From: an uncultured Acidobacteriaceae bacterium
Lineage (GTDB): Bacteria > Acidobacteriota > Terriglobia > Terriglobales > Acidobacteriaceae
Assembly: GCA_903904755.1 (NCBI GenBank)
Contig: CAIVDV010000070.1
Span: 1 to 36,766, forward strand
Direction of reading: 5' to 3'
DNA: 36,766 bases
Below are positions 1 through 36,766 of the stretch, one piece after another; positions within the stretch are counted from its first letter, which is position 1; each line of letters begins with the position of its first letter. The position numbers and the translations under genes were made by a program. Below the pieces are notes generated by a model that saw only the letters and a list, made by a program, of their open reading frames with translations, was not told the origin of the DNA and did no database searches.

Positions 1-1
1 G

Positions 2-140
2 TGCTTACCGGCCGGAATCGGCCTCACTGAAAGCTTGAACCCCGCACACCCACGGGTCTCAACTCAAACGGCGACGATCATCGCATCAAGTCCCGATGCC
101 GGAACTTCTGGAATTCAGCTACTTGCACCACGGGCTGCTA
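2..140 (+). repeat. 139-bp terminal inverted repeat, left copy
   Basis: This stretch is the exact reverse complement of positions 36628-36766, with no mismatch over 139 bases. Identity stops at 140/141 (36628/36627), and the last repeat base is the A of the ATG chosen for the next gene. The outer edge lies at the window boundary, so the full repeat may be longer. I recognise no transposase or known insertion-sequence end in it. It could be the edge of a mobile element, a shared upstream module, or a sequence at which an assembly contig broke. Confidence 0.95.
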
Positions 141-607
141 TGCTGCGTTTTGCTGGTTTTGTGAGTTTGACGATTGCGCTTTGTGTTGTGACGGGATGCC
201 GCGGGCTGGACAGCCGGGACATCCTGATGGAGAGCGTGACGAATGTAAGCCACACGCGGCGGGCTTCGGTCATCGTGCGCCAGTTTGTGATTGACGGGCG
301 GGTCGATGACAATCCGCCGGTGACGTATGTGCTGCTGAGCGATGACCACGGGGAGCCGCGTTATCCGGCGGGAGTGGATTTTCCCGAGGATGAAGTGGTG
401 ATGAAGCCGGTGCATTGCGGTCGGCTGAGCCTGGAGTGGAACGGGGACGACAACCTGATGATTGTGTGCGAGCGCTGCGGACTTTCGATGTCGGCAATTG
501 GGCACCACGCGATGCAGATGGGGATTACGAAGATTGAGTATGTGGGATTCCCGGAGGCTTCGTCGTGGGAGACGCCTCCGCCGGCGAGTCCGGGGCGGAT
601 ACGGTAG
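140..607 (+). CDS. Putative small lipoprotein of unknown function
   Basis: The product is about 155 residues when started at the ATG at 140. That start puts a short hydrophobic signal sequence directly before a lipobox ending V-T-G-C (Cys20), so the protein is probably lipidated and anchored in a membrane. The mature part has three cysteines, one in VHCGRL and a C-x2-C pair in VCERCGL, which might bind a metal or form a disulfide. An in-frame ATG exists at 35, but it would add residues encoded by the terminal repeat and bury the signal peptide, so I reject it. There is no clear Shine-Dalgarno sequence. The repeat ends at the start codon, so the native 5' end could be elsewhere. I do not recognise the family. 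Confidence 0.6.
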   Translation: MLRFAGFVSLTIALCVVTGCRGLDSRDILMESVTNVSHTRRASVIVRQFVIDGRVDDNPPVTYVLLSDDHGEPRYPAGVDFPEDEVVMKPVHCGRLSLEWNGDDNLMIVCERCGLSMSAIGHHAMQMGITKIEYVGFPEASSWETPPPASPGRIR

Positions 608-630
608 GGCAGGGACGCAGGGACTGGGAG
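607..630. repeat. Degenerate GGGAC-type intergenic repeat
   Basis: Immediately after the lipoprotein stop codon the sequence runs through two copies of a CAGGGAC-like heptamer (cagggacgcagggac). Related runs follow the stop codons at 10855 and 19092 and occur at 32311-32358. The function is unknown. Confidence 0.5.
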
Positions 631-665
631 CCGGGGATGCTGGGGGTGGCTGATGCTGCCCCTTT

Positions 666-1496
666 TTACTTTGGTTGGGATTCGAGGAGCTGGATGGCTT
701 GGCGGTAGTCCATGGGGGGCAGGGGGGAGTAGTTGCTGATCTCCAGGGTGGTGTCAAGCTTGATGGATTTGAAGAGGATGCGGGCATTCATGACGAGGAC
801 CATGCGGGTGGTGCGCCACTGGTGGTTGCCGACATCGGCCTGGTCGAGGAGGAGGGTTCCGCCCTGTTCCAGCTTGCCGAGCAGGCCGCCCATGTAATCG
901 ACGTCGTGGAGGCGGTGGCCTTCGAGATGGGTGACGCGCTGCTCGGCGACGTCAATCCACAGCTCACCGGCCATGGCTTTGAGGGCCTGGGATTCGATGT
1001 CGGGCGGGTCAAACGACGGGTTGGGCTGAAAGCTGAGCCGGTAGCTGGGGCCGTGGGGGGTATCCACGGTGCCGGCGTAGGAGTAGAGGAAGGCGTCGGG
1101 CAGGGCGCGGAGGATTTTGCGGGCGTGTTCGGAGTCGTCCTGCTCGCGCTGCTGGCGGTGGCGCTGGAGGCTGGGGTCGTCGAGGAGGCTCTGGAGGCGG
1201 GTGTGTTCGGCGGCTTCGTCTTGGGGGGAGAGGGGGGCGTTGTTGCGCTGGATGAGGCGGGCAACGTCGCCGTCACGTGTTTCTGCGATGAGCTTGGTGG
1301 TGGAGAGGCGCGGGCTGGTTTTGCGCAGGGTGTAGTGGAAGGGGTGGGATGCGTCCTGGGTGGCGGCAATCTCTGTACGGAGGACGCGCTGGACGAGTTC
1401 CTGGGTTTGGGCCGGGGTGAGTGGTGCCTGGGGCAACGGGCGGGCCAGGAGCGAGGCGGGCAGGAGCAGGGCGGAGACGAGGAGCGAGAGGGCCAA
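666..1496 (-). CDS. Secreted protein of unknown function, possibly LolA-like fold
   Basis: This encodes a 276-residue protein that begins with a hydrophobic signal peptide (ALSLLVSALLLPASLLA) and is therefore probably exported. The only plausible start in the open frame is TTG at 1496; there is no good Shine-Dalgarno sequence, so the start is uncertain. The central part contains a segment resembling 'GELWIDVAEQRVTHLEG', a pattern seen in LolA/LolB-type beta-sandwich proteins in which a strand reports a residue's effect on a lipid-binding pocket. That similarity is weak and is my inference. It is transcribed divergently from the bactofilin gene. The function is not known. Confidence 0.65.
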   Translation of the reverse strand: MALSLLVSALLLPASLLARPLPQAPLTPAQTQELVQRVLRTEIAATQDASHPFHYTLRKTSPRLSTTKLIAETRDGDVARLIQRNNAPLSPQDEAAEHTRLQSLLDDPSLQRHRQQREQDDSEHARKILRALPDAFLYSYAGTVDTPHGPSYRLSFQPNPSFDPPDIESQALKAMAGELWIDVAEQRVTHLEGHRLHDVDYMGGLLGKLEQGGTLLLDQADVGNHQWRTTRMVLVMNARILFKSIKLDTTLEISNYSPLPPMDYRQAIQLLESQPK

Positions 1497-1654
1497 CTGA
1501 GCGTGCCGGGCGGGAGGTCGAATTGTGCCGGTGGCGAAAAGGATGGCGGGAGGCTCCTGGCAGGCGGCCCCGGGATACTGGGCTTATGGAGAGTTTAGAC
1601 GCGGGCAGGAGCGAGTAGTTGCAAATGTTGATGCTGCTGGGAAAAAGGCACTAT

Positions 1655-1705
1655 GTACCCGTATGGGTACTGGTTTTTGCGCGCCGGGGGTGGTGTTGTT
1701 ATAGT
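1655..1705 (+). promoter_or_regulatory. Palindrome and -10-like box upstream of the bactofilin gene
   Basis: GTACCC (1655-1660), a GTAT spacer and GGGTAC (1665-1670) form a perfect 6-bp inverted repeat. A TATAGT box follows at 1700-1705, about 45 bp before the bactofilin ATG. The expected -35 region (about 1675-1680) begins just after the palindrome, a position suited to an operator. No regulator gene is adjacent, and the -35 hexamer itself is poor. Confidence 0.35.
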
Positions 1706-1749
1706 GCGGGCAGGGTCCCGGCAGTGGACCCGTCCCAGGGGACGAGAGA

Positions 1750-2124
1750 ATGGCTGTTGAAAATACACCGGCACGCATTGGCAAGACGGTTGTGATTCGA
1801 GGAGAAGTACGGGGCAGCGAAGACCTGTATGTCGACGGCCGGGTGGAAGGTACCATCAGCCTGTCGGAGAGCCGTTTGACGATTGGGCCGAATGCGGTAT
1901 TGGCGGCGGATTTGAGCGCGCGGGATGTTCTGGTGCTGGGCACGGTGGAAGGGAACATTACGGCGACTGGTCGGCTGGAACTGCGCGCAGGATGCCAGGT
2001 GAGCGGAGATGTGCGCGCGATGCGGCTGGCGATTGAAGACAACGCGGTCTTTCGCGGGAAAGTGGATCTGTCGCAGGCACCGGCCAAGCCGGGCGAGGCA
2101 GCACCAATTGCGACGGCGGATTAA
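1750..2124 (+). CDS. Bactofilin (polymer-forming cytoskeletal protein)
   Basis: The 124-residue product has the bactofilin beta-helix pattern: successive short turns such as 'VRGSEDLYVDGRVEGTI', 'LTIGPNAVLAADLSARDVLVLGTVEGNI' split over several rungs, and a final rung around 'GDVRAMRLAIEDNAVFRG'. Bactofilins self-assemble without nucleotides into filaments that scaffold cell-wall enzymes or position cell machinery, usually at the inner membrane. The short N-terminal tail and the Pro/Ala-rich C-terminal tail flanking a core of about 100 residues are usual for the family. A GGGGACGAG ribosome-binding region precedes the ATG. The methyltransferase gene starts 36 bp downstream on the same strand, suggesting co-transcription. 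Confidence 0.9.
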   Translation: MAVENTPARIGKTVVIRGEVRGSEDLYVDGRVEGTISLSESRLTIGPNAVLAADLSARDVLVLGTVEGNITATGRLELRAGCQVSGDVRAMRLAIEDNAVFRGKVDLSQAPAKPGEAAPIATAD

Positions 2125-2160
2125 CCCAGGCACCAACCGGCACGGGACATTGGAGGCAGG

Positions 2161-2814
2161 ATGCTGGGCAGATTGTTTGGCCGTCAGCCGGCGAGGGAGA
2201 GTTCGTCCTCACGGCAGGCACTGAGCGGGCCCAAGTTTACGCGGCACTCGGGTGCGTGGGCACTGCTGCGCCAGCGGCTGCTGGGGGAGCAGGGGCTGCG
2301 GGTGCTGGATGTGGGGGCGACCTCAGCGGCGAATATCAACCTGCTGACCCGCATGGGGCACAGTGTGTATATGGCTGATCTGATTCACGATGCGTACAGC
2401 GAAGACTGGACGCGGGGCGAGGATGAGGACGGCAAGAAGATTTGGGATGTGGATGGGTTCCGGAGCGGGAATCTGGATTTTTCAGGCCGGCAGTTTGATA
2501 TGGTGCTGCTGTGGACGACGCTGGATTACCTGCCGGAGGCCTTTGTTGCGCCGGTGGTGGAGGCGCTGGGCGAGGCAATGGCACCGGGCGGACAACTTCT
2601 GGGAGTCTTCAACATGAAGATGCAACCGGAGCAGTCGCCGCACTACCGGTTTCACCTGACCGAGACGGATGAGGTGGAACTGCAACTGGCACAGCCGGTG
2701 ATGTTGCAGCGCGCCTTGACCAACAGGCGGATAGAGCAGTTGTTTCACCGGTGGTATGGGCTGAAGCAGTTCCTGGCCAAGGATGGAGTTTCAGAGGCGC
2801 TGATGACGCGGTAG
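2161..2814 (+). CDS. Class I SAM-dependent methyltransferase-like protein
   Basis: The 217-residue product has a Rossmann-type methyltransferase layout. A motif-I-like 'VLDVGATSAANINLL' lies near residues 47-61, 'VYMADLI' supplies the acidic end of strand 2, and 'FDMVLLWTTLDYLPE' resembles the motif-IV region, followed by 'MAPGGQLLGVFN'. The glycine-rich loop departs from the usual GxGxG, so cofactor binding is inferred rather than proven. A GGAGG ribosome-binding site sits just before the ATG. It lies directly after the bactofilin gene and may act with it, perhaps on an envelope or polar structure. The substrate is unknown. Confidence 0.7.
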   Translation: MLGRLFGRQPARESSSSRQALSGPKFTRHSGAWALLRQRLLGEQGLRVLDVGATSAANINLLTRMGHSVYMADLIHDAYSEDWTRGEDEDGKKIWDVDGFRSGNLDFSGRQFDMVLLWTTLDYLPEAFVAPVVEALGEAMAPGGQLLGVFNMKMQPEQSPHYRFHLTETDEVELQLAQPVMLQRALTNRRIEQLFHRWYGLKQFLAKDGVSEALMTR

Positions 2815-2914
2815 GGGCGCCGGGATTTGGTTATCCCACCCATGGCGCAGAGTGGGTGGCGATGGATGGGGCAGACGGCAAAGAAAACATTGAGAAGAGA
2901 CAGGGGAGGGTGCG

Positions 2915-3616
2915 ATGAGTTTGCTGAAGGGGACGAAGGTTACATGGCTGGGACATGCGACGGTGCTGGTGGAAACTGCGAAGGGGACGCGGATACTGAT
3001 TGATCCGTTCCTGGAGCATAACCCCAAGTTTCCGAAGAGTTTTGAGCTGCCGAAGATTGACTTTGTGCTGCTGACGCACGGGCATATTGACCACACGGCC
3101 GATGCGGCGCCGGTGGCGAAGAAGCATGGCGCGACGGTGGTGGCGATTTACGAACTGGCGTTGTATATGGCGGCGCAGGGCGTGGAGAAGACGCTGGGGA
3201 TGAACATTGGCGGCACAGTGCGGATTGCCGATGTTGCGGTGACGATGACGCAGGCCTTCCACTCGTCGAGCTTGCAGGTTGGAGATACGTTTGTGTATCT
3301 GGGCGAGCCGGCTGGCTATGTGCTGACGATTGATGACGGGCCGGTGCTGTATCACGCAGGAGATACAGCGGTGTTTGGAGATATGGCGCTGATTCGCGAG
3401 CTGTACGCCCCAGAGGTGGTGATGCTGCCGATTGGTGGGGGGTATACGATGGCTCCGAAGGAGGCTGCGGTGGCGGTGCGGCTGTTGACGCCAAAGAAGA
3501 TACTGCCGCTGCACTGGGGCACAATGCCGCAACTGGCAGGAAGGCCGGAGCAACTGGCGGCCCTGATTGACGCGCCGGAGCGGGTGGTGATTGTGGAGCC
3601 GGGGGAGGCGATGTAA
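2915..3616 (+). CDS. UPF0173 family metal-dependent hydrolase (metallo-beta-lactamase fold)
   Basis: The 233-residue protein carries the signature motif THGHIDH near residues 54-60, which supplies metal ligands of the metallo-beta-lactamase fold. It also has an N-terminal 'WLGHATVLVE', 'LYHAGDTAVFGD' and a C-terminal 'LPLHWGTMP' histidine. This order and the length match the UPF0173 (YtkL/UlaG-like) group of cytoplasmic hydrolases. A GGGGAGGG ribosome-binding region precedes the ATG. The substrate of the family is mostly unknown. It follows the methyltransferase gene after 100 bp and may be separately transcribed. Confidence 0.88.
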   Translation: MSLLKGTKVTWLGHATVLVETAKGTRILIDPFLEHNPKFPKSFELPKIDFVLLTHGHIDHTADAAPVAKKHGATVVAIYELALYMAAQGVEKTLGMNIGGTVRIADVAVTMTQAFHSSSLQVGDTFVYLGEPAGYVLTIDDGPVLYHAGDTAVFGDMALIRELYAPEVVMLPIGGGYTMAPKEAAVAVRLLTPKKILPLHWGTMPQLAGRPEQLAALIDAPERVVIVEPGEAM

Positions 3617-3695
3617 GTGGCGGAGTTTTGTAGATCGGGGACGGGAGTTTGTCTGAATTCCGGACTTGAGATGAGTTTGTGAGCGGGCAAAAAGA

Positions 3696-3726
3696 GGCGG
3701 AGCTGGGGAAATTCCCCGGCTCCGCC
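3696..3726 (-). terminator. Rho-independent terminator
   Basis: GGCGGAGC-T-GGGGAA (3696-3710) pairs with TTCCCC-G-GCTCCGCC (3712-3726), a 15-bp stem with one wobble. On the minus strand it is followed by TCTTTTT, so it most likely ends the small gene at 3745-3984. It may also stop plus-strand readthrough from the hydrolase. Confidence 0.8.
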
Positions 3727-3744
3727 ATTTGCTTCAGGAGGTTG

Positions 3745-3984
3745 CTACCTGGCAGCGCTCTTCTGGCGTTCCCAGCGGCGACGGACCGCTTCGGCGATGC
3801 GCTTGCGGCCTTCGGGAGTGAGGTTGCGGGTCTTCCTGGCCTTGGGATCTGCGGATTTATTGGACTTTTCAATGGCGCGGGGTTTGCGCACCGGGGCAGA
3901 TGACTGGCTGGCGAGCAGTGCGCGGGCTTCCTGAAGGCGGGCGATTTCCGTGTCAATTGCGATGATGATTTGGGAAAGCTGCAT
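3745..3984 (-). CDS. Small basic protein with C-terminal SPEGR/RRRWERQK-type motif
   Basis: The 79-residue protein has an N-terminal amphipathic helix (QLSQIIIAIDTEIARLQEAR), a lysine- and alanine-rich linker, and a C-terminal 'LTPEGRKRIAEAVRRRWERQK' helix rich in Arg. A perfect AGGAGG lies five bases before the ATG, and a strong terminator lies just after the gene, so it is a real single-gene unit. Comparable basic tails occur in small uncharacterised acidobacterial proteins and may bind nucleic acid, but that is inference. The function is unknown. Confidence 0.8.
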   Translation of the reverse strand: MQLSQIIIAIDTEIARLQEARALLASQSSAPVRKPRAIEKSNKSADPKARKTRNLTPEGRKRIAEAVRRRWERQKSAAR

Positions 3985-4220
3985 GTATCCTCCTGAGATT
4001 GCCGGTCGTCATCTGCGGATGGGGCGTGGCAGTGGACAGGACTTACCGGTTACATAGCAAGTCAGTTGCCAATTGTGGATTGGCGGGGCGGTGGGGGAGA
4101 TTGGGAGTCAGGAAGGGAGTTAGGCCGCGAGATTGCAGGGGGGAGTGAGCAGGCCGCGGGAGTTTGTTTTGGGAAGGAGTTCTGAAGGTGAGTGGGCTGA
4201 AAGGGATGGCAGCAAGAAAA

Positions 4221-4247
4221 GCGGAAGCTCAAGGATAGAGCTTCCGC
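4221..4247 (-). terminator. Rho-independent terminator after the APC permease
   Basis: GCGGAAGCTC (4221-4230) and GAGCTTCCGC (4238-4247) form a perfect 10-bp stem with a 7-base loop. On the minus strand the hairpin begins 24 bases after the permease stop and is followed by TTTTCTTG. The plus-strand side is also T-rich, so it could work in both directions. Confidence 0.75.
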
Positions 4248-4270
4248 GTTCTTGTTTTTGTTGTGGAGAA

Positions 4271-6631
4271 TCAGGGGCGGGTGCTGTCTCCAAGTGCCGA
4301 CGCCGGTGTGGCCGGGGAGGGAAGCACGCCAGCCTTTCCGGAGTCGGGGGCATTGAGATTGTTGGATTTGTAGTTTTTCAGGTCCTGGACGATCTCCTGC
4401 TTGTCGCGGGCATATTGGCTGGCGAGGCGGGTGAGCGCGTAGGTAATGATGTCGGAGTGGTGCAGATCCTGGATGGATGGATCGCGGCGAAGGTTGAGCC
4501 AGAGGCGATGGACGAGGTGGACATCGTCCGGCTGCAGGTTGGGCGAGTGAGGGCCGAGGTGATAGACGCGGGAGTTGCCGTCTGCACTGACCACGTAGAA
4601 GGTGATCTGTCGCTTGGGTTCGGGGACCTGTTCCCATGCCTGGCCGATGTGGAAGGCCTGATCCTCGGGGGTCATTTTGGTGGAGAGGCCGCTGACGACG
4701 GAATCGACTTCAAGTGCCATGGCGGTGCGCATGAGGGCGGCAAAGATGTCGTTGGCGGGTACGACGAGCAGAGAGACCTTTTTGCCGAAGCTTTCGGCGA
4801 CGGAGATGGCTTTGGTAAAGACCATCTGCTCGTGTTCCGAGAAGGTCTGGTCTTCTGGAGTGAGGTACTCGGGGCCACCGGCAGCCATCATGCGGACGGT
4901 GAGAACGACGACGTCCTGCTCGTCTGTTGAGGTGCGGGAGAGAGCCCACTTGAGTGCGAAGGGGTTGGCCGCATCGCGCATGGTGACCATGACGCCGCCG
5001 GGGCGTATGGCTACGGTTTCGCGATTGATTTCGTCCTGATGATCGAGCTGGAAGTGCTCCTTCATCTGTCGAGCGTTGAGGGCGTGCTGCTTGGCGTTCC
5101 GCTTCTCGGAGATGGAGAAGATGATGAAGAAGACGCCGGCGAAGATGATGCCGCTGACGGTGGCGACCGACTTGGTGAAGAGGTTGACGATGGCGGTGGT
5201 GAGCAGGACCAGGAAGACGGAGGCGAGGCCTACAGGAAATTCGGTTTTGCCGATGCGGATGTTCGGCGGAACCTTCCAGCCGCGCTCTCCGTGGTATTTC
5301 CAGCGGAGCACGAGCATGGCGAGGGAGTTGAAGGTGAACGACCAGATAACGCCGAAGGCGTATGCCTCGCCGAGCATGATGACGTTGCCCCTGGTGATGA
5401 TGATGGTGAACATCTGCAGGGCAAAGACGAGGTTGATGATGCGGTGGCTGGTGCCGAAGCGGCGGTGGGGCTGGCGGAACCAATCGGTGAGGACGCCGTC
5501 TTCAGCAACGCGCTGGAGGACGCCGGTGGAGCCGATCATGGAGGTGTTGATGGCGCCGGAGAGGATGAGGAAGCCGACGATGACGACGAAGATTCGGAAG
5601 CCGATTTTAATCATCAGAGGCCCGGTCATGAACATTGCCAGGCCGGCGATGAGGTTGTCCTGATAGATGTGGGTTCGCTCGTACTCAGGGATGAGCATGG
5701 AGGCGAGCAGGGTGGCACCGCCCGTGAAGATGAGCGAGTAGATGGCGATGACGATGGCAGCGCGCTTGAGGTTCTTGAGCTTGGGGTGCTCGATTTCGCG
5801 GTTGACCTGGGCGAGGGATTCTTCGCCGGACATGGCGAGGACGGAGTGTCCGAAGGCCATGAGGATGCCGAAGAGGCCAAGGACGGGGACGAATTTGGTT
5901 CCCTTGAGGAAGCCGAGCGCGTCCTGGCTGAAGTGCATGTTGCTTGCGGTGGGCAGCGGGGGCAGGTGAGCGCCCTGAGCGAAGACGGAGTAGATGCCCC
6001 AGACGAGCAGGATGATGACCATGATGGTGGTAATCTGCATGACCTGCATGGCTTTTTCGCTGGACTCTTCGATGCCCTTGAGGTTCTCCCACCAGTAGTA
6101 GATGGTGACGGCGGCGGCAAAAACAGCGGAGGTTTGATTGATGGGGAAGTGGAAGAGCGGGATGTTTGCGTGTACATCGACCATTCTAGCCGGGAGCCAT
6201 CCGTGAGAGGCGGAGACATCGAGCAGCTCATTCATGAGTCCGACGATGTATTGGCCGGCAGAGACGCCTGAGATGGGGCCGGTGAGGATGTAGTCGAACA
6301 TGAGGGCGGAGACGGAGAGCTTGGCGAAGGTTCCGCCGAGAGCCTCCTTGACGACGCGGTAGACGCCGCCGCGGGTGAACATGGAGCAGCTTTCGACGTA
6401 TACGGCACGGACGGCGAAGGAGAAGAGCATGACGCCGAGGATGAACCAGGGAGCAGCCTTGCCGACAGCTTCTTCCGCGATGCCGCCGGCGTAGAAGGCC
6501 GAGGAGCCGAGGTCGCAGAGCACGATGGCTGCCGCCCGCCAGAAGGAGATGAAAGTGAGCATGACCGAGGAAGCAACGACCAACCGGACACGGTTGGACA
6601 TGGGTGCGTGCGTGGTGCGGGTAGATGCCAT
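4271..6631 (-). CDS. APC-superfamily permease with C-terminal USP-like cytoplasmic region
   Basis: The 786-residue protein starts with a membrane part of about 530 residues containing roughly a dozen hydrophobic segments. It has the amino acid/polyamine/organocation permease character ('CDLGSSAFYAGGIAEEA', 'FSFAVRAVYVESCSMFTRGGVYRVVKEALGG', 'MSGEESLAQVNREIEHPKLKN'). The last 230 residues are hydrophilic and contain a universal-stress-like stretch ('DVVVLTVRMMAAG', 'VSLLVVPANDIFAALMRTAMALEVDSVVSGLS') that may sense a ligand or regulate transport. It probably imports amino acids or a related cation-coupled substrate across the inner membrane. It is monocistronic, with its own terminator. The start ATG at 6631 has no clear Shine-Dalgarno sequence. 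The substrate cannot be read from the sequence. Confidence 0.85.
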   Translation of the reverse strand: MASTRTTHAPMSNRVRLVVASSVMLTFISFWRAAAIVLCDLGSSAFYAGGIAEEAVGKAAPWFILGVMLFSFAVRAVYVESCSMFTRGGVYRVVKEALGGTFAKLSVSALMFDYILTGPISGVSAGQYIVGLMNELLDVSASHGWLPARMVDVHANIPLFHFPINQTSAVFAAAVTIYYWWENLKGIEESSEKAMQVMQITTIMVIILLVWGIYSVFAQGAHLPPLPTASNMHFSQDALGFLKGTKFVPVLGLFGILMAFGHSVLAMSGEESLAQVNREIEHPKLKNLKRAAIVIAIYSLIFTGGATLLASMLIPEYERTHIYQDNLIAGLAMFMTGPLMIKIGFRIFVVIVGFLILSGAINTSMIGSTGVLQRVAEDGVLTDWFRQPHRRFGTSHRIINLVFALQMFTIIITRGNVIMLGEAYAFGVIWSFTFNSLAMLVLRWKYHGERGWKVPPNIRIGKTEFPVGLASVFLVLLTTAIVNLFTKSVATVSGIIFAGVFFIIFSISEKRNAKQHALNARQMKEHFQLDHQDEINRETVAIRPGGVMVTMRDAANPFALKWALSRTSTDEQDVVVLTVRMMAAGGPEYLTPEDQTFSEHEQMVFTKAISVAESFGKKVSLLVVPANDIFAALMRTAMALEVDSVVSGLSTKMTPEDQAFHIGQAWEQVPEPKRQITFYVVSADGNSRVYHLGPHSPNLQPDDVHLVHRLWLNLRRDPSIQDLHHSDIITYALTRLASQYARDKQEIVQDLKNYKSNNLNAPDSGKAGVLPSPATPASALGDSTRP

Positions 6632-6923
6632 AGGTAGTGGGCTAACTTTCGTGTTGAGAAGATTTTTGCCGGGGACAGGAGGGTGGCGCGAATTGGCGCG
6701 CGGTAAGACTGAGACGGCAAACGGAGGGGGTCCGGGAAGCGGTCAAAGCCGGGGGAAGGATTTTAGGGGAAAAAGCTGAAGGGCGGAGTTGGGAAGGGAA
6801 AAGCGGTGAAAACTTCAGCGGACCCGCGTTGTGCAGGGCAGAGGCGCGAGGGAGTCGCACACCAAGACTGAAGTTGCCGGAGTTCTGCATCGTTGAGTTA
6901 CCCGTTCGTGACGATTGAAGGGA

Positions 6924-7097
6924 TTAGTCCTTCTCGAAGAGTTCCTGCGCGTCCTCAATGAAGCTGATGACGACGACGACAGCGGAGCCGGCCATCCCGA
7001 CAAAAAACAGGACGTCAAGGACGTGCATGCCAAACAGACCAAGTGCCATAGCTGAGATTGTAGTGAGGAAAACGTAATAAATCCATGTGGATTCCAT
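6924..7097 (-). CDS. Small two-helix membrane protein of unknown function
   Basis: Starting at the ATG at 7097, the product is 57 residues. It has two hydrophobic helices ('WIYYVFLTTISAMALGLFG' and 'VLDVLFFVGMAGSAVVVVISF') and an acidic C-terminus (EDAQELFEKD). The pattern fits a small inner-membrane protein. The open frame continues upstream to a TTG at 7145, but that extension is Ser/Phe-rich and looks untranslated. No Shine-Dalgarno sequence precedes the ATG. It is divergent from the lnt gene. I do not recognise the family. Confidence 0.6.
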   Translation of the reverse strand: MESTWIYYVFLTTISAMALGLFGMHVLDVLFFVGMAGSAVVVVISFIEDAQELFEKD

Positions 7098-7221
7098 GTG
7101 GAATGCGAGATGTGAAAAAGAAAAGGAAAGCGATTTTCTGCGCAATTTGTAAGTGCTTTGCTTTCATGGCGATGAATTTTGGGTCAAGGGCGGGAACGGA
7201 CGCGGGAGTGGGGATGAATTT

Positions 7222-7230
7222 TGCTACACT
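7222..7230 (+). promoter_or_regulatory. Extended -10-like box next to the lnt start
   Basis: TGcTACACT at 7222-7230 matches an extended -10 element. Transcription would begin six or seven bases downstream, at the ATG at 7237, giving a nearly leaderless mRNA. The -35 region is not convincing. Confidence 0.3.
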
Positions 7231-7236
7231 CCGGAG

Positions 7237-8931
7237 ATGCGAAGGATGCCAAGGTTGAGTATGGCGCTAGGCGTGCTGTCGGCGGCGCTGCTGGACCTGC
7301 CGTTTCCTCTGGCGGGGCCGCTGCCGGCGTGGCGTGCGCAGTTTGCGTGGCTGGCGCTGGTGCCGCTGATGGTGGCGCTGCTGCGGATTGCGGAGAGCCC
7401 GGAGCGGGGGCTGAGGTGGCGGCTGGGCTGGGCGCTGGGAGTGGGCTGGACTGCAGGGGCGGTGTGGTACGGGCTGAACTGCTACTGGGTGTACGGCACG
7501 ATGCATACCTATGGGGATATGGGGCCGGCGATGGCGGCGGTGTGCCTGGTGCTGTTCAGCCTGTTTCTGGGCGCGTGGTGGGCGCTGCTGGGGCTGGCGG
7601 TGGTGGTGGTGCGGCTGGCGACAAATCGGCGCGGGGTGGCTGCGGCGATGATGCCGGTGCTGTGGGTGGCGATGGAGCTGGCGATTTCGCGGGTGCCTAG
7701 TTTCCCGTGGGACCAGCTTGGGGTGTCCCAGGTGGATAACGGTCTGCTGATGCGGCTGGCGCCGTGGACGGGGGTGTATGGGGTGAGCTTTGTGCTGGCG
7801 GGGGTGAATGCGCTGCTGGCGTGGGCGGTGGTGGAGGCGCTGGCGGGTGAGAAGCGGGGTGGGTGGCTGAAGCATGGGCCGACGGGTGCGGTGGTGGTTG
7901 CCGCGGTGCTGGTTGGCGGGCTGGGCGTGGCGGGGATGCGGGTGGAAAAGCCGCGGCCCGCGGCGCAGGCAACGGCGGTGCTGGTGCAGCCGAATCTGGA
8001 TGTGATTGCGGACAATACCTGGACGGCGGCGCGATGGACAGAGAAGCTGGCGGAGTTTCGCAAGCTGGCCGGGGAGGGTTGCAAGCAATATATTGCGGGG
8101 TTGCCGGAAACAGGTGCGCCGCTGGGTGAGGTGGAGTGCGGGCCAGTGCCGGAGCCGCCGGCGCTGATTGCCTGGCCGGAGTCGCCGGCGCCGTTTCGAG
8201 ATGCGGACCCGCAGTTCCGGGCGGCGATCGAGGGAATTGTGCAGGCGGACCGGGCTCCTGTGGTGGTGGGCAATGTGGGGATGGATTTGGATGCGGCGAG
8301 CCAGAGCTACCGGATCTATAACAGTGCCAGCGTGGTGAGCCGGGAAGGGAACTTTGTGGGGCGGTACGACAAGATGCATTTGGTGCCGTTTGGGGAGTAC
8401 ATTCCGGCGCGGGGGCTATTGTTTTTTGCCAAGCAGTTGACGCAGAATCTGGAGGATTTGCAGAGGGGCGAGGTGCGAAAGACCTTCCGGATTGGGGCGG
8501 GAGATGGGACGGCGCACCGGTACGGGATTTTTCTCTGCTACGAGAGCGTGTTTGCCGATGAGGTGCGGGAGTTTACGCGGATGGGGGCCGAGGTGCTGGT
8601 GAACCTGAGCGATGATGGGTGGTATGGGGACACGAGCGCACCGTGGCAGCACCTGAATATGGCGCGGATGCGGGCGATTGAGAACCACCGCTGGATATTG
8701 CGGGATACGAACAACGGGACGACGGCCTCAATTGACCCGTATGGGACGGTGCGGCAGAGCATTCCGCGGCACCGGGCGGATGCGCTGCCTGCGGAGTTTG
8801 GGTATGAGAGCGAGTTGACCTGGTATACGGTGCACGGGGATGTGTTTGCGTGGGGGTGCCTGGTGTTGGGAGGGGGCGCGATGGTGCTGGGGATGAGGAA
8901 GGTTCTGTGGCGGGAGGCGGGGCGAGGGTAG
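7237..8931 (+). CDS. lnt: Apolipoprotein N-acyltransferase
   Basis: This inner-membrane enzyme transfers an acyl chain from phospholipid to the N-terminal cysteine of lipoproteins, the last step of lipoprotein maturation. The 564-residue product has about six N-terminal transmembrane helices, a C-terminal helix and a nitrilase-like periplasmic domain. The catalytic triad is visible as Glu315 (AWPESPAPF), Lys379 (RYDKMHLVPFGEY) and Cys434 (FLCYESVFADE), with spacings close to those of the E. coli enzyme. The open frame runs further upstream, but the hydrophobic start favours ATG 7237 or ATG 7246. A CCGGAG sequence at 7231-7236 suits 7246, while a -10-like box suits a leaderless start at 7237. 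Several lipoproteins in this window are potential substrates. Confidence 0.92.
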   Translation: MRRMPRLSMALGVLSAALLDLPFPLAGPLPAWRAQFAWLALVPLMVALLRIAESPERGLRWRLGWALGVGWTAGAVWYGLNCYWVYGTMHTYGDMGPAMAAVCLVLFSLFLGAWWALLGLAVVVVRLATNRRGVAAAMMPVLWVAMELAISRVPSFPWDQLGVSQVDNGLLMRLAPWTGVYGVSFVLAGVNALLAWAVVEALAGEKRGGWLKHGPTGAVVVAAVLVGGLGVAGMRVEKPRPAAQATAVLVQPNLDVIADNTWTAARWTEKLAEFRKLAGEGCKQYIAGLPETGAPLGEVECGPVPEPPALIAWPESPAPFRDADPQFRAAIEGIVQADRAPVVVGNVGMDLDAASQSYRIYNSASVVSREGNFVGRYDKMHLVPFGEYIPARGLLFFAKQLTQNLEDLQRGEVRKTFRIGAGDGTAHRYGIFLCYESVFADEVREFTRMGAEVLVNLSDDGWYGDTSAPWQHLNMARMRAIENHRWILRDTNNGTTASIDPYGTVRQSIPRHRADALPAEFGYESELTWYTVHGDVFAWGCLVLGGGAMVLGMRKVLWREAGRG

Positions 8932-8978
8932 GGTAAGGGATTGCTTTTGTTTCTTTGGAGTAGTGGCATAATCGACTC

Positions 8979-9209
8979 ATGCCAGCCCGAACCACGATCG
9001 AACTGCCGGAATCACTGTACGAGAGCTCGCTTGAGCGCTCACGGAGCGCGGGCGTGTCGGTGCGGGCGCTGATTGTGCGGGCGGTGGAGCAGACCTATGC
9101 GGAGCCCCAAATGGGGAAGCCGGTGACGGGGCCGATGATTACGGGAACCGGGAAACTGGGACCTCGTTTCCCGGTGGAAGAGAATCCGCATGACCTCATA
9201 CTTTCCTGA
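8979..9209 (+). CDS. VapB-like / ribbon-helix-helix antitoxin
   Basis: The 76-residue protein starts 'PARTTIELPESLYESSLERSRS' followed by 'VSVRALIVRAVEQTY', the strand-helix-helix pattern of an RHH (CopG/MetJ-like) DNA-binding antitoxin. The C-terminal tail after residue 45 would wrap the toxin. It overlaps the following PIN-domain gene by 20 bases, the typical coupling of a VapBC operon. It would repress its own promoter and neutralise the toxin. No obvious Shine-Dalgarno sequence is present. Confidence 0.8.
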   Translation: MPARTTIELPESLYESSLERSRSAGVSVRALIVRAVEQTYAEPQMGKPVTGPMITGTGKLGPRFPVEENPHDLILS

Positions 9210-9636
9210 TGTCAACGTTTGGATTGCGCTTTCCGTTCTTGCTCATCCTCACAACAATTTGGGATGGAATTGGAAGACGCTTTTGCGGGCGGATGATCGA
9301 ATTCTGATTTCCCGATATACACAACTCGGGATTCTTCGCCTGCCGACCAACAGGGCAGTGATGGGTGACCAGACATTGACGATTGGCAAGGCGTCGGCGG
9401 TTTACGACCAATGGCTTGGGGACCCGCAGGTGGAGTTTTGCACGGAGCCGCGGGGAGTGGAAGAGAGCTTTCGTTAAGCTACCGAGCCGTTTGCCGGCAA
9501 AGCAGCCTCGAAATGTGTGGGTGATTGCTGGCTGCTGGCGTTTGCGCAGGCGACTGATTCCCGGCTGGTCACCTTTGACAGGGCCTTGTGCGAATTTGCG
9601 GCGAGGCAAGGGCATACGGTAGTGCGGCCGGGCTGA
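9190..9636 (+). pseudogene. VapC-like PIN-domain toxin interrupted by an in-frame TAA
   Basis: The first 95 codons read as a PIN-domain ribonuclease toxin: 'YFPDVNVWIAL' carries the first catalytic Asp (residue 7), followed by 'SRYTQLGILRLPTNRAVM' and 'YDQWLGDPQVEF'. A TAA at 9475-9477 stops the frame. The same frame resumes directly as 'ATEPFAGKAASKCVGDCWLLAFAQATDSRLVTFDRAL' (split here over two motifs) and ends with TGA at 9634-9636. The region after the stop contains the conserved GDxxLLAFA and VTFDRAL acidic residues that complete the PIN active site, so the short product should be inactive unless the stop is read through. A single substitution, for example AAA or CAA to TAA, would explain it. 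A sequencing error is also possible. The antitoxin gene appears intact. Confidence 0.82.
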
Positions 9637-9711
9637 GGGACTTGCGGTGATAGTCTAAGGTTCGTTACGTGGGTTAAAAAATCTCAAAAGAAGTCAGGTC
9701 CTGAAGCGAAT

Positions 9712-10855
9712 ATGTCGTCCTTGAACGATTTGGAATTTGCATTCGCTCCCCTTCGCGATACGGTACGCGACCTGCGGGAGTATCTTTGACCCGGCGCGGT
9801 TGCGTCGGGAGTTAACCGTACTGGAAGAGAAACTTGCGGATCCGGCGATGTGGTCGAATCCGGCGGCGAGCCAGCCGCTGATGCGCGACCGGAAGCGGCT
9901 GGAGCTGCTGATAGCCGATGATGCGGCACTGGTGAGCCGGCTGGGGGATATAGAGGCCTATTTCGAGCTGGCGAAGGAGGGCGCTGAGGAGGTGCTGCCT
10001 GAGCTGGAGCGGGAGATGGCCAGCCTGCGCGAGTTCTGCGAGGCGCTGGAAGCCAAGACGATGCTGAGCGGGGAGACCGACCCGCTGAACGCGATTGTGA
10101 CGGTGCATCCGGGCGCGGGCGGGACGGAGAGCCAGGACTGGGCCGAGATGCTGATGCGGATGTATTTGCGCTGGGCCGAGCAGCAGGGCTTCAAAGTGGA
10201 GATGAACGACCTGCAGGACGGGGACGAGGCAGGCATCAAGTCTGCGACGTTCACGATTCTTGGGGAGTATGCGTTTGGCCAGCTTGCGGGCGAGTCGGGC
10301 GTGCATCGGCTGGTGCGGATTTCGCCGTTTGACTCGGCGAAGCGAAGGCACACGTCGTTTGCCAGTGTGTATGTGTCGCCGGAGATTGATGACTCGATTG
10401 AGGTGAATATCCGCGTGGAAGATTTGCGGATTGACACCTACCGGTCGGGCGGCAAGGGCGGGCAGCATGTGAATACGACCGATTCTGCGGTGCGGATGAC
10501 GCACTTGCCGACGGGGATTGTGGTGACCTGCCAGAACGAGCGGTCGCAGATCAAGAATCGGGACAAGGCGATGAAGATGCTGCGTTCGCGGATTTATGAG
10601 TACGAGCTGGCGAAGAAGAAGGCCGTGACGAAGATTCTGGAGGACGCGAAGCTGGAGATCAATTTTGGATCGCAGATTCGGTCGTATGTCTTGCAGCCCT
10701 ACCGGATTGCCAAGGACCACCGGACGAAGGTGGAAGTGGGGGATGTGGACAAGGTTCTGGATGGGTATCTGGAGCCGTTTCTGCGGGGCTTCCTTTTAAT
10801 GAAGCGGAGGGGTACGGCTGTGGCATCGGATAGTGGGGATGACCTGGACGTCTAG
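9712..10855 (+). CDS. prfB: Peptide chain release factor 2 with programmed +1 frameshift
   Basis: RF2 recognises UGA and UAA stop codons and triggers peptide release. The first frame runs from ATG 9712 for 25 codons (MSSLNDLEF...REYL) to a TGA at 9787-9789. The remaining 355 residues lie in the +1 frame from GAC at 9788 to TAG at 10853-10855, so the joined product is 380 residues. The stop-recognition tripeptide SPF falls at about 204-206 and the catalytic GGQ at 249-251, within one residue of the E. coli positions. An alternative unshifted frame open from 9737 lacks a sensible N-terminus. The gene should be annotated as a join of 9712-9786 and 9788-10855. Confidence 0.95.
9775..9790 (+). promoter_or_regulatory. 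prfB programmed +1 frameshift site
   Basis: A Shine-Dalgarno-like CGGGAG (9775-9780) is followed by TAT, then the slippery CTT (9784-9786), then TGA C. Spacing and order are those of the classical RF2 autoregulatory site: when RF2 is scarce, the ribosome pauses at UGA and slips +1 from CUU to UUU. Confidence 0.95.
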
Positions 10856-10900
10856 GGACGTAGGGACCAGGGACCAGGGACGCAGGGACTGAGGACGGGA
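10855..10900. repeat. Degenerate GGGAC-type intergenic repeat
   Basis: Directly after the prfB stop codon come five or six copies of an AGGGAC-like unit, including CCAGGGACCAGGGACG. It fills the short gap before the CoA-binding protein gene. The function is unknown; it resembles the runs at 607, 19092 and 32311. Confidence 0.6.
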
Positions 10901-11323
10901 ATGGCTGGGAACGAGACGTTGATTGACGAGATGCTGACGCGGTCGAAGGTGATTGCGGTGGTTGGCATGAGCGACAAGCCGTGGCGGGCGAGCCACAACA
11001 TTGCGGCGTATCTGGCGCGGGTGGGGTACCGGGTGTTGCCGGTGAATCCTGTGCTGAGCCGGGTGAAGGTGGGCGAGGCGGAAGTGGAGTGTTATCCGAC
11101 GCTGGATGCGGCGCAGGCGGTGGCGAAGATTGATCTGGTGGATGTTTTTAGGGCGAGCGATGCGGTGCCGGCGATTGTGGAGGATGTGGTGCGACTGGGG
11201 ATCAAGTACCTGTGGCTGCAGGATGAGGTTGTGCACGACGAGGCGGTGGCGCAGGCTGAGGCTGCCGGGGTGAAGTGCGTGCAAAATGATTGCATTTTTC
11301 GGCAGCACGCGGCGCGGGGTTAA
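10901..11323 (+). CDS. CoA-binding domain protein (YccU-like)
   Basis: The 140-residue protein is a single Rossmann-type CoA-binding domain: 'SKVIAVVGMSDKPWRASHNIAAYLARVGYRVLPVNP' (seen across residues 15-50) is the nucleotide-binding core, and 'IDLVDVFRASDAVPAIVEDVV' and 'YLWLQDEVVHDEA' are family marks. It matches the short stand-alone CoA_binding_2 proteins, whose role is unclear; the fold resembles succinyl-CoA synthetase alpha and might signal CoA status. It lies between prfB and the DsbD-like gene with a 10-base gap to the latter, so they are probably co-transcribed. Confidence 0.85.
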   Translation: MAGNETLIDEMLTRSKVIAVVGMSDKPWRASHNIAAYLARVGYRVLPVNPVLSRVKVGEAEVECYPTLDAAQAVAKIDLVDVFRASDAVPAIVEDVVRLGIKYLWLQDEVVHDEAVAQAEAAGVKCVQNDCIFRQHAARG

Positions 11324-11333
11324 GGGAGTGGGC

Positions 11334-13424
11334 ATGCGGATGGTGAAGCTTTTGCTGGCGGCGGTGGTCGCGCTGGGGTTGACGGGCTGGGCGGGAGCGC
11401 AGACGGTGACGAGCGAGGCGGATGGGCCGCATGTGCATGTGCAACTGGTGGTTCCCTACGGCGGACTTGCGCTGGCGGGTCAGAAGACCGAGGGCGGGCT
11501 GTATTTCAAGCTGGAGCCGGGCTGGCATGTGTACTGGAAGAATGCTGGCGACTCGGGTGAGGCGCCGCGGATGAAGTGGACGCTGCCGGATGGGATTACG
11601 GCGGAGGGCTTGCAGTTTCCTGCACCGAAGCGGTTGCCGCTGGGGCCGCTGATGGATTTTGGGTACGAGGATGAGGTGCTGTTTCCGTTTGCGCTGGATG
11701 TGGCTCAGACAACGAAGCCGGGCGAAGCGGTGGCAAGCGCGACAGTGAAGTGGCTGGTGTGCCGGGAGGTTTGCATCCCAGGCAAGGCTGAGCTGGGGCG
11801 GAAGCTGATGGTGATGGACCATTTGCTGAAGGATGCGCCGATGCTGGGGCCAGACAACGCACTGTACGCGCGGCTGGCGGGGAGGTTGCCGACTGCGTTG
11901 CCCGCGAGTGCGAAGGCGGTGTATGCGGCGACGGCGACGGGGTACAAGCTGGCGGTGCTGACGGGGCAGAAGGAGACGACTGCTTCCTTTTTCCCGGCGG
12001 ATCAGGGAGTGATTGATAATCCGGCGGCGCAGAAGGTGAGCCTGGTGGATGGCGGCCTTGTGCTGGAGTTGAAGAAGGACGCGACGGCGACCGCTGCTGC
12101 AACGCAGTTGGCCGGGGTGATTGAGCTGAGCGGCGGGCGGGCGTATGAGATTGCTGCGGTGGCGGGCAAGGTGCCGGCGGCTGGGGCGGCGGTGAATTTT
12201 GGTGAGCTAAGCAAGGCGGTGGGTCTGGCGTTTCTGGGTGGAATCATCCTGAACCTGATGCCGTGTGTGTTTCCGGTGTTGTTTTTGAAGGGGCTTGCGC
12301 TGGTGAACTCGTCGGCGGCGGACAGGAAGAAGATTCGCGGGCATGGTGAGGTGTATGCCACTGGGATTGTGGTGAGCTTCTGGGCGCTGGTGGCGGCGCT
12401 GCTGGGGCTGCGGGCGGCGGGGGCAACGCTGGGCTGGGGATTCCAGTTTCAGTCGCCGGTCTTCCTTTCGCTGATGGCGGGGCTGCTGTTTTTCCTGGGG
12501 CTGAGCCTGGCCGGGCAGTTTGAGATTGGGTTGAGCCTGACGAGCGTGGGCGGGGAGCTGGCACAGAAGGAAGGGTATGCGGGCAGCTTCTTTACCGGTG
12601 TGCTGGCGGTGATTGTGGCGACGCCGTGCACGGCTCCGTTTATGGGCGTGGCGGTGGGCTATGCGCTGCAGCAGAGTGCGGTTGTGACTTTTGCGATCTT
12701 TACCGCACTGGGGCTGGGGCTGGCGGCACCGTATCTGGTGCTCTGCTTCCAGCCGGCGTGGACGCGGCTGTTGCCGAGGCCGGGCGTGTGGATGGAAGTG
12801 CTGAAGCAGGCGACGGCGGTGCCGATATTTGCCACGGTGATTTGGCTGGTTTGGGTACTGGCGCAGACGCGCGGGGCAACGGGCGTGGCGGCAGTGCTGG
12901 GGCTGTTTCTGCTGCTGGCGGTGGCGGGCTGGGTGCTGGGGCGTTGGCCGGGGAAGCGGATTCCGGCGGCTGTGGCGGTGCTGGTGATGGCTGCGGGCGT
13001 GGCGGTGGCGGTATATGGGGTAGTGAAGCTGGCCAGCCCGGTGACGGCCGAGGCGCAAACCGGGAGCGCAGCAGGGAATTGGGAGCCGTGGTCACAGGCC
13101 AAGGTGGACCAGTACCGGGCGGCGGGGCGGCCGGTGTTTGTGGACTTTACGGCGAGCTGGTGCCTGAGCTGCCAGGTGAACGAGCGGGTGGCGCTGAGGA
13201 CCGATGAGGTGCAGGCGGCGTTTGCCGCGAAGAATGTGGCGCTGCTGAAGGCGGACTGGACCAGCCACGATGATGCGATTACGCAGGCGCTGGCGGGGAT
13301 GGGGCGGAGCGGCGTGCCGGCGTATGCGTTGTATCGAACTGGAACGACGGGGGATGCGACGCTGCTGCCGGAAGTGCTGACGAAAAATATTGTGCTGGAT
13401 GCGCTGGACAAGATAGGCAGGTAA
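11334..13424 (+). CDS. DsbD-like thiol:disulfide interchange protein
   Basis: This membrane protein would carry electrons from cytoplasmic thioredoxin to the periplasm. The 696-residue product has a signal peptide ending near Ala22, a periplasmic N-terminal DsbD-alpha-like domain with a C-x3-C pair (Cys143 and Cys147 in 'LVCREVCIPGK'), and about eight transmembrane helices from residue 290 to 560. The helices hold the buried cysteines 'LNLMPCVFPVLF' and 'VATPCTAPFMG'. A C-terminal thioredoxin domain has the active site WCLSC (Cys610, Cys613). This three-part order is that of DsbD/ScsB. The ATG at 11334 follows a GGGAG site and gives a proper signal peptide; an upstream in-frame start at 11286 overlaps the preceding gene and is rejected. 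Confidence 0.9.
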   Translation: MRMVKLLLAAVVALGLTGWAGAQTVTSEADGPHVHVQLVVPYGGLALAGQKTEGGLYFKLEPGWHVYWKNAGDSGEAPRMKWTLPDGITAEGLQFPAPKRLPLGPLMDFGYEDEVLFPFALDVAQTTKPGEAVASATVKWLVCREVCIPGKAELGRKLMVMDHLLKDAPMLGPDNALYARLAGRLPTALPASAKAVYAATATGYKLAVLTGQKETTASFFPADQGVIDNPAAQKVSLVDGGLVLELKKDATATAAATQLAGVIELSGGRAYEIAAVAGKVPAAGAAVNFGELSKAVGLAFLGGIILNLMPCVFPVLFLKGLALVNSSAADRKKIRGHGEVYATGIVVSFWALVAALLGLRAAGATLGWGFQFQSPVFLSLMAGLLFFLGLSLAGQFEIGLSLTSVGGELAQKEGYAGSFFTGVLAVIVATPCTAPFMGVAVGYALQQSAVVTFAIFTALGLGLAAPYLVLCFQPAWTRLLPRPGVWMEVLKQATAVPIFATVIWLVWVLAQTRGATGVAAVLGLFLLLAVAGWVLGRWPGKRIPAAVAVLVMAAGVAVAVYGVVKLASPVTAEAQTGSAAGNWEPWSQAKVDQYRAAGRPVFVDFTASWCLSCQVNERVALRTDEVQAAFAAKNVALLKADWTSHDDAITQALAGMGRSGVPAYALYRTGTTGDATLLPEVLTKNIVLDALDKIGR

Positions 13425-13444
13425 GAATTTAGCATTGACCCAAC

Positions 13445-13519
13445 CTTCCGACACCATCCACCCTTGCGGATGGCCCCCTTGATGCCGGGAGATTGGAGCC
13501 CGCTGGCATAGCCACCGGG
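13445..13519 (-). ncRNA. Structured element, copy 1
   Basis: The outer stem is CTTCCG (13445-13450) with CGGGAG (13486-13491). The apical stem is CCATCC (13454-13459) with GGATGG (13468-13473) and an 8-base loop. CCCCCTT lies at 13474-13480. The accessory hairpin is CCCG/CGGG at 13499-13519 with an inner GGC/GCC. This is the weakest outer stem of the six. Confidence 0.4.
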
Positions 13520-13576
13520 AGCATATAGAAGTTTTTACGCGATTGCCTGAGCACTCCCCGCACGGGCAATGATCGA

Positions 13577-13641
13577 TCTGTCCTCCGTCAGAAATCACCG
13601 ACAGCGAACTGTCGATGCCCCCTTTCCTGCCGGAGGACAGA
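13577..13641 (-). ncRNA. Structured element, copy 2 (divergent stems)
   Basis: The outer stem is TCTGTCCTCCG (13577-13587) with CGGAGGACAGA (13631-13641), 11 of 11 pairs. The apical stem is CGACAG (13599-13604) with CTGTCG (13609-13614), whose loop reads TTCG on the minus strand. CCCCCTT lies at 13618-13624. Its stem sequences share little with the other copies, yet the fold and the C-run are kept. Confidence 0.45.
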
Positions 13642-13702
13642 ACGTACCGGGAAGCGAACTTTACCGGGGAAGGCGAGCACACTTCCTTCAAAACTACCCT
13701 GC

Positions 13703-13770
13703 TTCCTGCATAAACCATCCTTGCGGATGGCCCCCTTTTATGCGGGAAACAGGGGGCCCGGCGAACCGGG
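13703..13770 (-). ncRNA. Structured element, copy 3
   Basis: The outer stem is TTCCTGCATAAA (13703-13714) with TTTATGCGGGAA (13737-13748), 12 pairs with one wobble. The apical stem is CCATCC (13715-13720) with GGATGG (13725-13730), loop GCAA on the minus strand. The accessory hairpin CCCGG/CCGGG lies at 13757-13770, loop TTCG on the minus strand. Confidence 0.45.
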
Positions 13771-13786
13771 AGCCCAAACTTTTAAT

Positions 13787-13862
13787 CTCTACCTCCTCTC
13801 ACCATCCAACCTCTCGGTTGGCCCCCTTGATGAGAGGAGATAGAGGTTCCCGGCGAACCGGG
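13787..13862 (-). ncRNA. Structured element, copy 4
   Basis: The outer stem is CTCTACCTCCTCTCA (13787-13801) with TGAGAGGAGATAGAG (13831-13845), 14 of 15 pairs. The apical stem is CCAACC (13806-13811) with GGTTGG (13816-13821), loop GAGA on the minus strand. The accessory hairpin CCCGG/CCGGG lies at 13849-13862, loop TTCG on the minus strand. Confidence 0.45.
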
Positions 13863-13906
13863 ATCTTGGTAGCCGGGGGACGGCGCAAACCTGGGGAGAT
13901 TCTTAT

Positions 13907-13982
13907 CCCTATCTGCTCCCACCATCCATCCTCTCGGATGGCCCCCTTGATGGGAGCAGATAGGGAACCCGGTAGAACCGGG
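13907..13982 (-). ncRNA. Structured element, copy 5
   Basis: The outer stem is CCCTATCTGCTCCCA (13907-13921) with TGGGAGCAGATAGGG (13951-13965), 15 of 15 pairs, with compensatory changes relative to copies 4 and 6. The apical stem is CCATCC (13926-13931) with GGATGG (13936-13941), loop GAGA on the minus strand. The accessory hairpin CCCGGT/ACCGGG lies at 13968-13982. Confidence 0.45.
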
Positions 13983-14011
13983 AGCCCGTGGAAAGCTGAG
14001 GAGCGTTTTAC

Positions 14012-14086
14012 CTCTACCTCCTCTCACCATCCAACCTCTCGGTTGGCCCCCTTGGTGAGAGGAGATAGAGACCCGGCAAAAGCCGG
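14012..14086 (-). ncRNA. Structured element, copy 6
   Basis: The outer stem is CTCTACCTCCTCTCA (14012-14026) with TGAGAGGAGATAGAG (14056-14070). The apical stem is CCAACC (14031-14036) with GGTTGG (14041-14046), loop GAGA on the minus strand. The accessory hairpin CCGGC/GCCGG lies at 14073-14086. It is nearly identical to copy 4 in the core but not in the flanks. Confidence 0.45.
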
Positions 14087-14093
14087 AGCTCGA

Positions 14094-14265
14094 AACGAGT
14101 TCAAGCCAGGCCAGGGTGACTGGGTAGCTCTTACGCAGTCATTATTAGCAAGTGGTGTGCCATTTGCTGCGCTTGGGCTGTGGATTTCGTAAGGCTATTT
14201 TTTGCAATCAGTTACGGCTGAATTTCCCCCAAGTGCAGGGAAAGATAGCGGGCTTGTGTGTCTGG
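14094..14265. other. Noncoding stretch between the array and the glycosyltransferase
   Basis: This is the remainder of the 889-bp convergent gap between the DsbD-like and glycosyltransferase genes. I see no coding sequence, tRNA or clear promoter in it. It contains a T-run (ctattttttgc) near 14193 without a preceding strong stem. Confidence 0.5.
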
Positions 14266-14293
14266 ATTCCAGACTCCAGACAGAGTCTGGAAT
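14266..14293 (-). terminator. Hairpin downstream of the glycosyltransferase
   Basis: ATTCCAGACTC (14266-14276) and GAGTCTGGAAT (14283-14293) form a perfect 11-bp stem with a 6-base loop, 20 bases after the glycosyltransferase stop codon on the minus strand. No T-run follows, so termination would be imperfect and could allow readthrough into the structured array. Confidence 0.45.
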
Positions 14294-14313
14294 CTGGAAT
14301 GCAGAAGAGATGC

Positions 14314-15408
14314 TCATGCAGCGGCTTGGGAAATGGGAAGGGAGACCTCTCGGGCTGCAGCCATTGCCGGAGTGGGAAAGGTTTGAGCTGGGGTGGCCTG
14401 GATTGGGATGAGGTCGGCGGCGAGGTTTGCCGGGATGCGGTTCCTGAGGTAGTGGAGGATGCCTGCCGGGCGGAGGAGCCACTTCCACGAGAGGCGGAGG
14501 ATGCTCTCAATCTCCCGCCGCTTCACGGAGACCAGGCTCCAATGGAGTGCAAGAGCGGATTCGACGATGGCAGAGAAGGGAACACCCAACTGCTCGCAGA
14601 TGAGTATCTTGTTGCAGAGATTGACGCGGTAGTAGATGTGGGTTTGAATGCTCATGCTGATGCAGTTGTTCCAGCGGGTGCGATATGCCAGTTGGTTCGG
14701 CAGGAAGAGCGCGTCGCCGGCGCCGACAAGTCGGATCCAGAGGTTGGTGTCCATGGAGCGAGTCATGCCATCCTTGTTGCGGAGCCCCCAGCCGCCAATG
14801 GCGCGGAGGGTGTCGCGATGGCAGGCAACCTGGATGGGAGTGCCGATGGGTGCCTGATCGCGCAGCATGTGATTGAGCAGCTGACGTGATGCCATGACAA
14901 CCGGCTCAGAGGCAATGGTTGGGGTCATGGAGAGGGGCTGCAGTTGCTCGGTCATGTCTTGAGCGCGGCAGGTAACGATCACCGGGGACTGTCCTGCGCG
15001 GCGTGCCTGGAGGAGGCCATGCGCCATGGTGGCCAGGCAGTCTGGAGTAAGCCAGTCGTCGTCATCGATGAATTTGATCCAGGTACCTGTGGCATGGGGC
15101 AAGGCGAGGTTGTTGGCCGCGCTTTGTCCGACACTGGATTCGGTGCGAATGGTTTGAACGTCGGGGAAGGTGGCGAGCAGGGAAGGAGTCTCGTCGGTGG
15201 ATGCGTCGTCGACAACGATGATCTGGCACGGGCGGGTTTGGTTGAGAGCACTTTCCACGGCGCGGCGGAGCATGGCTGGGCGGTTGTGGGTTGCGATGAT
15301 AACGGTCCAGGTGATGGGTTCATCCGCAGGAGGGGCAGTGGATTCCAGGTCTGCGGATGCGTTGGAATTCACAGGCAACGGGGAGCGAGAGTTCTCAAAG
15401 TTTTTCAT
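14314..15408 (-). CDS. Family 2 glycosyltransferase
   Basis: The 364-residue protein has a GT-A fold start near residue 33: 'TVIIATHNRPAMLRRAVESAL', then 'IIVVDDASTDET' and the metal-binding acidic run 'KFIDDDDWLTPD'. These are standard for family 2 transferases, which move a sugar from a nucleotide donor to a polysaccharide, glycolipid or protein. The first 32 residues are a low-complexity leader. The C-terminal 130 residues are helical without strong transmembrane segments. No other surface-polysaccharide genes are nearby. Base composition is visibly less G-rich than its neighbours, suggesting recent acquisition. No Shine-Dalgarno sequence precedes the ATG; a TACTTA box lies four bases upstream, so a leaderless start is possible. 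Confidence 0.85.
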   Translation of the reverse strand: MKNFENSRSPLPVNSNASADLESTAPPADEPITWTVIIATHNRPAMLRRAVESALNQTRPCQIIVVDDASTDETPSLLATFPDVQTIRTESSVGQSAANNLALPHATGTWIKFIDDDDWLTPDCLATMAHGLLQARRAGQSPVIVTCRAQDMTEQLQPLSMTPTIASEPVVMASRQLLNHMLRDQAPIGTPIQVACHRDTLRAIGGWGLRNKDGMTRSMDTNLWIRLVGAGDALFLPNQLAYRTRWNNCISMSIQTHIYYRVNLCNKILICEQLGVPFSAIVESALALHWSLVSVKRREIESILRLSWKWLLRPAGILHYLRNRIPANLAADLIPIQATPAQTFPTPAMAAAREVSLPISQAAA

Positions 15409-15574
15409 GGAATAAGTATGAGCATTTGCCTATCCAAATCGTTCGCCGGAGTGAAATTATCCAGGAAATTGAAAAATAAGATAGATATCTTCGATTGCGC
15501 GGGGAGTCGGGTGTGGAAGGTGGGGTGCCTGAAGGCTGAATGGAAACTGAGAAAGCTGGACCGAAGCGGTGTAC

Positions 15575-16918
15575 CTATTGCTGGCGCTTGGCCTGGCGGA
15601 TGCGGCGAATTTCGTCGAGTCGCTGGGCGAGCTGGCGCTCGCGGCCTTCCTGGGTGGGCTGGAAGTACTGGTGACCGAGCAGCGAAGTGGGCAGGCAATC
15701 CATGGCGGCGACCTTGCCTTCTTCGTCGTGGGCGTAGCGGTAGCCCTTGCCGTAGTCGAGGTCTTTCATGAGGCGGGTGGGGGCGTTGCGCAGGTGGAGT
15801 GGGACGGGTTCCTGGCGGGTGGCCTCAATGTCTGCCCGGACGGCGGACCAGGCGGTGTAGACGGAGTTGGATTTGGGTGCGAGGCAGAGGTAGACGACGG
15901 CCTCGGCGAGGGCGAGGTCGCCTTCAGGGGAGCCGAGGAACTCCATGGTGTGGCGGGCGGAGAGGCAGAGGTTGAGGGCTTCGGGAGCGGCCAGGCCGAT
16001 GTCTTCGACGGCCATGCGGATGACGCGGCGGGCGAGGTACATGGGGTCTTCGCCGGCGAGGAACATGCGCCCGAGCCAATAGAGAGCAGCATCGGGGTCG
16101 GAGTTGCGGACGGATTTGTGGAGGGCACTGATGAGGTTGTAGTGCTCTTCGCCGCCTTTGTCGTAGAGCAGGACGCGCTGCTGGAGGGCTTCTTCCGCGA
16201 GGGTGCGGGTGATAAGGGCGGGCTGGGCCGGGGTGGCGCGGGCGCCGGCAAGCTGGGCGGCGACCTCGAGGGCGTTGTAGGCGGAGCGGCAGTCTCCGCT
16301 GGAGTAGCCTGCGATCAGCTCGAGTGCTTCAGGTGCGGCGGTGAGGTTGAGGGAGCCGAGGCCGCGGTCGGGGTCAGTGAGAGCGCGCTGGAGGAGGCCG
16401 ACGATGTGGTTTTCGGTGAGTGCTTCGAGGACGTAGACGCGGCAGCGGGAGAGGAGTGCGCCGATGACCTCGAAGGAGGGATTCTCAGTGGTGGCGCCGA
16501 TGAGGCGGATGGATCCGCGCTCGACGTAGGGGAGGAATGCGTCCTGCTGGGCCTTGTTGAAGCGATGGATTTCGTCGACGAAAAGGATGGTGCGGGAGCC
16601 GAGCTGGGCGGCCTGCTCGGACTGGGCCATGATGGCCTTGATTTCCTTGATGCCGGAGAGGACAGCGGAGAACTCGAGGAAGCTGGCACCGGTGGTTGCG
16701 GCGATGATCTTGGCCAGTGAGGTTTTTCCGACGCCGGGAGGGCCCCAGAAGATCATGGAGGCGGGGTCGTCGTGGTCGATTTGTACGCGGAGGGGCTTGC
16801 CGGGAGCGATGAGGTGCTGCTGGCCGGCGTACTCGTCGAGGTTGCGGGGGCGCATGCGCTCGGCGAGGGGGGCGTGGCGGAAGGGCGCGGAGGCGGGGGC
16901 GGAGTCGAAGAGGCTCAT
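15575..16918 (-). CDS. rarA: Replication-associated recombination protein A (AAA+ ATPase)
   Basis: RarA (MgsA) is a clamp-loader-like AAA+ ATPase that acts at stalled replication forks. The 447-residue product has 'RPRNLDEYAGQQHL' upstream of Walker A (GPPGVGKTS, residues 59-67), Walker B (ILFVDEIHRFNK, Asp115-Glu116), the sensor motif 'GATTENPSFE', and the C-terminal tetramerisation region with 'LYWLGRMFLAGEDP' and 'RRVIRMAVEDIGLA'. Length and motif order are normal. Its ATG overlaps the stop of the upstream TrmH-like gene by four bases, so the two are translationally coupled. Confidence 0.95.
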   Translation of the reverse strand: MSLFDSAPASAPFRHAPLAERMRPRNLDEYAGQQHLIAPGKPLRVQIDHDDPASMIFWGPPGVGKTSLAKIIAATTGASFLEFSAVLSGIKEIKAIMAQSEQAAQLGSRTILFVDEIHRFNKAQQDAFLPYVERGSIRLIGATTENPSFEVIGALLSRCRVYVLEALTENHIVGLLQRALTDPDRGLGSLNLTAAPEALELIAGYSSGDCRSAYNALEVAAQLAGARATPAQPALITRTLAEEALQQRVLLYDKGGEEHYNLISALHKSVRNSDPDAALYWLGRMFLAGEDPMYLARRVIRMAVEDIGLAAPEALNLCLSARHTMEFLGSPEGDLALAEAVVYLCLAPKSNSVYTAWSAVRADIEATRQEPVPLHLRNAPTRLMKDLDYGKGYRYAHDEEGKVAAMDCLPTSLLGHQYFQPTQEGRERQLAQRLDEIRRIRQAKRQQ

Positions 16919-17733
16919 GGGCGGCTTCCGGAGGCGGAGCGCTGGCGGGCGGCTTCGTAGAGAAGGATGGAGGCGGCGATGGCGGCGTTGAGGCTTTCGA
17001 CCGGGCCGGGGGTGGGGATGGTGATGCGGGCGTGGCAGCGTTCGGCAAATGCCGGGGGGACGCCGGCACCCTCAGAGCCGATGACGAGGGCTGCGGGCTG
17101 GGAGAGGTTGGTGGAGGCCAGGGGCAGGGGCGCGTCGGGCATGGCTGCGAAGGTGCGGATGCCGTGGGCGGCGAGGCGGGCGAGACAGTCGTCCTGCGAG
17201 GCGTGAAGGTGGGCCAGACGGAAGACCGAGCCGGCGGAGGCGCGCATGGCCTTTGGGTTCCAGGGGGAGACGGTGCCGGGTAGGAGGATGGCTCCGGTTG
17301 CGCCGAAGGCTTCAGCAGAGCGGAGGACGGTGCCGAGATTGCCGGGGTCCTGCAAGCCGGCGAGGACAACGATAAGGGCCGGGGCGGGGGTGAGGAGGGA
17401 TTCCCAGGTATGGGTGCGGGGCCGGGAGAGTGCGGCGATGGGCTGGGGCGACTCTGTGGAGACGGCGGCGCGGAAGAGATCTTCCGGCAGGGCGATGACC
17501 TCGTGAGTGCGGGCGAGGCGCCAGGGGGCCAGGAGATGGTCATCGAGGATGGCCTCGCGACCCTCCATGATGTAGATGGCAGAGAGGGGAATGCGGCTGT
17601 GGAGGGCCTCAGCAACGAGGTGCACGCCTTCGAGGCCGACGGCTTCGCCGGGGTTGCGGCCGGGGTGGCGGAGGGCTGCTCGGAGTTCCTTCACCCCGGG
17701 ATTCGACTTACTCTGTACAATGCGGATAGCCAT
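16915..17733 (-). CDS. TrmH/SpoU family RNA methyltransferase
   Basis: The 272-residue protein has an N-terminal RNA-binding region ('RHPGRNPGEAVGLEGVHLVAEAL') and a C-terminal SPOUT domain with the three family motifs: 'GLQDPGNLGTVLRSAEAFG', 'LVIGSEGAGVPP' and 'ITIPTPGPVESLNAAIAASI'. It would 2'-O-methylate ribose in rRNA or tRNA using a knotted SAM site; the exact target cannot be told from sequence. It heads an operon with rarA (four-base overlap) and is divergent from the Sua5/YrdC gene. Confidence 0.92.
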   Translation of the reverse strand: MAIRIVQSKSNPGVKELRAALRHPGRNPGEAVGLEGVHLVAEALHSRIPLSAIYIMEGREAILDDHLLAPWRLARTHEVIALPEDLFRAAVSTESPQPIAALSRPRTHTWESLLTPAPALIVVLAGLQDPGNLGTVLRSAEAFGATGAILLPGTVSPWNPKAMRASAGSVFRLAHLHASQDDCLARLAAHGIRTFAAMPDAPLPLASTNLSQPAALVIGSEGAGVPPAFAERCHARITIPTPGPVESLNAAIAASILLYEAARQRSASGSRP

Positions 17734-17809
17734 TCTTGTGGGTTGATACGAGAACCTTAGGCGATTGTAGTCCCTGGAATAGAAAATTAAGGAACTGAGG
17801 TAGACCCGA

Positions 17810-18454
17810 TTGTCCGCCGAGATTTTGCGTGTTCATCCCGATGAGCCTCAAGCGGAGCGAATCGCTTATATCGTTTCGTGTCTTCGCAAGGGCGATGTAG
17901 TGGCGCTGCCCACGGATACGTTTTACGGTCTGGCGGTGGATCCGGTGAATTTGCACGCGGTAGAGCAGATTTACCAGATCAAGAGCCGGCAGAAAAACAA
18001 GCCGCTGAGTTTGCTGATTGCCAACGTTTCGCAGGCGTACGAGCTGGCGCGGGATATTGATGACCGCTTTGACCGGCTGGTGGAGCGGTTCTGGCCGGGG
18101 CCGCTGACGGTGATTGTGCGGGCGGGTTCGAAGCTGCCGCTGCGGTCGACCGGAGACACGGGCAACGTGGCGCTGCGGGTGCCGGATGCGGCGATTCCGC
18201 GGGCGGTGGTGGAGGCCTTTGGTCTGCCGATTACTGCCACTTCGGCGAATCTGCAGAACGCCAGCGAGTGTACGCACGCTGCCTGTGTGCGGGACCAGAT
18301 TGGCGACCGGATTCCGCTGATTGTGGACGGGGGACCGAGTGGGCGCAGCCAGCCGACGACGATTGTGGATTTGTCGGGGGGGCCGGGGCATTGGAATATT
18401 CTGCGCGAAGGCGCGATTCCGACGCACGAGATTGTGATGGCATTGCAGGGGTAG
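17810..18454 (+). CDS. Threonylcarbamoyl-AMP synthase (Sua5/YrdC family)
   Basis: The enzyme makes threonylcarbamoyl-AMP from threonine, bicarbonate and ATP, the first step of the universal tRNA t6A37 modification. The 214-residue protein shows the YrdC signature: 'GDVVALPTDTFYGLAVD', 'IKSRQKNKPLSLLI', 'RFWPGPLTVIV' and 'VALRVPDAAIPR', then 'PITATSANLQNASECT'. It lacks the extra C-terminal Sua5 domain, so it resembles TsaC. The start is TTG at 17810, nine bases after a GAGG site; no ATG fits. A YdcF-like gene follows after five bases. Confidence 0.92.
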   Translation: MSAEILRVHPDEPQAERIAYIVSCLRKGDVVALPTDTFYGLAVDPVNLHAVEQIYQIKSRQKNKPLSLLIANVSQAYELARDIDDRFDRLVERFWPGPLTVIVRAGSKLPLRSTGDTGNVALRVPDAAIPRAVVEAFGLPITATSANLQNASECTHAACVRDQIGDRIPLIVDGGPSGRSQPTTIVDLSGGPGHWNILREGAIPTHEIVMALQG

Positions 18455-18459
18455 CCGTT

Positions 18460-19092
18460 ATGGGCAGAAGGCCAGTGAAGCGCGCGGGACGAGCTGTGAA
18501 AATGGCTTGGCGGGCAGTGCTGGGATTTTTTCTGCTGGCGGCGGTGGTGTGCCTGGTGTGGACTGGCTGGGTGTATCGGCAGATTGAGCACTATGCGCAT
18601 CTGGACCAGGCGGAGCGGGCGGATGTGATTTGCGTTCTGGGGGCGGCGGAGTACAACGGGAAGCCAAGCCCGGTGCTTTGGGCGCGGCTGAGCCATGCGC
18701 TGGAGCTGTACCAGCGCGGAATTGCGCCGGTGATGGTGACGATGGGCGGCAGCCAGCCTGGGGACGAGACGAGCGAAGGCCGGGTGGGGCAGCTTTTCCT
18801 GATGGCGCATGGGGTTCCGGAGCGGGCGATTATTGCCGAGACGGTGAGCCGGAGCACGGCCGAACAGGCGGAGATGCTTTCGGGGATTGCGCGGCGGAAT
18901 GGTTTCAAGCGGGCGGTGGTGGTGAGCGACCCGACGCATATGTTCCGGATCCACGAGGTGTGCGCGGCCGAAGGGCTGGAGGTGCTGACCTCGCCGCGGG
19001 CGCACGCGCTGAGCGGGGGGATGGCGGAGTGGCAGCAGGTGGGGCATGAGGTGGTGAGCTATACGCTGTGGCGGGTCGGGGTGCGGGGATAG
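18460..19092 (+). CDS. YdcF-like (DUF218) membrane-anchored protein
   Basis: The 210-residue product has a basic N-terminus, one transmembrane helix ('AVLGFFLLAAVVCLVWTGWVY') and a DUF218/YdcF domain facing the periplasm. The domain begins 'ADVICVLGAAEYNGKPSPVLWARL' (over residues 47-70), with 'VTMGGSQPGDETSEG' and 'ETVSRSTAEQAEM', 'VVVSDPTHMFR'. Relatives (SanA, ElyC) affect envelope integrity, but the biochemical role is unclear. The ATG at 18460 follows an AGGGG site just after the Sua5/YrdC stop codon. The open frame extends upstream over that gene and is disregarded. Confidence 0.88.
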   Translation: MGRRPVKRAGRAVKMAWRAVLGFFLLAAVVCLVWTGWVYRQIEHYAHLDQAERADVICVLGAAEYNGKPSPVLWARLSHALELYQRGIAPVMVTMGGSQPGDETSEGRVGQLFLMAHGVPERAIIAETVSRSTAEQAEMLSGIARRNGFKRAVVVSDPTHMFRIHEVCAAEGLEVLTSPRAHALSGGMAEWQQVGHEVVSYTLWRVGVRG

Positions 19093-19128
19093 GGGCGCAG
19101 GCTCAGGGGCGTAGGGACACAGGGAAAG
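19092..19128. repeat. Degenerate GGGAC-type intergenic repeat
   Basis: After the YdcF-like stop codon the sequence reads GGGCGCAGG, CAGGGGCGTAGGGAC and ACAGGGAAAG, again a run of loosely conserved AGGG(A/G)C units beginning at the stop codon. Confidence 0.45.
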
Positions 19129-19251
19129 TAGTTGCCTCCGTGGGAATGGTTTTGCGTTTCGGTTGGGAAATCCGGGCGGGAGATTATGGATTTCGGCTTA
19201 GAAGGAGAGGCAATCTGGAGGCATGGAGATAGTAGGGGAAAGGAGGGGTGT

Positions 19252-19764
19252 ATGGCGGCGAGTGCGGTAATGGTTCCTGTGGAAGAGTATTTGCGGACGA
19301 GCTATGCGCCGGACTGCGAGTACCTGGACGGGTATGTTGAGGAGCGGATTGAGGGAGAGTTCGATCACGCAAGTTGGCAGGCCGCGCTGGTGCGGTTCTT
19401 TGGGATGAAGGAGAAGGAGTGGGGCATCAGGGTGCGACCGGAACTGCGGGTGCAGGTTTCAGCTCGTCGTTATCGAGTGCCGGATGTGACGCTGCTGAGC
19501 CGTGCGAATCCTGTGGAGCAGGTGGTGACGTATCCTCCGCTGGCGGTGTTTGAGATTTTGTCGCCGGAGGACTCGATGATGCGGACGCTGGAGAAGTTGG
19601 AAGAGTACGAGCAGATGGGCGTTGGCGCGATTTGGGTGATTGATCCGAGGCAGGGGGTTTGCTATCGGTACACGAGCGGGCATTTGGCGATGGCGAGTGT
19701 GTTTGTGCTGCCGGGGACAGGGCAGACGGCGGAGATGCGCGAGGTTGCGGCGCTGGTGGACTGA
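19252..19764 (+). CDS. Uma2 family (DUF820) nuclease-fold protein
   Basis: The 170-residue protein belongs to the Uma2 group of PD-(D/E)xK-fold proteins: 'PVEEYLRTSYAPDCEYLDGYVEERI' at the start (over residues 8-32), 'RVRPELRVQ', 'RYRVPDVTLLS' carrying the first catalytic Asp, 'FEILSPEDSM' with the second acidic residue, and 'GVGAIWVIDPRQ'. These families are abundant in many bacteria and presumed to be endonucleases, with no established biological role. The ATG at 19252 is preceded by AAAGGAGG at good spacing, so the longer upstream frame is rejected. It is monocistronic. Confidence 0.88.
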   Translation: MAASAVMVPVEEYLRTSYAPDCEYLDGYVEERIEGEFDHASWQAALVRFFGMKEKEWGIRVRPELRVQVSARRYRVPDVTLLSRANPVEQVVTYPPLAVFEILSPEDSMMRTLEKLEEYEQMGVGAIWVIDPRQGVCYRYTSGHLAMASVFVLPGTGQTAEMREVAALVD

Positions 19765-19788
19765 GGGACAGAGACGTAGAGATGAGAG

Positions 19789-19812
19789 AGGGCGCTCCGG
19801 ATGGGGCGCCCT
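19789..19812 (+). terminator. Putative terminator between convergent genes
   Basis: AGGGCGC (19789-19795) pairs with GCGCCCT (19806-19812) around a 10-base loop and is followed by TTGATTTG. It lies 24 bases after the Uma2 stop and 18 bases beyond the stop of the minus-strand binding protein, so it may serve both. Confidence 0.6.
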
Positions 19813-19830
19813 TTGATTTGCCGAGAAGGC

Positions 19831-20823
19831 TTATTGCGGCAGGAAGTTCAGGGTGAAGGCGCGGGCGGGGTCGATGGGTTTGCGGATGACGCCGAGTTGG
19901 GTGAGCTGGTCGTTGGTGGTGGCCCATCGGGCGGCGGACATGTGGCCGATTTGCGCGCCGGTGGGGTCGGTACCGGTGATGAATGCGCCATCCTTGAGGG
20001 CCTGGAGGGTGTACTGCATTTGCTCGGCGTTCTGCGCGGGGTTGATGCGGAGGATGAGGGAGTTGGCGGGGCCGGGGTCGCGGAGATACTCCTGCCAGCC
20101 GCGGATGGTGGCGCGGACGAAGCGGGTGACGACGTCGGGGTGCTGTTTGGCGTAGTCGGAGCGGGTGAAGTAGACGCGGTAGGGGTCGTAGCCGGCACCG
20201 GAGATGAGCATGGTGCGGAAATCGCCATGGGATTTGGTGACGAAGAAGGGCTCGGAGGTGACGAAGATCTGCTGGACGTAGTTGGGGTCCTGAAGGAAGT
20301 TGGCGATGGAGTGAGTGGCGGGGACCTCGCGGACGTTCTGGAGGTGGTATTTGCCGACGATGTATTTGAACCAGGTGGCGCCAGGCTGGCAGGCGACGGC
20401 GTGGCCTTCGAGATCCTGGAAGGTGTGGATGGGGGAGTTCTGGTGAACCATGACGGCCTGGGGGTCGTGCTGCATGGTGGCGCCGACGGCGACCAACGGC
20501 AGTCCGTTGCTGACGGCTTCGAGGATCTGGTCGCTGGAGCCGAGGCCGAACTCGGCCTGACCGGAGGCGACGACCTGAAATGCGGAGGTGTACTGGCCGA
20601 GGGGGAGGATGGAGACGTCAAGGCCTTCGGCCTGGTAGTAGCCCTTGACGAGGGCTGTGTAGAAGCCGCCGTGCTCAGCCTGGGGGTACCAGTCAGCCTG
20701 GATGCGGATGGGCGTGAGGCCGTTGGCGACGGCGGGTGCCTGGCTGCGATGGCAGCCGGCGATGGGGACGATGGCTAGCAGGAGAGCGGCGAAGACTGGG
20801 GGACAGAACGGGAACCGGGGCAC
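19831..20823 (-). CDS. NMT1/THI5-like ABC transporter substrate-binding lipoprotein
   Basis: The 330-residue product has a signal peptide ending in lipobox I-A-G-C (Cys24), so it is tethered to the membrane. The mature domain reads 'IRIQADWYPQAEHGGFYTALVKGYYQAEGLDVSI' over residues 38-72, the hallmark of NMT1/THI5 and NitT/TauT-type binding proteins, which include ThiY for formylaminopyrimidine. The start is GTG at 20823, eight bases after a perfect AGGAGG. It lies 60 bases downstream of the amidase gene. The ATPase and permease that it needs are encoded 6 kb away at 26869-28478 on the other arm of the divergent locus. The ligand is unknown. Confidence 0.88.
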   Translation of the reverse strand: MPRFPFCPPVFAALLLAIVPIAGCHRSQAPAVANGLTPIRIQADWYPQAEHGGFYTALVKGYYQAEGLDVSILPLGQYTSAFQVVASGQAEFGLGSSDQILEAVSNGLPLVAVGATMQHDPQAVMVHQNSPIHTFQDLEGHAVACQPGATWFKYIVGKYHLQNVREVPATHSIANFLQDPNYVQQIFVTSEPFFVTKSHGDFRTMLISGAGYDPYRVYFTRSDYAKQHPDVVTRFVRATIRGWQEYLRDPGPANSLILRINPAQNAEQMQYTLQALKDGAFITGTDPTGAQIGHMSAARWATTNDQLTQLGVIRKPIDPARAFTLNFLPQ

Positions 20824-20883
20824 GGGCGCTACCTCCTGAGAGCCGCGGCGGATGGGTGCGCGAGCGGCTGCGATGGGGAAAAG

Positions 20884-22218
20884 CTACCACGAGGCTCTGG
20901 TGGATTTCCCTGAAGATTTTCGGAGCTGCCCGAGATTTGCCGCGAGGGCTAGAAGGCGGGGGTCGTCTTCGCGGGCGGAAACGAGCTGCATGCCGCCGTG
21001 GGAGAAGGGAATGGTGACGGCGGGCATTCCGGCGAGAGAGACGGGGGTGGTGTAGCGGAGGAGGCGCTGGCGGGTTTGGGAATGGTCGGCCCCGGCGGGG
21101 AGTTTGGCGACGGGGGCGGCGGGGAGCAGGAGGAGCTGGTGCTCGTCGAGGAGTGCGTCCATGCGGGCGCGGAAGGCGTACCAGCGGGCGATGAGGGCGC
21201 GGATCTGGTCGTCGGTGAGGGATGCGCCCCAGCGGAGACGGTCGGCGATGTCGGGGGGGAAGTGGTCGTAGTGGCCGCGGTGGTAGCGGGCGGCCTGGGC
21301 GGCCTGGAGGGGGGCGAAGATTTCCATGGAGTCGGCCCACCAGTCGAGGTCGACTTCTGTGGGCTGGAGGCCGAGGGATTCGAGTTCGGAGCGGCAGCGG
21401 TCGAGGGCGGCGGCGACGGAGGGGTCGCAGTCGTGTAAGAAGCTGTCGGGGACGATGGCGAAGCGGCTAGGCAGGGCGGCGGCGCGGGGGTTGGTGGAGC
21501 CGAAGATGGAGCCGAGCAGCGGGCCGTCGGTGAGGTCGCGGAAGAGAAAGCCCATGGTGTCAAAGGTTTCGGCGAGGTGGGCTGCGCCGTGCCACTGGCC
21601 GCGGGTGATGGAGGCGCGGTAGCCGGCGAGGCCGCAGAGGGCGGCGGGGACGCGGATGGAGCCGCCGGTATCTGTGCTGATGGCGGCAAGGGCGGAGCCT
21701 TCCTGGACGCTGGCGGCTGCGCCGGAGGAGGAGCCGCCGGTGAGAGCGGTGGGGTCGAGGGGCTGGAGGCAGTCGCCGAAGTCGGAGTTTTCGCCAGTGA
21801 TGCCGTAGGCGAGGGGATGGAGGTGCGTTTTGCCGGTGAGGACGGCACCGGCGGCGAGGAGCTGGTCGGCGAGCCAGGAGTTGGCTGTGGCGGGGCCGTT
21901 GAGGTCGCGGTAGAAGTGGGTTCCGCAGGAGGTGGGTGCGCCGGCGAGGTCGAAGCAGTCTTTGAGGCTGACGGGGATGCCGTGGAGGGCCTCGCGGCCA
22001 TCGCCGAAGCGGCCGCCGGTGGCGGGGGGCAGGGCGGCGAGGGCGCGGGCACGGGCGAGGGTGAACTCGGGGTCGCGCCAGAGGTAGGTGTTGCGGCTCT
22101 GGTTGGTGTTGGCACGGGAGAGGGCGGATTCGGCCAGGGTAACAGGAGAGAGGGCTCCGGAGGCGAGGGCGCGGCGGGTTTCGAGCACAGAGTGGGAGGC
22201 TTCCGGAGCAGTGGTCAT
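20884..22218 (-). CDS. Amidase (amidase-signature family)
   Basis: The 444-residue enzyme hydrolyses an amide using the Ser-cisSer-Lys triad of the amidase-signature family. Lys86 lies in 'PVSLKDCFDL', the cis-serine in 'TGGSSSGAAASV' near residue 163, and the nucleophile Ser187 in 'STDTGGSIRVPA'. It resembles AtzF- and AtzE-type and other catabolic amidases more than GatA, and no gatB or gatC is nearby. The ATG at 22218 is chosen from family length; it has no Shine-Dalgarno sequence, and the open frame continues to 22335 across the divergent promoter region. It is probably co-transcribed with the binding lipoprotein. The substrate is unknown. Confidence 0.88.
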   Translation of the reverse strand: MTTAPEASHSVLETRRALASGALSPVTLAESALSRANTNQSRNTYLWRDPEFTLARARALAALPPATGGRFGDGREALHGIPVSLKDCFDLAGAPTSCGTHFYRDLNGPATANSWLADQLLAAGAVLTGKTHLHPLAYGITGENSDFGDCLQPLDPTALTGGSSSGAAASVQEGSALAAISTDTGGSIRVPAALCGLAGYRASITRGQWHGAAHLAETFDTMGFLFRDLTDGPLLGSIFGSTNPRAAALPSRFAIVPDSFLHDCDPSVAAALDRCRSELESLGLQPTEVDLDWWADSMEIFAPLQAAQAARYHRGHYDHFPPDIADRLRWGASLTDDQIRALIARWYAFRARMDALLDEHQLLLLPAAPVAKLPAGADHSQTRQRLLRYTTPVSLAGMPAVTIPFSHGGMQLVSAREDDPRLLALAANLGQLRKSSGKSTRASW

Positions 22219-22277
22219 GGAGGCAATTGTAATCAGATGGAAGCGAAGTGGAAGATTCCGGGGAATTTGCAGGGGAA

Positions 22278-22302
22278 AACTCATGAGTTGGCTTGCTATC
22301 TT
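22278..22302 (+). promoter_or_regulatory. Palindrome and -10-like box in the divergent promoter
   Basis: AACTCATGAGTT (22278-22289) is a perfect 12-bp palindrome in the 89-bp gap between the amidase and deaminase starts. It sits just upstream of an extended -10-like TGcTATCTT (box at 22297-22302). Transcription would begin close to the deaminase ATG at 22308, implying a leaderless mRNA. The palindrome could be the operator for both arms; no regulator is encoded nearby. Confidence 0.4.
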
Positions 22303-22307
22303 TTTCC

Positions 22308-22874
22308 ATGGCTGTACGAGACGAGACTTCCCCAAAAGCTACAGAGGCAGGACAGGTAAAGAGTGGCGGCGCGCTGAGCCCGGATGAGCTGCAAATGGCG
22401 GCACTGGCGGAGTTTACGGCGAAATCGCTGGAGACGGAGCGGCCGGTGCCGTTTGGCTGCCGGATTGTGGAGACGGCGACGGGGGCTGTGCTGCTGGATG
22501 CGCTGAATGCCGTGGCCGGGGAGTGTGACCCCAGCGCCCATGCCGAGGTGCGGGCGATACGGCTGGCGACCAAGAAGCTGAATTCGATTTCCCTTGCCGG
22601 ATACACGCTGTATACGACCTGCGAGCCGTGCCCGATGTGCATGGCGGCGGCGTTGTGGGCGGGGGTGGACCGGGTGGTGTACGGGGTGACGATTGAGGAA
22701 TGCAACCGGCACTGCCGGCAGGTGCAGATTCCAGCGGCTGAGGTTGCCAGGCGCAGCGATATGCCGTGTCCGGTGGAGGGGCCCGTGCTGGGCGAGCGAT
22801 GTTATGCGCTGTTTACGCACCCGAATATGCTGCGGGCGTTTGCCACGTGGTCGACAAAAAAGGTGACTGAATAG
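22308..22874 (+). CDS. Nucleoside/guanine-deaminase-like cytidine deaminase fold protein
   Basis: The 188-residue protein has the zinc-dependent deaminase core: His78-Ala-Glu80 in 'DPSAHAEVRAIR' and Cys105/Cys108 in 'TTCEPCPMCMAAALWAG'. The 'NAVxxxxDPSAHAEVxAIRxA' order and a C-terminus containing 'FTHPNMLRAFATW' resemble GuaD-type guanine deaminases more than tRNA adenosine deaminase, so a free base or related heterocycle is the likely substrate. The first 28 residues are a poorly conserved leader; the ATG at 22308 and one at 22395 are both possible. It opens a plus-strand run of seven genes with small gaps. Confidence 0.85.
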   Translation: MAVRDETSPKATEAGQVKSGGALSPDELQMAALAEFTAKSLETERPVPFGCRIVETATGAVLLDALNAVAGECDPSAHAEVRAIRLATKKLNSISLAGYTLYTTCEPCPMCMAAALWAGVDRVVYGVTIEECNRHCRQVQIPAAEVARRSDMPCPVEGPVLGERCYALFTHPNMLRAFATWSTKKVTE

Positions 22875-22904
22875 AGAAGGACTCTGAGCGCAAAAGGAGT
22901 GGCG

Positions 22905-24263
22905 ATGACGGCAGAGGAGTTGGCGGGCAAGCTGGTGGAGTTGCTGGAGGACGCGGAGCGGGTGCTGACGGCGCGGCCGGTTCTGGAAAAGCTGAGCAAG
23001 GATTTTTACTGGTACTCGCCGATACTGAAGCGGCAGCTTGAGGAGAAGACCGGAGATGTGGCGGTGCAGCCGGTATCGACGGAAGAAGTGGTGGCGGTGG
23101 TGCGGTTTGCCTATGCTGCCGGGGTTCCGGTGACGGTGCGGGGCGCGGGAACGGGGAACTATGGGCAGTGCATTCCGCTGGAGGGCGGGATTGTGCTGGA
23201 CCTGAGCCGGATGGACAAGCTGGAAGAGATTACGCCGGATGGTGTGGCGGTGTGCCAGCCGGGGCTGCGGCTGGCTCCGCTGGAGGTGGAGGCGCGCAGG
23301 CAGGACTGGGAGCTGCGGATGTATCCCTCGACGCTGGCGAAGGCGACGGTGGGGGGATTTCTGGCGGGGGGATCGGGCGGGATTGGCAGCGTGACGCATG
23401 GGGGGCTGCGGGATTTTGACAACGTGCGGGCGGTGGAAGTGGTGACGATGGAGGCTGAGCCCAGGGTGGTGAAGCACGAGGGGGAGGCAGTAAGGGAGAT
23501 TCTGCACAGCTGGGGCACGAACGGGGTGATTACGCGGGCGTGGTTTGCGCTGACGCCTGCGGTGGAGTGGGTGCAGGTGACGGCGGCTTTTTTCACGTAC
23601 GAAGAGGGATTTCGGTTTGCGCGGAAGGTGGCGGAGAGCGAGCGGTGGCAGAAGCGGCTGGTGACGGTGTTTGAGTGGCCGATTCCGAGCTTTTTTACGC
23701 CGGTGAAGCAGGTGGTGGCTGAAGGCAAGACGCTGGTGCTGGTGATGATTGCCAACGTGCAGGCCGGTGCGCTGAAGCTGGCGGCCGAGGAGGCGGGCGG
23801 CAAGGTGACGTTTGTGGGGCCGTATACGGGGCCGAAGTCGCAGCCGCTGATGAGCGACTACACCTGGAACCACACGACGCTGTGGGCGATGAAGGCGGAC
23901 CCGAAGTGGACGTACCTGCAGGCGGGATTCTTGCCGGAGCGGTGCATGGAGCAGTTCCGGCTGCTGCGGGAAAAGTATGGAGAGGAAATCCTCTTCCATA
24001 TCGAGTTCATGAAGAACGGCGAGGGCGTGGTGGTGCCGGGCGGGATTCCGCTGGTGTACTACACGACGGATGAGCGGCTGAAAGAGATGATTGCATACTG
24101 CCGGGAGATTGGGGTGTTCATTGCGAATCCGCATGTAAACAACCTGGAGGATGGCGGGCGGTTCCGGAGTGACAACGTGCAACTGGCGGCGAAGAGGAAG
24201 TATGACCCGAAGGGGTTGCTGAATCCGGGGAAGATGCTGAGCTTTGAAGTGCAGCGGAGCTAG
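22905..24263 (+). CDS. FAD-linked oxidase (PCMH-type FAD-binding domain)
   Basis: The 452-residue flavoprotein has an N-terminal PCMH-type FAD-binding domain: 'VQPVSTEEVVAVVRFAYAAGVPVTVRGAGTGNYG' spans residues 49-83, and 'KATVGGFLAGGSGGIGSVTHGG' follows. The C-terminal half is a substrate domain ending 'KYDPKGLLNPGKML', as in GlcD/D-lactate dehydrogenase relatives. It would oxidise a hydroxyl or amine-bearing substrate and reduce FAD; the electron acceptor and substrate are unknown. The ATG at 22905 lies five bases after AAGGAG; the GTG at 22899 overlaps that site and is rejected. It sits between the deaminase and creatininase genes, suggesting a step in the same pathway. Confidence 0.87.
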   Translation: MTAEELAGKLVELLEDAERVLTARPVLEKLSKDFYWYSPILKRQLEEKTGDVAVQPVSTEEVVAVVRFAYAAGVPVTVRGAGTGNYGQCIPLEGGIVLDLSRMDKLEEITPDGVAVCQPGLRLAPLEVEARRQDWELRMYPSTLAKATVGGFLAGGSGGIGSVTHGGLRDFDNVRAVEVVTMEAEPRVVKHEGEAVREILHSWGTNGVITRAWFALTPAVEWVQVTAAFFTYEEGFRFARKVAESERWQKRLVTVFEWPIPSFFTPVKQVVAEGKTLVLVMIANVQAGALKLAAEEAGGKVTFVGPYTGPKSQPLMSDYTWNHTTLWAMKADPKWTYLQAGFLPERCMEQFRLLREKYGEEILFHIEFMKNGEGVVVPGGIPLVYYTTDERLKEMIAYCREIGVFIANPHVNNLEDGGRFRSDNVQLAAKRKYDPKGLLNPGKMLSFEVQRS

Positions 24264-24280
24264 CGTAGTGGTGGTTCCCC

Positions 24281-24301
24281 GGTCCCCAAGTGCGAGGGAC
24301 C
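24281..24301 (+). other. Intra-operon GC-rich hairpin
   Basis: GGTCCC (24281-24286) and GGGACC (24296-24301) can pair around a 9-base loop, followed by a further GC-rich, partly self-complementary run to about 24330. This 94-bp gap is the largest in the catabolic part of the plus-strand run. It may be an mRNA-processing or attenuating structure, without direct proof. Confidence 0.3.
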
Positions 24302-24357
24302 GTGGGCACCGCCGGGGGTCCCCGCCGGGTACAGGTGGGAGTGAGGAGAGAGTTGCG

Positions 24358-25152
24358 ATGCGGACATGGGTACCGGATGCGAGGAATTTTGCTTATTTGA
24401 ACTGGAAGCAGGTGGATGCGCTGCCCAGAGAGAAGACGTTGCTGGTGCTGGGCACGGCGGCGGTGGAGCAGCATGGGCACCACTTGCCGCTGGCCACCGA
24501 TACGCTGTGCAACAACCTGCTGCTGGGCAAGGCGCTGGAGCTGATTCCGGCGGAGGTGCCGATTTACGCGCTGCCGCCGATTTGCTACGGGAAGAGCAAC
24601 GAGCACATCGGTTTTCCCGGGACCCTGTCGGTTTCTGCGGCGACGTTTATGGCGGTGATTCGGGATTTGGGGGCAAGCCTGGCGGCTGGGGGATTCCAGA
24701 AGCTGGTGCTGTACAACTCGCACGGGGGGAACACGAGCCTGGTGGATGTGATGGCGCGGGATCTGCGTGCGGAGTTTGGGCTGCGGACATTTTCGCTGTT
24801 TGGGTCGCCGGGGGCGAAGTTTGACGGGGTGAGCGAGCAGGAGCGGACGTATGGCTTCCACGCCGGTGAGATTGAGACGGCTTACCTGTTGTATGGCACG
24901 CCGGAGCTGGTGGATACGACGGCGTATACGAGCAACTACATTGCGCGGGTGGATGAACCGGAGTTGCTGAAGCCGGAGGGGAGCAGCGCGAATTTTGCCT
25001 GGCTGACGCGGGATATTGCGCCGAGCGGGGTTATGGGCGACCCGACGGCGGCGACGGCGGAAAACGGCGAGAAGTGGGTGCTGCAGGCGGCGCGGGGGAT
25101 CGCGGACCGGCTGCTGGCGATGTATGCGTTTGAGCCGAAGCATGGGGTGTAG
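24358..25152 (+). CDS. Creatininase-family amidohydrolase
   Basis: The 264-residue protein shows all metal and active-site motifs of the creatininase family: 'GTAAVEQHGHHLPLATD' (Glu37, His39, Asp48), 'YNSHGGNTSL' with His122, and 'FHAGEIETAYLL' with Glu171. Members hydrolyse cyclic or formyl amides; known examples act on creatinine, and the ArfB formamide hydrolase of archaeal flavin synthesis belongs here too. The ATG at 24358 follows GAGGAGAG. The gene lies between a flavin oxidase and an alpha/beta hydrolase, so it likely opens or deformylates a nitrogen heterocycle made by the preceding enzymes. That is inference. Confidence 0.88.
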   Translation: MRTWVPDARNFAYLNWKQVDALPREKTLLVLGTAAVEQHGHHLPLATDTLCNNLLLGKALELIPAEVPIYALPPICYGKSNEHIGFPGTLSVSAATFMAVIRDLGASLAAGGFQKLVLYNSHGGNTSLVDVMARDLRAEFGLRTFSLFGSPGAKFDGVSEQERTYGFHAGEIETAYLLYGTPELVDTTAYTSNYIARVDEPELLKPEGSSANFAWLTRDIAPSGVMGDPTAATAENGEKWVLQAARGIADRLLAMYAFEPKHGV

Positions 25153-25156
25153 CGGG

Positions 25157-26881
25157 ATGGTGGATTGCGGGGCTGGAGTTCGGCTGGAGCGAGGCCTGCG
25201 GTGCCGTATGACGGACGGGGTGGAGCTGGTGGCGGACCAGTATCTGCCGGGGCCGGCGCATGGGCGAGGGCCGTGGCCGACGCTGCTGATGCGGCAGCCC
25301 TATGGGAGGGACATTGCCTCGACGGTGGTGTACGCGCACCCGGTATGGTGGGCGAGCCGCGGGTATCACGTGGTGATTCAGGATGTGCGCGGCCGCGGGG
25401 ATTCCGGGGGGGATTTTTATGCTTTCCGGAACGAAGGGCGCGACGGGGCGGAGACGATTGGCTGGGTGCGGGGGCTTGCGGCTTCGAATGGGAAGGTTGG
25501 GATGTACGGCTTCAGCTACCAGGGGGCGACGCAGTTGCTGGCGGCGGCGGAGCAGCCGGAGGGGCTGATGTGTATTGCGCCGCATATGGCGGCGGTGGAT
25601 TTGTACCACGGGTGGATGTATCACCAGGGGGCGCTGCGGCTGGGCTCGGCGCTGGGGTGGGGGATACAGATGCTGCGGGAGGATGCGCGGCGGCGGGGAT
25701 TGCGGGCGGCGAGCGACCGGCTGGAGGCGGCGTGGGCGCGGATGAGGGAGCAGCCGTTGACGGTGCCTTACGGCAGCCATGCGGCGATTGCCGATCCGGA
25801 ACTGCCGGGGTATGTGCGGGACTGGATGAGCCACCGGATGCCGGACGGGGATGGGCAGAGGTTCTGGAGCGAGCTGGATGTGAGTACGCGGCTGGACCGG
25901 ATACAGGTGCCGGCGCTGCATGTGGCGGGGTGGTATGACCTGTATCTGGCGGGGTCGGTGGCGGGGTACCTGGCGCTGCGGGCTGGGGCGGGAAGCGAGT
26001 TTGCGCGGGAGAACCAGTATTTGTTGGCCGGGCCGTGGGTGCATATTCCGTGGGGTGACCGGGTGGGCGACCGGGATCTGGGTGCGGCGGCGAACCTGGA
26101 TACGGATGGGTTGCTGCTGAAGTGGTTTGACCATTGGCTCAAAGACGGAAAGAGCTGGGATGAGCCGCGGGTGAAGCATTTTGCGTTGGGGGAGAACCGC
26201 TGGCATGAGGCCCAGGAGTGGCCGGCTGCGGGTAAGGTCAGCCTGTATCTGCACAGTGCCGGGCGAGCGAATTCGCGCAAGGGCGATGGAAGGCTTGCGG
26301 CGGGGAAGCCGGCCGGCGAGGAGCCGCGGGATGAGTTTGTGTACGACCCGGAGGTTCCGGTGATGGGGCCGGGCGGGGTGGATGGATTGAACGGGCCGCG
26401 GGACCAGGCGGCGATGGAACTGGGGAACAACCTGCTGGTGTACCGGACTGCGGAGCTGGGCGGGCGGGTGCATGTTTTTGGCACGCCGAGGGTGAGGCTG
26501 TGGGCGGCGACGAGTGCCGGGAGTGCGGATTTTACGGCGAAGCTGGTGCGGGGGATGGCAGGCGGCCGGGTGGAGTTTGTGTCGATTGGGATTGCGCGGT
26601 CGAGCTGGCTGTTCCGGGAGGGGTATGAGGCGGACCGGGTGCAGTGCTGGGAGTTTGAGCTGGAGCCGACGTCCCTGGTGCTTGGTGAAGAGGAGTGGAT
26701 TGGGCTGGAAGTGGCGAGTTCGGCGTTTCCGCTGTATGACCGAAATCCCTCGACCGGGGTGAGTGCGGAGCTGGCGGACAACTGGAACTGGGCGCGGTCG
26801 ACGCAGCAGGTGGCGCATACGGCGGAGTGGCCGAGCGCGCTGCTGCTGCCGGTGCTGGAGGGGGGCGAATGGCTGAAGTAA
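25157..26881 (+). CDS. CocE/NonD family alpha/beta hydrolase
   Basis: The 574-residue protein matches the CocE/NonD (S15-like) group. The N-terminal catalytic domain has 'TLLMRQPYGRD', 'GYHVVIQDVRGRGDSGG' and the nucleophile elbow 'GMYGFSYQG' (Ser120). 'VPALHVAGWYDLY' supplies the Asp region, 'LLAGPWVHIPWG' the His region, and the last 200 residues form a jelly-roll beta domain. The family includes cocaine esterase, glutaryl-7-ACA acylase and X-Pro peptidases, so it cleaves an ester or amide. The ATG at 25157 is four bases after the creatininase stop; the frame upstream overlaps that gene and is disregarded. An alternative start is ATG 25208. Confidence 0.87.
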   Translation: MVDCGAGVRLERGLRCRMTDGVELVADQYLPGPAHGRGPWPTLLMRQPYGRDIASTVVYAHPVWWASRGYHVVIQDVRGRGDSGGDFYAFRNEGRDGAETIGWVRGLAASNGKVGMYGFSYQGATQLLAAAEQPEGLMCIAPHMAAVDLYHGWMYHQGALRLGSALGWGIQMLREDARRRGLRAASDRLEAAWARMREQPLTVPYGSHAAIADPELPGYVRDWMSHRMPDGDGQRFWSELDVSTRLDRIQVPALHVAGWYDLYLAGSVAGYLALRAGAGSEFARENQYLLAGPWVHIPWGDRVGDRDLGAAANLDTDGLLLKWFDHWLKDGKSWDEPRVKHFALGENRWHEAQEWPAAGKVSLYLHSAGRANSRKGDGRLAAGKPAGEEPRDEFVYDPEVPVMGPGGVDGLNGPRDQAAMELGNNLLVYRTAELGGRVHVFGTPRVRLWAATSAGSADFTAKLVRGMAGGRVEFVSIGIARSSWLFREGYEADRVQCWEFELEPTSLVLGEEEWIGLEVASSAFPLYDRNPSTGVSAELADNWNWARSTQQVAHTAEWPSALLLPVLEGGEWLK

Positions 26882-27690
26882 CGCAAGTGGAGCGGCCGGT
26901 AAAGCTGGCGGCCAATTTTCCCGAGATTGCGATTGAAGGTGTGACCAAGAAGTTTCGGGAGGGGGCGACGGCGCTGGAGAATGTGTCGTTTGGGGTGGAG
27001 AAGGGCGAGTTTGTTTCGCTGCTGGGGCCATCGGGGTGCGGGAAGTCGACGCTGCTGAAGTTGGTGGCGGGGCTTTCGAGCGTGACCGAGGGAACGGTGA
27101 CGGTGAACGGGATGACGCCGAAGAATGCGCGGGAGCTGGTGAGCTTTATCTTCCAGGATGCGACGCTGCTGCCGTGGCGGACGGTGGAGCGGAATGTGGG
27201 CCTGGGGCTGGAGTTGGAGCGGGTGGCGCGGCCGACGCGGGAAGAGACCGTGCGGCAGATGCTGAAGGTGGTGGGGCTGGAGAAGGTGGCGAAGCGGTAT
27301 CCGCGGCAGTTGTCGGGTGGGATGAAGATGCGGGTTTCGATTGCGCGGGCGCTGGTGAGCCGGCCGCGGATTCTGCTGCTGGACGAGCCCTTTGCGGCGC
27401 TGGACGAGATGAGCCGCGACCGTATGAATGAGGAGTTGCTGAGGCTGTACCTGGAGCAGCAGTGGACGGTGATGTTTGTGACGCACTCGGTGGCGGAGGC
27501 AGTGTTTTTGTCGACGCGGATTGTGATTCTGGCGCCGCATCCAGGGAGGGTGGCGCATGTGGAAGAGGTGCGGCTACCGTGGCCGAGGACCGAGGAGACG
27601 CGAATGACAGAGGAGTTTGAGCACGAGGTGGGCAGGATATCGCGGCTGCTGCGCGGGGTGAAGTCTGGCGAAGCCAGGGAGGTGGCATGA
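26869..27690 (+). CDS. ABC transporter ATP-binding protein (NitT/TauT type)
   Basis: The 273-residue ATPase has Walker A GPSGCGKST (residues 53-61), a Q-loop 'IFQDATLLPW', the signature LSGGMKMR (148-155), Walker B 'ILLLDEP' and a switch 'FVTHSVAEAVFL'. The 'DATLLPW' Q-loop is typical of the nitrate/sulfonate/taurine/pyrimidine importer group. The ATG at 26869 follows GGAGGGGGG and overlaps the preceding hydrolase by 13 bases; it overlaps the permease by four. It would energise import of the ligand bound by the lipoprotein encoded at 19831-20823. Confidence 0.93.
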   Translation: MAEVTQVERPVKLAANFPEIAIEGVTKKFREGATALENVSFGVEKGEFVSLLGPSGCGKSTLLKLVAGLSSVTEGTVTVNGMTPKNARELVSFIFQDATLLPWRTVERNVGLGLELERVARPTREETVRQMLKVVGLEKVAKRYPRQLSGGMKMRVSIARALVSRPRILLLDEPFAALDEMSRDRMNEELLRLYLEQQWTVMFVTHSVAEAVFLSTRIVILAPHPGRVAHVEEVRLPWPRTEETRMTEEFEHEVGRISRLLRGVKSGEAREVA

Positions 27691-28478
27691 AGCGGCAACT
27701 GTGGCTGGCAGCCAATAGCCTGGTGGTGTTTCTGCTGCTGCTGGTGGTGTGGCAGGTAGCGGTGAAGGCGCTGCATGTGCCGGCGTATATGCTGCCGGGG
27801 CCGCGGGCGGTGGCGCGGGCGGTGGTGGAGCGTTTTGGGTCGCTGGAGCAGAGTTTTCTGCTGACGGCCGAAGAAGCCGTGGTAGGCTTGCTGGCGAGCA
27901 TTGCTGTGGGAGTTGCGGTGTCCTTAATGTTTGCGCAGTTCAGTTTGCTGCGGCGGGTGCTGTATCCGTATACGATTCTGTTGCAGACGGTGCCGATTGT
28001 GGCGATTGCTCCGCTGATTTTGATGTGGGCGGGGCCGGGTCTGATTTCTGTGGCGATGGTGGCGTTTTTAATATGCCTGCCGCCGATGATTGCCAACACC
28101 ACGCAGGGGCTGGTGAGCGTGGAGGAGAATCTGGTGCATCTGTTTCTGATGCACAAGGCGACGCCGATGCAGGTGCTGCTGCAGTTGCGTTTGCCACATG
28201 CCTTGCCGAATCTGTTTGTGGGGATTCGGATCTCGGCCGGGATTGCGGTGATTGGGGCGATTACGGGCGAGTTGTTTGCGGGATCGAGCCGGGTGGGCGA
28301 GGGCGGACTGGGGTACTCGATTTTGTACGCGAGCGGCCAGTTGGAGACGGATTATCTATTTGCGCTGGTGGCAGCGGCGGCGGTACTGGGGTTTGTGTTT
28401 TTCTTTGCCGGGATGTTTTTGGAGTGGTACTTTTTGCACAACTGGCACGAAGGAAGCCGGTTGGAGACACAGGAATAG
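27687..28478 (+). CDS. ABC transporter permease (NitT/TauT type)
   Basis: The 263-residue inner-membrane protein has about six transmembrane helices and the EAA-type coupling loop 'LHLFLMHKATPMQVLLQLRLPHALPNLFVGIRI' across residues 150-182, which contacts the ATPase. 'QTVPIVAIAPLILMWAG' is typical of the SsuC/TauC/ThiX branch of importers. It starts four bases inside the ATPase gene, so the two are translationally coupled. The third component, the binding protein, is encoded on the opposite arm. Confidence 0.93.
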   Translation: MKRQLWLAANSLVVFLLLLVVWQVAVKALHVPAYMLPGPRAVARAVVERFGSLEQSFLLTAEEAVVGLLASIAVGVAVSLMFAQFSLLRRVLYPYTILLQTVPIVAIAPLILMWAGPGLISVAMVAFLICLPPMIANTTQGLVSVEENLVHLFLMHKATPMQVLLQLRLPHALPNLFVGIRISAGIAVIGAITGELFAGSSRVGEGGLGYSILYASGQLETDYLFALVAAAAVLGFVFFFAGMFLEWYFLHNWHEGSRLETQE

Positions 28479-28515
28479 TGCTAAGTTTTCTCTAGGGTAA
28501 ACGTACGGGGGGATT

Positions 28516-29337
28516 ATGCTTCGCTTGGAAACTGCAACGGGGTGGTGGTTGATTACGCACCCGGATCATGCACAACTGGCAGGAGAGTTTGCCAGGGCGT
28601 GGGGGAACCAGCAGTTTCGGCGTCCCGAGCCCCGAACGCGGGTGTTGCTGGGCATTGCCAGCCACGACAACGGATGGGCTGCGCGCGACGAGCATCCGCA
28701 GATTACGCGGCAAGGCAAGCCATCGGCTTTTTCCATTGAGCTGGTGGGCAAGTACTCGGCCTTTGAAGAGATTGACCTGGAAGACTACCTGGCGGTGCGT
28801 GAGCAGGCAGTGCAGATTATTGCCGAGCGCGATGCGTACGCTGCGATGCTGATTGCGATGCACACGTACAACCTGCTGACTGAGCGGGCGGACCGCAGCA
28901 CGATTGCCGCGAAACAGTTGCCCCTGCTGGATGAGTTTCTGGATGACTTGCTGAGCTTTCAGCAGATGCTGCTGGAAAACATTGAGGCAGACTCGCTACT
29001 GATGGAAGTGGAGAAGAGCGAGGAGCGGGTTGAGGAGAACTTCCGGTTGCTGCAGGCGTGCGACAACCTGAGCCTGCTGACGTGCGTTGCGTTTGACCGG
29101 CCGGCGACGCTGCTGCATCCGCTGCCGTTGAATAACGGGCATACGTCCGAGGTAAAAGTGGAGCCGCTGGGTGAGCGATATTTTCGGCTGACGCCGTGGC
29201 CGTTTGCGGAAGATCGGCTGACTTTCAGCTTCCCGGCGCGGCACGTGACGGGGCATTTGTTTGGCAGTTCGCGTGACCTGGAGCACCTGTTTTATGGGGC
29301 TCCGGTGGAGCGGCTGACGGTGACGCTGACGCGGTAA
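28516..29337 (+). CDS. DUF3891 family protein
   Basis: The 273-residue protein matches the DUF3891 pattern. It has conserved N-terminal 'WLITHPDHAQLAGEFARAWG', then 'GIASHDNGW', and 'LIAMHTYNLLTE', with histidines and an Asp placed as in HD-type metal phosphohydrolases. The C-terminal part has 'LSLLTCVAFDRPA' and a beta-rich end. No activity is established for the family; an HD-like metal hydrolase is my inference. A GGGGGGA site precedes the ATG. It is the last gene of the plus-strand run, 37 bases after the permease, and is followed by a terminator. Confidence 0.75.
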   Translation: MLRLETATGWWLITHPDHAQLAGEFARAWGNQQFRRPEPRTRVLLGIASHDNGWAARDEHPQITRQGKPSAFSIELVGKYSAFEEIDLEDYLAVREQAVQIIAERDAYAAMLIAMHTYNLLTERADRSTIAAKQLPLLDEFLDDLLSFQQMLLENIEADSLLMEVEKSEERVEENFRLLQACDNLSLLTCVAFDRPATLLHPLPLNNGHTSEVKVEPLGERYFRLTPWPFAEDRLTFSFPARHVTGHLFGSSRDLEHLFYGAPVERLTVTLTR

Positions 29338-29363
29338 GCCGAGCGAAGCTGGCGGGAAATGGA

Positions 29364-29391
29364 AGAGGCCGGGGAGAAATCCCCGGCCTCT
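29364..29391 (+). terminator. Rho-independent terminator between convergent units
   Basis: AGAGGCCGGGGA (29364-29375) and TCCCCGGCCTCT (29380-29391) form a perfect 12-bp stem around a GAAA loop. CAGGTTTTG follows on the plus strand. It lies 26 bases after the DUF3891 stop and 23 bases beyond the GH3 stop on the other strand, so it probably works in both directions. Confidence 0.85.
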
Positions 29392-29414
29392 CAGGTTTTG
29401 GGTTGATGGCTCGG

Positions 29415-32111
29415 TTACTCGACCTCCGCCTTGAGGCGGAGATCGCGGGAGCTGGCACCGACGGCGAGTTCGCGCTTGCCGCTGGTGCGGACGAACTTGT
29501 GGTCGGTGGTGGACCAGTACTCGAGTGCGCGCGGGGCGACCGAGATGGTGACGGTGCGGGACTCGCCGGGCTGGAAGGTGAAGCGGTCAAAGCCGGCCAG
29601 GGAGCGGAGGGCGAACTGAGCGCCGGCAGGTGCCGAGCCCGGTGCGCCGAGGTAGACCTGGGGAACTTCGTCGGAGGCAACCTTGCCGGTGTTTTTGATG
29701 GTGACAGAGACGTCGTAGCCGTCGTCAGCCGACTTGGCGACCTTGAGGTCGGAGTAGGCGAAGGTGGTGTAGGAGAGGCCGTGGCCGAAGGGGTAGAGGG
29801 GGACGATGTTCTGCTTGTCGAACCACTTGTAGCCGACGAATACGCCTTCAGAGTAGGTGGTTTTGCCGTCGACGCCCTTCTTGGAGCGCTCAGGGAATTT
29901 GGGGTCGGTGGCGGGGTAGTCGGTGAGTGCCTTGCCCCAGGTTACGGGGAGGCGTCCGGCCGGGCTGGCCTTGCCGGTGAGGATGTTGGCGGTGGCCCAG
30001 CCGCCTTCGTCGCCGGGCCACCACATTTCGAGAATGGCCTTGACCTTGTTTTCCCAGGGCAGAGCCACGGGGAGCGATGTGTTGAGCACCACGATGGTGT
30101 TGGGGTTGACGGCCGCGACCTCTTCAATCAGCTTGTCCTGATCGCCGGGGAGGCCGAAGGTGGGATGGAGGCGGGTCCAGGCGAAGACAACGGCAGTCTT
30201 GGCCTTTTTGGCTGCTGCGATGGCTGTGTCGTGGTCGGCCTTGCGCTGTTCCGGGGTGTACCAGTTGAGGCGGACCTGAACGGGTGCCTCAGAGGTATCG
30301 GGATCGACGGCAACTTCGATGGAGTGTGGGCCGGCCTTGAGGTCGGCGGCGCGGCGAACGTTGTCGAGACCATCGAGGGTGGGGAAGATGTTGTCCTGAC
30401 CGGCGAGTTGAACGTCGCCGTGGACGCCGCCCTGGAAAGCACCGGTGTGGGCAACGCGCTTGCCGTCAATTTTGACGCCGGCGTTGGTGCCGATGGCCTG
30501 GAGGTAGATCCAGTATTCGCCGTCGGCGGGGATGTTGAGGGAGCCCTTCCAGGTGATTTTGGAGTTGGCCGGCAGGGCGTTCGCGCCCTTGGTAGAGAAG
30601 TTGATCTGGGCATCGACGGTGGAGTCTTCGCGGACGAGGCCGGGTTTGCCGTCGTGGGAGAGCAGGGTCGCCGGGATGGTCTGGCCTTCCTGGTCACTGG
30701 CGATTGCGAGCTGGATTTTGGTGTTGCCGGTGATCTTTTTGAGTGCGTCGTAGGGGCCGACCTGACGCTCAGGGAGTCCGGTGGAGCGCTCGCCGCTCAT
30801 GCCGATGGAGTCGACCTGGCGGGCGGTGGGCCCGATGAGGACTGTGGTGTCGAGCTGCTTTGCCGTGAGGGGCAGTGCGCCGTTGTTCTTGAGCAGCACG
30901 GCAGCTTCTTCGCCGGTGCGTTGGATGACCTTGGCGTTTTCTTCGACGGCCTGGGCGGTGACGGTGTGCTTTTGCTGGCCGTCCATGTAGCCGAAGTGGA
31001 TGATTTCGTAGAGGACGCGGCCGGCGGCGCGGTTGATGGTGGCCTCAGAGATGCTGCCGTCCCAGATGGCTTCGGGCATCTTCTTGGGGCTGAGAGCGCC
31101 GCCCATGGCGCCCATGTCAAAGCCGGCGGGACGGGGCTCTTCGGGGAGATGGCCGAAGAAGCCTTCCATCATGTCGCCGATGCCGGGGGTGTTGAGGTTT
31201 GGCGGTGGCGGGGGATTCTTGAAGTCGAAATAGCTGGCCATGAAGCCGGAGATGCCGCCGCCGGGTTCGCCGGGCATTTCCATGTCGAGGCCCTGGTTGA
31301 TGAAGTCAACAGCATGTGCCGCGCCCCAGTCGGAGGTAACGAAGCCTTTGTAGCCCCAGTCGTCGCGGAGGGTCTTGGTGAGTACAGAGCTGTTACCGCA
31401 GGCGTAGGTGCCGTTGAGCTTGTTGTAAGAGCACATGATGGAGCTGACATCGGCGCGCTTGACGGCGGCCTCGAAGGGCGCCAGGTAGACTTCGTGGAGC
31501 GCCTGCTCGTCAATCCATGTGGAGAAGTTTTCGGAGTCGTAGCCGACGAAGTGCTTGATCTGGGCCATGACGTGGAGGCTCTGGATGCCTTTGACTTCGG
31601 CAACGCCCATCTCGGAGGTCAGCAGGGGGTCTTCGCCGAAGGTGTTGAAGGCGCGCTCGAACTCGAGGTCGCGGACGATGTTGACGAAGGGCTGGAGGGC
31701 GACATCGATGCCGAGTGCGCGCTCTTCGCGGGCGATGGTGATGCCGTTGTCTTCAGCGGTCTTTCGGGAGAAGGTGGCGGCGACGCCCATGGTGGCGGTT
31801 TCCGCATGGGAGGGATGGCGGGTGAGCACGCCGGGAGGTCCATCAGCAAAGCGGAGGCCGGGGACGCCGAGACGGGGAACGCCGAGCAGAAAGCCAGCCT
31901 GACCCTGGTAGACCTTGGGGTCCTCGTGGGTGCCATCGATGAGGCGCATTTTCTCCATGAGGGTCATCTGGCTGAGGAGTGTGTCAACGCGGGTATCGCC
32001 GGTAACGACGGGGACGCTTTGGGCCCTGGCCGCGGAGGCGCAAACCGCGAGGAGGGCGACGGCGGCAATTCGAGCCATGCCGGATGCGAAGAGTTTCTGG
32101 ACGGATTTCAC
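29415..32111 (-). CDS. Secreted GH3 beta-glycosidase with PA14 domain
   Basis: The 898-residue enzyme has a signal peptide ending near Ala30, so it acts in the periplasm or outside. The GH3 N-terminal barrel includes 'LRFADGPPGV', 'KHFVGYDSEN' and the nucleophile Asp261 in 'GFVTSDWGAAH'. The alpha/beta sandwich follows with 'EEAAVLLKNNGALPL', a PA14-like insertion around residues 470-610 ('GEYWIYLQAIGTNAGVKIDG'), 'WWPGDEGG' and 'FPFGHGLSYTTF'-like text, and a C-terminal fibronectin-III-like domain. An unusual Pro/Gly/Met-rich stretch lies after residue 275. It should release terminal glucose or related sugars. The start is GTG at 32111 after GGGAG. It lies downstream of the TonB-dependent receptor gene. 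Confidence 0.92.
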   Translation of the reverse strand: MKSVQKLFASGMARIAAVALLAVCASAARAQSVPVVTGDTRVDTLLSQMTLMEKMRLIDGTHEDPKVYQGQAGFLLGVPRLGVPGLRFADGPPGVLTRHPSHAETATMGVAATFSRKTAEDNGITIAREERALGIDVALQPFVNIVRDLEFERAFNTFGEDPLLTSEMGVAEVKGIQSLHVMAQIKHFVGYDSENFSTWIDEQALHEVYLAPFEAAVKRADVSSIMCSYNKLNGTYACGNSSVLTKTLRDDWGYKGFVTSDWGAAHAVDFINQGLDMEMPGEPGGGISGFMASYFDFKNPPPPPNLNTPGIGDMMEGFFGHLPEEPRPAGFDMGAMGGALSPKKMPEAIWDGSISEATINRAAGRVLYEIIHFGYMDGQQKHTVTAQAVEENAKVIQRTGEEAAVLLKNNGALPLTAKQLDTTVLIGPTARQVDSIGMSGERSTGLPERQVGPYDALKKITGNTKIQLAIASDQEGQTIPATLLSHDGKPGLVREDSTVDAQINFSTKGANALPANSKITWKGSLNIPADGEYWIYLQAIGTNAGVKIDGKRVAHTGAFQGGVHGDVQLAGQDNIFPTLDGLDNVRRAADLKAGPHSIEVAVDPDTSEAPVQVRLNWYTPEQRKADHDTAIAAAKKAKTAVVFAWTRLHPTFGLPGDQDKLIEEVAAVNPNTIVVLNTSLPVALPWENKVKAILEMWWPGDEGGWATANILTGKASPAGRLPVTWGKALTDYPATDPKFPERSKKGVDGKTTYSEGVFVGYKWFDKQNIVPLYPFGHGLSYTTFAYSDLKVAKSADDGYDVSVTIKNTGKVASDEVPQVYLGAPGSAPAGAQFALRSLAGFDRFTFQPGESRTVTISVAPRALEYWSTTDHKFVRTSGKRELAVGASSRDLRLKAEVE

Positions 32112-32394
32112 TTGGATTTGCTCCCTGCTGAAGGTGCGGAGGAATGGGCAGCTGCGACGGTTGCGGCGGCTCCTGTGGAGGCGAAGGGAACGGCGGAGTC
32201 ACAAAGCAAACGATTTGTCTTCCGCAGAACCGAGAGAAGTTTACCGCATTGGGCGGGCGGTTGTAAGCGGGGTGGAATGATTTCAGGGAGGAAATTCGCG
32301 AGGGAGGGCGCAGTGGACGCAGGGACACAGGGACGAGGGGACGGAGGGAGCAGGGAACTTGGACGACGGAGGTGAGTTTGGGGGAAAAGAAGAA
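32112..32394. other. GH3 leader region
   Basis: The 330-bp gap between the receptor and GH3 genes contains no gene. It holds a GGGAC-type repeat at 32311-32358 and the receptor terminator at 32395-32416. The GH3 promoter should lie between 32112 and about 32300, but I see no confident -35/-10 pair. Confidence 0.4.
32311..32358. repeat. Degenerate GGGAC-type intergenic repeat
   Basis: CAGTGGACGCAGGGACACAG, GGACGAGGGGACGG and AGGGAGCAGGGAAC run together here. It is the same loose AGGGAC theme seen at 607, 10855 and 19092, but in this case not directly after a stop codon. Confidence 0.5.
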
Positions 32395-32416
32395 GGGCGG
32401 CCCGAGTGGGCCGCCC
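32395..32416 (-). terminator. Rho-independent terminator after the TonB-dependent receptor
   Basis: GGGCGGCCC (32395-32403) and GGGCCGCCC (32408-32416) form a perfect 9-bp stem with loop GAGT. On the minus strand TTCTTCTTTTCC follows. It lies 25 bases past the receptor stop codon and should separate receptor and GH3 expression. Confidence 0.85.
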
Positions 32417-32441
32417 CTTGGGTGATTGGCGATTGGTCAGA

Positions 32442-35400
32442 CTAGAAGTCGAAGTGGAGCGACATCTGGATTTGACGGGGAGCGCCGATGGTGTGGGTGA
32501 CGATGCCGAGGCCAGCCGGGCAGTTGTAGAAGCTGGTGTTGGACTGGGCGCCGGTGTCGGTGCATCCGGTTGGGAGCGGGGTTTGGCCCGCGCCTGGGAA
32601 TGCGTTGTAATAGGCGTTCTGGCTGACTTCGTTGCCGGGAACGTCGAAGGAGCTGGTGTTGGTGAGGTTGTAGACATCAAAGGTGTACTTGAGCTTGTAC
32701 TTTTCCTTGATCTCGATTTCCTTTACCAGCGACGCATCGGCGCGGCGCTGGGCATCCTGGCGGAAGATATTGCGCTGGCCGACGGTGAAGCCGGTTTCGT
32801 AGGGGTCGGAGTCCGGGATGGCGCCACCGAGTCCGCCAGCGGGCAGCAGGGGAAGGGTGAAGCAGGCCGGGTTGAGAGCCGCCTTGCTGCCGCCAGGAGT
32901 CCATGCGCCGGAGGTACCGGTCTTGGCGCTCTTGGGGGTGCAGCCCTTGGCGAGGGGCACGATGGGGTTGGTGATGCCGTCGGCGGTGGAGTAGAAGATT
33001 GAGCCGATGGCGCCGGAGAAGTCGATGATGGAGTAGGGCTGGCCGCTCTGCAGGACGGTGAGTCCGACGAGGTTCCAGTCGTTGGTAACGTAGCTGGCGA
33101 GCGAGTGCTTGGCGGCGACGTTGGGGATTTTGTAGATGTAGGTGAAGTTGAGCACGTGCTTGCGGTCGAAGTCGGCCGAGCCGTAGCCGGAGCGCAGGTT
33201 GAGCGGGTTGTTGCCGTTGTAGAAGAGGCCCAGGCCGGACTGTTCGTCGAGGGCGTGGGAGTAGGTGTAGGAGACGCCGAGCTGGAGTCCGTGGCTCATG
33301 CGCTTGTCGATGTGGACCTGAAGGGCGTTGTAGGCATCGACGCCGGCGGCCTTGTAGGCGATGGACTCAGCCGCGTAGCCCATGTAGGGAACGCGGAGAT
33401 CGACGTTGCCGCCTTCGTAGTTTGCCTGGTATTCGGAGCCATCGGGCAGGGAGGCGCCGCCCACGGTGTAGCCGTAGGAGTAGTTTTGCTGGTAGGCGCC
33501 GCCGGCCAGTGTGGGGTTGGCGGGAGAGGCGATGGTGGGCTGGTTGAAGGGCACCGGGATGACCTGATGACGGCCGAGGTTACCGACGTAGCCAACCGAG
33601 ATGGCGATGTCGTTGCGGGGCTGCCACTGCAGGTCGAACGTGTAGTTGATGGTGTAGGGCAGCTTGTTGGTGCGGTCGTAGACGCCGAGGGAGATGGGCT
33701 GACCGTTGTTGATCATGCCAGCGGCGCCGGTTCCATGATTGACGATGGAATAGGCGTTGGGCAGGTAGTTGACCAGGTCAGATGCCTTGGGATTGTTTGG
33801 CGGGGCGAACTGCAGGGTTGTGCCGTAGGGATTGGAGAGATTGCCTTCCTCGTCGGTGGGGGCCTGGAGCGGAGGACCGAAACCGCCATCGCCGCCGCAG
33901 GTGGGCAGGTAGTACTCGTAGAGTGACTGGGTGGTGGAGGGGCAACTGGAGGCGTTGACGAAGGGCAACTGCTGGTTGACGCCGAAGGGACCGCCGGTGA
34001 CGGTGCCGATGGCGTAGCCGGGCGAGAAGTAGGTGAAGAGCTCGCCGCGGTCGTAGTAGAGGCCACCGCCGGTACGGACGACGAGCTTCTGGTTGAACTT
34101 GGCAGGCTGCCAGGCTACGCCGATGCGGGGGCTGATGCCCCACTGGCGGCCGGTGAGGGTGGTTGAGGAGACGCCGGAGGTGCCGTTCTTGTTGTTGCCG
34201 GCGATGATGAGGCCGGGGTCTTCAATGACGTCAGAGCCGACGTTGTAGCTGTAGCGCTTGGGGTCGAAGTTGAAGATGCGGCCATACTTTTCGGTGAGGC
34301 CGCCATCCCAGTCGTAGCGAATGCCGGCGGTGATGGCGATGTTCGGAGAGATCTGGAACTTGTCCTGAACATAGCTGCCGAGCTGATTGGCGCGGTAGTA
34401 GCGGCTGGCGTCGCCCTGGAGGAAGCTGGAGACGTAGAAGCCGCTGGCCGAACTGCCGGGGGTGACAAAGCCCTGGATCATCTGGCTGAAGTCGTCGGTG
34501 GCGACGGTGCCGGTACCGGTGCGCTTGTCGATGGTGTTGAGCTGGGTGTAGGTGTAGTTGGCACCGAAGGTGAGGGTGTGGCGACCGATGGTCCAGATGG
34601 CGCTGGCCGAGGGGGCGATGCGGTTCTGGAAGACGCCGGTATTGGGAGCCTGACCTTCAGCGTTGGGGCCGATGTTGAGGATGGCGGAGCTGGTTCCCTG
34701 GGGCTGGTTGTTGCCGAGGACGTTGTAGACCGAGACGCCGGGGAAGTACTTGGAACCGAAGACATTGATGGAGCCATTGCCGACCGCGCCACCAGGGATG
34801 GCATCGGGTCCGAAGGGCTGTTCATTGTCGGCCCAGATCTTTTCGCGGAGGATGCCGAGGGTCTGGGTGGTGGAGAGGTTGGGGCGGAGCAGCAGGGTAT
34901 TGATGATGGAGGCTACCTGTGCGCCGGCGTCGAGATGCTCAGTAAATCCGGGGACGCTGGAGTAGGAGAAGGGCGCCAGGGTGGGGTCGTGCTGGTAGTA
35001 GTACTTGGCGGACAGGGTGTCCTTGCTGGAGGCGTTGTAGTCCATATTGGCAACGGCCTGGTCGGCGGTGAAGCGTCCGGTGCCGGGGATGAAGGCGTTG
35101 TCAACGTGCTGGACCGTGGGGGCAGCGCCGTTGCGGGAGTCGTTGGGGATGAGCCACTTTCCGGCCTCGCCGGGCAGCGCCGGGGCGTTGAAGAGGGCCA
35201 GGGCGGTGTGATCGATCTGCGCCGCGCTGAGCTCCGTGCCGAAGGAGGCGTTGGTGATATCGGCCAGTGCGCCGGCGGAACGGTCATCGGAGAGGCCCAC
35301 GGGAACGTCGAGCAGGGAGTCGCCGATTTCCTGGTCAGAGACGTGCAGGTGCTGGTAGGCGAGGAAGAAGAAGAGCTTGTCCTTGATGAGTGGACCGCCC

Positions 35401-36416
35401 GCGGTGCCGCCAAGCGAGTAGCGATGGAGCTGCGGAACCTTGGAGTTGGCGGGGATGTCATTGTCCTGATTGAAGAAGAAGGGAGCGGCGTTGAGCCAAC
35501 TGGTACCGCGGTGCATGTATACGCTGCCGTGGTAGGAGTTGGTGCCGGAGGTGGTTGCGAGGTCAATGTGCGCGCCGGAGGTGGAACCCTGGGTGGCATC
35601 GTACATGGAGGCGTTTACATGGACTTCCTGGATGGTCTCGGGAGCCGGGGTGGGGATGGCATCGCCGATGGAGAGATAGACGGAGGCGGCCGAGGGAATG
35701 ACGCCGCCGGCACCGGTGGAGCTGGAGACGCCGGTGGAGTTGATGACGCGGGCCGAGCTTACCTGCGAGGTGCTTTTGCCGTTGAAGAGGTTGCTGGCAT
35801 CGACGCCGTTGAGAGAGAAGGAGTTGGAGGTATCGCGCTGGCCGTTGGCCCAGATGGGGGCGTTTCCGAGGCCGGAGTTTGCGCCGGTACCGCCGGGCAG
35901 CTCGGCATTGACGCCGGTGGACTGGGTGGCGAGGCCGGTGAAGGAGCCGGTGGGAAGGGGTGCTTCCTCGATTTGCGCGGTGTCGAGAACGTAGCCATTG
36001 GTGGTGTCGACGGCGTTCAGCAGGGGGGTGGCATCGACTTCGATGGTGTCAGCCTGGGAGCCGATTTTGAGCTTGGCGCTGACGGTGAGGGTACGGTCCG
36101 CCTGGATGGCGATGTGGGGAGTCTTCTGGAGTTCGAAGCCCTTGGCAGAAAAGCTGATGGTGTAGGTGCCGATGGGCAGATTGACGAAGAGATATTGGCC
36201 ATCGCCGCTGGACTTGACGGAACGGGTCAGTCCGGTTTCCTCACCAGTGACGGTGACATCAGCATCTGGAATGACCGCGCCGGAGACGTCGGTGACCACG
36301 CCGGTGATGCCGCCGAGGGTCTGCTGTGCGTGCATTGGAGAGGTACACAGCGCAGCGAAAGCCAGCAGAGCCAGCAGTCGCAGGAGTTTGGAATAAGAGC
36401 ATCGAATCGAAGACAT
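32442..36416 (-). CDS. Oar-like TonB-dependent receptor with carboxypeptidase-regulatory domain
   Basis: The 1324-residue outer-membrane protein has a signal peptide ending near Ala30. A carboxypeptidase-regulatory-like beta-sandwich follows at about 35-115 ('GGITGVVTDVSGAVIPDADVTV' split with 'TGEETGLTRSVKSSGDGQYLF'), then a plug and a large barrel ending in 'SLHFDF', whose C-terminal Phe is typical for outer-membrane insertion. This layout is that of the Oar-like receptors expanded in acidobacteria and thought to import oligosaccharides or peptides. The ATG at 36416 gives the proper signal peptide and follows GCGAGG; an upstream GTG frame from 36497 is rejected. GH3 lies downstream, suggesting a glycan-uptake pair. 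No SusD homologue is present. Confidence 0.93.
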   Translation of the reverse strand: MSSIRCSYSKLLRLLALLAFAALCTSPMHAQQTLGGITGVVTDVSGAVIPDADVTVTGEETGLTRSVKSSGDGQYLFVNLPIGTYTISFSAKGFELQKTPHIAIQADRTLTVSAKLKIGSQADTIEVDATPLLNAVDTTNGYVLDTAQIEEAPLPTGSFTGLATQSTGVNAELPGGTGANSGLGNAPIWANGQRDTSNSFSLNGVDASNLFNGKSTSQVSSARVINSTGVSSSTGAGGVIPSAASVYLSIGDAIPTPAPETIQEVHVNASMYDATQGSTSGAHIDLATTSGTNSYHGSVYMHRGTSWLNAAPFFFNQDNDIPANSKVPQLHRYSLGGTAGGPLIKDKLFFFLAYQHLHVSDQEIGDSLLDVPVGLSDDRSAGALADITNASFGTELSAAQIDHTALALFNAPALPGEAGKWLIPNDSRNGAAPTVQHVDNAFIPGTGRFTADQAVANMDYNASSKDTLSAKYYYQHDPTLAPFSYSSVPGFTEHLDAGAQVASIINTLLLRPNLSTTQTLGILREKIWADNEQPFGPDAIPGGAVGNGSINVFGSKYFPGVSVYNVLGNNQPQGTSSAILNIGPNAEGQAPNTGVFQNRIAPSASAIWTIGRHTLTFGANYTYTQLNTIDKRTGTGTVATDDFSQMIQGFVTPGSSASGFYVSSFLQGDASRYYRANQLGSYVQDKFQISPNIAITAGIRYDWDGGLTEKYGRIFNFDPKRYSYNVGSDVIEDPGLIIAGNNKNGTSGVSSTTLTGRQWGISPRIGVAWQPAKFNQKLVVRTGGGLYYDRGELFTYFSPGYAIGTVTGGPFGVNQQLPFVNASSCPSTTQSLYEYYLPTCGGDGGFGPPLQAPTDEEGNLSNPYGTTLQFAPPNNPKASDLVNYLPNAYSIVNHGTGAAGMINNGQPISLGVYDRTNKLPYTINYTFDLQWQPRNDIAISVGYVGNLGRHQVIPVPFNQPTIASPANPTLAGGAYQQNYSYGYTVGGASLPDGSEYQANYEGGNVDLRVPYMGYAAESIAYKAAGVDAYNALQVHIDKRMSHGLQLGVSYTYSHALDEQSGLGLFYNGNNPLNLRSGYGSADFDRKHVLNFTYIYKIPNVAAKHSLASYVTNDWNLVGLTVLQSGQPYSIIDFSGAIGSIFYSTADGITNPIVPLAKGCTPKSAKTGTSGAWTPGGSKAALNPACFTLPLLPAGGLGGAIPDSDPYETGFTVGQRNIFRQDAQRRADASLVKEIEIKEKYKLKYTFDVYNLTNTSSFDVPGNEVSQNAYYNAFPGAGQTPLPTGCTDTGAQSNTSFYNCPAGLGIVTHTIGAPRQIQMSLHFDF

Positions 36417-36543
36417 CAGTGGCGCGCCTCGCAAAATAGGGATTTCCCGTTGGCTTTGAAGTGCATCAAAACCCGGGAGTTGTGTGGTGGTAGCCACTAG
36501 GGCTCCAGCCTGAAAAAAGGAAATGGAGAGAAGTCCCAGAATC

Positions 36544-36580
36544 CTTCGAGTGGTCCATTTGGGGGTTGAATCCCTCGAAG
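36544..36580 (-). promoter_or_regulatory. Inverted repeat in the receptor leader
   Basis: CTTCGAG (36544-36550) and CTCGAAG (36574-36580) are perfect 7-bp inverted arms 23 bases apart. They lie just downstream of a candidate promoter and 128 bases before the receptor ATG. It could be an operator or an mRNA hairpin. Confidence 0.35.
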
Positions 36581-36588
36581 TTAGAAAT

Positions 36589-36616
36589 ACGATACCGAAG
36601 AAGCCATAAAAATCAA
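36589..36616 (-). promoter_or_regulatory. Candidate promoter of the TonB-dependent receptor
   Basis: Read on the minus strand, TTGATT (36616-36611) and TATCGT (36594-36589) are 16 bases apart, each matching four of six sigma-70 consensus positions. The box begins only 11 bases inside the edge of the 139-bp terminal repeat. Confidence 0.45.
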
Positions 36617-36627
36617 CGGTTAATTCC

Positions 36628-36766
36628 TAGCAGCCCGTGGTGCAAGTAGCTGAATTCCAGAAGTTCCGGCATCGGGACTTGATGCGATGATCGTCGCCGT
36701 TTGAGTTGAGACCCGTGGGTGTGCGGGGTTCAAGCTTTCAGTGAGGCCGATTCCGGCCGGTAAGCA
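36628..36766 (-). repeat. 139-bp terminal inverted repeat, right copy
   Basis: This is the exact reverse complement of positions 2-140. Relative to its neighbouring gene it has the same orientation as the left copy: both point towards the adjacent start codon. The copy reaches the window edge, so its outer limit is not known. Confidence 0.95.

Follow-up and report, generated by a model that had tools for sequence, protein, structure and literature searches.

RNAs of the CsrB/RsmZ type show many copies of a short purine-rich motif from the hairpins of a single RNA, and CsrB acts in this way as a decoy for CsrA; the motif that CsrA recognizes has a conserved GGA, placed mostly in the loops of hairpins with few pairs (as outlined in PMC7652899). 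Multicopy sibling small RNAs are established elsewhere: LhrC1-5 and NgncR_162/163 are made of homologous units, and are described as using single-stranded or CU-rich regions to pair with the mRNAs that they target (in the accounts of PMC9973317 and PMC5880928). The four CcsR1-4 sRNAs of Rhodobacter sphaeroides belong to one protein-sRNA operon, and RNase E releases them from a precursor that they share with an mRNA (as sketched in PMC10253847). Among palindromic DNA repeats, REP palindromes carry a GTAG or CGTC tag at one end (PMC3733652, in outline); their recognition is dealt with in PMC8266576.

The locus described here is a run of six hairpin units at 13440-14086 of the window (the whole 36,766-nt stretch of DNA analysed), in a convergent intergenic gap, and is best read on the minus strand. 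Like the CsrB/RsmZ decoys, it repeats a short purine-rich motif from one hairpin to the next; unlike them, its motif is GGGGG with no GGA, and it sits in the internal loop of long stems. With LhrC1-5 and NgncR_162/163 it shares the multicopy homologous units (six of them here), but in the array it is an internal loop, made of G on the favoured strand, that stays constant. The likeness to CcsR1-4 is one of organisation; the protein of that operon is a DUF1127 protein, while the array has a glycosyltransferase gene upstream. The CcsR1-4 motif, CCUCCUCCC, is C-rich, in contrast to the G-rich favoured strand of the array. REP/BIME and TIR repeats resemble it in having directly arrayed hairpin units at similar spacing, and one congener has a Y1 gene in the corresponding gap; unlike REPs, which are dispersed, the array unit was found at one locus, and its copies have no foot tag in common.

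Arrangement of the six units

The first-pass annotation placed the array between convergent genes, and the gene ends bear this out: the dsbD-like gene (plus strand) ends at 13424, and the family-2 glycosyltransferase gene (minus strand) ends at 14314. The features are as follows, with unit scores from a model, R1, that was built without c2; the score given for c2 comes from an unfiltered search of the window.

14314-15408, minus strand: family-2 glycosyltransferase gene, upstream of the array and on the same strand
14012-14086, minus strand: unit c6, large hairpin 14012-14070 and small hairpin 14073-14086 (5′ on minus); R1 80.8 bits
13907-13982, minus strand: unit c5, large hairpin 13907-13965 and small hairpin 13968-13982; R1 79.1 bits
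13787-13862, minus strand: unit c4, large hairpin 13787-13845 and small hairpin 13849-13862; R1 80.9 bits
13697-13770, minus strand: unit c3, large hairpin 13697-13754, in which the bulged A is not clear, and small hairpin 13757-13770; R1 64.7 bits
13577-13667, minus strand: unit c2, large hairpin 13577-13641 and larger-looped CCGG hairpin 13647-13667; R1 28.3 bits
13440-13519, minus strand: unit c1, large hairpin 13440-13496 and interrupted small hairpin 13499-13519; R1 74.1 bits
11286-13424, plus strand: dsbD-like gene (DsbD_N, DsbD_TM, Thioredoxin_7), convergent with the array

On the minus strand, each unit begins with a small CCGG-type hairpin. The long hairpin comes next; its outer stem has about 17-18 positions and leads to a 6-by-1 internal loop, an apical stem and a tetraloop; short A/U-rich linkers lie 3′ of most hairpins. 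From c1 to c6, the large hairpins start 137, 120, 90, 120, and 105 bases apart. The 5′ side of the internal loop (minus strand) is AGGGGG, between a flanking A and a C, in every unit, and the invariant CCCCCTT (AAGGGGG on the minus strand) originally reported is present in the internal loop of all six. Opposite AGGGGG there is one bulged A in five of the six; c3 has no clear bulge.

The minus-strand tetraloops are also as first described, with GAGA in c4-c6, GCAA in c1 and c3, and UUCG in c2. Two other features vary more than that description allowed. The 6-bp apical stem holds for five units, that of c2, the most diverged, having 9 bp; and the small hairpin, given as CCCGG/CCGGG, has this form in c3, c4, and c5, with CCGGC/GCCGG in c6, an interrupted stem in c1, and CCGG/CCGG round a larger loop in c2.

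Between c2 and c1, a weak hairpin can be drawn at 13541-13571 (TTGCC/GGCAA round GGGGAG on the minus strand), possibly a decayed unit.

Covariation and occurrence of the unit

The six-fold element is real and structurally constrained. The compensating stem changes that had been cited for it are genuine; the apical stem of c1 is CCATCC/GGGTGG, with one wobble. Counted in the folding register over all six copies, which are paralogues from one locus with c4 and c6 nearly identical, and on a structure derived from folds of these same sequences (so that independent events are fewer than cells), 123 of 126 cells are paired (shuffled mean 88), and in 16 of the 21 pairs both partners have changed (shuffled mean 6.5), a number equalled in none of 5000 shuffles. 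For this count c2 was scored by script in the RNA-folding register, because MAFFT alignments misplaced it by one base. With c2 left out (c1 and c3-c6), 98.1% of cells are paired, and 12 of 21 pairs are changed on both sides (shuffled mean 4.1; equalled in 0 of 500 shuffles); shifting the partner by 1-3 columns in these five copies brings pairing down to 37-56%. RNAalifold on the six copies gives 24 pairs, 12 of them double-changed, with several broken cells, from an alignment in which c2 is out of register.

Averaged over pairs of copies, sequence identity stands at 1.00 for the AGGGGG loop; each outer arm (15 bases) has 0.55, and the tetraloop has 0.47. Taken with the pairing counts, these values mark the structure and the internal loop as the conserved parts. 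Since no homologue was found, the covariation is limited to the six paralogues.

In agreement with the earlier failure to name a family, no match at the gathering threshold was obtained anywhere in the window for the 4227 Rfam 15 families. Seven matches below the Rfam thresholds fall within 13400-14200, the best being to mir-2329, a microRNA precursor model (34.1 bits, where the threshold is 90; E 6.3e-05). In the genome of origin (4.22 Mb, 83 contigs), a DNA search with c4 returned four copies, all in the array, and R1 returned the array at one locus together with one stray 18-base match (E 1.6); whole-genome R1 searches miss c2 even in this genome, and diverged relatives could be overlooked by them.

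The acidobacterial homologues that the first-pass annotation had hoped to reach with such a model did not appear: R1 found no array outside the genome of origin in any of five genome sets (100 relatives; 399 of the class; 398 of the family; 396 of the phylum; and 41 relatives, with more candidates scored), which overlap and each include that genome in the count. Weak single matches outside it were obtained in 3 genomes (of 100), 6 (of 399), 1 (of 398), and 2 (of 396). In the 41-genome set, 8 of the 40 other genomes had weak matches; these nine matches (E 0.037 to 0.32) are within chance expectation for E values up to 0.5.

Nine weak loci were inspected (L011, L012, L013, L047, L048, L049, L102, L108, and L109), with L050, L051, and L110-L117 left out. 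L011, L012, L047, and L049 all lie inside open frames, which are 255 to 603 codons long. One of these, L012, belongs to the same order and has AAGGGGG and part of the outer stem (21 bits), but RNA folding does not yield the unit structure. L013, L048, and L102 are without the loop, and L108 and L109 come from loci containing long open frames. An unfiltered scan of L011-L013 and L047-L049 for further copies found no array.

In a collection of species genomes, described as covering 84,980 species, an exact-pattern scan had three matches, all without outer stems; the pattern requires the CCANCC apical stem and would miss c2-like units, and the collection may omit the genome of origin. The exact pattern had no match in viral contigs, nor did blastn find one in phages and plasmids, and among the papers listed in literature searches there was no account of the array. 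The array is probably a new RNA family, a minus-strand cluster so far known from one genome.

The gap in which it lies is a variable site, as judged from its length in congeners and from the lack of a match to the glycosyltransferase at their dsbD loci. Full-length dsbD matches occur in 13 of 14 congeners; as far as the retrieved DNA extends, the order of prfB, the CoA-binding gene, and dsbD is kept, and rarA faces dsbD. Eight of the 13 loci reach rarA, with dsbD-rarA gaps of ~35 to 940 nt between alignment ends, only ~35 to 60 nt in four of the eight. The 13 congener dsbD loci contain no R1 match better than E 0.19, and no match to the window's glycosyltransferase, which in the genus has partial matches only (≤42% identity, own paralogues included).

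Strand and proposed function

A minus-strand RNA, first argued for from the tetraloops, is favoured by stability, tetraloops, and most wobbles, but not by z-scores, which do not separate the strands. The minus strand is the more stable in all six copies (in c4, -37.4 vs. -28.3 kcal/mol); its apical loops are GNRA or UUCG throughout; and G-U cells on it outnumber A-C cells by 11 to 2 (5 to 2 by column). Folding z-scores run from -2.8 to -6.9 on the minus strand (200 shuffles for these units) and from -2.6 to -7.9 on the plus strand, and c3, c5, and c6 have their stronger z-scores on the plus strand, which counts against a minus-strand RNA cluster. The minus strand is likely the RNA strand; a bias of this kind would suit single-stranded DNA folded into hairpins too. 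A consensus scan of 13300-14400 found no sigma-70-like promoter or intrinsic terminator. A relaxed promoter script picked out one 7-of-12 site upstream on the minus strand (14271-14242), which was judged too weak.

Our preferred reading, put forward tentatively, is a minus-strand cluster of six sibling small RNAs, all of which offer a partner the same purine-rich internal loop. The six units would be paralogous small structured RNAs that arose by tandem duplication, transcribed from the minus strand either on a transcript of their own or within the 3′ portion of the glycosyltransferase mRNA. This precursor may then be cut within the A/U-rich linkers to release the units, and it is these linkers that make processing from a longer precursor plausible. 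The internal loop, with AGGGGG facing a single A, would be the recognition site, and the tetraloops would merely cap the stems; with the site repeated along it, one RNA could bind several copies of one partner.

The constancy of the internal loop, set against apical loops that vary, suggests that a purine-rich loop of preset shape is recognized, in the simplest case by a protein. The partner would most likely be an RNA-binding protein, sequestered in the manner of the CsrB/Rsm decoys. It is probably not CsrA, since the loop has no GGA and the genome of origin (97.49% complete) has no match to the CsrA family PF02599; the same search had matches in three of 14 control genomes (E. coli, B. subtilis, and T. 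maritima).

If the array is transcribed, it represents an uncatalogued RNA family in which strong covariation has come from within-genome duplication alone, and its conserved letters are predicted to be the likely binding site. Structured arrays confined to one species can escape comparative RNA searches, since these depend on homologues.

Alternative readings

Base pairing is an alternative to protein binding: the units might be sibling sRNAs processed from one precursor, with the AGGGGG loop or the C-rich parts serving as seed. We regard this as possible but rather unlikely. The multicopy siblings known elsewhere provide a precedent, as does the release of CcsR1-4 from a precursor shared with an mRNA (in the outline given by PMC10253847), for which the glycosyltransferase mRNA might serve likewise, and the short A/U-rich linkers after most of the array hairpins are in keeping with it. 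However, the invariant letters lie in an internal loop between two strong stems rather than in an apical loop or a free tail, and the described action of LhrC4, in which a CU-rich loop is set against an AG-rich Shine-Dalgarno region, has the opposite sense (PMC5880928, in part).

A DNA explanation is unlikely, somewhat more so than base pairing. It would make the array an orphan set of REP/BIME or TIR repeats that a Y1 (RAYT/TIRYT) transposase had mobilised or abandoned, acting as folded single-stranded DNA, which could favour G-T on one strand as well as RNA could favour G-U. Such a gene is found in the right place in one relative: the syntenic dsbD-rarA gap of congener G011 (L054, ~564-1501; L073) contains a Y1_Tnp (RAYT-like) gene with palindromic repeats. 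The genome of origin itself has three Y1_Tnp matches above the family cut-off, one of which (L076 1077-2284, contig C15) is a RAYT-like gene with hairpin units repeated in direct orientation on either side of it, at spacings of 131, 741 (across the gene), 134, and 105, close to the spacing of the array. However, the three are on contigs C15, C9, and C57, and none is on C70, the contig of the array.

The other two Y1_Tnp matches, L096 1367-2602 (C57) and L089 1287-1948 (C9), lie between long inverted repeats, whose arms measure 40 nt (95%) and 31 nt (97%). This arrangement resembles the TIR-flanked type, as outlined in PMC3733652.

A control makes the contrast with REPs plain. A REP-like unit taken from beside the genome's own Y1 gene was found at 23 places on 16 contigs, four of them beside that gene (the matches mostly cover ~50 of its 90 bases), whereas the array unit was found at one locus only. 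No tetranucleotide, read by eye in the array sequence, is common to the feet of the six copies; only c3, c4, and c6 have GTAG at the 3′ foot or close to it. Beside 15 Y1 loci (3 in the genome of origin, 12 in congeners), the best R1 match was a loopless perfect hairpin (17.1 bits, E 0.011). The array has none of the three marks of a REP family, which are many dispersed copies, an end tag, and an adjacent cognate Y1 gene. The scattered REP-like repeat that the first-pass annotation had itself named as the competing outcome is weakened by the 23-place control, and is still a rival. A decayed, immobile repeat is possible, since some Y1 classes lack the usual tag, one of them in Acidobacteria: class 3, present there among others, is described as having repeats without GT[AG]G (PMC6006769, in part).

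A bolder reading is that the array represents a new class of multivalent regulatory RNA acting through the AGGGGG/A internal loop rather than the apical loops, in its boldest form as a six-fold decoy for the ribosome and its anti-Shine-Dalgarno sequence; this seems to us quite doubtful. The 3′ end of 16S rRNA reads CCUCCUU, with which AAGGGGG is predicted to be able to pair with one G-U.

It is improbable that the array, lying between convergent genes, is simply a 3′ UTR or a structural barrier, stopping transcription or protecting mRNA without a partner in trans. Its location between such genes and its stable hairpins on either strand would suit this role, but the consensus scan found no terminator-like site, dsbD and rarA are separated by only ~35 to 60 nt in half of the measurable congeners, and a barrier would leave an invariant AGGGGG loop within diverged stems unexplained. 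Marginally less probable again is a plus-strand RNA downstream of dsbD whose CCCCCUU loops pair with Shine-Dalgarno sequences in the manner of LhrC: CCCCCUU is complementary to the Shine-Dalgarno-like AAGGGGG, the CU-rich loop of LhrC4 is described as working in that way (PMC5880928, in part), and in three copies the plus-strand z-scores equal or exceed those of the minus strand, but the plus strand is the less stable in every copy, and the tetraloops and most wobbles point to the other.

Two further readings were rejected. The open frames across the array, at 13092-13718 (minus strand, 208 aa) and 13569-14192 (plus strand), have no Pfam match, and coding would leave the compensating changes unexplained. 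A reading as a Shine-Dalgarno sequence plus start codon would fit only part of the array, AUG coming directly after the apical stem in c1, c4, c5, and c6 only. The array also does not match type III toxin-antitoxin systems with ToxI-like RNAs, in which the toxin gene is directly downstream of the repeats; here dsbD, on the opposite strand, is downstream of the array on the minus strand, and the 208-aa frame is the one without a Pfam match noted above.

A separate palindrome, which does not resemble the array units and has no T run, is present at 14264-14307, just 3′ of the glycosyltransferase stop codon.
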